From Corynebacterium pseudopelargi (GTDB lineage: Bacteria; Actinomycetota; Actinomycetes; Mycobacteriales; Mycobacteriaceae), in NCBI RefSeq assembly GCF_003814005.1, contig NZ_CP033898.1:1302001-1366000 (forward strand): a stretch of 64,000 nt of DNA. Direction: 5' to 3'. Positions 1 to 64,000 of the stretch are shown piece by piece. A model generated the notes under the pieces. That model was given only the letters and a program-made list of their open reading frames with translations, had not been told where the DNA came from and searched no databases. The stretch's first letter is position 1, and each line of letters begins with the position of its first letter. The translations under genes and the position numbers were made by a program.

Positions 1-4674
<4,674 letters not shown>

Positions 4675-4950
4675 AAATGAACAAAACAGTCCACAAAGGC
4701 TCGTGAAAAGCCCAAAACCTAGCAAAGCCACCACCAAAACAGTGGCAACCAAACCAAACGATGACAAAAAAATCATCAAAAACAAAACAGGGCAATCAGT
4801 GCACACGCATGGCCATCCTTGACGAGGACAAACAACCACACACACCAACCACCCTAAGTACTACCAATCACAATAACCGTGACAACAGCACCACAACCGG
4901 CACCACCAACACGACCATCATCATCAACAGCACAAAACATATAAAAAGTA

Positions 4951-4980
4951 TTGGCACACTATTGAGTTCTCAAACAACAC
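4951..4980 (-). promoter_or_regulatory. Conserved actinobacterial rRNA leader element
   Basis: The reverse strand reads GTGTTGTTTGAGAACTCAAT followed by AGTGTGCCAA. The core TTTGAGAACTCAATAGTGT is the element found in actinobacterial rRNA leaders, associated with antitermination and precursor processing. It lies about 280 bases before the 16S 5' end, between the promoter and the mature RNA. The 270 bases down to the 16S gene are A/C-rich on the plus strand and show no gene. Confidence 0.75.
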
Positions 4981-5013
4981 GCACACTCACCACAGTGAGT
5001 GCAACGGAAACAC

Positions 5014-5043
5014 AACCTAACACAGCAACGAACGCTGCGTCAA
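5014..5043 (-). promoter_or_regulatory. Likely rRNA operon promoter
   Basis: On the minus strand a TTGACG -35 hexamer (complement of 5038-5043) is followed after 18 bases by TAGGTT (complement of 5014-5019), which fits the corynebacterial TAnnnT -10 pattern. It lies upstream of the conserved leader element, as expected for an rrn promoter. Further upstream a perfect 7-bp hairpin (GCGACAC/GTGTCGC, 5086-5104) and a TGGATAGT motif could mark a second promoter. Start sites are not proven by sequence alone. Confidence 0.6.
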
Positions 5044-5143
5044 CACAGCATGAACAACTATCCACACCACGTGTTTCCCATCTCCGCGACACCAACCGTG
5101 TCGCAACGACCCCGATAAAACTACACACACCCCAACAAACACA

Positions 5144-5170
5144 CAAACCCGCAGCTCAACCGCGGGTTTG
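5144..5170 (-). terminator. Terminator downstream of tyrS
   Basis: CAAACCCGC at 5144-5152 pairs with GCGGGTTTG at 5162-5170 around a nine-base loop. It lies 30 bases past the tyrS stop, and the minus strand continues into a U-rich stretch. It separates the tyrS/arg transcription from the rRNA promoter. Confidence 0.7.
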
Positions 5171-5200
5171 AACGTCGAAAAGCTAAAACTAGCTATAGGG

Positions 5201-6460
5201 CTAGGAAGCGAAGTGTGCTCCAGCGAAGTTTTTCTTGCCCTTACGCAAGACCAACCAGGCACCGTGCAGCAGATCCTCATTGGATACCACCCAATCTTCA
5301 GACTCAATGCGCTGGTTATTCACATAGGCACCACCTTCTTTAATGGTGCGGCGCGCAGCTCCCTTGGAAGCAGCGAGATTGGACTCCACAAGCAGATCAA
5401 CAATCGAGGGGGTTGCATCGGCATCGAACTGCGCAATGGTGGTTTCTTGCAGCGAAGACGCAAGCGTCTGCTGGTCTAGATCTTCTAGCGAAGCGCGGCC
5501 AAAGAGTGCCTGAGCTGCAAGTTCAACAGCCTTTGTGGCGTCTTCACCATGTACAAGGTTGGTCATCTCCTGTGCAAGGCGACGCTGCGCTTCACGCAAG
5601 TGCGGGCGCTCGCTTAAAGCCTGCTCGTATTCGGCGATCTCCTCTTGGCTGAGGAAGGTAAACCAGCGCAGGTAGTCGATCACCACAGCATCGCCGGCGT
5701 TAATAAAGTACTGGTACCAGGAGTATGGGCTGGTCAGCTCCGGGTCTAGCCAGAGCTTGCCGCCACCGGTGGACTTGCCAAACTTCTGGCCATCGGCGTC
5801 GGTAACCAAAGGCACAGTAAGGCCATGGACCTTTTCGCCATCAACGCGACGGTTGAGATCAACGCCGGAGACGATATTGCCCCACTGATCACCACCACCG
5901 ATTTGCAGGGTCACGCCCTTATTGCGACGCAAGTGCACAAAGTCATTTGCCTGCAGCAGCATGTAGGAAAACTCGGTGTAGGAAATGCCATCGCTTTCCA
6001 GACGGCGCTTCACCGTATCGCGATCCAGCATGGTGTTGAGCGAGAAGTTCTTACCCACATCGCGCAAGAACTCAATCACATTCATCTGCGCAGTCCAGTC
6101 GGCATTATTTACCATCTCGGCGTTGCCGTCTTCGAAATCCACAAAGCGAGCAATCTGCGCTTTGATGCTCTCCATATTTTCCTCGACCTGCGCTTCGCTG
6201 AGCATGGAGCGCTCCCCCACGTCACGAGGATCACCGATCATGCCGGTAGCACCGCCGGCCAACGCCACAGGCTTATGCCCTGCCATCTGGAAACGCTTCA
6301 GCATAATCAGCGGCACAAGGTGGCCTGCATGCAGGGAAGATCCCGTGGGATCGAAACCGCAATACAGTGCGATTGGTTGCTCGGTGTGCTCACGCAACGC
6401 ATCCACATCGGTGGAATCGTTAATGAGGCCGCGCCACAGCAGTTCGTCGATGATATTCAA
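5201..6460 (-). CDS. tyrS: Tyrosyl-tRNA synthetase
   Basis: This 419-residue class I aminoacyl-tRNA synthetase charges tRNA-Tyr with tyrosine in the cytoplasm. The HIGH-type motif appears as HAGH at residues 44-47 inside the ATP/tyrosine-binding Rossmann fold ([15 protein letters not shown]). The KMSKS loop appears as KFGKS near residue 230. The C-terminal 70 residues form an S4 RNA-binding domain ([19 protein letters not shown]). The start is TTG: an AAAGGA ribosome site lies seven bases upstream, and the nearby ATG opens only a three-codon frame. It is last in the arg-trm112-tyrS run and has its own terminator at 5144-5170. Length and motifs are standard. Confidence 0.97.
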
Positions 6461-6513
6461 GGCATGTCCTTTTTAGTTAAGAAAATGTGTAGTGCTCACG
6501 GCGTTTCTAGCGC

Positions 6514-6693
6514 TTAGGCGCTTGAAGGCCAGGGTTGTGCTTGATCAATAAGCATGACCGGGATCCCGTCTTCGATGGGATAGGCGATGCCCAGACGGGG
6601 ATTTAGCAACACTGACTCTTGCTCGCGATACTCAAGCGGGCCGTGATCCTTCGGACAAACCAGGATTTCTAGCAACTCAGGATCAATACTCAT
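6514..6693 (-). CDS. Trm112-like small protein (UPF0434 family)
   Basis: A 59-residue protein beginning MSIDPELLEILVCPKD, the signature of the Trm112/UPF0434 family. Only one CP motif is visible, so a full zinc-binding cysteine set as in eukaryotic Trm112 is absent. In eukaryotes and archaea Trm112 activates methyltransferases; the role of the bacterial short form is not settled. The ATG at 6691-6693 is chosen over an upstream in-frame extension because the conserved family N-terminus starts there. It sits between argH and tyrS, the same place as in other corynebacteria. Confidence 0.8.
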   Translation of the reverse strand: MSIDPELLEILVCPKDHGPLEYREQESVLLNPRLGIAYPIEDGIPVMLIDQAQPWPSSA

Positions 6694-6744
6694 GGGTACA
6701 CAGCTTAGCTTTCGGGTTTGAAAAGATGGTGAAAGCACAGGCAA

Positions 6745-6789
6745 GGCCTCCAGATCCACCCCACAAGGGGGGTCGCAATCGTGGAGGCC
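6745..6789. repeat. Inverted repeat between argH and the Trm112-like gene
   Basis: GGCCTCCA at 6745-6752 pairs with TGGAGGCC at 6782-6789, with a second inner pairing ACCCC/GGGGT. It follows argH in the direction of transcription and could end or trim the arg transcript. No clear U-tract follows on the minus strand, so it may be a processing hairpin or weak terminator. Confidence 0.5.
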
Positions 6790-6864
6790 TATCATGCCAA
6801 TGCAACTCTGGCGGCAAGCACCTTTGGCTTGGTACGCAGTGCTTTGAGCCAGCAATAAGGGCAG

Positions 6865-8304
<1,440 letters not shown>

Positions 8305-9504
8305 TTACTGCGCCTCGCGGTCGCGCTTGTTGGCGATCTTGGAGGAAAGGCCGTGCAGCTCCACGAAGCCCTTTGCCAGGGTCTGGTCGAAGGTATCGCC
8401 GGTGTCGTAGGTAGCCAGGTTGAAGTCGTAGAGCGAGGAATCCGACTTGCGCCCATTCACGGTGATCTTGCCGGCGTGCAGCACCAGGCGGATATCGCCG
8501 GAGACGTGCTCCTGGGTGGATTCGATGAAGGCATCCAAGGAGCGCTTCAGCGGTGCGTACCAGAGGCCGTCGTAGACCTCCTCGGACCAGCGGGCGTCGA
8601 CAAGGCGCTTGTAGCGTGCAAGCTCTCGTTCAACGGTGACATCCTCGAGCGCCTCGTGGGCGGCAATCAGGGTCATAGCGCCCGGAGCCTCGTACACCTC
8701 GCGGGACTTGATGCCCACCAGGCGATCTTCGACCATATCCAGGCGGCCAACGCCCTGTGCGCCGGCGCGGCGATTGAGCTCTTCAATAGCCTCGAGCACG
8801 CTCACGCTGCGGCCGTCGATGGCCACTGGAACACCGGACTTGAAGGTGATGACCAACTCATCGGGTGCATTGCCCAAGCCCGGATCCTCGGTGTATGCGT
8901 ACAGATCCTTTGTGGGTGGGTTCCACAGATCTTCCAAGAAGCCGGTTTCTACCGCGCGTCCCCATACGTTTTGGTCGATGGAGAAAGGCGACTTCTTGGA
9001 CTGCTCGATGGGCAGGTTGATTTCTTCTGCGAAGGCGATGGCCTTGTCGCGAGTCCAGGCGTAATCACGCGCGGGTGCGATGATTTCCAGGTTCGGGTCC
9101 AGGTTGCGGAAGCCAACTTCGAAGCGAACCTGATCGTTGCCCTTACCGGTGCAGCCGTGGGAAATGTGGGTGCCACCGTGTTCTTGGGCAGCCTCCACGA
9201 GGTGCTTGACAATCAACGGACGAGAGATAGCAGAAACCAGCGGGTACTGCTTCATGTACATGCCGTTGGCCTTGATGGTAGGCAGGCAGTATTCCTCTGC
9301 GAACTCATCTTTGGCATCGATAACGATGGATTCCACTGCACCGCAATCAAGGGCGCGCTGGCGCACCGACTCCATATCCTCGCCACCTTGGCCAAGGTCG
9401 AGCGATACGGCAACGACCTCGCCGCCGGTCATTTTGGCCAAGTAGGGAATGGCAACGGAGGTATCAAGACCACCGGAATATGCGAGAACTACGCGGTTGC
9501 TCAT
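8305..9504 (-). CDS. argG: Argininosuccinate synthase
   Basis: A 399-residue enzyme joining citrulline and aspartate with ATP to form argininosuccinate. The N-terminal PP-loop AYSGGLDTS (residues 9-17) binds ATP, and the block [16 protein letters not shown] sequence (here [12 protein letters not shown]) is the substrate site. An AAGGAG ribosome site precedes the ATG by about 11 bases. It lies directly upstream of argH and 122 bases downstream of argR. That gap has only a weak CAGTG/CACTG pairing and no clear terminator, so argGH may be read through from argR or have a weak promoter of its own. Confidence 0.97.
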
Positions 9505-9626
9505 AAGAATGCTTGCTCCTTGAAAATATGTCTTAAGTGTTCAACATGGCTGATGCAGCCCTCAGTGTGCCTGAGCACTGCAGCCAAACCTGTGGGATGT
9601 ATCCACCTGCTCGTCGCAGTGGAAGT

Positions 9627-10142
9627 TTAGCGCTCGTGGTAGATATCTTGAGGCAACGCTTCAAATTCGCGCTGCGTCATTCGGGTGATGAGGTCTTTGC
9701 CGTTGAGTGGATCTCGAGCCAAGACAAATACTGTGTCGTCGCCGGCGATGGTGCCCACTACTTCTTCCATGCCCACCCGATCAATAAAGGAGGCAAGGAA
9801 AGGCGCGGCACCTGGTGGGGTGCGCAGCACCGCCATATTGGCTGAATGATCGATGGAAACGAGAAGCTCATCGAGCATCTTGCGCAGTTTTTCGCGTACA
9901 CCAGCCGTTTCGGCTAGGGAGACTTCCTCGGCTCCGATGACGTAGTAGCCGCGCCCGCCTTCCGGCCTGAACTTCCTTGCACCGAGCTCATCTAAGTCGC
10001 GCGAGAGCGTGCCCTGGGTGATTTGCACGCCTTTTTCTTCCAGCAGCTCCGAGAGCTCCATCTGGCTATGCACACGGTTTTGCTGCAGGATGTCAACGAT
10101 TAGGGTCTGGCGAACGGTACGCGTTATCGGGCTTCGAGGCAT
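9627..10142 (-). CDS. argR: Arginine repressor
   Basis: A 171-residue ArgR-family regulator. Residues 1-80 form the winged-helix DNA-binding domain ([19 protein letters not shown], then [15 protein letters not shown]). The C-terminal half is the arginine-binding hexamerisation domain, ending near [12 protein letters not shown], with the conserved GDD. It should repress the surrounding arg genes when arginine is plentiful. The probable operator lies before argC, and a palindrome lies 70 bases upstream of argR itself. The usual corynebacterial order argJBDFRGH is kept. Confidence 0.95.
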
Positions 10143-10210
10143 CGATTATCACTTTCTGCGACTCACAGGTGTATTTGGGTGAACACTCCACAGGATGTCT
10201 AAACAGGCGT

Positions 10211-10245
10211 TTGAATATTGGCGTTGGTTATTTCCAATATTTCAA
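10211..10245. promoter_or_regulatory. Palindrome upstream of argR, possible ArgR operator or hairpin
   Basis: TTGAATATTGG (10211-10221) is nearly the reverse complement of CCAATATTTCAA (10234-10245), with an 8-bp perfect core AATATTGG/CCAATATT around 12 bases. TGAAT/ATTCA-like half sites recall ARG boxes, so autoregulation of argR is plausible. It lies in the 149-base gap between argF and argR. Assignment to ArgR is inference. Confidence 0.4.
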
Positions 10246-10280
10246 TCCACCTTATTTTATTCTATTCCTCTAGAAATACA

Positions 10281-12440
<2,160 letters not shown>

Positions 12441-12444
<4 letters not shown>

Positions 12445-13415
12445 TGTTCTACTCCTTGCCCATCGTGTTCCCGGTACAAAGGCTCGGGAAGTTTGTGCAC
12501 ATTGTCATCGGAATCGCTAATGACCATGGTGCCGATGCCGCCGGAGGTAAGCAGCTCAAGTAGCACTGAGTGCGCTACTCGCCCATCGATCACGTGGGCT
12601 GCATCAACACCCGCCTCCACGGCATGAAGGCAGCTTTCCATTTTCGGGATCATGCCTGCATCCAGATCGCCAAGAATCTTGGCTAGATCGCCAACGCGAA
12701 TCATCGAGGCAAGGGAGCTGCGATCCGGCCAGTCGGTGTAGAGGCCTTCAACATTGGTCAACACAATCAGGCGCTCAGCCCCTAATGCGGCTGCGAGTGC
12801 CCCGGCTGCTGTGTCGGCGTTGATGTTGTACACTTCTCCGTCTTCACCAGGGGCGATGGTGGATACGACGGGGATGCGGCCTGCCTCGATAATGTCGTTA
12901 ATGGCGCTGGCATCCACATGGGTGATATTGCCAACCTGGCCAATATCCGTCATCTCACCGGCGACGTCGATCAGGCGCTTTTCTGCCCTAAACAGCCCCG
13001 CATCTTCGCCGGACATGCCAACGGCGTAGGGGCCGTGGGAGTTAATCAGCCCAACAAGATCCCTGCCTACCTGCCCGAACAAGACCATGCGCACCACGTC
13101 CATGACCTCGGGGGTGGTGACGCGGAATCCGCCTTTGAATTCCCCTTCGAGGCCTAGACGTTTGAGCATGGCTGAGATTTGCGGCCCGCCACCGTGGACG
13201 ACCACGGGTTTTGCTCCCACGGTGCGCAAGAACACCATATCAGCTGCGAATGCGGCCTTGAGATCTTCATCGACCATGGCGTTGCCACCGTATTTCACCA
13301 CAACGATCTTGTCGCGGAAGTGCTGGAGCCAGGGCAATGCCTCGGCCAACACATGGGCTCGCAATTGCGGGGTCAAGGTGGGCTCATTGCTTGGCGAATG
13401 TTCGCTTGTGCTCAT
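12441..13415 (-). CDS. argB: Acetylglutamate kinase
   Basis: A 324-residue amino-acid kinase phosphorylating N-acetylglutamate. The phosphate-binding [11 protein letters not shown] block lies near residue 38 and the substrate loop [10 protein letters not shown] near 72. The N-terminal extension of about 25 residues before the kinase core resembles arginine-inhibited hexameric forms, so arginine feedback inhibition is likely, as known for corynebacterial ArgB. It overlaps argD by four bases and follows argJ after 34 bases. Confidence 0.96.
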
Positions 13416-13449
13416 TGTGCTTATTCCTTACAGCGCTTTCAGCCTGATC

Positions 13450-14628
13450 CTAGGAGGAGTATGCGGAGTTGATTTCTACGTATGCGTGGCTGAGGTCAGT
13501 GGTGCGCACGAAGGCCTCGCCGGAGCCTCCGGTGCCGAGGTCCACGCGCACATCGATATCTGCTCCGCTTAAGTCAACGTCTCGTGCACCAGGCGCACCG
13601 GTGCTGCCAAGGCAAACGGGCTGATCATTAAACCAGACCGAAATATTATCTGGGTCCATGGCTGCATCGGCCATGCCCACTGCTGCAAGCACGCGACCCC
13701 AGTTGGGATCAGAACCAAACATGGCGCATTTAAAAAGATTGTCGCGGCCAATGGTGCGCGCCGCAGCAAGTGCTTGCGCATCGCTATCGGTACCGGTGAC
13801 GGTGATCCGCACACGCTTGGTCACGCCTTCAGCATCGGCTTGAAGCTGATTGGCAAGATCTGCACATGCCTCAAGCACTGCCTGTTCAAATTCCTCAACG
13901 CTTGGGCTAATCCCGGAGGCACCGTTGGCAAGCAGCAATACCGTGTCGTTGGTGGAGGTAGAGCCGTCTACATCGAGGGTATTGAAGGTCACTGCCACGG
14001 CCTTTGCCAAGGCTTGTTGTGCTACTTCTTGGCTTATCGACGCATCGGTGGTCAAACACACCAGCATGGTGGCAAGCGAAGGCGCCATCATGCCAACGCC
14101 TTTGCCCATGCCGCCTAAAACCCAACCCTCGCCTGCTACGAGCGTTTCTTTGCGTACCGTGTCGGTGGTCATGATGGCTGTGGCAGCATCGTGGCCTGCT
14201 GCTGTGGATGTTTCAAGCGCAGGTGCGGCTTGGTCGATGCCGCTGAGCAGGCGCTGCATGGGCAGCAATTCTCCAATAAGCCCCGTGGAGCATGCAGCGA
14301 TGCGTTCTGGCGCAATATCCAATGCTTCGGCGAGGTGTTGGACGCTCGCGGCGCAATCTTTATCACCTTGGACGCCATTGCAGGCATTGGCGTTGCCCGC
14401 GTTAAACAGCACCGCTTCTAGTTCGCCATCTGCAATGGCTTTTCGTGACCACTTCACCGGCGATGCCACCACTCGGTTGCGGGTAAAAACTCCGGCCGCG
14501 GTGTATTCGGGGCCGAGGTTTCGCACGATGGCTAGGTCGGTATTGCCTGAGGGCTTAATGCCTGCGGCAATGCCTACTGCAGCAAAACCTTCGGCTGCAG
14601 TCACACCGGTGGCGGTATCAGATGACAT
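13450..14628 (-). CDS. argJ: Glutamate N-acetyltransferase / ornithine acetyltransferase
   Basis: A 392-residue ArgJ enzyme that moves the acetyl group from N-acetylornithine to glutamate, making the arginine pathway cyclic. The self-cleavage site is in [15 protein letters not shown]: cleavage is expected before Thr187, which becomes the catalytic nucleophile of the beta chain. It lies between argC (58-base gap) and argB. No separate argA or argE is seen here, which fits a cyclic pathway. Confidence 0.96.
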
Positions 14629-14686
14629 GGATGCTCCTTGGAAAAAGAATGTGTAAAAGGTGCGGTACGCAAGTATCGGCGACTAT

Positions 14687-15754
14687 TTAGGGTGCTACTC
14701 CGGCGATGGCAAGCCCTGCGGTTTCTTCATACCCCAGACTAATATTCATGCACTGCACCGCTGCCCCTGCCGTGCCTTTGCAGAGATTATCAATGGCTGA
14801 TGTCAGCAGCACGGTGCCAGCTTTGTGGTCTACTTCTACCTGCACCTGGCATGCATTGGAGCCCACCACCGATTGGGTTTGGGGTTGCTGGCCGGGGGCG
14901 AGCAGGTGCACGAAGGGTTCATCGGCATAGGCTTGCTCATAGGCTGCGCGCACTGTTGCCTCATCCACGCCATCGGCAAGTGCTGCGGTGGCGGTGCTGA
15001 GGATGCCACGCGGCAACGGCGCAAGCACGGGAGTAAAGCTAAGGCGGATATTTTGGCCGCCTACTGCCTGAAGATTCTGCACGATTTCTGGGTTGTGGCG
15101 GTGCTTGCCTGCGGTGTTGTAGGCCTTAAGCGATCCCATGGTCTCTGATCCCAGCAGGCCCACAGATGCCTTCTTTCCACCACCGGATACACCGGTGATG
15201 GATACTAGGTTGATATGTGACTTGATCAGACCTTTGGCTACTGCTGGCCATATTGCCAAGGTGGCGCCGGTGGGAAAGCATCCAGGAATGGCGACTCGGT
15301 TGCTTGCGGCAATGGCCTGCCTTGCACCTGGCATCTCTGGGATGCCATAGGGCCAGGAGCCTGCGTAGGTGCCACCGTAGTATTCCTCCCAGTCTTCGGC
15401 GTTGCGCAGGCGGAAATCGGCAGCGCAGTCGATCACGAGGGTGTCTTCTGGGAGTTGTTCTGCGATCTTGGCGGAGTGACCGTGCGGCAGGCCGAGGAAT
15501 ACCACGTCGTGTTCGCGCAATTTATCAATATCGCTTGCTTCGATGGTGCGGTGGGCAAGCTGCGGCAGATGCGGCATGGCTTCTGCTACTGAAACTCCAG
15601 CAGAGCTGCCCGCCATGAGTGATCCGATACTGAGTTTGCCTTGGTGATACGCCGGGTGCTGCAGCAGGATCCTCAAGACTTCTCCCCCGGCGTAGCCGGT
15701 AGCACCTACCACTGCAACGTTGAGTGGTTGTTCGCTGGACTTCGAAGCATTCAT
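14687..15754 (-). CDS. argC: N-acetyl-gamma-glutamyl-phosphate reductase
   Basis: A protein of about 355 residues reducing N-acetylglutamyl phosphate with NADPH. The N-terminal dinucleotide motif is [12 protein letters not shown], and the catalytic cysteine is in [10 protein letters not shown]. The start is taken as the ATG at 15754 rather than the in-frame TTG two codons earlier: a TATAGT -10 element ends at 15763, so a transcript beginning at or next to this ATG would be leaderless. No ribosome site is seen before either codon. It is the first gene of the arginine block and carries the operator-like palindrome in its promoter. Confidence 0.95.
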
Positions 15755-15762
15755 ACTCAAGA

Positions 15763-15791
15763 ACTATACACTTTATGCAGTCATAAACAAT
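15763..15791 (-). promoter_or_regulatory. argC promoter with ArgR-box-like palindrome
   Basis: On the minus strand TTGTTT (complement of 15785-15790) and TATAGT (complement of 15763-15768) are spaced by 16 bases. Between them lies the palindrome TTTATG-CAGT-CATAAA (15772-15787), with perfect 6-bp arms and A/T-rich flanks, resembling an ARG box. Repressor bound here would block polymerase. The predicted start site falls on the argC ATG. Confidence 0.6.
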
Positions 15792-15822
15792 TTATTTGCC
15801 TTTGGTGGCAGATTATGCAAAA

Positions 15823-15847
15823 CGCCCATGCCTGGAAAGCATGGGCG
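15823..15847 (-). terminator. pheT terminator
   Basis: CGCCCATGC (15823-15831) pairs with GCATGGGCG (15839-15847) around a seven-base loop, and the minus strand continues with TTTT. It lies 21 bases past the pheT stop and separates pheST from the arginine promoter. Confidence 0.85.
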
Positions 15848-15868
15848 AAACGCTAAGGCGTAGGCCTT

Positions 15869-18373
15869 TTAAGCACGCATTTGGGCACCGTGATCCTGCT
15901 TCGCACGTTCAGCAGCAGCCAAACGAGCCTCATTGCATTCTTCATCGGTTAGCGTGCGATCGGCAGCACGGAAGGACAAGGAAAACGCCAGCGACTTCTT
16001 CTCGGCGCCCAGGGATTCGGAACGGTAGACGTCGAAAAGCTCAACCTGCTCCAATAATTCACCAGCGCCGGCAACGATCGAGGCGCGAACCTCTTCTGCC
16101 GGGGTGGATTCATCGACCACCAAGGCCAAATCCTGGTGCAAGGCCGGGAAGCTCGAAAGCACCGGAGCCGGCAACACCGCATCAAAGGGCAATGCCGTGA
16201 CGTCCAGCTCCATCGCGCACGTGCGCGCAGGCAGATTCAGGCGCTCAAGCACCTGCGGGTGCAGCTCACCGGCGTAACCGACTACCTGATCGTCTACCAA
16301 CAACGCCGCACAACGGCCCGGGTGCCAAGGCAGCATCTCCGCATTGCGCACTTCCAGTTCCACCCCTCCGGCACGGGCAACGATGCGGGCCGATTCAATA
16401 GCGTCGCTAAAGCTATACGCACGCCCTTTGCCCCAAGGGCCACTGTACTGCTGCTCACCTGCACCAACCGTTGCAACGTGCAAAGGCTGATAAGGCAAGG
16501 AGGCCAAAAGCTGCTCTACGTCTTGCTCACTGGGGCGCGAGCGCACATCCAACATGGGCGAGGTGCCATCCCCGCGACGGAAGGCCACCTGCTGCAAACC
16601 GAACATCGCAACATCCGTGCGGCCGCGGGCAACATTGCGCCCCAAAGCCTCAAGCATGGAAGGCAGCAAGGTGGTAGCAAGCACTGCGTAGTCGCTATCC
16701 AGCGGGTTTTGCACCTTTACCGTCGCACGGCGCGGGTCTTCGCTATCAAGGCCCCACACATCAAAGGCATCATTGCGAATAAACGGTGTGGGAAGAATTT
16801 CTCCATAGCCGGAATACGCCAAGGCGTGCGCGATGGCGCGACGGCGACGCTGCGCAGGAGAAAGGCCGCGGCCAACAGCCGCCGGAGGCACGATCGAAGG
16901 AACAGATTCAAGCCCTTCGAGGCGCAATACCTCTTCAACCAAATCGGCTTGCTGGTCAAGATCAGGCCGCCAGGTGGGAGGCAACACACTAAGTTCATCG
17001 CCTTCGCGAGCCACCACGCAACCGACTTCTTGCAGGCGCGCAATCACCGTTTCTGGGCTATAGTCCACGCCGGCAACCTGGCTGGGGCGGCGAATGGACA
17101 TGCGAATTTCCGCCGGTGCCTCCGCTTTGCCTACCAGGGTGCGCTCGGGGCTCACACTGCCGCCTGCGATGTGGGTGAGCAAGGCGCAGGCTGCGTCGAG
17201 GGCGATTTCAATGATCGCCGGATCAACACCGCGTTCGAAGCGGCGCGATGCCTCGGAGCTGAGCTTGTGCCTGCGCGAGGTACGCGCGGTAGTGATGGGA
17301 TCCCAGTTCGCGGCCTCGAAGATCACGTCTGTGGTGTCGTCTTGGATCTCAGAGGAACTTCCACCCATGACACCGGCAAGCGACTGGATGCCGGAATCAT
17401 CGGCGATCACCACGTCTTCTTCATGCAGCTCACGATCCACGTGATCAAGGGTGGTGAGTTTCTCGCCTTTTTCAGCGCGGCGCACCACCAAGTTGCCCTG
17501 CACCAAGGAGGCATCAAAGGCGTGCATTGGTTGGCCAAGCAGGAACATCACATAGTTGGTCACATCGGTGGCGGCATTGACCGGGCGCTGGCCACACAGC
17601 AGTAGCTCACGCTGCAACCAGAAGGGCGATTCCTTCTTCGGGTCAATGCCGACCACCTTGCGCAAACCGAAGCGCCGCGCCTTGGTGTCTTCTTGCAGAT
17701 CAACGCTTAAAACTTCTCCCTCGGGCGCGGGGACCGAAGAGGTGTCAATGCCGGCTACGGCCAGATCCTCGGCCGGATCAGCAAAATCGAGTTGGAAGGC
17801 GCTGGCCAGCTCGCGGGTCAAGCCGCGAGCAGAAAGGGCATAACCACGATCGGGCGTGATGTTGACGTCAAAAACCGTATCGGCAAGGTCAAGGATCTCG
17901 CGTGCATCCTGGCCTGGCTCGCCTTCATCTAAGACGATGATGCCGGAGTTTTGCTTATCGCTTAAACCCAACTCAGCGGCCGAACAGATCATGCCGGCAG
18001 AGATTTGGCCATAGGTTTTACGCTCGGCAATGGCGAAGTTGCCCGGCAATACTGCACCGGGCAGGGAAACCACCACTAAGTCGCCTTCTTGGAAATTCCT
18101 GGCACCGCAGACGATTGATTGCAGCTCTCCGCTGCCATTTGCTTGGCCAACATTGACGTGGCAGTGGCGAATCGGCTTTTTAAAGCCCTCGAGTTCCACA
18201 ATCTTTTCTACCCGGCCAACCACCAAAGAGCCGGTGGTTTCTGGGATGGGCGCATAGCCTTCAGTTTCGAAACCCACGCGAACATAGCCGGCGTCGAGTT
18301 CTTCTGAGGACACAGACCAGCCGGGGTTGGTGTGAGCAAGCAGCCGGGTGACCCAGTGTTGAGAGATCAGCAT
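15869..18373 (-). CDS. pheT: Phenylalanyl-tRNA synthetase beta subunit
   Basis: An 834-residue beta subunit of the alpha2-beta2 enzyme. The order of domains is the N-terminal tRNA-binding EMAP-like fold (residues 40-150, VGRVEKIVELEGFKKPIRHCHVN), the B3/B4 editing domain (about 210-400, which removes mischarged Tyr), B5 (about 410-480) and the C-terminal FDX-ACB anticodon-binding domain (last 95 residues). It begins 99 bases after pheS and ends at a strong terminator. Length is typical for actinobacteria. Confidence 0.97.
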   Translation of the reverse strand: MLISQHWVTRLLAHTNPGWSVSSEELDAGYVRVGFETEGYAPIPETTGSLVVGRVEKIVELEGFKKPIRHCHVNVGQANGSGELQSIVCGARNFQEGDLVVVSLPGAVLPGNFAIAERKTYGQISAGMICSAAELGLSDKQNSGIIVLDEGEPGQDAREILDLADTVFDVNITPDRGYALSARGLTRELASAFQLDFADPAEDLAVAGIDTSSVPAPEGEVLSVDLQEDTKARRFGLRKVVGIDPKKESPFWLQRELLLCGQRPVNAATDVTNYVMFLLGQPMHAFDASLVQGNLVVRRAEKGEKLTTLDHVDRELHEEDVVIADDSGIQSLAGVMGGSSSEIQDDTTDVIFEAANWDPITTARTSRRHKLSSEASRRFERGVDPAIIEIALDAACALLTHIAGGSVSPERTLVGKAEAPAEIRMSIRRPSQVAGVDYSPETVIARLQEVGCVVAREGDELSVLPPTWRPDLDQQADLVEEVLRLEGLESVPSIVPPAAVGRGLSPAQRRRRAIAHALAYSGYGEILPTPFIRNDAFDVWGLDSEDPRRATVKVQNPLDSDYAVLATTLLPSMLEALGRNVARGRTDVAMFGLQQVAFRRGDGTSPMLDVRSRPSEQDVEQLLASLPYQPLHVATVGAGEQQYSGPWGKGRAYSFSDAIESARIVARAGGVELEVRNAEMLPWHPGRCAALLVDDQVVGYAGELHPQVLERLNLPARTCAMELDVTALPFDAVLPAPVLSSFPALHQDLALVVDESTPAEEVRASIVAGAGELLEQVELFDVYRSESLGAEKKSLAFSLSFRAADRTLTDEECNEARLAAAERAKQDHGAQMRA

Positions 18374-18472
18374 GGAGCAGTTCTTCCTTTAATCGTCTTT
18401 TTGTGTACTTCAGCGATCATTGCTCTTCGGTGGCCTGTATCGCTTCTCAATCTTGAGCCACCGCGACGGCGT

Positions 18473-19516
<1,044 letters not shown>

Positions 19517-19578
19517 TTAGACCCTTCACGTTGGTGTTTCGAGGCAATCAACCCCGCCATCATACCTTGCTGTGGCAC

Positions 19579-20406
19579 CTAGCTTTTCGACGAACCCGCG
19601 TGGAGCACTTTCGAGGACTCATAGAGGCAAATAGAGGCGGCCGTAGCCAGGTTCAAAGACTCAGCTCGGCCTCGAATCGGGATACGCACCCGGTGGTCGG
19701 CTTGCTGTAATAGCTCAGAGCCTAAGCCATGTGCCTCGTTGCCAAAAAGCCAGGCGATAGGTTTGGCCAGGAGTTCTTCGGCATCATCGAGGTCTACTTC
19801 CCCATCGGCACTCGTAGCCAATACCTGCATGCCACGGGCACGCACGCTTTGCAGCACGGCCTCAATATTGCTTTCGCGAGCTACTGGCAAATGAAACAGC
19901 GAGCCGGCAGATGCGCGCACACACTTAGAGGATTGTGGATCTACCGTTTCTCCTGCAAACACCAGAGCATCTGCACCCATGGCATCTGCCACACGAATCA
20001 ATGTGCCCGCATTACCCGGCTCATTAGTTTCCACCGGGATGCTCAGTAGCTGCGGTGTGCCGCGCAGTGCTTGCTTGAGTGGCCAAAGCACCGGGTTGCA
20101 GATGGCAAACAGGCCCGTGGTGGTTTTGGTATCGGACATGTGCGCCGCGGCGCGGTTATTGATGGGATGGATGTACACGCCCATGTTCTGCGCCAAGGTG
20201 AGGATGTGGCCAAACCGCGTGGCTGCTTGCTCGGTGATAAACAGATCCGTGGCAGAGCCTGTGGCTAAGGCTGCTTCTACGGAATTTTCGCCTTCAACGA
20301 TGAACTTTTGCGCCTTCTTTCTCGCAGCGCTTCGGTGCAGTTTTGCTGCTTGCACCACCCGTGGGGTGCGTTCAGTAAATGGATCTGAAAAATCAATGGA
20401 GGCCAT
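19579..20406 (-). CDS. SpoU/TrmH-type RNA 2'-O-methyltransferase
   Basis: A 275-residue SPOUT methyltransferase. Residues 15-100 form the substrate-binding domain typical of 23S rRNA 2'-O-methylases (KKAQKFIVEGENSVEAAL). The C-terminal trefoil-knot domain shows the SAM motifs ETNEPGNAGTLIR, WLFGNEAHGLG and IPIRGRAESLNLATAAS. It probably methylates rRNA; the exact target cannot be read from sequence. Placement before pheST is common in actinobacteria. Length is normal for the family. Confidence 0.9.
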   Translation of the reverse strand: MASIDFSDPFTERTPRVVQAAKLHRSAARKKAQKFIVEGENSVEAALATGSATDLFITEQAATRFGHILTLAQNMGVYIHPINNRAAAHMSDTKTTTGLFAICNPVLWPLKQALRGTPQLLSIPVETNEPGNAGTLIRVADAMGADALVFAGETVDPQSSKCVRASAGSLFHLPVARESNIEAVLQSVRARGMQVLATSADGEVDLDDAEELLAKPIAWLFGNEAHGLGSELLQQADHRVRIPIRGRAESLNLATAASICLYESSKVLHAGSSKS

Positions 20407-20452
20407 GTGGCAAATGTAGCAACCGACCCCCGATCGTCTGAGTGTTGCACCG

Positions 20453-20508
20453 AAAAACCTGCCCCTACCTCGACAAAGCTTTCCCTGGCATCGAGGCTAC
20501 GGGGCAGG
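20453..20508 (-). terminator. Long terminator after the gene remnant
   Basis: CCTGCCCC-TA-CCTCGA (20458-20473) pairs with TCGAGG-CTAC-GGGGCAGG (20491-20508), a 16-bp stem with two bulged cytosines. On the minus strand it is followed by TTTTT (complement of 20453-20457). It begins 12 bases past the stop of the small frame at 20520. Confidence 0.75.
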
Positions 20509-20519
20509 TATTGCAGGGG

Positions 20520-20651
20520 TTAGGAGTACACCTTGGTCCAATTTAAGGATTCGAAGGCCTCACGGTTCCCAGCACTGAACTGCTCAAGCAACGCAATGGC
20601 ATTGGAGGGAGATATTGCAGGCCAGCAGGGTTGGCGGTGCTGCGTAGAAGG
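20520..20651 (-). pseudogene. C-terminal remnant of an unidentified gene
   Basis: The minus strand holds a 43-codon open frame ending in ALLEQFSAGNREAFESLNWT and KVYS before TAA. Its composition looks like real protein, and it is followed at once by a strong intrinsic terminator. It has no ATG or GTG start and no ribosome site, and an in-frame TAA at 20652-20654 cuts it off upstream. The most likely reading is the tail of a decayed gene that has kept its terminator. A small leaderless protein starting at an internal TTG is less likely. I do not recognise the family. Confidence 0.4.
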
Positions 20652-20721
20652 TTAAAGGATAAGCCCTGTGGCTTAGGTTGCAAGCTGTGCTGTGAACTTG
20701 CTGGTTTTTGCTAGGGAAAAT

Positions 20722-20751
20722 AAAAAACCCGGATCCTCATGGGATCCGGGT
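20722..20751 (-). terminator. rplT terminator
   Basis: ACCCGGATCC (20727-20736) pairs with GGATCCGGGT (20742-20751). The minus strand then reads TTTTTT, complementary to 20722-20727. It ends the infC-rpmI-rplT transcript. Confidence 0.9.
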
Positions 20752-20771
20752 GGAAGGCTTTTGCGCCTAGA

Positions 20772-21155
20772 TTAGGCAGCCTTAGGAGCGTTGACGTCCT
20801 CAGGCAGAGCAGCCTTGGCGGCCTCGCAGATTGCGGAGAATGCAGCGAAGTCGTTCACGGCGAGATCGGCGAGCACCTTGCGGTCAACCTCGATCTCTGC
20901 AAGGCGCAGGCCCTGGATCAGACGGTTGTAGGTGATGTCGTTCATGCGAGCTGCAGCGTTGATGCGGGTGATCCACAGCTTGCGGAACTCCGACTTGCGG
21001 GCACGACGATCGCGGTATGCGTACGTCATGGAGTGGAGCCACTGCTCCTTGGCCTTACGGTACAGGCGGGAGCGCTGGCCGCGGTAGCCCTTAGCGGACT
21101 TCAGAATATCGCGACGCTTCTTCTTTGCGTTCAGTGAGCGCTTGACACGTGCCAC
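20772..21155 (-). CDS. rplT: 50S ribosomal protein L20
   Basis: A 127-residue basic protein with the L20 pattern [15 protein letters not shown], then [19 protein letters not shown]. It binds 23S rRNA early in large-subunit assembly. In other bacteria L20 also represses its own operon by binding the leader mRNA, which is relevant to the structured infC leader here. It is third in infC-rpmI-rplT, 61 bases after rpmI, and is followed by a strong terminator. Confidence 0.98.
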
Positions 21156-21216
21156 TTGAAAACTTCCTTAATCTATTTGGTGTGTTATTGGGAACTGAAG
21201 ATTGTGTTGGCGGTGA

Positions 21217-21411
21217 TTAGCCGCGACCAAGCAGGCGCTTCACGCGCTTGGTGTCTGCCTTGGCAACGTCTTCGGTGCCCTTCAGGCGGCGGGTACGAGT
21301 CGAGGGCTTGCCCTCGAGCAGGTGGCGGCGGTTAGCCTGCTCACGACGGAGCTTGCCGGAACCGGTGATCTTGACGCGCTTAGCGGTGCCCTTGTGGGTC
21401 TTCTGCTTCAT
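21217..21411 (-). CDS. rpmI: 50S ribosomal protein L35
   Basis: A 64-residue basic protein, [20 protein letters not shown], matching L35. The ATG at 21411 is used; an upstream in-frame extension lacks family similarity. It lies between infC and rplT in the standard order. No irregularities. Confidence 0.97.
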
Positions 21412-21445
21412 TGGATTAACGTCCTTTTTCGAATCTGTTACGTTT

Positions 21446-21967
<522 letters not shown>

Positions 21968-22220
21968 GGGGACTCCTCAAGTAGCAAATTGAACTTTTGA
22001 CGTACCGCGTCAATCGCCGGGTTTTCACAGAATGAGCGTGCGCTCATGCGAAAAACCCGTTCACCCTCGGGGTGAACGGGAGATCGTGTTCCAGACATAC
22101 GCTGATACCGCGTGTGTCTTTTACCTTGACCCTTGTCCAGCTTCGTACCGGGGTACTGAAGCGGCTTCGGGTGGGATGATCTCCACTTGCGACCTACTAC
22201 AGGCATACACCCTTAGTAGG
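21968..22220 (-). promoter_or_regulatory. Structured infC leader with internal terminator (attenuator candidate)
   Basis: The 250 bases before infC hold no gene but several hairpins on the minus strand. In transcription order these are CCTACTA/TAGTAGG (22214-22220 with 22193-22199), a bulged GTACC/GGTAC stem flanked by GAAGC/GCTTC (22140-22162), a strong terminator-like stem at 22056-22080 followed by five U, and ATGAGC/GCTCAT (22032-22047). The terminator lies about 90 bases before the ATC start. This arrangement suggests control of the operon by attenuation, perhaps through L20 as in Bacillus; the effector is inferred. Confidence 0.6.
22056..22080 (-). terminator. Intrinsic terminator inside the infC leader
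   Basis: CCCGTTCACC (22056-22065) pairs perfectly with GGTGAACGGG (22071-22080) around a five-base loop. On the minus strand it runs into TTTTT (complement of 22051-22055). No gene precedes it on this strand apart from the leader, since uvrA, the next upstream minus-strand gene, ends 196 bases away. Confidence 0.8.
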
Positions 22221-22276
22221 CGGTAGTGGAAGATACCTTAGCAGCAACCTTGGCGGCAGCGCAAAGCGACACGGCC

Positions 22277-25126
22277 TCAGAGGATTTCTTTGAGGAATTG
22301 CCCCGTATAAGAACCAGACACCGCAGCCACATCTTCAGGTGTTCCCTGGGCAACCACTTGCCCACCACCGGATCCGCCTTCTGGGCCCATATCGATGATC
22401 CAGTCGGCGGCTTTGATCACATCGAGGTTGTGCTCGATCACGAGCACTGAGTTGCCTTTATCTACCAAGCCTTGGATCACCAGCATCAGCTTGCGAATAT
22501 CTTCAAAGTGCAACCCGGTGGTTGGCTCATCGAGGATGTAGATGGTGCGACCATTGGAGCGCTTCTGCAACTCCGATGCCAGCTTCACGCGCTGCGCTTC
22601 ACCACCGGACAAGGTGGTGGCCGATTGCCCTAAGCGCACATAGCCAAGGCCGACCTTATTCAAGGTGGCCAAGTAGCGGTGGATAGAGGTAATTGGCTCG
22701 AAGAACTCCGCAGCCTCGCTAATGGGCATATCGAGCACCTCTGCGATGTTCTTGCCCTTGTACTTCACCTCCAGGGTTTCCCGGTTATAGCGCGCACCCT
22801 GGCACACCTCGCAGGGAACGTAGACATCGGGGAGGAAGTTCATTTCGATCTTCAGCGTGCCATCGCCCTGGCACGCCTCGCAGCGCCCGCCCTTGACGTT
22901 AAAGGAGAAACGCCCGGGCTTATAGCCTCGAACCTTGGCCTCGGTGGTCTCGGCAAAAAGGTTGCGGATCTTGTCAAAAACACCGGTATAGGTGGCGGGA
23001 TTTGAGCGTGGCGTGCGACCAATCGGCGATTGATCTACCTGCACCAATTTATCCAGATGCTCCATGCCTTCTACGCGCTTGACCCTGCCTGGTACCTGGC
23101 GGGAACGGTTGAGCTCATTGGCCAGCACTTTAGAAAGGATCTGGTTAATGAGGGTGGATTTACCCGAACCCGATACGCCGGTAATGCAGGCGAGCACGCC
23201 GAGGGGAATGTCGACGTCGATATTGCGCAGGTTGTTTTCCTTAGCGCCGATCACCTTGAGCATTCTTTGGCTATCAATGGCGCGGCGCTGCTCAGGCACG
23301 CCGAGCACTTTGCGGCCACTTAAATAGGCGCCGGTAACGGAGTCTTCACAGTCGTTAATGCCTGCCGGATCACCCTGGTAGACCACTTCGCCACCATATT
23401 CACCGGCTCTAGGTCCGATATCGACCAACCAGTCGGCGGCACGGATGGTGTCTTCATCGTGTTCGACCACGATCAAGGTATTGCCAATATCGCGCAGGTG
23501 CTCAAGGGTGGTAATCAGGCGTTGATTATCGCGCTGGTGCAGGCCAATGGAGGGCTCGTCGAGCACGTAAAGCACCCCGGCCAAACCGGAACCAATCTGG
23601 GTGGCCAGGCGGATTCGTTGGGCCTCGCCGCCAGAAAGGGTGCCTGCGGCGCGATTTAAGGTGAGATAGTTCAAGCCGACATCGAGCAGGAATTTCAGGC
23701 GTGCCTGGATCTCTTTGAGCACCGCCCCGGCAATCATTTCCTCGCGTGCACCGAGTTGCAGGGTATTGAGAAATTCTGCCGCCTCGGCAACAGAGAGGGC
23801 ACTGAGGCCAGCAATCGACTGCTCGCCATGCGAGCTAGAGGCGAGGCGAACCGACAATACTTCCGGCCGCAGGCGCGCACCTTGGCAGCTCGGGCAGGCA
23901 ATCTCTCGGGTATAGGCCAAGAGGCGATCTTTTTGGCTCTCGCTATCGGCCTGATCCAATTTGCGTTGGATATAGCCCAGTACGCCTTCGAATGGCGCAG
24001 ACCAGCTTCTCATGCGGCCATAACGGTTTTTATAGCGCACTGCTACTTCTTGGTCGCTGCCATGCACTAGCGCATGTTGCTGCTGTTTGCTCAGTTGGGA
24101 ATAGGGCGTGCGCGGATCGAAGTCCATGGCCTTGGCTAAGGCCTCGATGAGCTTTTCAAAGTAGCGGTGATTGGGGCTGGAATTCCACGGCTGCACCGAT
24201 TTGATCACTGGCGCATCTTCATCTGGGATGATGAGGTCTACGTCTACCTCGGTGCGCGTACCGAGGCCATCGCAGGCCGGGCAGGCGCCGTATGGGGAGT
24301 TAAAAGAAAAGGCGCGTGGTTCAAGCTCGTCAATGTCGAGCGTGTGCCCGTTTGGGCAGGCCATCTTTTCAGAGAAGCGACGAATGCGGTTCGGGTCTTC
24401 CGGATCAAGGCCAACAAATTCTAGCGCCACTACGCCGTCGGCAAGCCCAAGGGCCGTTTCTACGGAATCGGTGAGCCTTTGGCGTTGAGAGTCTTTGACT
24501 TGAAGGCGATCAACAACGACGTCAATATCGTGCTTGACCTGCTTTTTCAGCTTAGGTGGATCGCTGAGCTGATACACCTGGCCATCCACGCGCACGCGGG
24601 CATAGCCCTCGGCGGCAAGCTCGGCGAATAACTCGACAAACTCACCTTTTCTGGTGCGCACCACGGGTGCGAGCACCTGGAATTTCGTGCCTTGTTCAAG
24701 TTCCAGGACTTGATCCACGATCTGTTGTGGGGTTTGACGCTGGATTACTGCATCACAGGTCGGGCAGTGCGCGGTGCCGGCGCGGGCATAGAGCAAGCGC
24801 AGATAGTCATAGACCTCGGTGATGGTGCCCACCGTGGATCGCGGGTTGCGGTTGGTGGATTTTTGGTCAATGGATACTGCAGGCGAGAGGCCTTCAATGA
24901 AGTCCACATCGGGTTTATCCATTTGGCCGAGGAACTGCCGCGCATAGCTTGAAAGCGACTCGACGTATCGGCGCTGGCCTTCGGCGAAGATGGTGTCGAA
25001 CGCCAGGGAGGATTTACCCGATCCCGACAAGCCGGTGAACACAATGAGGGCATCGCGTGGCAAGTCGATATCAACGCCTTTGAGGTTGTGTTCTCTTGCT
25101 CCGCGTACTACCAAACGATCAGCCAC
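22277..25126 (-). CDS. uvrA: Excinuclease ABC subunit A
   Basis: A 949-residue damage-recognition ATPase of nucleotide excision repair that works with UvrB and UvrC. There are two ABC modules: Walker [15 protein letters not shown] near residue 33 and [11 protein letters not shown] near 645. Each has an LSGGEAQR signature and D-E Walker B ([22 protein letters not shown]). Zinc fingers appear at CPTC near 120 and CEACQGDG...CEVC near 740. The start is GTG with an AGAAGGTG ribosome site. A LexA-box-like sequence lies 190 bases upstream. Confidence 0.97.
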
Positions 25127-25316
25127 GTACTTTGCACCTTCTATAAGTTATCGATTTCTACTGCGCCCGACACGCTCGAAGTTCTTCTTTGGGCCTGAGA
25201 TTGCGAGGTTTCTATCAACCCCACTATGACAGCGCATGGCGCGGGAGAAAAATTGCATCCTTTCACCTCAACGCCTTGCTCACTACTGCCCCATGCTGCC
25301 TCATCCTAGCAAGAGA

Positions 25317-25332
25317 TCGAACAGATGGACGA
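25317..25332. promoter_or_regulatory. LexA (SOS) box candidate
   Basis: TCGAACAGATGGACGA matches the actinobacterial SOS box TCGAACA-NN-TGTTCGA at 12 of 14 fixed positions. It lies between divergent uvrA and the MBL gene, 190 bases before the uvrA start and 36 before the MBL start. uvrA is a classic SOS gene, so the site most likely serves it, but it could also affect the MBL promoter. Confidence 0.5.
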
Positions 25333-25367
25333 ACACACCTTGCTCGAAGGCGCTAGACTTTCTTTGC

Positions 25368-25982
25368 ATGAGCGAGAACCAACAACCCAAGACCATCCTT
25401 GATCAGATTTCCGTGTCCGATATGGACAACAATTGCTACCTTTTGGTCCGTGGCGATCAGGCTTTGCTTATCGACGCCGCGGATAACACCGAAGCACTGC
25501 TCGCGTTAGCCAAGCGCCACAACGCCAGCATCACCGCGGTGGTCACCACCCATCAGCACTGGGATCATGTGCGTGCTTTAGAGGAACTGCTCGAGCGCAC
25601 GGACGCGACCCACATTGCTCCTGCCCCGGATGCTGACGCGCTGCCTGCGAAGGTAGATATTGCGCTTGAACAAGGCGACGCTTTAGATTTTGAAGGCCTC
25701 CAGCTTGAGGCGCATATCCTGCGTGGTCACACCCCAGGTGGTTTGGCTTTGTCTTGCCAGATTGACGGCACCACGCACCTGTTTGTAGGCGATAGCCTCT
25801 TCCCCGGCGGAGTTGGCAAAACCAATTCCCCCAAGGAATTCGAGCAGCTCTTCTCCGATGTCAAAGAGCAGCTTTTCGATGTCTATCCAGATGATGCGAT
25901 CGTGCATCCAGGCCACGGTAAGCCCACCATGCTTGGTGCTGAACACCCACAGCTTGATCAGTGGCGTGAGCGCGGCTACTAA
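25368..25982 (+). CDS. MBL-fold metallo-hydrolase, glyoxalase II-like
   Basis: A 204-residue metallo-beta-lactamase fold protein with the metal motif THQHWDHV near residue 63 (HxHxDH), a second histidine in LRGHTPGGLAL and the final histidine in VHPGHGKP. The GDSLFPGGVGK block supplies the bridging aspartate. The pattern fits glyoxalase II-type thioester hydrolases; the substrate cannot be named. ATG 25368 is chosen: no ribosome site precedes it, and a TAGACT -10 element ends nine bases before it, so the mRNA may be leaderless. It is divergent from uvrA, as in other corynebacteria. Confidence 0.88.
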   Translation: MSENQQPKTILDQISVSDMDNNCYLLVRGDQALLIDAADNTEALLALAKRHNASITAVVTTHQHWDHVRALEELLERTDATHIAPAPDADALPAKVDIALEQGDALDFEGLQLEAHILRGHTPGGLALSCQIDGTTHLFVGDSLFPGGVGKTNSPKEFEQLFSDVKEQLFDVYPDDAIVHPGHGKPTMLGAEHPQLDQWRERGY

Positions 25983-26026
25983 GCAACAAAACATAAACAA
26001 TTTCGCACAAGGTGGCGCTTTATGCG

Positions 26027-26053
26027 TTGATCTTGGCAATCGGGCGCTATACT
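26027..26053 (+). promoter_or_regulatory. Promoter of the DoxX-family gene
   Basis: TTGATC (26027-26032) and TATACT (26048-26053) are spaced by 15 bases, slightly short, and lie 47 bases before the ATG. The ATG has its own AAGGAG ribosome site. Confidence 0.45.
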
Positions 26054-26099
26054 CCCCCAACAAGAACGCTTTGCATCTATCTCAAGGAGATTTCTTTTT

Positions 26100-26942
26100 A
26101 TGATCCGCAAGCTTGCACGACCGATGATCGCATCGGTATATATCGCCGATGGTGCCGATACCGTCATGAACACCCAGGCTCATGTTGATTCCACCGAGTC
26201 GGTTGTCAACAACCTCCGTTCCTTGCTGCCTCGTCAGTACCGCACCTTCATTCCGAAGGATCCGGAGACCGTGGCCAAGGCTGTTGGCGGCACCAAGGTT
26301 GGCGCCGGCGCCCTGCTGGCTCTTGGCAAGGCTCCCCGCCTGTCCGCCGCTGTGCTGGCTTTGCTCGCACTGCCCACCTTGATCACCCGCAACGCCTTCT
26401 GGGCAGCAGATTCCCGCGAAGAAAAGGTATCGCGCCGCCAGGGCTTCCTTACCAACCTCGCGCTCATCGGTGGCCTTGCCATCACCAGCCTTGATACCGA
26501 AGGCAAGCCGGGCCTGAAGTGGCGCGCAGGCCACGCTGCCAAGGTGGCCAATAAGAAGGTGCAAAAGGCTCTGCCTACCAAGTCTGAGACTGAGAAGTTC
26601 ACCGAGAACGCCCAGGAGCAGGCTTCTGCATTCGCTGCTTCTGCCAAGGATTGGATCGGCGACGCTTCCGATAAGGTGGCCGAGGTTGCCGGCAACGCCA
26701 AGGATTATGTTGACGACAACAAAGATGATTGGCTCAAGAGCGCCCAGAAGAACTCCAAGGTAGCCAAGAAGAAGGTAGTCAAGGCTGCCGCTAAGGCTCA
26801 GGATCGCGCACAGGCTGCATTGGAAGACGCCGAGAAGGCATCTGGCCGCGCAGCGAAGAAGGCTGATAAGCGCTACGGCAAGCTGCAAAAGGATGCCGCT
26901 AAGGCTTTGAAGAAGGCCCAGAAGCGCGTGAAGAACATCTAA
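26100..26942 (+). CDS. DoxX-family membrane protein with lysine-rich C-terminal tail
   Basis: A 280-residue protein. Residues 1-140 resemble DoxX-family membrane proteins: RPMIASVYIADGADT, then hydrophobic spans around 68-95 and 112-128. From about residue 145 to the end the chain is soluble, highly charged and rich in Lys and Ala (KKKVVKAAAKAQDRAQAALE, AKKADKRYGKLQKDAAKALK), like histone H1 or heparin-binding tails and probably helical. The start has AAGGAG nine bases upstream and a TATACT promoter. The tail could bind nucleic acid, acidic polymers or the cell envelope; its function is unknown. A terminator follows at 26976. Confidence 0.8.
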   Translation: MIRKLARPMIASVYIADGADTVMNTQAHVDSTESVVNNLRSLLPRQYRTFIPKDPETVAKAVGGTKVGAGALLALGKAPRLSAAVLALLALPTLITRNAFWAADSREEKVSRRQGFLTNLALIGGLAITSLDTEGKPGLKWRAGHAAKVANKKVQKALPTKSETEKFTENAQEQASAFAASAKDWIGDASDKVAEVAGNAKDYVDDNKDDWLKSAQKNSKVAKKKVVKAAAKAQDRAQAALEDAEKASGRAAKKADKRYGKLQKDAAKALKKAQKRVKNI

Positions 26943-26975
26943 AGGTTTTTCTCCACCTTTTTCACCCCACACCTT

Positions 26976-27015
26976 CGCCCCGCCGGAACGATTCTTTCGG
27001 TGGGGCGTTGTTGTG
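26976..27015 (+). terminator. Terminator after the DoxX-family gene
   Basis: CGCCCCGCCG (26976-26985) pairs with CGGTGGGGCG (26998-27007) with one wobble pair, followed by TTGTTGTT. The TTG codons in this tail are the only standard starts open to the next gene, which makes them unlikely as true starts. Confidence 0.75.
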
Positions 27016-27082
27016 CCGGGGAACAAAATTCACCCCTTGCAGCGTTGTACCTGATCCAAAGCGCAATAGAAAGGATGCGAGC

Positions 27083-29320
27083 ATTCCCAAGCAAGATCAA
27101 GCGACGTTAAATGCCGAGCAGGAAAACGTCGATAAGCTTATTGCCACCTTGGACCAAGAAGTTGCCCAGGCAAATGCACGGCTGAAGTCCGTCATGCTCG
27201 AGGTAGATCCCTGCAACCCTGATGCCGAGGCGCTGGTGCGGCGCGAAACCGAGTACCACAGCCTGAACGAGAAGATCGATCGGCTCAACCTTGCCCAGCT
27301 TGGGTTGGTGTTTGGGCGCATCGACGTAGCCGATGTACCAGAGCACTTGATTGATAACCCGGTCGATGGCCAACCTGGGGTGGATCGTCGCTATATCGGC
27401 CGTATGGGCTTGGTTGATCGCGAGGATAATTACCGCACGCTTTTGCTTGATTGGCGCGCCCCCATGGCGCGTCCCTTCTATCTGGCCACCACCGCACACC
27501 CTGAGGGCGTGCAGCTTCGGCGTCATATTCGCACCAAGGGCACCAAGGTCACTGCTGTGCACGATGAAGTGCTTTCAGGTCCTGGCAGCGCTGAAGCATC
27601 CGGTGTGACCAGCGAGGCTGCCTTGCATGATGCGCTCGAAGCTGCGCGCACCGGGCACATGGCCTCAATTGTCCAGACGATTCAGCGCGAACAAGACCAG
27701 ATCATCCGCGATGAACACCGCGGTGTGATGGTGGTAGAAGGTGGCCCTGGCACGGGCAAAACTGCTGTGGCCTTGCACCGCATTGCCTATTTGCTTTATA
27801 CCTGGCGTGAGCAATTGGCCAAGACCGGTGTGTTGATTCTTGGCCCCAATGCCACCTTCTTGGAGTACATCTCGCGGGTGTTGCCGGAATTGGGTGAAAC
27901 GGGCGTGGTGCTATCTACCGTTGGTGATCTCTACCCCGGTGTCGAGGCCTCAGCGGAGGAATCCCTGCTTGCCCGAGAAATCAAGGGCAGCGAGGAGATG
28001 GTGGTGGTTATTGATCGCCTGATCAAACACCACCAGCAACTGCCAGAGAGCACGCGGACCATCAGCATCGATGGCTTGGACATTGCGCTTGAGCCGGCGA
28101 TGGTCAGGGCTGCTCGCACCCGTGCGAGACGAAGCCGTAAACCGCACAATGAGGCCCGCCCGGTATTTGCTACCGCACTAGCCGAGCAGATCGCCAATGC
28201 CATGCGGGACCGTATTGGTGCAGATCCCCTCGGGGGCAAGAATCTGTTGGGCGAAGGCGACTTGGCTGAGTTGCACGATGATGTGCGCCAAGCGCCGATC
28301 TTTTCGCAGCTTTGTGCTGAATTCTGGCCGGAGCTTGCACCCACCACGGTGCTGGCGCAGTTCTTTGAGGATCCATCGCTGATCCAGGCCATTGCCTTTG
28401 ATTATGACGAGGATACTCAACAGGCCCTCTATCGGCGCGATGGTTATGCCTGGGCATCTTCCGATGCTGCTCTTTTAGATGAACTCGCCGCACGGATCGG
28501 TGGGCTTGATCCCGAAGAGCAATTAGAGGCTCAGCGCAAGCGTTGGCGCGAGCAGGTGGCAGAAGCCGCCGAGGCCCTCGATGTGCTGACTGGTTCGCAG
28601 AATACCGACCTTGACGATGAAGCCGATGCCGAGATCCTTTCTGCCCATGACGTGGTGGATGCCGAAACCTTGGCGGCTCGCCAGGAGGTGCGCGACCAGC
28701 GCAGCACTGCCCAGCGCGCTGCAGAGGACCATCGTTGGGCTTTTGGGCACGTCATCATCGACGAGGCTCAGGAGCTGACCCCGATGGAGTGGCGCATGGT
28801 GTTTCGCCGCAGTCCCTCGCGGTGGATGACCATCGTGGGCGATCCGGCGCAGACTGGCTCGCCTGCCGGTGTGGATGCCTGGGCTGAAACCCTCGAGCCC
28901 TATGTGCACGACCGCTTCCGCACCCACCGGCTGAGCGTGAATTACCGCACCCCGGTCGAGATCATGGAGCTTGCCCACCGCGTGCTGGATGTCTATGCAC
29001 CTCATGTGCCCAAAGCCCAAGCTTTACGACGTTCCAACGAGCCCATCCGCTACTTGCCCGAAGGGACTGACGCGCTCGCGATTGCCCAGGAGATTCAACA
29101 GCGCGAACCAGAAAGGCTCTGTGCCGTCATCGGCCCGGATGCCCAGGCAGGCGATGGCATCCTTGGCATTAGTGCCGCCAAGGGCTTGGAATTTGACCAT
29201 GTGGTGCTGTTGGATCCCAAGGCCATGGTGGAGGAGTCTCCCCAGGGGTGGCAAAACCTCTATGTGGCCTGCACCCGCGCAACCCAGACGTTAAGCGTTA
29301 TCGGCGAACTCCCCCTATAG
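27083..29320 (+). CDS. HelD-like RNA polymerase-recycling ATPase (superfamily I)
   Basis: A protein of about 745 residues of the HelD family, which frees RNA polymerase from stalled or inactive complexes. A coiled-coil N-terminus (ATLNAEQENVDKLIATLDQE) precedes the split helicase core: Walker A GGPGTGKTAVALHR, Walker B HVIIDEAQELTPMEWR, motif III GDPAQTGSP and the C-terminal KGLEFDHVVLLDP and YVACTRATQ motifs. No ATG, GTG or TTG lies between the upstream terminator and the conserved N-terminus. The best start is ATT 27083, with AGAAAGGA seven bases before it. TTG 27008 or 27011 would add about 25 residues encoded in the terminator. An out-of-frame ATG at 27075 opens an 11-codon frame. Confidence 0.85.
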   Translation: MPKQDQATLNAEQENVDKLIATLDQEVAQANARLKSVMLEVDPCNPDAEALVRRETEYHSLNEKIDRLNLAQLGLVFGRIDVADVPEHLIDNPVDGQPGVDRRYIGRMGLVDREDNYRTLLLDWRAPMARPFYLATTAHPEGVQLRRHIRTKGTKVTAVHDEVLSGPGSAEASGVTSEAALHDALEAARTGHMASIVQTIQREQDQIIRDEHRGVMVVEGGPGTGKTAVALHRIAYLLYTWREQLAKTGVLILGPNATFLEYISRVLPELGETGVVLSTVGDLYPGVEASAEESLLAREIKGSEEMVVVIDRLIKHHQQLPESTRTISIDGLDIALEPAMVRAARTRARRSRKPHNEARPVFATALAEQIANAMRDRIGADPLGGKNLLGEGDLAELHDDVRQAPIFSQLCAEFWPELAPTTVLAQFFEDPSLIQAIAFDYDEDTQQALYRRDGYAWASSDAALLDELAARIGGLDPEEQLEAQRKRWREQVAEAAEALDVLTGSQNTDLDDEADAEILSAHDVVDAETLAARQEVRDQRSTAQRAAEDHRWAFGHVIIDEAQELTPMEWRMVFRRSPSRWMTIVGDPAQTGSPAGVDAWAETLEPYVHDRFRTHRLSVNYRTPVEIMELAHRVLDVYAPHVPKAQALRRSNEPIRYLPEGTDALAIAQEIQQREPERLCAVIGPDAQAGDGILGISAAKGLEFDHVVLLDPKAMVEESPQGWQNLYVACTRATQTLSVIGELPL

Positions 29321-29321
29321 C

Positions 29322-29356
29322 AACACCCGCCTTCCTTAAAGGGGAAGGCGGGTGTT
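29322..29356. terminator. Bidirectional terminator between helD-like gene and usp
   Basis: AACACCCGCCTTCC (29322-29335) pairs perfectly with GGAAGGCGGGTGTT (29343-29356). It lies between two convergent genes and has T-containing flanks on both sides. Confidence 0.85.
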
Positions 29357-29371
29357 ATTGCTTGAACCGGA

Positions 29372-29812
29372 TTAGCTCACGGTGTGCACAATCATCACAT
29401 CGCAGTCGGACTGACGAGCCACATCGGCAGGTACCGAGCCAAGCAGGCGGCCGGTGAGTGAGTTAATGCCGCGGTTACCCACGACGAGCAGGTCGGCGTT
29501 GTTTTCATTCACGATAGCCATGAGCGCCTCAACCGGGGTGCCTGGGCGGATAGCAGTTTCGATCTTCTGGGCACCGGCGCCGCGTGCGTGCTCTGCGGCC
29601 TTGTCCAGGTTCTGCTGAGCTGGGTCATTACCCAGCACCGTTACTGAGTCTTGGCGCAGCGTTTTCGAAGCGTCTTCCTTGCTCTCGTAGTAGGCACAGC
29701 CGACGATCAAGGTGGCGTCGAACGCGGCGGCGATCTTAGCGGCACGCTCCACGGCAAGCATGGAGGATTTGGAGCCGTCGGTGCCAACAACGATGGTGGA
29801 GTAATCGCTCAT
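29372..29812 (-). CDS. Universal stress protein
   Basis: A 146-residue single-domain Usp protein: YSTIVVGTDGSKSSMLAVER at the N-terminus and the ATP-binding loop VVGNRGINSLTGRLLGSVPA near residue 112 (G-2x-G-9x-G-S type). It is a cytoplasmic, probably ATP-binding stress protein of unknown partner. The ATG at 29812 has an AAAGG ribosome site; the longer frame upstream is not conserved in type. It is convergent with the helD-like gene and shares its terminator. Confidence 0.93.
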   Translation of the reverse strand: MSDYSTIVVGTDGSKSSMLAVERAAKIAAAFDATLIVGCAYYESKEDASKTLRQDSVTVLGNDPAQQNLDKAAEHARGAGAQKIETAIRPGTPVEALMAIVNENNADLLVVGNRGINSLTGRLLGSVPADVARQSDCDVMIVHTVS

Positions 29813-29952
29813 GAGAACCTTTCTGAAAGCAATATGTTTATTCAAAGAGCCCTTATAGCTCCGCAATGCTCCAAGTCTAACAACTTCCCGGCCAGGTGCA
29901 CGCCAAGGTGAGTATCAGCGCATCACATGGGCACTGTGTTGGATCTGGCAGA

Positions 29953-32058
29953 TTACATGCCGGCGTCTTCAAGGCCACGCAATTCCTTTTTCAGATCCGC
30001 GATTTCATCACGAAGCCGCCCGGCCAATTCGAACTTCAATTCCCTAGCTGCTGCGGCCATTTCGGCGCTGAGCTGATCAATCAAGGCGCGCACCTGCTCT
30101 GTGGGCATCGCCGATACATCGCGGCGCTGGGCCACCAAGGTATCGCCGCTGGCACTCGGTGCTTCTTCCCCATTGGCTTCTGCCACCTGATCCAAAATAT
30201 CTGCGATCTTCTTCCTCAAAGGCTGAGGATCAATGCCGTGCTCGGTGTTGTAGGCAATCTGCTTTTCGCGTCGGCGCTCCGTTTCATCGATGGCGTATTG
30301 CATCGATTCGGTGACCTTATCGGCATACATGATCACTTCACCCGAGACATTGCGGGCGGCACGACCAATGGTTTGGACCAAGGATCGAGTAGAACGCAAG
30401 AAGCCTTCCTTATCCGCATCCAGGATGGCCACTAGTGATACTTCGGGTAGGTCGAGACCCTCGCGCAGAAGGTTGATGCCCACGAGCACGTCATATTCAC
30501 CCAGGCGCAGTTGGCGCAGCAATTCGACGCGCTGCAGGGTATCGATATCCGAGTGCAGGTAGCGCACCCTGATGCCATTTTCTAGCAGATAATCGGTGAG
30601 ATCCTCGGCCATCTTCTTGGTCAAGGTGGTAACCAGTACGCGTTCCTGCTTGGCGGTGCGTTCGCGGATCTCGTGGATCAGATCGTCGATCTGGCCCTTG
30701 GTGGGGCGCACATCCACCTTGGGATCCAACAAGCCGGTGGGACGAATGACTTGCTCTACGAACTCGCCGCCGGCGGCGGCCATCTCATAGTCGCCGGGCG
30801 TGGCCGAAAGATAGACGGTTTGGCCAACGCGTGCTTCAAATTCCTCCCAGGTTAAAGGACGGTTATCCAGCGCAGATGGTAGGCGGAAGCCAAATTCCAC
30901 CAGGTTGCGCTTGCGCGACATATCGCCTTCGAACATGCCGCCAATCTGTGGCACGGTCACGTGGGACTCATCGATGATGGTGAGAAAATCTTCGGGGAAA
31001 TAATCCAACAGCGTTGCCGGCGCCGTTCCCGCGGGCCTGCCATCGAGGTGGCGAGAGTAGTTCTCAATGCCGGAGCAAAAGCCCACCTGCTCGATCATTT
31101 CCAGGTCATATTCGGTGCGCATGCGAAGCCTTTGGGCTTCGAGCAATTTGCCGCGGTTTTCTAGGTCTTCGAGGCGTTCGGCGAGCTCTTCTTTGATATC
31201 CGCGACGGCTTTTTCCATCCGCTCTGGCCCTGCCACATAGTGGGTGGCCGGGAAAATCCGGATCTCATCTACCTGGCGCACCACGTCGCCTGTGAGCGGG
31301 TGAATGTAGTACAGGGAGTCGATCTCATCGCCAAAGAACTCCACTCTCACGGCGAGTTCTTCATAGGCGGGGATAATGTCTACCACATCGCCTTTCACGC
31401 GGAAGGCGCCTCGGGTAAAGCCCACGTCATTTCGGGCGTATTGGATATCCACTAACAGGCGCAGGAAGCGATCGCGTTCTACTTCTTCGCCTACTTTCAG
31501 CACCACCGAACGGTCCAGGTAGCTCTGCGGGGTGCCCAAGCCGTAGATGCAAGAAACCGAGCTCACTACCACCACATCGCGACGAGAGAGCAGCGAGCTG
31601 GTAGCGCGGTGGCGCAGGCGCTCTACGTCGTCGTTGATGGAAGAGTCTTTTTCAATATAGGTGTCTGTTTGGGCGATATAGGCTTCCGGTTGGTAGTAGT
31701 CGTAATAGCTCACGAAGTACTCAACCGCGTTATTGGGCAGTAATTGGCGCAGCTCATTGGCCAATTGGGCAGCCAGGGTTTTATTGGGCGCCATGACTAA
31801 GGTGGGGCGCTGTTGTTTTTCAATCAGCCACGCAGCCGTTGCGGATTTACCGGTACCGGTGGCACCAAGGAGCACCACGTCGCGTTCGCCTTGGTTGAGG
31901 CGTTGATCCAGCTCGGCAACGGCGGTTGGCTGGTCGCCGGCAGGTTCGTATTCAGACACCACCTCGAATACGCCATCGCTGCGTTCCACTTCCTCTACGG
32001 GGCGGAAATCTTCTAAATCGGCGTTGATTTTTTCGGGGTGCTCAGAAGCAAAAGCCAT
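29953..32058 (-). CDS. uvrB: Excinuclease ABC subunit B
   Basis: A 701-residue helicase-like subunit that verifies damage after UvrA. It has Walker [15 protein letters not shown], the beta-hairpin region [24 protein letters not shown]-box region TIIDESHVT, helicase motifs [13 protein letters not shown] and QTIGRAARN, and a C-terminal UVR motif ([20 protein letters not shown]) that binds UvrC. ATG 32058 (MAFASEHP) matches the family better than the GTG two codons upstream. The GTG overlaps the coaE stop, and the two genes are coupled as in related genomes. Confidence 0.97.
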
Positions 32059-32063
32059 GGGCA

Positions 32064-32663
32064 CTACTGTACCGCGTGTACATACTCCCAGAGTTTGGCT
32101 ACTTCTGCCTTAAGTGCTTGTTCATCACCTGAGTTATCTACCAGGTAATCGGCGCGGGCGCGGCGCTGCTGATCAGGCATTTGGCGTTCGATGCGAGCCT
32201 TGGCATCGTCTGCTTCTAAGCCGCGGTAGGCAACGAGCCTTCGGATTCGCTCCTGTGCTGGAACATCAACCACGATCACGCGATCGACCAAGGCATCGGA
32301 GTTGGTTTCAAGCAGCAGTGGGTGATCGAGCACCACGATGGCTGTTGCATCCTCGCGATCTGCGGCCTCAAGCAGCGTTTTGATGCGTTTCGCGATAGCC
32401 GGGTGGGTAATGGCGTTGAGCTTCGCGGTGGATGCTTCATCGCGAAAGGCGCGCTGCGCCAATGCTTGGCGCCGTAGGCTTCCATCGCTTTCGATGATGT
32501 CTTGGCCAAAGGCCGCGGCGAGTTCTTCTAGGACGGGACTTCCTGGGGCTACGACGTCTCGGGCGACTTGGTCGGCGTCGATAATATTCGCGCCTCGTTC
32601 GCGCAACATTGTGGCCACCGTGCTTTTGCCGCTACCGATTCCGCCGGTCAGTCCTATCTTCAT
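32064..32663 (-). CDS. coaE: Dephospho-CoA kinase
   Basis: A 199-residue P-loop kinase phosphorylating dephospho-CoA in the last step of CoA synthesis. The Walker A motif [12 protein letters not shown] is at residues 4-15 and the DADQVARD block follows. The ATG at 32663 starts right before this P-loop; the longer frame upstream is not family-like. Mycobacterial CoaE has an extra C-terminal domain; this one is the short form. It precedes uvrB directly. Confidence 0.95.
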
Positions 32664-32742
32664 AGCTTCGCCATTGTAGCCGAGCCTAAAAGGTAACGCA
32701 CAACACATTGCCAAGCTGGATACACAGGCGTCACAATTCCTA

Positions 32743-32771
32743 TATAAATGAACTTGTCAGACGTCCTACAA
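32743..32771 (+). promoter_or_regulatory. Promoter and GntR-type operator of the sialic-acid module
   Basis: A TATAAA -10 element (32743-32748) is followed at once by the imperfect palindrome TTGTCAGACGTCCTACAA (32754-32771): TTGT/ACAA outer arms and a GACGTC centre. The position over the transcription start fits a repressor site, and the shape fits FadR-subfamily GntR proteins such as sialic-acid NanR regulators. No such regulator is in the window, so control in trans is inferred. No good -35 element was found. Confidence 0.55.
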
Positions 32772-32797
32772 CGCTTCTTGGATGCGGAGGAACCCCG

Positions 32798-35098
32798 GTG
32801 AGCACACTTTCACCCTCATTGCATGTTGATGCACCACTACCCCAAGCAATTGATGCCTCAGCACTACAGTCCCTAGCCCATTGCAGCCACGGCACCCTTT
32901 TGCTGCACTTCAGCTCCACCATCGACGGCACCCTCCTGCGTATCGACGGCGCCCGTGGCCACATCGAATTAAGCATTGCAGGCGGCAGGATTGACGGCGC
33001 GGTGAGCGTCGACAAGCAAGAACGCCACATCGACGCCGAAGACACCCTCGGAATTGACGACGGCAAACCCCACACCCTAGGCCTAGTAGCCAGCGAGGAA
33101 GGCCTCGCGCTCTACCTCGACGGCTACGCGGCATTTCACACCACACCGATTGGCTGGTTTGAGCAGCTCGAGGTGCAACGCATCGCCACTGATCCAGCCG
33201 GCATCATGCAGGTCCACGCACTCGACATCTTTGATGAGGCCCTGCAGGCCCCGCAGATGGTGGCCAAAGCCCACGCCGCAGCGCCGTTTGTAGAATTCGC
33301 CGCCTCTCATCTTTCCGATCGCGACGCACAACGTTGCTCAGCCCTGCACTCCGGTGCCTGGCGCGCACGCTTTCGCTCCCGTGGCCTCGGCCAAGGCGGC
33401 ACCATCATCCAAGCAGGTGGCGAGCACGGCACCCTCACCCTCGAGCTGATTGATGGCGGCCTGCGCTATAGCGCAACAGATCACGCCACCACGCTGGCAA
33501 GCGTTGAGGCCCCCGGCCACTGGGACGATGGCGAATGGCACGATGTGGTCTTAGTTTCCGGCCGCGGCGCCTTGGTGCTGTATGTGGATGGCTACCAGGT
33601 GGCACTGGCCCCTGGCGCCTGCTTCTTTGCCGATGTCGCTCCCATCAAGGCCGTGACCGTGGGCATGAACCTCGAACAATCGCGGCTATTTGGCGAAGCC
33701 CAAACCGCGGCTATTTTCGACGCAGTGCTCAGCGACGCCCAGGTCAAGCGCCTGGCAGGAGTAAGCCCCATCGAAACCAGGGCATTATTTGATACTGGAT
33801 TTCATGGATCCAAAAGCTACCGCATTCCATCACTGCTCCGGCTCGCATCGGGCGTGATTCTTGCGGGAGCAGACCGCAGAGTCAGCATCGCCAACGACAG
33901 CCCAAACGATATCGACTTCGTGTTGCGCCGCAGCCTCGACGATGGCCAGACCTGGGAGCCGATGCAAACGCTGATCGAATACCCCGGCGAAGGCCGCAAG
34001 GGCGCCAGCGTGATCGACTCCGTACTGGTACAAGATCGTGAAAGCGGCAAGGTGATCGTGCTGATCGACCACTTCCCCGGCGGCATTGGTCAACCAAACT
34101 GCGAAGTAGGCACCGGTTTTGATGATCAACAGCGCATGCTGCTGCATAACCGCCAGGGTGAGCAATTCGCGCTCAGCACCGATGGCAGCGTGGTCACCCT
34201 CGATGGCCAGAGCACCGAATACCGCGTTGATGCCAAAGGCAACGTGTATCAAAGCGACCAACCCGCAGGCAATATCTACCTCGCCTATGGCGTCGACCCC
34301 AACGAGAGCCTGTTTAGCCACCGCAGCGCCTATGTACAGATGATCACCAGCGATGACGACGGCGAAACGTGGAGCGATCCGGTGGATATCACCGCAGACA
34401 TCAAAGCACCATGGATGCGCTTTATTGGTACCTCCCCTGGCAACGGCATCCAACTGCGCCACGGCGAACACGCAGGAAGGATCCTCGTGCCCGCCTACTA
34501 CAACCACGAAGAAGGCAAGACCTTTTCCTGCTGTGCGCTCTATAGCGATGATCTCGGATCCACCTGGCACCGAGGCGCCTCGCCCAATGATGGCCGAGAG
34601 CTTTTTGGCGCCACCCTCGACTCGCGCGCCCTGGAAGATGACCGCGGCTCCTTGCACGAATCCGTCCTGGTAGAAGATTCCCAAGGCCGTGTGCATGTGT
34701 ACATGCGCAATCAGCACCCCTCCGGGCGCGTCGGCCATGCCGTGTCCACCGATGGCGGTGCCACCTTCGGCGAAGTGGATTACCACCCCGAGCTCACAGA
34801 GATCTTCTCTCAGCCCAATGCCATTGAAGTTGAAGTAGCAGGCAAGCCCGCAGTGGTGTTTGCCAACGCCTCCCAAATGCTGCCCTTCCGCGGCTGCGGG
34901 GTGCTGCGCCTGAGCTTCGATGAAGGCCGCACTTGGCCACACAACCGCGTATTCCAGCCCCGGCACTACGTGTATCAGTGCATGACACAACTGGCCAATG
35001 GCGATATCGGGCTGTTGTGGGAACGCGAAACCCAAGGCCTGTTTTTCAGCCGAATCCCTCTTTCTTGGCTGCTGGCTTCTCGCCAAACCTCGAGCTAA
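32798..35098 (+). CDS. Exo-alpha-sialidase (GH33) without signal peptide
   Basis: A 766-residue sialidase. The GTG start has GGAGGA seven bases upstream. Residues 20-170 and 190-320 look like two LamG/concanavalin-like domains (each ends in a LALYLDGY or LVLYVDGY strand). The GH33 propeller follows: R342 in YRIP, five Asp boxes (first SLDDGQTW, 379-386; later SDDDGETW, SDDLGSTW, STDGGATF, SFDEGRTW), an Asp cluster at 366-371, E621 in HESV and Y726 in YVYQ. The region after HNRQGEQ resembles the NanA/NanB insertion of streptococci. It has no signal peptide, membrane anchor or LPXTG, so it is predicted cytoplasmic. It leads nanT and the DUF4862 gene. Confidence 0.88.
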   Translation: MSTLSPSLHVDAPLPQAIDASALQSLAHCSHGTLLLHFSSTIDGTLLRIDGARGHIELSIAGGRIDGAVSVDKQERHIDAEDTLGIDDGKPHTLGLVASEEGLALYLDGYAAFHTTPIGWFEQLEVQRIATDPAGIMQVHALDIFDEALQAPQMVAKAHAAAPFVEFAASHLSDRDAQRCSALHSGAWRARFRSRGLGQGGTIIQAGGEHGTLTLELIDGGLRYSATDHATTLASVEAPGHWDDGEWHDVVLVSGRGALVLYVDGYQVALAPGACFFADVAPIKAVTVGMNLEQSRLFGEAQTAAIFDAVLSDAQVKRLAGVSPIETRALFDTGFHGSKSYRIPSLLRLASGVILAGADRRVSIANDSPNDIDFVLRRSLDDGQTWEPMQTLIEYPGEGRKGASVIDSVLVQDRESGKVIVLIDHFPGGIGQPNCEVGTGFDDQQRMLLHNRQGEQFALSTDGSVVTLDGQSTEYRVDAKGNVYQSDQPAGNIYLAYGVDPNESLFSHRSAYVQMITSDDDGETWSDPVDITADIKAPWMRFIGTSPGNGIQLRHGEHAGRILVPAYYNHEEGKTFSCCALYSDDLGSTWHRGASPNDGRELFGATLDSRALEDDRGSLHESVLVEDSQGRVHVYMRNQHPSGRVGHAVSTDGGATFGEVDYHPELTEIFSQPNAIEVEVAGKPAVVFANASQMLPFRGCGVLRLSFDEGRTWPHNRVFQPRHYVYQCMTQLANGDIGLLWERETQGLFFSRIPLSWLLASRQTSS

Positions 35099-35156
35099 GC
35101 CTGCTTTTGGCTCAGCGCACTCTCTACCCCTTGAATAAGCAAAAGGAAACCATGCA

Positions 35157-36635
35157 ATGAATGCGAACCGGGCAGTACCTACTGCCACTGCCCAACTCCC
35201 CTGGTATAAGCAGCTCAGCAAAGAAAAATGGAAGGCGTTTTTTGCCGCCTGGCTCGGCGTCTTGCTCGATGGCTACGACTTCGTGCTCATCTCCTTTGCC
35301 CTTCCGGCGATCCGCGATGCCTTCGGCTTAAGCCTGGTGCAATCAGCAGCCCTCGTCTCTGCTGCCTTCATCTCCCGCTGGCTTGGCGGCCTCGTGTTGG
35401 GTGCGATGGCAGACAAGATGGGCCGCAAACCCGCCATGGTGGCCTCCATCATCCTCTTTGCAGCAGGATCTATCCTCATGGCATTTTCGCCGGGGTTCTG
35501 GCTGCTATTTATCTGCCGTCTCGTCATCGGCTTTGCCATGGCCGGCGAGTACTCCTCCTCGGCCACCTACATCATCGAATCCTGGCCGAAACACATGCGC
35601 AATAAAGCCTCGGGCTTTTTGCTCTCCGGTTTCGCCTTCGGCGTGATTCTGGCAGCGCAGGTAGATAAATACCTGGTGGCTTGGGTAGAAAGCTGGCACC
35701 CAGGCTGGGGTTGGCGTGCGCTCTTCCTCACCGGCATCGTGCCCATCGTGGTGGCCATCTATATGCGCCGTTCTCTGCCTGAGGCTGAGGATTGGGAGCA
35801 GCGCCAACAGTCTTCCGACACCAAACACGATATGCTCGCAGTCCTCTTCGGCGGTTCGCGTCGCGTACTCAACTTGGTACTCGTGGTGCTCGCCGCGCTG
35901 TTCTTGTTGTTGATCTTCTCGCGCCTGGTCGGTCCTGCGGTGATCGTGCCGCTAAGTGTGGTCTGCGCAGGCATCTTCATCTTCTTCGTCTACCAATTCG
36001 ATCCGAAGCGTTGGGTCATTGGTGTTGCGATCATGGTGACGATCTTCGCCTCCTTCATGTACACCTGGCCTATCCAAGGACTTCTGCCCACCTACCTCAA
36101 AGACGTAGGCATGGATCCCAACACCGTGGCCAACGTGATCACCTTCGCAGGCTTTGGTAACGCCTTGGGCTATATCATTGCCGGTTTTGCCGGCGACCGT
36201 TTTGGTATGCGCCGGTGGTATGCCATCTCCATCATCATCTCTCAAACCATCGTCTTCCCGCTGTTTATGCAAAACGGCGAGCTGGTAGCACTGGTTGCCA
36301 TCTTGCTCTTTGTCAATCAGATGTTCGGCCAGGGCATTTCGGGCCTTTTGCCCAAGTGGGTGGCCTCCTACTTCCCCATCGAACGACGCGCCGCAGGCCT
36401 GGGCTTTTGCTATAACGTTGGCGCCTTAGGCGGTGCCGTAGGCCCCGTACTCGGTGCCGCGCTGGCTGGCAGTTCCCTTGGTTTTGGTGGCGCCTTGGCC
36501 GTGCTTTCCGTGGGCTTCGCTGGCATCGTGGTGCTTTCCATTGGCCTGAACTTGCCTCGGATGCTGCAAAAGCTTGTCGACGCCTCCGCTGTTCGCCCCG
36601 AAGACGGCAATGACGAGATCATCGCGAAAGCATAG
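35157..36635 (+). CDS. NanT-type MFS sialic acid transporter
   Basis: A 492-residue major facilitator, similar to NanT of the sialate:H+ symporter family. The first helix holds LGVLLDGYDFVLISFALP, with the family's D-G-Y/F-D motif, and the loop 2-3 motif is MADKMGRKPAM. Two extra hydrophobic segments lie in the central region (LVLVVLAALFLLLIF and VIVPLSVVCAGIFIFFVYQF), the hallmark of 14-helix NanT proteins. It starts 58 bases after the sialidase and ends 13 bases before the DUF4862 gene, so the three are one operon. Substrate could be free sialic acid or a sialoside; the cytoplasmic sialidase argues for the latter. Confidence 0.82.
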   Translation: MNANRAVPTATAQLPWYKQLSKEKWKAFFAAWLGVLLDGYDFVLISFALPAIRDAFGLSLVQSAALVSAAFISRWLGGLVLGAMADKMGRKPAMVASIILFAAGSILMAFSPGFWLLFICRLVIGFAMAGEYSSSATYIIESWPKHMRNKASGFLLSGFAFGVILAAQVDKYLVAWVESWHPGWGWRALFLTGIVPIVVAIYMRRSLPEAEDWEQRQQSSDTKHDMLAVLFGGSRRVLNLVLVVLAALFLLLIFSRLVGPAVIVPLSVVCAGIFIFFVYQFDPKRWVIGVAIMVTIFASFMYTWPIQGLLPTYLKDVGMDPNTVANVITFAGFGNALGYIIAGFAGDRFGMRRWYAISIIISQTIVFPLFMQNGELVALVAILLFVNQMFGQGISGLLPKWVASYFPIERRAAGLGFCYNVGALGGAVGPVLGAALAGSSLGFGGALAVLSVGFAGIVVLSIGLNLPRMLQKLVDASAVRPEDGNDEIIAKA

Positions 36636-36648
36636 GAAGTGCATCAAC

Positions 36649-37530
36649 ATGTCGTACTTTGTTGTAGGAGCGTATGCCTCCCAACCACCCGAGCTTGATG
36701 CGCAGCGTCGCTACTATGACCTGCTGGCTGAAACCGGCTGGGTGGATGGACTCGAGGTGCCGTATCCAGGCCAGATGCACGAGAGTTTCCTCGGCTCCTT
36801 GTTAGAGGGGCGTTTCCAGCACAGCGTGCTCACCGCAATACCTGGCACCATGGTCAATGTGTGGGATGATCCCGATTTCGGTCTTGGATCTCCCACTGCC
36901 GCCGGCAGGGCCAAGGCCATGGAGTTTTGTGCCCAGCTTCGCAATTCCCTTGAGGCGATGCACCGCGAGCATGGCCATATCTTCGACTGGGTGGCGCTGC
37001 ATTCTGCGCCGAGCAATCGCTCTACTGCCGAGGATTTCCATGCATCACTTGAACAACTGCTCACCTGGGATTGGTGTGGTGCCAAGATCGTGATTGAGCA
37101 TTGCGATGAACGATCTGATGAGCATGAAGCAGAAAAGGGCTTCTTATTGCTCGAAGAGGAATTGGCCATTGCCCAAGAGCTCGGCCTACATTGCTCCTTG
37201 AACTGGGGGCGCTCCGCGGTAGGTTCCCGCGGTGATATCCGGCCTCAACAGCACGTTGCCCAGGCCAAAGCAAGCGGCGTGCTTGCCGGAGTGATCTTTT
37301 CTGGGGCCTCCCCGCAGGCCACGCAATACGGCCCGGCTTGGATTGATGGGCACTTACCTTTAAGCCTTGATGAGCCCGCCTCGTTGATGACGCCCGAACA
37401 GGTAGCGCAATCCTGCGCGCTTGCCGGCGATGTGGATTATTTAGGCGCTAAATGTTGTGTGCCCAAGGATGCCAGCCTTGAGCAACGCTTGGGCATGATC
37501 GAACGCATTTATCGGTGCTGCCAGGCCTAA
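36649..37530 (+). CDS. DUF4862-family protein
   Basis: A 293-residue soluble protein matching the DUF4862 pattern (VVGAYASQPPELDAQRRYYD at the start, then GLEVPYPGQMH). Acidic and histidine clusters such as IVIEHCDERSDEHEAEKG and the alternating hydrophobic/charged layout suggest a TIM-barrel of the xylose-isomerase type, which is inference. It is the last gene of the sialidase-nanT operon, so a role in handling a sialic-acid derivative or released glycan is likely. The ATG at 36649 lies 13 bases after nanT. No catalytic function is known to me. Confidence 0.75.
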   Translation: MSYFVVGAYASQPPELDAQRRYYDLLAETGWVDGLEVPYPGQMHESFLGSLLEGRFQHSVLTAIPGTMVNVWDDPDFGLGSPTAAGRAKAMEFCAQLRNSLEAMHREHGHIFDWVALHSAPSNRSTAEDFHASLEQLLTWDWCGAKIVIEHCDERSDEHEAEKGFLLLEEELAIAQELGLHCSLNWGRSAVGSRGDIRPQQHVAQAKASGVLAGVIFSGASPQATQYGPAWIDGHLPLSLDEPASLMTPEQVAQSCALAGDVDYLGAKCCVPKDASLEQRLGMIERIYRCCQA

Positions 37531-37539
37531 TACATGGCA

Positions 37540-37584
37540 AATGCCGTTGCCCCTTTGATCGGGGCAACGGCATTATTTTTTTTG
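37540..37584 (+). terminator. Terminator of the sialic-acid module
   Basis: AATGCCGTTGCCCC (37540-37553) pairs perfectly with GGGGCAACGGCATT (37561-37574), followed by ATTTTTTTTT. It lies ten bases after the DUF4862 stop and just before the convergent ptsG end. Confidence 0.95.
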
Positions 37585-37592
37585 CTGTGCGC

Positions 37593-39647
37593 TTAGGCGT
37601 CCTTAGCGCGGGTGGTGATGACCACGCTGTTTGCATCGGCGTGGTCGACGGCAGTGCCTTCCACGTCAGCGAACTTCGGGGTGTTGGTCACCAGCACCGG
37701 GGTGATCAGGTTATAGCCCTGAGACTCAATGAAGTCAGGATCAAAGCTGATGAGCTTCTCGCCAGCCTTGACGTGCTGCTTCTTGTCTACATGGACGGTG
37801 TAGCCCTCACCATTGAGCTGGACGGTATCGATACCGACGTGCACCAGCAGGTCCACACCGGAATCCAGGCGCAGGCCAACTGCGTGACCGGACTTTTGCA
37901 CGGTGAGCACGGTGGCGTCGGCAGGGGCTACAACCTCAGTACCCGAGGGCACGATGGCGACACCCTTGCCCAGCTTGCCGCCGGCGAAGATCGGATCAGG
38001 AACCTCAGACAGCGGCACTGCCTTGCCCTCGAGCGGAGCAGTGATTTGGGTCAGCGCACCGGGCTCCAGCGCGGTCTTTACAGGCTTGGTGGCGGTAGCA
38101 ACCCCACCAGCGGCTGCAGCACCAGCGGCAGCGGGAGCAGCAGCGGTGGTGGCGTCTTCCTGAGCAGACTCGGATTCAACAGCAGCGGATTCTGCGGCGA
38201 GGCGCTCGAGCACCTCGGCCTTTTCTTCCTTGGTGCGGTAGTCCATCACGATGACCAAAGCCATGGAGGTGAAGAATGCGACGGCGATACCGATGAGGTA
38301 GCCACCCATGGGCTCCATCGCGGGGAAGGTGAGCAAGGAGGTAAAGACGAAGGCCTTTGCCTTGACGTCGAAGAGGCCGATGATGAAACCGCCGATGGCA
38401 CAGCCGGGAAGCAGTGCTAGGTAGGAACGGCGGAAGCGCAGCAGCACACCGTAGAGCGAAGGCTCAGAGATACCGCCGAGCAGGCCGGCCATCATACCGC
38501 CCATGGAAACCTGACGCATGGTGGCGTTGCGCTCCTTGATGGAGAGGATGAGCACGCCGGTGACCACACCGAAGCAGGCGAAGTTCCATGCACCCATGGG
38601 GCCTTGGATGAAGTCGTAGCCCAGGGTTGCGATGTTTTGGATCATGATCACGTTCAGCGGCCAGTGCAGACCCAGCGGCACCAGGAATGGGTACAGCAGC
38701 GGCACCACGATGGCGAGGATCAGCGGGCTGAAGTTGTTAATGGCGGAGAGCATGTTAGAGATGCCAACGCCGGTGTAGATACCGAAGGGGCCGAGCAGGA
38801 AGGCCGTCAGCGGGATCATGATCAGCAGCGAGAAGAATGGCACGAAGACCATGTGCACGGACTGAGGGATGATCTTCTTGAACAGCTTCTCAACCCAGTA
38901 CAGGCCGATCGCGGCGAGCAGCGGTGGGAACACCTGTCCGCCGTAGTCATTGAGCACCATGGGCAGGCCGAAGACGGTGACCTTGTACACGTCGGCACCA
39001 TTGGCGGCCTGGGTAACAACCGTTTCTGGCAGCTCCTTCATGGCGATGAACTGCGGGGTCATCAATGCGGCAGGGATTGCGGCACCGACCCACTCATTGG
39101 CGCCGAGCTTACGGGCAGCGGTGGCACCGACCATGATGGGCAGGAAGTAGAACACGGAGTTCCACATTGCGTGCATGAACTGGTACGTCGGAGGCTGCTG
39201 TTCTGCACGGAAGTCTTGCCAACCGAAGGTATCGGCCAGCACGAGCATGGTGATGATCAGCGATGCGCCGAGCAGCGCCCAAAGGATCGGGCGGAAGGTA
39301 TCAGAGAGCACCTCGAAGCCGTAGTCGATCCACGAGTACTTGCCGCGAGCTCCGCCGTATTCCTTCTTGCCGCTCGCGGCCTTCTTGGTTTCACCACCGG
39401 TGAGCTTTTGCAGTTCTTGGTAGTAGTTCGCAACAGCACCACCCATAACAACCTGCAGGCCGGTGGAGCCTTGGGGGACGACGCCGAGCACGTCGGGGTT
39501 GTTGTCGAGGGCGGTTTGGTCAGCCTTGGACTGGTCTGCGAGCTGGAAACGAAGTCGTGTTGCACAGTGCGTGAGCGACACGATGTTCTCAGCGCCACCG
39601 ACCTTGTCCAGGATGAACTCTGAAGTCTGCTTCACAGAAGACGCCAT
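37593..39647 (-). CDS. ptsG: Glucose-type PTS transporter, EIIBCA
   Basis: A 684-residue phosphotransferase permease taking up and phosphorylating glucose. The order is IIB (residues 1-90, phosphocysteine in LTHCATRLRFQL), IIC (about 105-470, with the sugar-site block GGISEPSLYGVLLRF) and IIA (about 535-680, phosphohistidine in LLVHVGIDTVQL). An Ala/Gly-rich linker at 490-530 joins IIC and IIA. The sequence closely follows corynebacterial PtsG, rather than PtsS (sucrose) or BglF. It is transcribed toward the sialic-acid module. A possible GlxR site lies 42 bases upstream. Confidence 0.93.
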   Translation of the reverse strand: MASSVKQTSEFILDKVGGAENIVSLTHCATRLRFQLADQSKADQTALDNNPDVLGVVPQGSTGLQVVMGGAVANYYQELQKLTGGETKKAASGKKEYGGARGKYSWIDYGFEVLSDTFRPILWALLGASLIITMLVLADTFGWQDFRAEQQPPTYQFMHAMWNSVFYFLPIMVGATAARKLGANEWVGAAIPAALMTPQFIAMKELPETVVTQAANGADVYKVTVFGLPMVLNDYGGQVFPPLLAAIGLYWVEKLFKKIIPQSVHMVFVPFFSLLIMIPLTAFLLGPFGIYTGVGISNMLSAINNFSPLILAIVVPLLYPFLVPLGLHWPLNVIMIQNIATLGYDFIQGPMGAWNFACFGVVTGVLILSIKERNATMRQVSMGGMMAGLLGGISEPSLYGVLLRFRRSYLALLPGCAIGGFIIGLFDVKAKAFVFTSLLTFPAMEPMGGYLIGIAVAFFTSMALVIVMDYRTKEEKAEVLERLAAESAAVESESAQEDATTAAAPAAAGAAAAGGVATATKPVKTALEPGALTQITAPLEGKAVPLSEVPDPIFAGGKLGKGVAIVPSGTEVVAPADATVLTVQKSGHAVGLRLDSGVDLLVHVGIDTVQLNGEGYTVHVDKKQHVKAGEKLISFDPDFIESQGYNLITPVLVTNTPKFADVEGTAVDHADANSVVITTRAKDA

Positions 39648-39688
39648 GAGTCACCTTTCAAGAGAGGATGGAGGTTCTTCGCCCGAAA

Positions 39689-39704
39689 TGTTGTAACAGT
39701 CACA
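39689..39704. promoter_or_regulatory. Possible GlxR (cAMP receptor) site before ptsG
   Basis: The minus strand reads TGTGACTGTTACAACA, matching the TGTGA-N6-TCACA consensus at 8 of 10 positions, with a perfect left half. ptsG is a known GlxR target in C. glutamicum. A second TGTGATTG half-site lies about 30 bases farther upstream. The 280-base gap before ptsG holds no gene. Confidence 0.4.
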
Positions 39705-39883
39705 TACGGAACTAAAACCGGAAAACAATCACATCATAATGTTCATGCGGGCAAAAATACAACACTAAGCCAAACAACTTCCAACGCGAACGCAACGTTT
39801 CCCAAGTCTCCAGACAATCCTCCCCGCCAAAAGCGACTAAACACACAGCTTTGCTTCACGAGAAAATACCGGAGCGCATAAAA

Positions 39884-39909
39884 ACCCGAGGAGATCTCGC
39901 TCCTCGGGT
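39884..39909 (-). terminator. Terminator after the lipoprotein gene
   Basis: ACCCGAGGAG (39884-39893) pairs with CTCCTCGGGT (39900-39909) around six bases. The minus strand continues with TTTTT. It lies 20 bases past the lipoprotein stop. Confidence 0.9.
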
Positions 39910-39929
39910 CAATCGCTTATGTATTCCTC

Positions 39930-40445
39930 CTAGCGCTGGCTCGCCTGGCGGATGGCGTAGAAGTACCAGCCATCAGACATGCGGAAGCACTCAGAGGTTC
40001 CGGCTGGCCACTGGCCTTGCATTTGCACACAGTTGGTAGAAGTGCCGGTGCCATACGGGCCCATGGCTACCCATTCGAATCCTTGCGGGGCAGAATATGG
40101 CGGATTAGGAAACGCCTCTTGCTGTTGCTGAGGCACATAAGTTGGCTCCGGGGCCGAAGTTGGCTCTGCGCGGCGTTGCTGATCTTCAACAATGCCATCT
40201 AGTTCCCTTTGGAAGGCATCGCGGCGAGCGCTCATGGAGGCTTCTTCCCTTGCCGCTTCCTCACTCTTGCTGCGCTCGGCGGCAGAAGAACGTTCAAGTT
40301 CGCGCTCGCGACTTTGCTGGGCCTCGCTTTCGCGAACGCGGGAAAGCTCCGCAGAAAGCGAAGCCGCTTCCTTCTCGGCGTCGGAGTTGCCACAGGCCGC
40401 CAACATCAGTGCCGCGAACCCCAGTGCTAAAAATCGCCGATTCAT
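39930..40445 (-). CDS. Secreted lipoprotein with charged helical domain
   Basis: A 171-residue protein with a clear type II signal peptide: basic MNRRF, a hydrophobic core and lipobox LAAC with Cys18. Residues 22-95 are Glu/Arg/Ser-rich and probably coiled coil (KEAASLSAELSRVRESEAQQ). A Pro/Gln linker follows (EPTYVPQQQQ), then a small domain with two cysteines (NCVQMQGQWPAGTSEC). It should sit on the outer face of the plasma membrane. I do not recognise a function. It has its own terminator and no obvious operon partner. Confidence 0.8.
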   Translation of the reverse strand: MNRRFLALGFAALMLAACGNSDAEKEAASLSAELSRVRESEAQQSRERELERSSAAERSKSEEAAREEASMSARRDAFQRELDGIVEDQQRRAEPTSAPEPTYVPQQQQEAFPNPPYSAPQGFEWVAMGPYGTGTSTNCVQMQGQWPAGTSECFRMSDGWYFYAIRQASQR

Positions 40446-40708
40446 ATCCTACCCCTTGGTTCATCGATACTCGCGTTGTTGCCTTAGCCTATCGATATCT
40501 GCCAATAAAGGCAGAGGTTTGACCGTTTTATCCCCCGCTGCTTACCCCAAGAAAAAGGCACAGTTGCAAGATCTGTGGGGTGATCGGTGTGCGACGTGGG
40601 GCGTCGACAAGCAAACACCGATGACGGCAGCTTCACAGAAAATACCCAGTGATTCGCCAGCGCCTGGGCACCTGCGCCACATTGAGGTCTGGCTAAGATG
40701 TCCTTCGC

Positions 40709-40721
40709 GATAATCGTTATC
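40709..40721. promoter_or_regulatory. Fur/Zur-like palindrome before the CPBP protease gene
   Basis: GATAATCGTTATC is a 5-3-5 inverted repeat (GATAA/TTATC), the kind of core seen in Fur-family operators. A TAAGAT -10-like element lies at 40694-40699, so the palindrome would cover the start of transcription. The 300-base gap (40446-40748) has no other gene. The regulator is not in the window. Confidence 0.4.
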
Positions 40722-40748
40722 ACTTGAAGAAAGGTTGGATCCTTCCTC

Positions 40749-41504
40749 TTGCTCAAACAACTCCTAGCCCCCACGCTGATCTACGCGGCCATCTCAACCC
40801 TTGGCTTCAGCATCATCAGCGCGCTGTTCAACGTGGAATACAGCGACCCCAAAATGCAGTACCTGGGCATCAGCTTCATGCTGGTCTCTGCAGCCTTTGT
40901 TGCCTACCTCCTTCGAGGCCGCTTGAACCTCAAAGCCTGGAATGGGTCGCGCCGCCTTCCGCGCCACTACCGCTACGCCCTGGGCGTACTAAGCATTGCA
41001 ACGCTGGTCACGTTCATTGCCGCCCCGATTGAATTCGCGCTCAGGGGCGTGCTCTCCCCGCTCATCTTCGCGGCAGCCGTGTTGAGTCTGCTCATTGGTT
41101 TTTCAGAAGAAGGCTTTTTTAGAAAGTTCATCCTCGACCACGTCTCCCCTTCGGCCTCGCTACGCTCGAAGGCCACATGGCTGATTGCTTCGGTGCTGCT
41201 TTTTGGGCTTTTACACATGACCAATGTGCTCAGCGGCATGCCTGTTGGCGCAGCCCTTGATCAATCGATCAAGGCAATGCCCATGGGCTTGGTGGCCGGT
41301 TTGATCTACCTTCGCACTCGCGCCTTTGTGCCCCTGTTGCTATGGCATGCAAGCATTGATTTCACGCTCTTTGCTAATGCGCAACAGCCCTTCTACTTTG
41401 GTGGCTTCTGGGGCATCATCATCGATGCTTGCGTCATCCTGCTCACCGTGTTTGTGATCTGGGATGTGATCAAAGCGCTTCGAACACAGCGCTCGGGCGC
41501 CTAA
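40749..41504 (+). CDS. CPBP-family intramembrane metalloprotease
   Basis: A 251-residue membrane protein with about seven hydrophobic spans and the three CPBP motifs: E120-E121-x3-R125 (EEGFFRKF), F152-x3-H156 (FGLLH) and H200-x3-D204 (HASID). These glutamate and histidine residues form the active site of the CAAX-protease/Rce1-like family; in bacteria the substrates are mostly unknown. The start is probably TTG 40749; AGAAAGG lies about 13 bases upstream, so the start is not certain. A Fur-like palindrome precedes it. It is convergent with rpsA and shares a terminator. Confidence 0.83.
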   Translation: MLKQLLAPTLIYAAISTLGFSIISALFNVEYSDPKMQYLGISFMLVSAAFVAYLLRGRLNLKAWNGSRRLPRHYRYALGVLSIATLVTFIAAPIEFALRGVLSPLIFAAAVLSLLIGFSEEGFFRKFILDHVSPSASLRSKATWLIASVLLFGLLHMTNVLSGMPVGAALDQSIKAMPMGLVAGLIYLRTRAFVPLLLWHASIDFTLFANAQQPFYFGGFWGIIIDACVILLTVFVIWDVIKALRTQRSGA

Positions 41505-41528
41505 GTCGTATCGGCCTTTCATGCAACA

Positions 41529-41561
41529 GACCCCCAGCCCTTATTGCAAGGGTTGGGGGTC
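41529..41561. terminator. Bidirectional terminator between CPBP gene and rpsA
   Basis: GACCCCCAGCCCTT (41529-41542) pairs with AAGGGTTGGGGGTC (41548-41561) around a five-base loop. It lies between convergent genes; the plus strand continues TTGATTTG. Confidence 0.8.
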
Positions 41562-41607
41562 TTGATTTGCTTGCCGGTGTGCCTGATCAGGCACCGGCTG
41601 GGGCTAT

Positions 41608-43068
41608 TTACTCACCACCAGCGAGCTTCTCGCGCAGTGCGGCGAGCTGCTCGTCGGAAGCAAGGGAGCCACCTTCAGCTTCGGTAGCGGCGGCCTGAGC
41701 CGGCTCGTTGGAAGCAGAGGAGTAGTTGGCTGCCTCGCCGGAAGCTGCTGCCTCGGCTGCGGCTGCACGGGAGCGCTCGATCTGAGCGGTGTGGAGCTGG
41801 AAGCGACGCTCGGACTCTGCGTAGCGAGCCTCCCACTCCTGGCGCTGCTCGTCGAAGCCCTCGAGCCACTCGTTGGTCTCGGGGTCGAAGCCCTCGGGGA
41901 AGATGTAGTTGCCCTGCTCGTCGTAGGAGTCGGCCATACCGTACTTGGAAGGATCGAACTCTTCGGTGTAGTCCTCGTCGGCCTGCTTCAGCGACAGGGA
42001 GATGCGACGACGCTCAAGGTCGATGTCGATGACCTTGACCATTGCCTCGTCACCGACGTTGACAACCTGGTCCGGCACCTCAACGTGGCGCTGAGCCAGC
42101 TCGGAGATGTGAACGAGGCCCTCGATGCCTTCTTCAACGCGAACGAAGGCGCCGAAGGGAACGAGCTTGGTAACCTTGCCGGGCACAATCTGGCCAACGG
42201 CGTGGGTGCGTGCGAATACGCGCCAAGGATCTTCCTGGGTTGCCTTCAGCGAGAGCGATACGCGCTCGCGGTCGAGATCAACGTCGAGCACCTCAACGGT
42301 GACTTCGTCGCCAACGGTCACAACCTCAGAGGGGTGATCGATGTGCTTCCAGGAGAGCTCGGATACGTGCACGAGGCCGTCCACACCGCCGAGATCGACG
42401 AATGCGCCGAAGTTGACGATGGAGGAAACGACACCCTTGCGCACCTGGCCCTTTTGGAGCTGGTGAAGGAACTCGGAGCGAACCTCGGACTGGGTCTGCT
42501 CGAGCCATGCACGGCGGGAGAGCACCACGTTGTTGCGCTGCTTGTCCAGCTCGATGATCTTGGCTTCGATTTCCTGGCCGATGTAGGGATCCAGGTCGCG
42601 AACGCGACGCATCTCAACCAGGGATGCAGGCAGGAAGCCACGCAGTCCGATGTCGAGAATAAGGCCGCCCTTGACAACCTCGATGACGGTACCGGTAACC
42701 GGCTCGTCCTTTGCCTTGAGATCCTCGATGGTGCCCCAAGCACGCTCGTACTGAGCACGCTTCTTGGACAGGATCAGACGGCCTTCTTTGTCTTCCTTGG
42801 TCAGCACGAGAGCGTCGATCTGGTCGCCGACCTCGACAACCTCGTCGGGATCTACGTCGTGCTTGATGGAAAGCTCGCGGGTGGGGATAACACCCTCGGT
42901 CTTGTATCCGATGTCGAGCAGAACCTCGTCGTGGTCAACCTTAACCACGGTGCCTTCGACGATATCGCCATCATTGAAGTACTTGATGGTGGCGTCAACG
43001 GCTGCGAGGAAATCCTCAGCGGAGCCAATGTCGTTGATGGCTACCTGAGGGACGTTATTGGTGGGCAT
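41608..43068 (-). CDS. rpsA: 30S ribosomal protein S1
   Basis: A 486-residue mRNA-binding ribosomal protein with four S1 repeats (about residues 30-105, 120-185, 205-275 and 290-365; for example GVVSSIVNFGAFVDLGGVDG and GKVTKLVPFGAFVRVEEGIE). A long acidic and Ala/Glu-rich C-terminal tail follows. Actinobacterial S1 has four repeats instead of the six of E. coli. ATG 43068 (MPTNNVPQVAIND) is chosen; a GGAG lies about ten bases upstream, and the longer frame is not conserved. It is convergent with the CPBP gene. Confidence 0.97.
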   Translation of the reverse strand: MPTNNVPQVAINDIGSAEDFLAAVDATIKYFNDGDIVEGTVVKVDHDEVLLDIGYKTEGVIPTRELSIKHDVDPDEVVEVGDQIDALVLTKEDKEGRLILSKKRAQYERAWGTIEDLKAKDEPVTGTVIEVVKGGLILDIGLRGFLPASLVEMRRVRDLDPYIGQEIEAKIIELDKQRNNVVLSRRAWLEQTQSEVRSEFLHQLQKGQVRKGVVSSIVNFGAFVDLGGVDGLVHVSELSWKHIDHPSEVVTVGDEVTVEVLDVDLDRERVSLSLKATQEDPWRVFARTHAVGQIVPGKVTKLVPFGAFVRVEEGIEGLVHISELAQRHVEVPDQVVNVGDEAMVKVIDIDLERRRISLSLKQADEDYTEEFDPSKYGMADSYDEQGNYIFPEGFDPETNEWLEGFDEQRQEWEARYAESERRFQLHTAQIERSRAAAAEAAASGEAANYSSASNEPAQAAATEAEGGSLASDEQLAALREKLAGGE

Positions 43069-43296
43069 AAAGTAAGTGCTCCGAAAAAGTAAGTAGGAAT
43101 CGAGTTTGGACAGGAACGCGTCTCTCAAAAACCTATGCTTTAAGCTGGGCTTTTGATCTCACTAGAGATGGATCATTGCCGTCCTACATCGACAATCTCA
43201 CACCTTAAGCACAGACACGCCCGAACAACATTAGTGCATTTGCCCAGCTAGATCAAGCGATAGGACTTCCCCGTGTCGCCTTGACACAATAATCAC

Positions 43297-44046
43297 ATGA
43301 GCCACACTTCCGCGGATCAAGCACGCCTGGCCAACCAACGTTGGTGGAACTTCGATGCCGAGCAATATCACCAAGCCCACCCCGAATATCTTTCGAGCTT
43401 TTATTGGTGCCCCGAGATGCTCTCCGAACAACAAGCGCAGCTTATCGGCGATTGTTCCAATCAGCGCGTGCTGGAAATCGGCTGCGGTTCTGGCCCTTGC
43501 GCATCATGGCTGGCCAGCACCTATCCTTCTGCCACCGTGATCGGCATCGACATCGCCAAAGGCATGCTTGCTCGCGGCGAGGGTTTTCAAGGCTTGCTTG
43601 CCGACGTCCACCGTATCCCCCTTGCAGATCACAGCATCGACTGTGCGTTTTCTGCCTTTGGGGCATTTCCTTTTATCCCGCAGCTCACCCCTGCCCTGCG
43701 TGAGGTAGCCAGGGTGCTCAAGCCCGGTGCCAAGCTGATCATCGCCGTGAATCACCCAATGCGCTGGGTGTTTCCCGATCACCCAGGCGAACAGGGGCTT
43801 ATAGCATCCCACTCCTATTTTGAACAGGCCTATGTAGAACACGATGCCGATGGCACACTGAGCTATGCCGAATTCCAGCACACGATGAGCGACTGGATTC
43901 AGGCCTTTGACCACAGTGGTTTCCGGCTCCACCGACTCATCGAACCGGAGTGGCCAGAAGATCTACACACCACCTGGGGGCAGTGGTCACCGCTGCGCGG
44001 CAAGCTCTTTCCTGGCACCGTGATCTTTTGCGCCACCAAGGATTAG
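43297..44046 (+). CDS. Class I SAM-dependent methyltransferase
   Basis: A 249-residue Rossmann-fold methyltransferase. SAM motif I is VLEIGCGSGPCASWLAS near residue 58, motif II VIGIDIAKGML, and the later block is RIPLADHSIDCAFSAFGAFP. It resembles the group next to rpsA/polA in corynebacteria and mycobacteria; the substrate is unknown. The ATG follows an AATAAT -10-like sequence by about seven bases and has no ribosome site, so a leaderless mRNA is likely. Its stop overlaps the polA stop tail to tail by four bases. Confidence 0.85.
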   Translation: MSHTSADQARLANQRWWNFDAEQYHQAHPEYLSSFYWCPEMLSEQQAQLIGDCSNQRVLEIGCGSGPCASWLASTYPSATVIGIDIAKGMLARGEGFQGLLADVHRIPLADHSIDCAFSAFGAFPFIPQLTPALREVARVLKPGAKLIIAVNHPMRWVFPDHPGEQGLIASHSYFEQAYVEHDADGTLSYAEFQHTMSDWIQAFDHSGFRLHRLIEPEWPEDLHTTWGQWSPLRGKLFPGTVIFCATKD

Positions 44047-46700
44047 TGGGCTGCTTCCTCCCAGTTCTTTCCAACGCCACTGGCTACCTCGAGCGGCACG
44101 TTCAACTGCACCGCGGCATCCATTTCGCGCTCGACAATCTCTTGGACACGCTCCTGCTCGCCTGGGGCAATTTCCACCACGAGTTCGTCGTGGACTTGCA
44201 GCAACACCCTCGATTGCGCACCGGCAGCGCGCAACTGCCGATCCACCCGGATCATCGCCACCTTAATAATGTCTGCGGCAGTGCCCTGGATTGGGGCGTT
44301 AAGCGCGGCACGCTCGGCAGTTTCACGGGCCACCCGATTTTCACTGGTCAGCTCAGGTAGGTAGCGCCTGCGCCCAAAAAGCGTGGCGGTATAACCATCG
44401 TGGCGAGCCTGCTCTACTACCTGATCCAGGTAACGCTTCACGCCACCGAAACGCTCAAAGTAGCTTTCCATGATGCTCTTTGCCTCGCCTGCGGGAATGT
44501 TGAGCTGTTGGGAAAGCCCGAAGGCAGAAAGCCCGTACACCAGCCCGTAGCTCATCGCCTTCACTCGGCGACGCAGCTCGGGGGTAACTTGATCCACCGG
44601 CACCTCAAAGACTCGCGAGCCCACAAAATTATGCAGATCCTCGCCTTCGCGATACGCCTCGATCAGCCCCTCATCCTCAGAAAGGTGCGCCATCACGCGC
44701 ATCTCGATCTGCGAGTAGTCGGCCGTGAGCAGGAGTTCATAACCTTCGCCCACCACGAATGCCGAACGGATCTTGCGCCCGGCCTCGGTACGCACGGGAA
44801 TGTTTTGCAAGTTGGGATCAGTAGAGCTCAAGCGGCCGGTAGAAGCCTTGGTTTGGTGGAAGGTGGTGTGGATGCGCCCATCATCTGCCACCGAGCGAAT
44901 CAGACCTTCCAAGGTGGACTTCATCTTGGTGTACTCACGGTGCGCCAAGAGGTGATCAAGGAAAGGATGCGGGTGCTTTGCAGCCAAGGCATCAATTTCC
45001 TTAGCGGCAGTGGAATAACCGGTCTTGGTCTTCTTCGTCTTCGGCAGCGCCAAAGTATCAAATAGCACGCTTTGAAGCTGCTTCGGACTCGATAGATTCA
45101 GCTCGGGTTCGTCGACAAGCTCTCTAGCGGCCTGTTCTTCTTCGGCAACCATGGCCTTAAAATCGGCCAGTTGTTCCTCCAAGGTTGCGACATCCACGGC
45201 GATGCCAGTGCGCTCCATGCGGCCCAAAATGAGGGCGAGCGGAATCTCTAGATCGCGGTAGAGCTCAAAGGCATTGATCTGCACAAGCTGCTGAGTCAAG
45301 GCCTCGGCCAATTCCATCACCGCAGCACTATGGCCCAAAAGCTCTTGATGCTCGCCTGCATCGAGCAAGGAAAGCTGCTCACCCGAGGGCTGCTCGGATT
45401 GGAGTTGGCGCTGCAAGTGCCGTTGGAATACGTCCTTCAGCTCATAGGTGCGCTGCCCAGGCCTTAAAAGATAAGCGGCAATTTCGGTGTCTTGTACTAC
45501 CCCATCGAGCTCAAAACCGCGGGCAGCAAGCATGTGATAGGTGGCCTTGGCACCATGGACGCACTTCGGCTGCTCAGAAGACACCCAGGTAGCGAAAGCA
45601 CGTTCATCTTCGACATCTAAATCTTCAAAGGAGGCCACCACACCGTGGTAGGTGGAATCGCAAAGCGCAAGCGAATAAGCATCGCCCCCAAAGGGCGAAG
45701 GATCACCGGCCACGACAAGGGCTAGGGCTTGATCTTTGTGGCTTTCAAGCCACTGCGCCAACCCAACATGTTCGAGCACCACCTCGGGAGCATCCTCGGA
45801 TTCAATGGCGCTGGCATCTGCACCGAAGGCCTTAAACACGCGTTCGCGCAGGCTTACGCCAAATTCCAGAGCATCAAAAGACTCAGCCACAGCGTTGACG
45901 TCTACGTCCTTGCGCTGCAATTGCTCAGGGCTAAGCGGCAACTCCACATCGCGAACCATCTGTGTGAGTTCGCGGTTGGTACGCACCTGCTCTACGGCAT
46001 CGCGTAAGTTCTGCCCCGCCATGCCCTTGATCTCATCAGCGTGCGCAAGCAGGGATTCTAAGTCTCCGTACTGCACAATCCACTTGGTTGCCGTCTTCTC
46101 ACCCACCCTGGGAATGCTGGGCAGGTTATCGGAAGGATCCCCTCGCAACGCTGCAAAGTCGGGGTACTGCGCTGGAGTCAGCCCATATTTTTCCTCCACC
46201 GCCTCCGGGGTGAAGTGAATCAGGTCCGAGACTCCCCTGCGCGGATAAAGCACCGTCACGCGATCGGTGATGAGCTGGAAGGAGTCGCGGTCGCCGGTCA
46301 CGATCTGGGTATCAAAATCCTGCTGCTGCGCGGCAGTGGCCAAGGTGGCAATAATGTCATCGGCCTCGAAGTTTTCCTTTTCCAGATACGGCACGCCCAA
46401 GGCATCCAGCATCTGCTGGATCAACGCGATTTGGCCTTTAAATTCCGGCGGGGTGGCCTCGCGCTGGGCCTTGTAGGCAGGAAACATCTCGGAACGGAAG
46501 GTGCTTCTTCCCACGTCAAAGGCCACAGCCAGGTGCGTGGGGCGCTGTTCGGCAACCAAGGATGCCAGCATGCCCATAAACCCATACACAGCATTGGTGG
46601 TTTGACCTCCGGAGGTAGAGAAATTCTCCGAAGGGATGGCAAAAAAGGCACGGAATGCCATGGAATGGCCGTCGATGAGCATTAAACGCTTGGTAGTCAC
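44043..46700 (-). CDS. polA: DNA polymerase I
   Basis: A protein of about 885 residues. The 5'-3' exonuclease domain is at 1-290 (LIDGHSMAFRAFFA, ENFEADDIIAT). The middle 3'-5' exonuclease domain (300-480) lacks the DxE metal motif of E. coli (the position reads ALVVAGDPSPFG), so proofreading is likely absent, as in other actinobacteria. The polymerase domain has motif A LLTADYSQIEMRVMAHL, motif B RRVKAMSYGLVYGLSAFG and motif C LLQVHDELVVE. The start is GTG 46700, or a GTG two codons earlier. It is convergent with the methyltransferase. Confidence 0.96.
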   Translation of the reverse strand: MTTKRLMLIDGHSMAFRAFFAIPSENFSTSGGQTTNAVYGFMGMLASLVAEQRPTHLAVAFDVGRSTFRSEMFPAYKAQREATPPEFKGQIALIQQMLDALGVPYLEKENFEADDIIATLATAAQQQDFDTQIVTGDRDSFQLITDRVTVLYPRRGVSDLIHFTPEAVEEKYGLTPAQYPDFAALRGDPSDNLPSIPRVGEKTATKWIVQYGDLESLLAHADEIKGMAGQNLRDAVEQVRTNRELTQMVRDVELPLSPEQLQRKDVDVNAVAESFDALEFGVSLRERVFKAFGADASAIESEDAPEVVLEHVGLAQWLESHKDQALALVVAGDPSPFGGDAYSLALCDSTYHGVVASFEDLDVEDERAFATWVSSEQPKCVHGAKATYHMLAARGFELDGVVQDTEIAAYLLRPGQRTYELKDVFQRHLQRQLQSEQPSGEQLSLLDAGEHQELLGHSAAVMELAEALTQQLVQINAFELYRDLEIPLALILGRMERTGIAVDVATLEEQLADFKAMVAEEEQAARELVDEPELNLSSPKQLQSVLFDTLALPKTKKTKTGYSTAAKEIDALAAKHPHPFLDHLLAHREYTKMKSTLEGLIRSVADDGRIHTTFHQTKASTGRLSSTDPNLQNIPVRTEAGRKIRSAFVVGEGYELLLTADYSQIEMRVMAHLSEDEGLIEAYREGEDLHNFVGSRVFEVPVDQVTPELRRRVKAMSYGLVYGLSAFGLSQQLNIPAGEAKSIMESYFERFGGVKRYLDQVVEQARHDGYTATLFGRRRYLPELTSENRVARETAERAALNAPIQGTAADIIKVAMIRVDRQLRAAGAQSRVLLQVHDELVVEIAPGEQERVQEIVEREMDAAVQLNVPLEVASGVGKNWEEAAH

Positions 46701-46800
46701 GCGCACCAGTGTAGCGAGCACGATGGCGAAGGCTTTTCTAGCGTCCCTGCCACGGTGTTTCTTAATTGTGCGAATGGTGTTGTATGCTTTCAGCTCGTAC

Positions 46801-46877
46801 GCCCCAGTAGCCCAATTGGCAGAGGCAACGGATTCAAAACCCGTCCAGTGTGAGTTCGAGTCTCACCTGGGGCACCA
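46801..46877 (+). tRNA. tRNA with CAA anticodon (Leu by codon) and short variable loop
   Basis: A full cloverleaf folds: acceptor GCCCCAG/CTGGGGC (7 bp, perfect), D arm GCC/GGC with GG in the loop, anticodon arm ACGGA-TTCAAAA-CCCGT, T arm GTGAG-TTCGAGT-CTCAC, discriminator A and encoded CCA. U33 puts the anticodon at CAA, which reads UUG leucine codons. The variable loop is only five bases (CCAGT), whereas leucine tRNAs are normally class II with a long arm. The 31-39 pair is A-C. I recall similar short CAA tRNAs annotated as Leu in other actinobacteria, without proof of charging. A terminator follows directly. Confidence 0.9.
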
Positions 46878-46883
46878 CGATAA

Positions 46884-46905
46884 GGCGCTGCAAAGCGCCT
46901 TTTTT
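46884..46905 (+). terminator. tRNA terminator
   Basis: GGCGCT-GCAA-AGCGCC (46884-46899) followed by six T. It lies seven bases after the tRNA, which is thus a separate transcription unit; an extended -10 TGTTGTATGCT lies at 46778-46788. Confidence 0.9.
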
Positions 46906-46955
46906 CTATTTCCGGGCTAGAATCTCCTGGTCTGTATCTATGAAGAAGGATCTTT

Positions 46956-47855
46956 ATGAGCACACCGAAGGAATCTCCCATCAAACACGTGCTGTACGTC
47001 ATCTTTGGCGGACTCATCGGCCTTGCAGAGATGGTGCCCGGCGTATCCGGCGGCACCGTGGCTTTGGTGGTGGGCATTTATGAACGCGCCATCCGCAATG
47101 GCGATGCGTTGCTGCACACCATCCGCACTGCGATTACAGATCGCAGCAAGCTCAAAGAGGCGGCATCGAAGGTCGAGTGGTTCTTCCTCGCCGCGGTGGC
47201 CGTAGGCATGATCGGCACTGTGCTCGCGCTTTCTTCTGTCATGCACAGCTTTGTAGAAGAACACCCAGAGACCTCCCGCGCCTTATTCATGGGCATGGTG
47301 GCCGTGTCGATTCTGGTGCCGTTGAACATGATCCGCTCGGATAAACTCGCCCAGCACCGCGTTGGGGCATATATTGCCTTCGTTCTGGCGGCGATTGCCA
47401 CGTTTTTGCTCACCGGTGTTACTTCGGCAGAAAAGACTGATCCTTCCCTGCTGGTGGTGTTCTTCGCCGCGATGATTGCCGTGTGCGCGCTGGTATTGCC
47501 TGGCGTATCGGGTTCTTTTATCTTGCTCTCGCTTGGCCTGTATAGCCCCGTCATGGGTGCTGTGGCGGATCGCGACTTAAAAGTGATGGCCGTATTCGCC
47601 TTGGGCGCACTGCTTGGTGTGGCGCTTTTTATTAAGCTTCTGGATTACCTGATTACCACCCACCGCACCATCACGCTGGCCACGATGGCCGGCCTCATGC
47701 TGGGCTCCCTGCGAGCCCTGTGGCCTTGGCAAACTGATCAAGCTGAGCTGCTGAGCCCCTCGGGCAATGTGGGCTGGATTGTGTTCATGGTGATCCTCGG
47801 CGGCGCCATCGTTGGTGCGATCATGGCGGCGGAAAAGTTCAGTAGCCGCCGCTAA
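46956..47855 (+). CDS. DUF368 (PopT-type) membrane protein, probable polyprenyl-phosphate transporter
   Basis: A 299-residue membrane protein with about eight to nine hydrophobic spans. It shows the two inverted-repeat family motifs EMVPGVSGGTVALVVG (near residue 25) and LVLPGVSGSFILLSLG (near 180). DUF368/PopT proteins were recently proposed to return undecaprenyl phosphate across the membrane for cell-wall synthesis; in corynebacteria the carrier would be decaprenyl phosphate, which is inference. The start follows an AAGAAGGA ribosome site. It stands 37 bases before an amino-acid ABC transporter. Confidence 0.83.
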   Translation: MSTPKESPIKHVLYVIFGGLIGLAEMVPGVSGGTVALVVGIYERAIRNGDALLHTIRTAITDRSKLKEAASKVEWFFLAAVAVGMIGTVLALSSVMHSFVEEHPETSRALFMGMVAVSILVPLNMIRSDKLAQHRVGAYIAFVLAAIATFLLTGVTSAEKTDPSLLVVFFAAMIAVCALVLPGVSGSFILLSLGLYSPVMGAVADRDLKVMAVFALGALLGVALFIKLLDYLITTHRTITLATMAGLMLGSLRALWPWQTDQAELLSPSGNVGWIVFMVILGGAIVGAIMAAEKFSSRR

Positions 47856-47892
47856 ATTCAAATATTATGCCCCTGACGGTATGCTATCTGCT

Positions 47893-48795
47893 ATGAAGTT
47901 TCCCGTTCAGCGCATAGGTGGCTTCCTCGGGGCTGTATGTTTGGCGCTCAGCTTGAGCGCCTGCGTCACCAACGAGGAACAAGGCCACCCCGAAGGCTGG
48001 GAAGAAATAACCCCCAAGCCGGTGCCATCCATCGAGGCCTTAGTGCCCCAAGATATCCGTGAACGCGGTGTGCTCACTGCGGGCACCAATCCTCCGTTTG
48101 CGCCCTTTGAATTCCGCGACTCCTCCCACGCCATCATCGGCGTGGAAATGGATCTGATGCACGCCGCGGCCGCCACCATGGGGTTGCAATTCCAACCCAA
48201 GGAGCAGGACTTCTCTTTGATCCTGCCCTCGCTTTCTGCCGGTTCTGTTGATGTGGGCGCCTCCGGTTTTACCGATACCGAGGAACGCCGCGAAAACTAC
48301 GACTTTATTGATTTCCTCTACGCCGGCGTGCAGTGGGGACAGCAAACGGGCGACGATATTTCGCGTGAAGATCCCTGCGGCTTAAGCATCGCCGTGCAGC
48401 GCACCACCGTCTCGGAAACCGACGATGTTCGCCCCCTGTCTGAGCAGTGCGTGGAAGAAGGCAAGGATCCCATCGAGGTGTTGTCCTATGACACCTCCGA
48501 TGCTGCCGCTACCGCCTTGGTGCTCGGACGCGCCGATGCCTTTAGCGCCGACTCCCCCGTGCTGGCATGGGCTGTGGAACGCGCCGATGGAAAGATCGAA
48601 CCTACTGGCGAGATCTTCGATGCTGCACCCTACGGCTTTGCTGTGCCGAAGGATTCCAAGCTTGGCCCCGCCCTTGCAGCGGCGCTGCAATACCTCATTG
48701 ATAACGGCGACTATCAAAAGATCCTCGCCCAGTGGGGTATCGAGGACGGCCTTGTCGATGAAGCCCTGATTAATGAAGAACCAGTGAACAACTAG
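47893..48795 (+). CDS. Amino-acid ABC transporter substrate-binding lipoprotein
   Basis: A 300-residue periplasmic-type binding protein of family 3 with a lipoprotein signal; lipobox LSAC with Cys24. The ligand-fold start GVLTAGTNPPFAPFEFRD and the switch region FTDTEERRENYDFIDFLYA are typical of polar or basic amino-acid binders. ATG 47893 is used; an ATG four codons earlier is also possible. A TATGCT element nine bases upstream suggests a leaderless start. It is followed by its permease after nine bases. The exact amino acid cannot be read from sequence. Confidence 0.9.
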   Translation: MKFPVQRIGGFLGAVCLALSLSACVTNEEQGHPEGWEEITPKPVPSIEALVPQDIRERGVLTAGTNPPFAPFEFRDSSHAIIGVEMDLMHAAAATMGLQFQPKEQDFSLILPSLSAGSVDVGASGFTDTEERRENYDFIDFLYAGVQWGQQTGDDISREDPCGLSIAVQRTTVSETDDVRPLSEQCVEEGKDPIEVLSYDTSDAAATALVLGRADAFSADSPVLAWAVERADGKIEPTGEIFDAAPYGFAVPKDSKLGPALAAALQYLIDNGDYQKILAQWGIEDGLVDEALINEEPVNN

Positions 48796-48804
48796 GACAC
48801 CACC

Positions 48805-49713
48805 ATGACTCAACCGAAGCCAATCCAGGCGAAGCCCCTTCGCCATCCCGGGCGCTGGGTGGCAGCCGCCATCATCCTCGCGCTCTTTGCCTGGTTCCTT
48901 ATTTCTGCAGCCACCAATGAAGCCTATGGCTGGGACACCTACCGGGCATACCTGTTTGATACCCGCATCGCCACGGCCGCAGTGCACACCCTTGCCATTA
49001 CGGTCTTGGCAATGTTGCTCGGCGTGGTGCTCGGCTGCGCTGTTGCCGTGATGCGCATGTCTCCAAACCCCGTGCTTTCCTCGGTGGCCTGGTTTTATCT
49101 CTGGATCTTCCGTGGCACCCCGGTGTATGTGCAGTTGGTGTTCTGGGGTCTTTTGGGTTCTATTTACCAAAGCATCAACCTAGGCTTTGCCGAGGTCTCG
49201 CTGGAGAACGCGCTGAAGAACATGTTCTTGCTGGCCGTGATCGGCCTGGGGCTGAACGAGGCTGCGTACATGGCCGAAATTGTGCGCTCCGGTATTCAGG
49301 CCGTGCCCGAAGGCCAAACTGAGGCTTCGAAGGCGCTGGGTATGAGCTGGTGGATGACTATGCGACGCACCGTGCTCCCCCAAGCCATGCGCATCATCGT
49401 CCCACCCACGGGCAATGAGTTTATCTCGCTGCTCAAAACCACCTCGCTGGTGGTGGCTATCCCCTACACCGCCGAGCTCTATGGCCGCGCCACCGATATT
49501 GCCGCCGCACTATTTGATCCAGTGCCGCTGCTATTAGTGGCAGCCACCTGGTATCTGGCCATTACCTCGCTTCTGATGGTGGGTCAGCACTTCCTAGAAA
49601 AGTATTATGACCGCGGTGCTTCCCGTGAGCTCACCGCATCGCAGCTTGCGAGCTTGGCAGATGCAGAAGGCGCCCTGCCAAAGAACATCAACGTGATTGG
49701 AAAGGGCAAGTGA
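48805..49713 (+). CDS. Amino-acid ABC transporter permease
   Basis: A 302-residue HisMQ-type permease with a hydrophobic N-terminal span (residues 15-33) and the core spans. The EAA loop reads [20 protein letters not shown]. An N-terminal [16 protein letters not shown] block is typical of polar amino-acid permeases. As the only permease gene it probably acts as a homodimer. It sits between the binding-protein and ATPase genes and overlaps the ATPase start by four bases. Confidence 0.94.
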
Positions 49714-50480
49714 GCATGGAAAACCTCATGATCGACGCACAACAGTTGTGCAAGAGCTTCGGCAGCCTTGAGGTGCTCAAGGGCATCGATTTGCAGGTGC
49801 CCAAAGGCAGCGTGACCTGCTTGATTGGGCCTTCCGGCTCGGGCAAATCCACGCTTTTGCGCTGCGTGAATCACCTTGAAAAGATCAGCGCTGGCCGCCT
49901 CTACGTCGATGGCGAGCTCATTGGCTATAAGGAACGAGACGGCGTGCTCTATGAAATCTCCGAGCGCGAGGCCGCCCGCCAGCGTTCGGGCATTGGCATG
50001 GTGTTTCAGAACTTCAACTTATTCCCGCACCGCACTGCCCTAGAAAACGTCATGGAAGCGCCGGTGCATGTCAAGGGCGTCGCAGAAAAAGACGCCCGCG
50101 AGCAGGCGATGGAGCTGTTGAAGAAGGTCGGGTTAGGCCATAAGGCAGACGCCTATCCGGCGCAGCTTTCAGGTGGTCAGCAGCAGCGCGTGGCCATTGC
50201 TCGTGCGGTGGCGATGGAGCCAAAGCTCATGCTTTTCGACGAACCAACCTCCGCACTTGATCCGGAGCTGGTTGGAGAGGTGCTTCGCGTGATGCGTGAA
50301 CTCGCCGCCGATGGCATGACCATGCTGGTGGTCACCCACGAGATCGGCTTTGCCCGCGAGGTAGCCGACACGGTGGTGTTCATGGATGGCGGCGTGGTGG
50401 TAGAAGCCGGTGATCCCAAGCAGGTCATCGACAACCCCCAACACGCACGCACCCAGGAGTTCTTATCTAGCCTGCTCTAG
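49710..50480 (+). CDS. Amino-acid ABC transporter ATP-binding protein
   Basis: A 256-residue ATPase of the GlnQ/HisP type. Walker A is [12 protein letters not shown] (near residue 38), Q-loop [17 protein letters not shown], signature [14 protein letters not shown], Walker [15 protein letters not shown] and the H-loop VVTHE. The start is GTG 49710, with GGAAAGG six bases upstream, or ATG 49716. It ends convergently with coaD, overlapping it by four bases. Confidence 0.95.
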
Positions 50481-50956
50481 CGCAGCTTTTCCTGCATCGC
50501 CCGGTTCACCGCATCGGGCAGCATATCGGAGACATCTCCCCCATACTTGGTCACTTCCTTGCACAGTGTGGAGGAGATGTAGCCATATTTGGGGTCGGTC
50601 ATTAAAAAGACCGTATCGATGCCTGCCAGCTTGCGATTCATCTGCGCCATGGGCAGCTCATAGTCATAGTCCAAAGAAGAGCGCAGGCCTTTGACAATCG
50701 TGTCGATGCCATTGTTTTGGGTGTATTCCACCAACAGCCCGGACCAGTGCTCTACACGAATATTCTCGTGATCTTTTAAGGCCTCACGGATTAGCGCCTT
50801 GCGTTCTTCTACGCTAAAAAGCCCACTGGGTTTATTCGGGTTGGCCGTGACCAACACGGTGACCTGCTCAAATAATTGAGTTGCCCGTTCAATGATGTTC
50901 ACATGCCCCATCGTTACTGGATCAAAGGATCCTGGGCATACTGCGTGCGTGCTCAT
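50477..50956 (-). CDS. coaD: Phosphopantetheine adenylyltransferase
   Basis: A 159-residue nucleotidyltransferase making dephospho-CoA. The (H/T)xGH motif is in [18 protein letters not shown]. The substrate-binding [20 protein letters not shown] and the late [17 protein letters not shown] block are intact. The window thus holds both coaD and coaE. It follows rsmD without a gap and is the last gene of the thiL-to-coaD run. Confidence 0.97.
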
Positions 50957-51535
50957 CTAGGCCTCCTCTTGGTGGTAGACGGCCATATCCATGCGCGCAA
51001 TGCCAAAGGTTCGCTTTTTTAATTTCTGCGGCGTTGGCACCATCCACGCAGGCCAATCGGTGTGGGCGGAGTCGCGGTGACGTTCGATAACGACCACGGC
51101 GCCGTCGACAAGCTTGGGTTTGAGCGCCTGAATCATCTCAGCTACGGCTTCATCTGAAAGCTCATAGGGAGGATCGGCCAACACCATAGAAAAGTAGCGA
51201 TCCGGCGCCGTGGCCAGGTACGTCGATGCCTTCATCTCCTCCACCCTGACCTGCGGATGGCCCACCACTTGTGCATTGCTGCGAATAATCTCTGCGGCCT
51301 GGTGGTTATCTTCTACCAACACCACTTCCTTGGCGCCACGGCTCGCGGCCTCCAAGCCCAGCGCGCCGGAGCCTGCGAAAAGGTCCAGCACCACAGCGTC
51401 CTGGAAACCAAAACGCACCTGCAACGAAGAAAACAGACCCTCGCGCGCGCGGTCGGAGGTAGGCCTGGTGCCTTGGGGTGGCACCTTAATCTTTCGGCCC
51501 CTGGCTTCTCCTGAAATGATGCGTGCTTGTCCCAT
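50957..51535 (-). CDS. rsmD: 16S rRNA (guanine(966)-N2)-methyltransferase
   Basis: A 192-residue RsmD. The N-terminus RIISGEARGRKIKVPPQGTR is diagnostic, with ARG of the substrate loop, followed by RPTSDRAREGLFSSL. SAM motif I is VLDLFAGSGALGLEAASRGA and the catalytic motif IV is LADPPYEL. It methylates G966 of 16S rRNA. It is directly followed by coaD, a very common pair. Confidence 0.96.
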   Translation of the reverse strand: MGQARIISGEARGRKIKVPPQGTRPTSDRAREGLFSSLQVRFGFQDAVVLDLFAGSGALGLEAASRGAKEVVLVEDNHQAAEIIRSNAQVVGHPQVRVEEMKASTYLATAPDRYFSMVLADPPYELSDEAVAEMIQALKPKLVDGAVVVIERHRDSAHTDWPAWMVPTPQKLKKRTFGIARMDMAVYHQEEA

Positions 51536-51748
51536 TTATGCTTCCTTCACTTCGATCACGGCTTCGCCGCCGATAACATCACCAAAATCCTCAACCAATA
51601 AACGGCTGACCACACCAGGACCCGGCGCCACCACGGGCGCTTCGAGCTTGACGGCTTCTACCGATGCGAGGGCTTGGCCAGTTCGGACTTGTTCGCCTGG
51701 TTGCACCAGATAGTGCACGATCCCGGCGAAGGGGGCATGAATGTTCAT
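51536..51748 (-). CDS. Small biotin/lipoyl-carrier protein (BCCP-like)
   Basis: A 70-residue single biotinyl/lipoyl domain: MNIHAPFAGIVHYLVQPGEQ at the start and the modification site EAVKLEAPV with Lys34, near the usual (A/V)MKM position. The final VEDFGDVIGGEAVIEV closes the beta-barrel. ATG 51748 is chosen; ATG 51757 is also in frame, right after the recG stop. It is a free carrier with no carboxylase gene nearby. It lies between recG and rsmD, a placement seen in related genera. The partner enzyme is unknown; VKLE resembles biotin more than lipoate sites. Confidence 0.8.
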   Translation of the reverse strand: MNIHAPFAGIVHYLVQPGEQVRTGQALASVEAVKLEAPVVAPGPGVVSRLLVEDFGDVIGGEAVIEVKEA

Positions 51749-51758
51749 AAGCGGCATT

Positions 51759-53849
51759 TTAGCTTTTATCAATATAGGCCTGGCGTTGGTCGTCGATATC
51801 TTGCACCAGGGCGCGTGCGAGCTTGGGGTCTTCTTCTACGATGATGGCCGCATCACTATTGGCCCTTGCGATAAGTTCGCGGTCTTTGCTCAGGCTTAAC
51901 AGGCGCAGGTGGCTACGCCCGGATTGTTGGGCGCCGAGGATATTGCCTTCTTGTCTAAACTCCAGGTCTACTTCTGCCAGTTCGAATCCGTCTTGGGTGG
52001 ATGCGACTCGGCCGACTCTTTCGAGGGTGCGTGAGCCGGGTTCTGCGTGGGTGTAGAAAAAGCAGATGGAGGCGTTGCCGCCGCGGCCGACGCGGCCTCG
52101 TAATTGGTGGAGTTGGGATACGCCGAAGGATTCAGCGCCGTAGATGAGCATGGCGGTGGCGTTGGCAACGTCAACACCCACCTCGATCACGGTGGTGGCG
52201 ACTAAGACGTCGATCTTGCCGGCTGAAAACTCTGCCATGGCGTGGGCTTTGTCTTCGCTGCTGAGTTGCCCGTGCAGTACCGCGATGCGGAAATCTCGCA
52301 TGGTGTGGGATTGGAGTTCGGCGGCGAGTGCTTCTACCCCGTCTTCCCCACCAATTTTTGGGCACACCACATACACCTGGTGCCCGGCGCGGCATTCCTC
52401 TTTGAGCCGTTCCCACATGCGCGCAACCCACACCTGGTTGCCTGCGGGGATGACGTAGCTGCTAATCGGTTGCCTGCCGCCTGGGAGTTCGCGCAAGGTA
52501 GACACGCTGAGATCGCCAAAGGCGGTCATGGCAATGGTGCGAGGGATTGGGGTGGCCGTCATGACCAAAAGGTGCGGAGTAAGCCCCTCACGGCCTTTGC
52601 CCCTGAGCGTGTCGCGCTGCTCTACGCCGAAGCGGTGTTGCTCATCGACAACGCAGAGGCCCAGATTGAAAAACTCCACCGTGTCTTGGATCAGGGCGTG
52701 GGTGCCGATCACGATATCTGCGTCACCGCTTAGAATGTCTAAGAGTGCTGCTTGGCGTTGGCGGGTATTCATTGATCCTGTAAGCAGCGTGACGTTGACG
52801 TCGATACCTTTGAGCATGGCCTCAATGCTCTGGGCGTGTTGGGTGGCAAGCACCTCTGTTGGAGCGAGCAGTGCGCATTGGGCGCCTGAATCCACGCATT
52901 GCAGCATGGCTAAAAGTGCTACCACCGTCTTGCCGGAGCCGACTTCTCCTTGAAGTAGGCGTTGCATGGGTGTGGAGATGCTTAGATCAGCGCGGATATC
53001 CGCCAAAACTGCCTCTTGGCCTTTGGTGAGGCTAAAGTCCAGCGCGGCTCGAAGCGCTTTGGCATAGCCGGAAGCTTCGCTGCGCATTGCCGGTGCCTTG
53101 CGGGCTTGGGTATCAGCACGACGAAGCGCCATGAGCAGCCCAAGGCTAAGCGCCTCGTCGTAGTTCAGGCGCTTTCTGCACAGATCCGGGCCTTGCGACG
53201 GCGGTTCGTGGATACCTCTTAAGGCTTGGTCAAAGTCGGGTAAATCTGGTGGAGCGAATTTGCCCAGTGGATCAGGAATAGGCTCAAGGGATTTGAGCAC
53301 CTGATCGATAGCGCCAAGGATTTTCCACGATGGCAGTGCCTGTTTCGCCGGATAAATTGGCACATAGGGCAAGTGAAGCAGAAGCTGCATCACGGCGTAT
53401 TTGCTGCCGTCGTGGCCTTCTTTTGCCACTTCAAGTTTGCCCAAGGGGAAAAAGTCTGGGTGCTGGAGCTGGGGTTGGCCGCGGAAGAATTTGAGTTTTC
53501 CGCTAAAAATTGCGCGGGTGCCGTTGTGTAAGACCTTTGGCTGCCAGGTGGCGCGAAAGAAACTGGCGGTGGTGTGAATACCGGTACCATCGTCGATCCA
53601 GATGGTGTAGACCTTGCCTACCTTGGGGTTGCTGCGGGTGGTGTTGTGTACGACCTCGCCCACCAAGGTCACGGTATCGCCTTCTTCTGCTTGGCCTGCG
53701 CCTAAGCCCACACCCTGGGCTGCGTATCCTCGGGGGAAGTGCTCGAGGAGGTCTTGGGCGCGCTTGAAACCGAAGTGGCGCGAAAAAGCGCGGGCTTGGG
53801 ATTGATCCAGGATGGAGCCCAAGGGGCGGGTATCGTTCCAGCCGAGCAT
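51759..53849 (-). CDS. recG: ATP-dependent DNA helicase RecG
   Basis: A 696-residue branch-migration helicase that remodels stalled forks. The N-terminal wedge (OB) domain is around residues 55-145. The helicase core has Walker A LQGEVGSGKTVVALLAML, DEQH box LCVVDEQHRFGVEQR, motif III VMTATPIPRT, and motif VI QLRGRVGRGG. The start overlaps the preceding stop (ATGATG) and is coupled to it. It is the usual length and shows no defect. Confidence 0.96.
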   Translation of the reverse strand: MLGWNDTRPLGSILDQSQARAFSRHFGFKRAQDLLEHFPRGYAAQGVGLGAGQAEEGDTVTLVGEVVHNTTRSNPKVGKVYTIWIDDGTGIHTTASFFRATWQPKVLHNGTRAIFSGKLKFFRGQPQLQHPDFFPLGKLEVAKEGHDGSKYAVMQLLLHLPYVPIYPAKQALPSWKILGAIDQVLKSLEPIPDPLGKFAPPDLPDFDQALRGIHEPPSQGPDLCRKRLNYDEALSLGLLMALRRADTQARKAPAMRSEASGYAKALRAALDFSLTKGQEAVLADIRADLSISTPMQRLLQGEVGSGKTVVALLAMLQCVDSGAQCALLAPTEVLATQHAQSIEAMLKGIDVNVTLLTGSMNTRQRQAALLDILSGDADIVIGTHALIQDTVEFFNLGLCVVDEQHRFGVEQRDTLRGKGREGLTPHLLVMTATPIPRTIAMTAFGDLSVSTLRELPGGRQPISSYVIPAGNQVWVARMWERLKEECRAGHQVYVVCPKIGGEDGVEALAAELQSHTMRDFRIAVLHGQLSSEDKAHAMAEFSAGKIDVLVATTVIEVGVDVANATAMLIYGAESFGVSQLHQLRGRVGRGGNASICFFYTHAEPGSRTLERVGRVASTQDGFELAEVDLEFRQEGNILGAQQSGRSHLRLLSLSKDRELIARANSDAAIIVEEDPKLARALVQDIDDQRQAYIDKS

Positions 53850-55321
53850 CATTCCACCCCGACCTCGGCTAAGACTTCGAGCTCTTCTGCCTGAAGGATC
53901 ATCCATTCCAGGTCGGTGCCGGCAGGGTGTGCGTGTGCGATGGTGCCTTGGTCCAGGGCCTGTTGTGCAATCACGCTGACGAGTTCTCCGCCACCTGGCA
54001 GCAAGGCCGCAAGGGCGGCACTGATGGCCTCGTTGAGGCTGTGGTGCTTGGAAAGCTCATAATCGCCAATACGGACTCGGCATTGGGTGGGCGAGCCTTC
54101 GATGGTGGCAACCCTCATGCCCGCTGTGGCTTCTTGGAGCTGGAGTACCGAGGTGGCCACCGGAGCTTCGGCATTAAACACACTGCTTGCAGCCAAGGTG
54201 CGCAGCATCCCCGCGCTATGCACCCAATGGCAGCGAAGGCCACGCTGTTGCAATTTCGCATCCACATCTGCAATCACACCAAGTGGCAACATGGCCCCGG
54301 TGAGCACGATGGCTTCTGCCTGCACATCACCGAACTGTTCTACGACCTGCTCCACGCTGGCCTGCTCGGGCACCGCTATGGGCTGGGCACCAAAGCTTTG
54401 CAGCAAGGCGGCGATCTGGCCTTGGCTATCTGCTGGGCATAAGGCCAATAATTGCAAGCCCGTGGGCGGAAGTGCTTCAAGCCGGATATCGCTGATAACA
54501 CCATGGGCGAGAGCGCAGTTGAGCACGGCATCCGGTGTGGTGCTGTGGATATGGACCTGGGCGCTGGTATCGCTTTCTCGGCCAAGCACGATCGAATTAC
54601 CCAACGTACTTAAGGCTTGTTCGAATTGGTCCAGGTTGGCATCGCGGATATACAACATCACCTCGGTGGTGCCAAGCTGGGCTAGGTCTTGGTGTGTGTC
54701 ATCCGGTACATAGTCAATGGCGGCTCCATCAAGCACATCGCCAAATACCTCTAAGACGAGCACCAAGCCTGCAGCACCTGCATCCACCACGCCGGCTTGT
54801 GCCAGTACCGAAAGCTGGGAGGTGGTGCGTTCGAGGGCTTGTTGGGCACTTTCAAGCATGTGCTCGTAGGTGGCGCGCAACGTAGGTTGGGCGGGCTGTT
54901 CTGCGATGGCTCGCAGTACGCTTACGATGGTGCCTTCTACCGGTTGGTGCAGTGCAAGGTGGACAAACCGGAGCGCTAAGGTTGCAGCCTCGTGCATGCC
55001 TTCGGCATCAATGCTGCCTCGGGCATTCGCCACCTGAGCGATGGCGCGAAAGACTTGGCTTAACACCACCCCTGAATTGCCGCGAGCTCCGCGGATTGCC
55101 CCGGAGGCAAGCTCGGTGCTGAGCTTGGATAGATCATCGGGGTGCTCTACCGCGCGAATGGCTGCGGCCAGGGTGTGCGCCATATTGCTGCCGGTATCGG
55201 CATCCGCCACGGGGAAGACATTGAGCTGGTTAATCCTTTGCGCCTGTTGATCAAGCGCAGCGGAGGCTTGTTGCGCCCAGCTCCACAGCAAGGGTGCATC
55301 GATACGCTCAATGGTGGCCAT
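53849..55321 (-). CDS. DAK2/DegV-like protein, FakA-type fatty acid kinase catalytic subunit
   Basis: A 490-residue protein. Residues 10-195 form a DAK2 (DhaL-like) ATP-binding domain, with metal-binding NVFPVADADTGSNM and the block GARGNSGVVLSQ. The rest is the FakA middle and C-terminal DegV-like region. FakA phosphorylates fatty acids bound by FakB so that they enter phospholipid synthesis. No fakB gene lies in the window, so substrate is by family. It overlaps recG, as in actinobacteria and firmicutes. ATG 55321 starts two bases after the ung stop. It is somewhat shorter than the about 550 residues of S. aureus FakA. Confidence 0.85.
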   Translation of the reverse strand: MATIERIDAPLLWSWAQQASAALDQQAQRINQLNVFPVADADTGSNMAHTLAAAIRAVEHPDDLSKLSTELASGAIRGARGNSGVVLSQVFRAIAQVANARGSIDAEGMHEAATLALRFVHLALHQPVEGTIVSVLRAIAEQPAQPTLRATYEHMLESAQQALERTTSQLSVLAQAGVVDAGAAGLVLVLEVFGDVLDGAAIDYVPDDTHQDLAQLGTTEVMLYIRDANLDQFEQALSTLGNSIVLGRESDTSAQVHIHSTTPDAVLNCALAHGVISDIRLEALPPTGLQLLALCPADSQGQIAALLQSFGAQPIAVPEQASVEQVVEQFGDVQAEAIVLTGAMLPLGVIADVDAKLQQRGLRCHWVHSAGMLRTLAASSVFNAEAPVATSVLQLQEATAGMRVATIEGSPTQCRVRIGDYELSKHHSLNEAISAALAALLPGGGELVSVIAQQALDQGTIAHAHPAGTDLEWMILQAEELEVLAEVGVE

Positions 55322-55323
55322 AG

Positions 55324-55989
55324 CTATGTATGGTACAAGCGCCAATCGATGGGTTCGGCGCCCAGGTTGCTTAAAGCCTCATTAGCTCGGCTAAAAGGCT
55401 TGGAACCAAAAAAGCCGCGTGAAGCCGAAAGCGGCGAAGGATGCGCTGAGGCAATCACGGGAGTATCACCTAAAAACTGTTGGGCGCTTTGGGCATCTTT
55501 GCCCCAAAGAATGGCCACCAGTGGCTTTTGGCGCTGCGCTAATGCTTCGATGGCGTGCTGGGTGATTGCCTCCCAACCTTTGCCGCGGTGAGAAGCAGGC
55601 GCTCCTGCTTGCACGCTGAGCACCCGGTTGAGCAGCATGACGCCCTGATCGCACCAGGGGCGAAGATCGCCATGGGCTGCGGGAGTGATGCCGAGATCAT
55701 CTGCGAGCTCTTTATAAATATTGTTCAAGCTGCGCGGAATTGGGCGCACATCGGGTTGCACGGAAAACGATAACCCCATCGCATGACCCGGTGTTGGGTA
55801 GGGATCTTGGCCAATAATGAGCACTTTTACCGCATCAAATGGGTAGCTAAAAGCACGTAAAATGTCATTGCCGGCAGGCAGATACGTTCGGCCAGCGGCG
55901 ACCTCTGCGCGCAAGAAATCACCCATGGCGTGAATATTGGGTTCTACGGCAGCAAGTGGTTCGCGCCAGGATTCGTGCACTGGGAGCAT
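55324..55989 (-). CDS. ung: Uracil-DNA glycosylase
   Basis: A 221-residue family 1 UDG that removes uracil from DNA. The catalytic water-activating loop is [16 protein letters not shown] (Asp general base), and the leucine intercalation loop is [15 protein letters not shown]. The start ATG 55989 (MLPVHESW) fits the family; the longer frame upstream does not. It lies between thiL and the fakA-like gene with very short gaps. Confidence 0.97.
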
Positions 55990-55999
55990 GGCAGCAAGT

Positions 56000-56965
56000 T
56001 TAGGCGAAACTATTCCAGCCCTGATCCCAGCGCGGTGCGCGCCCACCAAGCAGCACCTCACCTTCAGAGCGGTGATCAACTTTTCCGATCACGCGAAAAC
56101 CCGTAGGTGCTGCCCGAAAGGTAGTACCAAGCAAGGTGTGGTCTTCTCCCCCGCTTAACACCCATTCCCAAGGATCTGCATCAAGGATCTCGGCTGCTTC
56201 GCGCATCAGTGGGGTTGGGGCGATGGCCTCTGGGTCGATGTTGATGCTCACATTCGATCGACGCGCAATCGTAGTGGTATCGGCAATCAAGCCATCGGAA
56301 TTATCGGTCATGGCCGATACTCCAGCAGAACGAGCCACAAAACCCCTGCCCTCACTGACTCGGGCAGCACAGTGGGAAGATACTAGGGACAAAAATTCTT
56401 TCGGCACGCCATCGCGGCCAAAACGGCGAAGCAACGCCAAGCCTGCGGCCGAAGCTCCGATCTCACCGGAGGCCACCAAGATTTGCCCAGGGCGAGCCTG
56501 GTCAAGTCTAAGCTCGGGTAAAGAACCGCCCAATTGGCCAACCGCGGTTACCGACACCACCACGGCATCACCGTCGGTGATATCGCCACCGACGAGCTCT
56601 GCACCATAATCACCCACGCGATCACCAATGCCGCGGGCAAGCTCTGAGACGAATTCCAAGCGCGTATGAGCCGGCACCGATAAGGCCAGCAGTGCCGCGA
56701 TGGGGCGCGCGCCCATGGCTTCTACATCAGCGAAGTTTTGGGTAATAGCCTTGCGCCCGATCTCTGCGGGAGTAGACCAGTCGAGGCGGAAGTGGCGGCC
56801 TTCAACCAACATGTCGGTGGTTACGACCGTGCGTGAATTTGGTGCGTCGTGATCCAGCACCGCCGCATCATCGCCATTGCGTGGGCTTGGGGCATGAGCG
56901 GCAATCACGTTAATTGCTGCTTGTTCGCCTACCTCAGCCAAGGTTGGGTTTTGCGGTGCTTTCAT
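56000..56965 (-). CDS. thiL: Thiamine-monophosphate kinase
   Basis: A 321-residue PurM-like kinase converting thiamine phosphate to thiamine diphosphate. Metal- and ATP-binding motifs include GDDAAVLD near residue 32, [11 protein letters not shown], and VGGDITDGD. The ATG at 56965 has a GGA-containing ribosome site. It is divergent from the DUF3515 gene, with 52 bases between starts, and leads the thiL-ung-fakA-recG-bccp-rsmD-coaD run. Confidence 0.95.
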
Positions 56966-57017
56966 TGAAAGGTCCTTTGGCCTGATCGACAACAGACTCA
57001 GACTACACTTTTGATCC

Positions 57018-57956
57018 ATGAGCCGCCCCGAAGCCTCCTTTAGAAAAACGCCCATCGTTTTGGCATTAGTGTTAAGCCTCCTGCTGGTACTGGGAGTGCT
57101 CATCGGTGCAAAAGTCGTCTATGAGCGCGTAGCGCAGCAACCAGTGGCCATGCCGGCATTGGATTCGCCAGAAGCTGAGTCGCAGGAATGCCAGCAGCTT
57201 ATTGATGCCCTCCCCGAGAAACTCGCCGGGCATAAGCGCGCCGAGCTTGCAGATCCTGCCCCCGCGGGAGCTGCGGCGTGGGCATCGAGTTCTACTGAGA
57301 GAATGACGCTTCGCTGCGGGGTATCGACCCCCCTGCAGTACACCGAAATTACCCCACTACACGAGGTAGATGGCATCGAGTGGATGCGCGTTGATGATGC
57401 CACCCCAGGGTCTTCCCTGCACACCTGGTTTGCGGTAAACCGCACACCACTGGTGGCGTTGACCGGGGATGATGTGGCATTAGATGAACAGCCTGCTCCA
57501 CTGGATGCTTTAACGCCAGCGCTGAATCAGCTCAAAGATAAAGCGCTGAAGCCTCATGCTTTGCCGCTGGCGGATGTGGCAACGCAGGCGTCGAAAAGCT
57601 GTGATGCACTCCTTGGCAATCTGCCTGAAACCCTCGGCGAGGACCTCAAAGCCACGAACACTTCGCTGGCGCAAACCAAGGCGTGGACTGCCTATGGCAA
57701 AGAGCCGGTGGTGCTTCGCTGCGGCGTGCCCTTCCCCAAGGAATACAAAGCAGGGGTGCAATTACAGCAGGTAGATGGGGTGCCGTGGTTTGAGAACACG
57801 ATTCTGGGCAACGGCACCACCGCCTCCACCTGGTATCCGATGGGTCGCGATGTGGTGGTGGCGGTATCGATGCCGGCCGATGGCAATCAGGTGCTTGTGC
57901 AGTTGACCAAGGCGATTAAGCAGCAGACGAAAGCGCTTGATCAATCAGAGCGCTAA
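57018..57956 (+). CDS. Membrane-anchored protein with two DUF3515 domains
   Basis: A 312-residue protein with a short cytoplasmic tail, one membrane span (residues 11-34) and an extracytoplasmic part that is a tandem repeat. Copy 1 is about 56-150 (Cys58 and Cys100, LRCGVSTP, VDGIEW), and copy 2 about 193-290 (Cys195 and Cys235, LRCGVPFP, VDGVPW). Each copy has two cysteines that could form a disulfide. DUF3515 proteins of actinobacteria usually have one domain and no known function. A TACACT element before the ATG suggests a leaderless mRNA. The gene end overlaps the ddl end. Confidence 0.85.
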   Translation: MSRPEASFRKTPIVLALVLSLLLVLGVLIGAKVVYERVAQQPVAMPALDSPEAESQECQQLIDALPEKLAGHKRAELADPAPAGAAAWASSSTERMTLRCGVSTPLQYTEITPLHEVDGIEWMRVDDATPGSSLHTWFAVNRTPLVALTGDDVALDEQPAPLDALTPALNQLKDKALKPHALPLADVATQASKSCDALLGNLPETLGEDLKATNTSLAQTKAWTAYGKEPVVLRCGVPFPKEYKAGVQLQQVDGVPWFENTILGNGTTASTWYPMGRDVVVAVSMPADGNQVLVQLTKAIKQQTKALDQSER

Positions 57957-58995
57957 GCAACTGCGGATACGTCACGCCCGAGGCCTCGAAGACCTTCGGG
58001 TACATCGAAATGGGTGTAAAGCCGGGCATCGTGTTGATCTCGTTGAGCACCGGGCCATTGTCGCTGACGAAAAAGTCCACGCGGGCTAGGCCTTCGCAGT
58101 TCAAGGCATCGAAAGCGCGTAAGGAAAGCTCGCGCAATTGCGCTAAGAGCGCCTCGTCGAATTGCGCGGGGATCTCGGCGGAGACCACATTGTCTAGGTA
58201 TTTGGTGTCGAAGCCGTAGAAGCCCTCATCGGAACCATCGGTATTGATCAGACGAGCCGGAACTGAGGCCACGCGGGTGCCATCGGCGTATTCGAGCACA
58301 CCGCACTCGACTTCCTCACCGACGATTTCGGCCTCAACGATCACCTTTGAGTCGTACTGGCGCGCGAGCTCGATTGCCGCAGCAAGCTCATCGCGGGACT
58401 CAACACGAGAAATACCAATCGACGATCCACCGCGGGCGGGCTTGACAAAGACCGGCAAGCCCAGGCGTGCCAGCTCTTGTTCGCTTAAGTCGCGGCCATC
58501 GCGCAAGACCACTTCCTCGCCCACCGGCAAGCCCTCTGCCTTGAGCAGCTTCTTAGTAAATTCCTTATCCATGCCGCAGGCGGAGCTTAAAACCCCGGTG
58601 CCAACATAGGGCACGCCAGAGAGATCAAATAGGCCTTGGATGGTGCCGTCTTCGCCATAAGGGCCGTGGAGCACGGGGAAAATCACGTCCACCGTGGTGT
58701 GCAGGGAACCATCTTCAAAACGGAACTCGCCACGATGCGCAGGATCAAGAGCCAAGGTAAGTGGCTCGCGCATCTTCACTGTTGGCATCACACGATCTTG
58801 GGTGCGAAGTTCCTCCACATCAGTGGTGCCAACGGTCCACGCGCCTTCTTTGCTAATGCCAATGGGATAGACCTCGAAGCGCTCGGGATCGAGGTGGCTC
58901 ATCACGGCACCTGCAGAAACGCAAGAGACGGAGTGTTCAGAACTTTGGCCGCCGTAGACTACGGCGACACGAATCTTATTTGCAGCAGAATTCAC
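57916..58995 (-). CDS. ddl: D-alanine--D-alanine ligase
   Basis: A 359-residue ATP-grasp ligase making D-Ala-D-Ala for peptidoglycan, target of D-cycloserine. It begins RVAVVYGGQSSEHSVSC; the ATP-grasp loop is VKPARGGSSIGISRV and the metal-binding end is VLNEINTMPGFTPISMYPK. The GTG start at 58995 is chosen over a GTG-less extension further upstream. Its 3' end overlaps the convergent DUF3515 gene by 41 bases. It is downstream of gpsA on the same strand, across a repeat-rich gap. Confidence 0.96.
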   Translation of the reverse strand: MNSAANKIRVAVVYGGQSSEHSVSCVSAGAVMSHLDPERFEVYPIGISKEGAWTVGTTDVEELRTQDRVMPTVKMREPLTLALDPAHRGEFRFEDGSLHTTVDVIFPVLHGPYGEDGTIQGLFDLSGVPYVGTGVLSSACGMDKEFTKKLLKAEGLPVGEEVVLRDGRDLSEQELARLGLPVFVKPARGGSSIGISRVESRDELAAAIELARQYDSKVIVEAEIVGEEVECGVLEYADGTRVASVPARLINTDGSDEGFYGFDTKYLDNVVSAEIPAQFDEALLAQLRELSLRAFDALNCEGLARVDFFVSDNGPVLNEINTMPGFTPISMYPKVFEASGVTYPQLLSALIDQALSSAA

Positions 58996-59070
58996 GGCTG
59001 CCCAGTCTACCCGTCTTAGCGGGCCCACTGCCTAAGCGTGCTGAAAGTGGTGGATTGCCGAGGCCACCAG

Positions 59071-59176
59071 GCTTGCTGCTCGGCTGCGCGCCGCTCGGCT
59101 GCCCACCTGGTCTGCCGCTCGGCTGCGCGCCGGGTTCCTCACTGCCCGCCTGGCCGCCTGCTCGGCCCGGCTCGGC
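59071..59176. repeat. GC-rich imperfect direct repeats between gpsA and ddl
   Basis: The 16-base word GCTCGGCTGCGCGCCG occurs exactly at 59078-59093 and 59117-59132, and the shorter GCTCGGCTGC recurs at 59092-59102, with CTCGGC again at 59160-59175. The 194-base gap between the gpsA stop and the ddl start is otherwise unremarkable. Slipped-strand expansion or a decayed coding stretch are both possible. Confidence 0.6.
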
Positions 59177-59189
59177 TTAGCTCTATCTG

Positions 59190-60194
59190 CTAGGCGTGCT
59201 CGGATTTCTTAGATCTCCCCATCAGAGCCTGCACCATATCGCCTACATCGAGCCCAAGGTGGCACACACCGTAGACGGCCTGGGTAATCGGCATTTCCAC
59301 ACCCAAGGAGGTAGCGAGGCTAAACACCGATTGGGAGGAGATCACGCCTTCTGCCACCTGCCCATTGGAGGCTGCGCGTGCTTGCTCGAGGCTGCTGCCT
59401 TCGCCCAGGCGTGCACCGAAGCTTCGGTTGCGCGATAAAGGAGATGAGCAGGTCGCCACCAGATCGCCTAGGCCTGCAAGCCCGGAGAAGGTTCGTGGAT
59501 CAGCACCTAACGCCTCACCTAAGCGTGCAATTTCTGCCAGGCCGCGGGTGATCACACTGGCCAGGGTGTTTTCGCCCAAGCCTTTACCGGCAGCCATACC
59601 GCAGGCTAGGGCGATGACGTTTTTGCAGGCACCGCCGATTTCACAGCCCACCACATCGCTATTGGTATAGGGGCGAAAATAGCTTGTGGCCACGGCCTGC
59701 TGCACGTATTTCGCGTTGGCTTCATCTTCGCAGGCAATCACGGTGGCTGCGGGCTGTTCTTGGGCGATTTCTTTCGCCAGATTCGGACCACTGAGTACTG
59801 CGATACGTTCTTGCGCGGTGCCGGTGACTTCTGCAATGACTTGGCTCATGCGCTCAAAGGTTTTCGCCTCTACGCCTTTGGCCAGGCTGAGCAAGATGGT
59901 GCGTGGCCCGATGTGCTCTGCCCATTGCTCTAAGTTCTTGCGCAAGGTTTGGCTCGGCACTGCCAGCACCAAGATATCGGCGCCTTGAATTGCCTCGTGT
60001 GGCTCGTGGGTTGCCACAAGGGCCGTGGGTAGTGGGATATCGCCGAGGTATTTGCTGTTTCGGTGCTCGCGGTTGATTTCTTCTGCTACTTCCGCGCGCC
60101 GTGCCCACAGCGTCACGGTGTTGCCAGCATCGGCGAATACCTTGGCCAGGGTTGTTCCCCACGAGCCTGCTCCCATCACGCCGATGTGTACCAT
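59190..60194 (-). CDS. gpsA: Glycerol-3-phosphate dehydrogenase [NAD(P)+]
   Basis: A 334-residue enzyme reducing dihydroxyacetone phosphate to sn-glycerol 3-phosphate for phospholipids. The dinucleotide site is [20 protein letters not shown], the catalytic region [13 protein letters not shown], and the block [19 protein letters not shown] is diagnostic. It starts at the ATG at 60194. It neighbours ddl as in mycobacteria. Confidence 0.96.
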
Positions 60195-60299
60195 GCGATC
60201 TCCTTGTGTGGCCGATTATCAATACCCCACGATGATACCGTTGCGCGAAAATCTCTCGCAGGCTTTACCATGGAACAGCAGCGAAAGGACGTAGAAGCA

Positions 60300-61277
60300 A
60301 TGGCCAAAGAAGAGCACAAAGATCACAGCGCACTCACCGAGGTTCGGGGGCGCCACCAGCGCATCCGAAGCAATCCCGCGAAGGAGTTTCAGCGATCAAC
60401 CCTGGCTGCCGGCGCGGTGTTGTGGCGCGAACATGACGGCATTGAAGTCGCCGTGATCCACCGTCCTCACTACGATGATTGGTCGCTTGCCAAGGGCAAA
60501 GTTGATCCGGGCGAATCCCTTCCTACGACCGCTGCCCGCGAGATCTTAGAGGAAACCGGCTATGAGGTGTCCTTGGGTAAATTGCTCGGCAGGATCACCT
60601 ATCCCGTTGGTAGCCGCACAAAGGTGGTGTACTACTGGACCGCCAAGGTGTTAGGCGGGAAGTTTGAAAAGAATAAGGAAGTAGACGAGATCCGTTGGCT
60701 GCCGATTGAGCAGGCCAAGGAGTTGCTCAGCTATGAGGTTGATCGCCTCTTGGTGGATAAGGCTGCAAAGCGTATGCAAACACCGGCGACGACCAGGATT
60801 TTGTATGTGCGCCACGCCAGAGCTTTTCGACGTCAAAACTGGGCCGGCAACGACAACCTTCGCCCGCTGGATAAAAAGGGTCGCCGTCAGGCAAATATGT
60901 TGGTGCCTATGCTTCAGGCGTTTAGGCCAGAGGCCATTTATTCCGCTGAGCCTGACCGCTGCCAGCTCACCGCAGCACCGCTTGCCAAGGCACTTGACCT
61001 TGAGGTGACGGTGGATGATCGTTTAGGCGATCACGGCTGGATGCACAATATGAATAGCTCCAAGGCGGCGTTGAAAGAGATCATCGACCGCGGTGGAGTA
61101 TCCGTGGTGGTGGCCCAAGGCGGTGTGATCCCCGATGCGCTCGCGTGGCTTTCTGCCGAGGGCACCTTGCCTTTAGAAGATACCGAGGCGAAAAAGGCCA
61201 GTGTGTGGGTGCTTTCCTTCCACGAAGGCGAGCTCACCGGGGCTGATTATCTTGCTAGTCCGTTGCCGGTGAAGTAG
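60300..61277 (+). CDS. MutT1-like Nudix hydrolase fused to a histidine phosphatase
   Basis: A 325-residue two-domain protein. Residues 30-165 are a Nudix domain with a complete box, G-x5-E-x7-REILEETGY (begins GKVDPGES). Residues 168-320 are a histidine phosphatase domain with the RH motif LYVRHARAF and a conserved later histidine (LGDHGW). This is the architecture of mycobacterial MutT1, which cleans 8-oxo-dGTP and related nucleotides. The ATG at 60300 is preceded by AGAAG and by AAAGGA a little farther; an ATG ten codons upstream is also possible. Its end overlaps leuD by 23 bases. Confidence 0.9.
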
Positions 61278-61857
61278 CAGGCTTAAAAGCGGGACGCTTG
61301 GCCTCATAGGCCTCAATAGCTGCTTCTTCGCGCAGCGTGAGCCCAATATCATCCAGGCCTTCCATCAGGCGCCAGCGGGTGTAATCATCCACCTGGAATT
61401 GATAGGTCGCGCCATCGCAGTGTGCGGTCCTGGTTTCAAGGTCCACGGTGATGCTGGCGCCGGGGTGTTGTTCGAGTTGCTTCCACAGCAGCTCGATATC
61501 GCCTTGATCCATTTGTGCTGCAAGCAGGCCGGCTTTGCCAGCATTGCCGCGGAAGATATCGGCAAAACGAGAAGAAAAGACGACGGCAAAGCCGTAGTCC
61601 ATCAGCGCCCACACGGCGTGTTCGCGCGAGGAGCCGGTGCCGAAGTCCGGGCCTGCTACCAGCACCGAACCTTGTGCATATTCGGGCTGGTTTAACACGA
61701 AGCCTGGTTCGTTGTTTCGCCAGTTGCTAAAGAGGCCATCTTCAAAGCCGGTGCGGGTAACGCGCTTGAGGTACACCGCCGGGATGATCTGGTCGGTATC
61801 CACATTTGAACGAGTCAGTGGAACGCCAACGCCGGTGTGCTGGGAAAATTTTTCCAT
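61255..61857 (-). CDS. leuD: 3-isopropylmalate dehydratase small subunit
   Basis: A 200-residue swivelling subunit of isopropylmalate isomerase in leucine synthesis. The motif [20 protein letters not shown] is at the N-terminus, and the substrate loop [17 protein letters not shown] is near residue 72. It follows leuC after nine bases. The convergent mutT1-like gene overlaps its end. Confidence 0.96.
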
Positions 61858-61866
61858 GATGTGCTC

Positions 61867-63282
61867 CTAAAGATCAGCGGGGCTTGCCAGGGTGCCTTTG
61901 ATCGCCGTTGCCGCGGCTACCTCGGGTGATACCAAGTGGGTGCGCCCGCCTGGGCCTTGGCGTCCTTCGAAGTTTCGGTTGGAGGTAGAAGCCGAACGCT
62001 GGCCTGGTTTGAGTTGATCCGGGTTCATGCCAAGGCACATCGAACACCCTGCGGTGCGCCATTCTGCACCGGCGGCCTCGAAGATCTTGTCCAGGCCTTC
62101 TTCTTCGGCCTGCAGCTTGACCATGGCAGAGCTTGGCACCACCATCATCCGCACGCCTTCGGCTACTTGGTGGCCTTGGATAACATCGGCGGCAGCGCGC
62201 AGATCCTCGATGCGCGCATTGGTGCAAGAACCCAAAAAGACGGTGTCGATGCTGATGTCGCGCAGCGGGGTGCCTGGGGTAAGCCCCATGTATTTCAGTG
62301 CCTTTTCGGCTGCGGCGCGCTCATTATCGCCGGCGATCAGTTCTGGGTCCGGTACGGATTCAGACAAGGGCAGGCCTTGGCCGGGGTTCGTACCCCAGGT
62401 AACGAAGGGGGTAATGGCAGAGCCGTCGATTTCTACCACCGTGTCAAAGTGCGCGCCTTCGTCGGTAGGCAAGGTTTTCCAGTACGCCACTGCCTCGTCC
62501 CACTGCTTGCCCTTCGGCGCCATCTCGCGGCCTTTGATGTATTCGAAGGTGGTTTCATCGGGGGCGATCATGCCGGCGCGAGCGCCTGCCTCGATGGACA
62601 TGTTGCAGATGGTCATGCGTGCTTCCATGGAAAGCTTCTCAATGGCCTCGCCACGGTATTCGATCACATGGCCTTGGCCACCGCCGGTGCCGATCTTGGC
62701 GATGATGGCCAAGATGAGGTCTTTAGCGCTCACCCCTGGCTGCAGCTCCCCGGAGACTTCGATGGCCATGGTTTTAAAGGGTTTCAGCGATAGTGTTTGG
62801 GTAGCCATCACATGCTCTACCTCAGAGGTGCCAATACCGAAGGCCATGGCACCGAAGGCTCCGTGGGTAGAGGTGTGGGAATCGCCGCACACGATGGTCA
62901 TGCCGGGTTGGGTTGCGCCAAGTTGTGGGCCTACCTGGTGCACGATGCCCTGGCGGCTATTGCCCATTGGATATAAGGTCACGCCGAATTCTTCGCAGTT
63001 TTTGCGCAAGGTTTCGACTTGGGTGCGCGAGGTTTGGTCTTTAATTTCTAATAGCGAGCCTTGCTCGATGCCCTCGGTGGGCACGTTGTGGTCTTCGGTG
63101 GCAAGGTGGAGCTCCGGGTGGCGCAGTGAGCGGCCGGCAAGGCGCAAACCATCGAAGGCCTGCGGTGAGGTCACTTCGTGCAAAAGCTGAAGATCGATAA
63201 AAATGAGGTCTGGTCGGTCTTCTTCGCCTTTGACCACGATATGATCGCGCCACACTTTTTCTGCGAGTGTCAGCGGAGCCAT
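61867..63282 (-). CDS. leuC: 3-isopropylmalate dehydratase large subunit
   Basis: A 471-residue aconitase-type subunit. The active-site loop is [20 protein letters not shown]. Three cysteines for the [4Fe-4S] cluster are in [14 protein letters not shown] (one) and [13 protein letters not shown] (two). The start ATG 63282 has GGAAGG upstream. It is divergent from the IclR-type gene with 54 bases between starts, the classic leuCD-ltbR layout. Confidence 0.97.
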
Positions 63283-63304
63283 GCTGCATCACCTTCCGAG
63301 CTAG

Positions 63305-63330
63305 ATTCCCGCATTATGGGATGGTAGTAT
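63305..63330. promoter_or_regulatory. Operator-like repeat and -10 element between leuC and ltbR
   Basis: TCCC (63307-63310) and GGGA (63318-63321) form a spaced inverted repeat inside the 54-base divergent gap. A TAGTAT -10 element (63325-63330) lies six bases before the ltbR ATG. The regulator probably binds here to control both leuCD and itself. The repeat is short. Confidence 0.4.
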
Positions 63331-63336
63331 CATTCT

Positions 63337-64000
63337 ATGGGAAAGATTAGCACAGAAAGCGGCATTAAAGTTCTCGACCGGGCGGTCACTATCCTGCTCG
63401 CCCTGGCCGACCACCCCATGAGCCTCAATGAATTGTGCGAATTCACCGGCCTGCCCCGCGCCACCGCACACCGCCTGGCCACCGCACTCGAAGTACACAA
63501 TATCCTCACCCGCACCAACGACGGCAGGTGGACCATCGGTGCGGTATTGGCAAGCCTTGGCGCCAGTAGCCAGACCAAGCTTATCGACGTAGCCACGCCG
63601 ATCATGTCTACCCTGATGCACACCACCAATGAATCAGTGCAGCTCTACCAACTCGCCGGTGCGGTACGCGTGTGTATTGCTGCCCAAGAACCAGCGATGG
63701 GCTTGCAAAATACCGTGCCCGTAGGCACTCGCCTACCACTGAGCGCAGGCTCTGCAGCACGGATCTTCTTAGCCTATTCCTCTGCGCACCTGCGCGATGC
63801 AGTGCTATCGGAGGGCACAAAATTTAGCCAAGCAGATCTGCGCGAAGCCCGCGAACAGGGCTGGGCTGCCTCCATGAGCGAACGCGAGGTTGGGCTGGCC
63901 AGCGTTTCTGCCCCCGTATTTGATTCAGAAGGCACCTTCTGCGCCGTGCTTTCTATTTCTGGTCCTGCCGAAAGGCTCAAACCCAGCCCCGGCAAGTGGG
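63337..64000 (+). CDS. ltbR: IclR-family regulator of leucine genes (3' end outside window)
   Basis: An open frame of 221 codons running off the window end with no stop. Residues 8-70 form the IclR winged helix (VLDRAVTILLALADHPMSLN, then LPRATAHRLATALEVH). The later part is the effector-binding domain (ATPIMSTLMHTTNESVQLYQ, PLSAGSAARIFLA). The divergent position next to leuCD matches LtbR, which represses leucine and tryptophan synthesis in C. glutamicum. The ATG lies six bases after a TAGTAT -10 element, so a leaderless mRNA is likely. No ribosome site is seen. Confidence 0.9.
   Translation, partial: MGKISTESGIKVLDRAVTILLALADHPMSLNELCEFTGLPRATAHRLATALEVHNILTRTNDGRWTIGAVLASLGASSQTKLIDVATPIMSTLMHTTNESVQLYQLAGAVRVCIAAQEPAMGLQNTVPVGTRLPLSAGSAARIFLAYSSAHLRDAVLSEGTKFSQADLREAREQGWAASMSEREVGLASVSAPVFDSEGTFCAVLSISGPAERLKPSPGKW

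Follow-up and report, generated by a model that had tools for sequence, protein, structure and literature searches.

An apparent operon in Corynebacterium pseudopelargi joins a signal-less sialidase, a NanT-type transporter and a DUF4862 protein that may serve sialic acid catabolism

Three neighboring genes of Corynebacterium pseudopelargi, encoding a GH33 sialidase, a NanT-family symporter and a DUF4862 protein, look like a single operon. With a confidence that falls a little short of even, we read it as a satellite of the sialic acid pathway, probably controlled by NanR. NanT would use H+ symport to take up a sialic acid compound, and a cytoplasmic sialidase would hydrolyze the entering sialosides to alpha-Neu5Ac. 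Judging from its context, DUF4862 would accelerate the anomerization (ring opening) of cyclic Neu5Ac to give the open form for NanA. Catabolism would be completed by enzymes whose genes lie 640 kb distant: the lyase, a ROK kinase, NanE and NagA.

The three co-directional open reading frames lie on the forward strand of the window, the 64,000-nt stretch of DNA analyzed here, with intergenic gaps of 58 and 13 bp. They encode the 766-aa sialidase (32798..35098), the 492-aa NanT-family MFS sialate:H+ symporter (35157..36635) and the 293-aa DUF4862 protein (36649..37530), a candidate cytoplasmic ulosonic-acid anomerase on the basis of PF16154 membership, context and co-occurrence. An intrinsic terminator on the same strand (37540..37574; 14 pairs, 9 of them G-C, then a T run) closes the operon. 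ORFs, hairpin and family scores agree with the gene set listed in an earlier note on this DNA (sialidase, NanT-like transporter, DUF4862 and one strong terminator); the start that it gave, 32754, falls outside the sialidase reading frame. The enzyme likely starts at GTG 32798, preceded by GGAGGA, and the probable NanR operator TTGTCAGACGTCCTACAA occupies 32754..32771 (+), 26 bp upstream of that start. An Rfam scan of the operon returned zero matches.

The sialidase lacks a recognizable signal peptide. Its open frame reaches upstream only to TTG 32708, and the best 12-residue Kyte-Doolittle means at the N-terminus (0.87 from GTG 32798, 1.09 from TTG 32708) are hydrophobic in neither version, so we rejected an upstream start that adds a signal. 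The first 45 residues of the 766-aa form contain no twin arginine. These calls are heuristics and not SignalP output, with the two exported controls scoring 2.33 and, for a lipoprotein, only 1.61; the hydropathy cut of 2.0 is weak by itself, Tat-signal paralogs reaching just 1.23 and 1.68, and was supplemented by counts of twin arginines and of the longest uncharged run. Among the 120 family members listed, 119 score below this cut (the remaining one 2.01), which would miss Tat signals, and only one has an adjacent arginine pair within its first 40 residues. The absence of a signal peptide that the earlier note described is thus borne out, upstream start included, by hydropathy and twin-arginine heuristics; its statement that sialidases of this type are usually secreted is at odds with these 120 closest relatives, which look unsecreted. 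Furthermore, six related loci carry, next to the signal-less sialidase, a paralog bearing a signal of the Sec or Tat kind, so export appears to be available and unused for this copy. We infer that the sialidase is cytoplasmic.

Numbering from GTG 32798 recovers the features previously described for the 766-aa protein, namely R342, E621, Y726, five Asp boxes (at 379, 518, 583, 650 and 706) and two LamG-like domains, the latter as two Laminin_G_2 stretches in a Pfam scan. In our alignment, R342, D367, E621, R637, R698 and Y726 are present in the window sialidase and in 120/120 listed family members. We assign the catalytic roles (Arg triad, Asp acid/base, Glu, Tyr nucleophile) by NanI numbering, and in our reading R698 is the third arginine of the triad. 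The protein scores 290 and 235 bits with hydrolytic NanI/NanA enzymes, the 290 being with the C. perfringens sialidase, vs 125 with an anhydrosialidase, and it looks like a cytoplasmic hydrolase of the NanI/NanA type. The position two residues before the catalytic glutamate, probably that of the trans-sialidase threonine, is Leu619 here; in the alignment of the 120 family members, it is Leu in 119 and Thr in one. RgNanH, an intramolecular trans-sialidase, has Thr557 under the glycerol group (PMC4510645). The leucine, the NanI/NanA-like scores and a transporter below the NF008963 cutoff led us to reject the intramolecular trans-sialidase or 2,7-anhydro route, for which the three operon genes also include no oxidoreductase.

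The transporter passes the NCBIfam NanT model NF003024 (716 bits vs a cutoff of 604) and shares 50% identity with E. coli NanT across 480 aa, in keeping with its earlier description as NanT-like. With NF008963, which we take to be the model for YjhB/NanX, the 2,7-anhydro-Neu5Ac transporter, it scores 315 bits, below the cutoff of 637. The helices could not be counted cleanly in our hydropathy scan, which did not confirm the 14 described before. Among 80 DUF4862 loci, all 15 with a NanT at least 65% identical to the window protein have a signal-less sialidase within 10 kb. The compound known to be carried by E. coli NanT is free Neu5Ac; were this carrier limited to the same compound, a cytoplasmic sialidase would have no substrate, and what NanT carries here is the second point that we infer. 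Taken as a whole, the earlier interpretation keeps its unsecreted sialidase coupled to a NanT-like importer, now with those 15 loci behind it, and its DUF4862 in the sialic acid pathway; it loses the 2,7-anhydro product, against which enzyme scores, leucine and transporter model all speak.

Family searches run genome-wide place no DHDPS/NanA-family or NanE match within the 64,000-nt window, as the earlier note had said of nanA and nanE, and they locate the genes elsewhere that it had considered necessary. A nan cluster with a GntR regulator (C1:1980076-1990742; nagA-nanE-ROK-GntR / SBP5-permease-permease/ATPase-ATPase-nanA-like) lies 640 kb from the operon in the same genome. For its nanA-like gene, the NCBIfam dapA models give higher scores than the NanA models, none of these scores reaching its cutoff. 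The two loci share a palindrome: TTGTCAGACGTCCTACAA differs at two positions from TTGTCAGACGTCTGACAA, and ACTTGTCAGACGTC lies in the divergent promoter region of the nan cluster (around 4161 in L004). It is probably a NanR site. Allowing up to 5 mismatches and up to 250 bp upstream, we found it ahead of 23/49 nan-linked DUF4862 copies (0.34 expected), all 23 in Bifidobacteriaceae, and ahead of 5/31 unlinked copies (0.12 expected).

Several lines of evidence suggest that, in many bacteria, DUF4862 is part of the sialic acid pathway. The window protein scores 300 bits with PF16154 (gathering cutoff 25), and tblastn of neighboring genes placed GH33, NanT, NanA or NanE within 10 kb in 49 of 80 DUF4862 loci. 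Strong NanE matches occur in 20/20 Corynebacterium genomes with DUF4862 vs 59/222 without (242 genomes), and in 15/17 vs 19/318 genomes of a class-wide draw, comparisons whose p values take no account of shared ancestry. Strong NanE is likewise found in 48 of 50 named DUF4862-positive genomes, 31 of which were chosen for having no nan marker nearby. Gene order, this co-occurrence and the palindrome agree with the placement of DUF4862 in sialic acid processing proposed before. Exceptions are Scardovia wiggsiae, with DUF4862 and no NanE, and Azospirillum, where DUF4862 lies in no nan context. The association extends to a second phylum: in Pseudoalteromonas, DUF4862 adjoins nanR in a cluster with a symporter, nanE, ROK, nagB, nagA, a DHDPS gene and a NanM-family protein, and neither annotation nor tblastn finds YhcH there. 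E. coli BEN2908 has its DUF4862 gene in the operon for 2,3-diketo-L-gulonate, next to yiaL, a DUF386 gene. That route is also a 2-keto acid pathway, though free of N-acetyl groups. DUF4862 is present in 1050/5426 complete E. coli genomes, in Actinomyces, Gardnerella, Bifidobacterium and Cutibacterium, and on plasmids in three records; E. coli DNA searches with the Pseudoalteromonas or Azospirillum protein as query gave no match. Sequence searches at E up to 1 or 10 returned no relative with a solved structure, and we found no paper on DUF4862 in the open-licence library searched.

NanA prefers open-chain Neu5Ac, a form that cytoplasmic YhcH supplies (PMC8141875). YhcH (DUF386) matches at E up to 0.001 occur in only 2/50 DUF4862-positive genomes, and the one over cutoff is weak (29 bits) and comes from a genome that lacks strong NanE, one of two such genomes among the 50. 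It occurs in 1/242 Corynebacterium genomes, one with 7% contamination, and profile searches found no DUF386 in the window's genome. Our leading guess, so far unproven, is that DUF4862 works in the cytoplasm as an anomerase, or "openase", on 2-keto sugar acids; scanned DUF4862 proteins match no DUF386 model. The broader proposal is doubtful: that it forms a further, unrelated Neu5Ac anomerase family beside NanM and YhcH, an openase that does the work of YhcH when actinobacteria and at least one marine gammaproteobacterium break down sialic acid. Here it would be paired with a NanT clade importing intact small sialosides for an internal sialidase. The 59 strongly NanE-positive Corynebacterium genomes without DUF4862 include YhcH only in the contaminated one, so an anomerase is not obligatory. 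In the E. coli yia operon, DUF386 and DUF4862 are neighbors, so there neither simply takes the place of the other.

DUF4862 could instead be a xylose-isomerase-like isomerase or epimerase that acts on a post-lyase sugar such as ManNAc and not on Neu5Ac itself, which we consider unlikely but worth taking seriously. Similarity to Pfam AP_endonuc_2 appears in 21/52 members at E up to 1 (best 1.1e-6), and Glu, His, Asp, Asn and Lys residues invariant across members fit a metal enzyme. However, the AP_endonuc_2 scores, where shown, reach at most 27.7 bits against the Pfam cutoff of 31.1, and hhalign against one true member, SgbU, entered as a single sequence, found no match. The NanE of 48/50 genomes would already cover epimerization, and the E. 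coli protein serves a pathway without ManNAc. A role of DUF4862 as lactonase, or as another kind of hydrolase acting on 2-keto sugar acids in lactone or otherwise modified form (sialic acid lactones, or dehydroascorbate-type lactones in the yia operon), is improbable too. Its two pathways, those of sialic acid and 2,3-diketo-L-gulonate, both have lactone forms, but the members scanned resemble no Pfam lactonase family, and we know of no precedent for a lactonase step in nan clusters.

Two further alternatives concern the sialidase. It might work outside, after lysis or by a non-classical route, with NanT importing free Neu5Ac. Neither PF13088 nor a protein search found a second GH33 in the genome, leaving nothing else to free sialic acid outside, and the identity with E. 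coli NanT would suit such a carrier; the unsecreted look of the family and the six loci with signal-bearing paralogs argue against this reading and make it a poor prospect. Least probable of all is that a cytoplasmic enzyme hydrates imported Neu5Ac2en instead of cutting sialosides. Some GH33 enzymes hydrate Neu5Ac2en and NanT-family carriers transport sialates of monosaccharide size, but two LamG-like domains suggest glycan binding.

Hydrolysis inside the cell followed by DUF4862 ring opening, the reading we prefer, can be set beside known systems. C. glutamicum, which we take to have a nan cluster, served as a control genome; it has a NanE match like C. pseudopelargi and, unlike it, no match to DUF4862, nor one to DUF386. 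The E. coli nanATEK-yhcH operon likewise combines a NanT importer with the NanA/NanK/NanE route and has a small extra cytoplasmic protein, the anomerase YhcH/NanQ (PMC8141875). That protein is of the DUF386 and not the DUF4862 Pfam family, the E. coli genes form one operon and not two loci 640 kb apart, and the E. coli K-12 nan stretch shown has no sialidase, unlike the C. pseudopelargi operon. B. infantis has intracellular sialidases (PMC10298468) and NanR controls the nan genes of B. breve (PMC4746261). Many Bifidobacterium loci have the order DUF4862-ROK-NanE, with an SBP5 ABC importer in place of NanT. In the yiaK-S operon of E. coli, with a counterpart in Klebsiella, the substrate is 2,3-diketo-L-gulonate and a DUF4862 protein lies beside transporter genes with the DUF386 protein YiaL; Klebsiella YiaX1 would, from its protein name, belong to this family.

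Gene order, co-occurrence and a promoter palindrome tie DUF4862, a domain of unknown function that occurs in E. coli and in genera often present in humans, to the catabolism of sialic acid and related 2-keto sugar acids. How bacteria that lack YhcH provide open sugar to NanA becomes directly testable. The operon also makes a good case for the release of sialic acid inside the cell, its products probably importing host sialic acid compounds and then cutting them intracellularly.

The operon occupies the forward strand of a 2.35-Mb genome in two contigs (the window being C1:1302001-1366000 of contig 1). It runs from a GH33 sialidase (32798-35098, GTG start, ribosome binding site GGAGGA) through the open frame of NanT (35157-36635) and DUF4862 (36649-37530, ATG start) to a terminator 3' of DUF4862 (37540-37574). 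Minus-strand open frames 5' of the operon are presumably uvrB and coaE. A 684-aa minus-strand frame (37593-39647), PTS sugar transporter-like by eye, converges on the terminator. The closest named relative we met is C. pelargi (DUF4862 97%, sialidase 94% and NanT 99% identical at L007, its DUF4862 locus); both C. pelargi and C. pseudopelargi are species from birds.

Comparing DUF4862 neighbourhoods, as the earlier note had proposed for Actinobacteria, we found a nan marker (GH33, NanT, NanA or NanE) in the flanks of 49 of 80 loci and none in 31; the 80 were retained from 124 relatives in named genomes, and some flanks are shorter than 10 kb on one side. NanE is present in 39 of these 80 flanks, NanA in 37, ROK in 36, GH33 in 23 and NanT in 18, and YhcH and kelch proteins in 0/80 each. 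Across 242 Corynebacterium genomes, DUF4862 occurs in 20 and NanE at E<1e-20 in 79 (115 at the looser 1e-3). All 20 DUF4862 genomes have NanE at the stricter cutoff (hypergeometric p 3e-11, a value that, like the other co-occurrence p values, ignores relatedness). A class-wide draw of 335 genomes gave NanE in 15 of 17 with DUF4862 vs 19 of 318 others. Genome searches for 50 of the 80 loci, namely the 31 that lack a nan marker in their flanks and 19 others, gave strong NanE in 48; the exceptions are Scardovia wiggsiae, with none, and one Actinomycetaceae MAG, with a weak match. DUF4862 is almost certainly a member of the sialic acid pathway. Within the open-licence texts searched this link is new in print: none of those texts contains the word 'DUF4862', and the main text of a survey of actinobacterial sialic acid catabolism (PMC8754123) has neither 'DUF...' words nor 'mutarotase'.

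Sialidases like that of the window (E<1e-100) were found in 15 Corynebacterium genomes, 14 of them with DUF4862; G232 is the sole genome of the 15 that lacks it. Three genomes without DUF4862 (G013, G217 and G131) have sialidases just short of this line (E 5e-97 to 5e-83). Of the 20 genomes with DUF4862, 6 show no more than weak sialidase matches, G197 showing none. One Corynebacterium DUF4862 (G148:C6:82803-83650) lies in two pieces and contains an in-frame TAA; the NanE frame of that genome is stop-free.

The earlier note had seen no nanA or nanE in the window and placed catabolism elsewhere, which the genome search bore out: the single NanE match and both DHDPS genes lie outside the window, and a nan cluster was located in a 20-kb stretch there. 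One strand carries nagA and nanE together with genes for a ROK kinase and a regulator of the GntR/FCD type. On the opposite strand lie the genes of an SBP5 ABC importer (SBP5 protein, permease, permease-ATPase fusion, ATPase) and a nanA-like gene. The NCBIfam cutoff is passed by NanE; no gene of the cluster reaches the cutoffs of the NanA, NanK, NanR and NagA models, and the top model for the nanA-like gene is dapA (157 bits vs a cutoff of 206). Because these cutoffs were missed, the names nanA, nanK, nanR and nagA are based on gene context and Pfam matches; the lyase is also 52-60% identical to counterparts in nan clusters elsewhere. SBP5 importers are the common Neu5Ac transporters in actinobacterial nan clusters (PMC8754123).

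The two regions share a palindrome. The 64 kb of the window contain a single ACTTGTCAGACGTC, at 32752, and the divergent promoter region of the distant cluster has it too, with all 14 bases; when up to 2 mismatches are allowed, it is matched in 26 of 100 shuffles, so a lone site says little. The longer palindrome TTGTCAGACGTCTGACAA has 2 mismatches at 32754-32771 and 3 at position 4161 of L004, the stretch with the distant cluster, and its consensus was fixed after sight of these two sites, which are not independent tests. With up to 5 mismatches it lies within 250 bp 5' of DUF4862 in 23 of the 49 loci with a nan marker vs 0.34 expected, and in 5 of the 31 others vs 0.12 expected, the control rate (0.0069 per stretch) coming from stretches drawn at random within these loci, coding DNA included. 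The 23 are Bifidobacteriaceae only, many with identical sites; the five are from Scardovia (1), Corynebacterium (2) and Actinomyces (2). At the Scardovia wiggsiae locus (L016) the palindrome stands 196 bp 5' of DUF4862 with 5 mismatches and a GntR gene adjoins, in a genome without NanE. We infer that TTGTCAGACGTCTGACAA is a putative NanR site; in B. breve, nan genes are under NanR, a GntR-type repressor (PMC4746261).

The catalytic residues R342, E621 and Y726 and five Asp boxes described previously hold, their numbering fitting exactly with the GTG start at 32798. The top solved relatives of the sialidase are exo-sialidases of C. perfringens (290 bits) and sialidase A (NanA, 235 bits); an anhydrosialidase scores 125 bits. 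In an alignment of the best 120 listed of 340 family members, the window protein among them, R342, D367, E621, R637, R698 and Y726 are kept in all 120. The residue at Glu-2, which we assume to be the position of Thr557 of RgNanH, is Leu in 119 and Thr in one. Thr557 is the diagnostic residue of RgNanH (PMC4510645). By both PF13088 and protein search, the genome has one GH33 copy.

That this enzyme lacks a signal peptide, as the earlier note held, is upheld by N-terminal counts over the 120 listed sialidases and by paralogs in six loci. The peak 12-residue hydropathy mean of the first 45 residues has a median of 1.22 and is at least 2.0 in one of 120 (2.01), with 0.87 for the window protein; alone this test is weak, as two exported controls of the same genome score 2.33 and (a lipoprotein) 1.61, and two Tat-signal paralogs 1.23 and 1.68. 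An adjacent arginine pair in the first 40 residues occurs in 1 of 120. For the longest uncharged run among the first 45 residues, the median is 8 and the maximum 16 (at least 12 in 21 of 120), with runs of 19-20 in four Sec-signal comparison paralogs and 11 and 13 in two Tat ones. Both counts agree with the hydropathy result. The comparison within loci is stronger evidence: in six loci with tandem sialidases beside NanT, a copy with a signal peptide adjoins one without. The signals are Sec-like in L021, L038, L042 and L059 and twin-arginine in L080 and L155, all judged by eye; in L038, L042 and L080 the reading took an internal start of the longest frame. The sialidase is thus predicted, with good confidence, to be cytoplasmic, like the known intracellular sialidases of B. 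longum subsp. infantis (PMC10298468). Of the 80 loci, 15 have a NanT with 65% or more identity to that of the window, and each of these carries a signal-less sialidase of the two-LamG type within 10 kb; the three Cutibacterium loci with NanT 44-45% identical have no sialidase match within 10 kb. The importer may be adapted to the substrate of the cytoplasmic sialidase.

Outside Actinobacteria, DUF4862 on a plasmid of Pseudoalteromonas HL-AS2 adjoins nanR; next come a sodium:solute symporter, nanE, ROK and nagB, and the neighbourhood also has nagA, a DHDPS gene and a protein of the NanM family (PF24996, 148 bits). Neither annotation nor tblastn showed YhcH at the locus. The Azospirillum gene (L138:9980-10939) adjoins an MFS transporter and sugar-acid dehydrogenases, with no nan cluster context. 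Our E. coli control match is explained by the DUF4862 gene in 1050 of 5426 E. coli genomes, the type strain among them. In E. coli BEN2908 (L169:3998-4918) the order is yiaK-yiaL-DUF4862-yiaMNO-lyxK; the yia operon of K-12 has no DUF4862, and the gene lay under 7 of the 30 matches listed in a yia-operon search. A Paraglaciecola member carries the name YiaX1, and by that name Klebsiella yiaX1, labelled 'chemotaxis-like' in an ascorbate operon (PMC4324149), would belong to the family. An activity common to sialic acid and 2,3-diketo-L-gulonate would point to the 2-keto acid part, and not the N- or O-acetyl groups, as the site of DUF4862 chemistry. Residues invariant in 18 sequences across lineages, among them E36, T62, E150-D153, K163, N185-W186, R188-S189, S218-G219, W231, D233, H235 and K268, would suit a metal-assisted enzyme.

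From its context, DUF4862 is a candidate anomerase, a role we consider possible but rather less than evenly probable. In E. coli, open-chain Neu5Ac reaches NanA through the ring-opener YhcH (DUF386 family), present in 18 of 21 Neu5Ac-using bacteria on the authors' list (PMC8141875). In our searches DUF386 was found in 1 of 242 Corynebacterium genomes, that one 7% contaminated. At E<=0.001 it matched 2 of the 50 searched DUF4862 genomes: one match is above cutoff, at 29 bits, and comes from a genome among the two that lack strong NanE; the other is below cutoff, at 20 bits, and comes from the NanE-bearing Gleimia coleocanis. Against an anomerase, 59 Corynebacterium genomes with strong NanE lack DUF4862 and YhcH occurs in 1 of these 59, and in BEN2908 the genes for YiaL and DUF4862 are adjacent. 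A sialidase active inside the cell would release alpha-Neu5Ac, which would make ring opening more useful.
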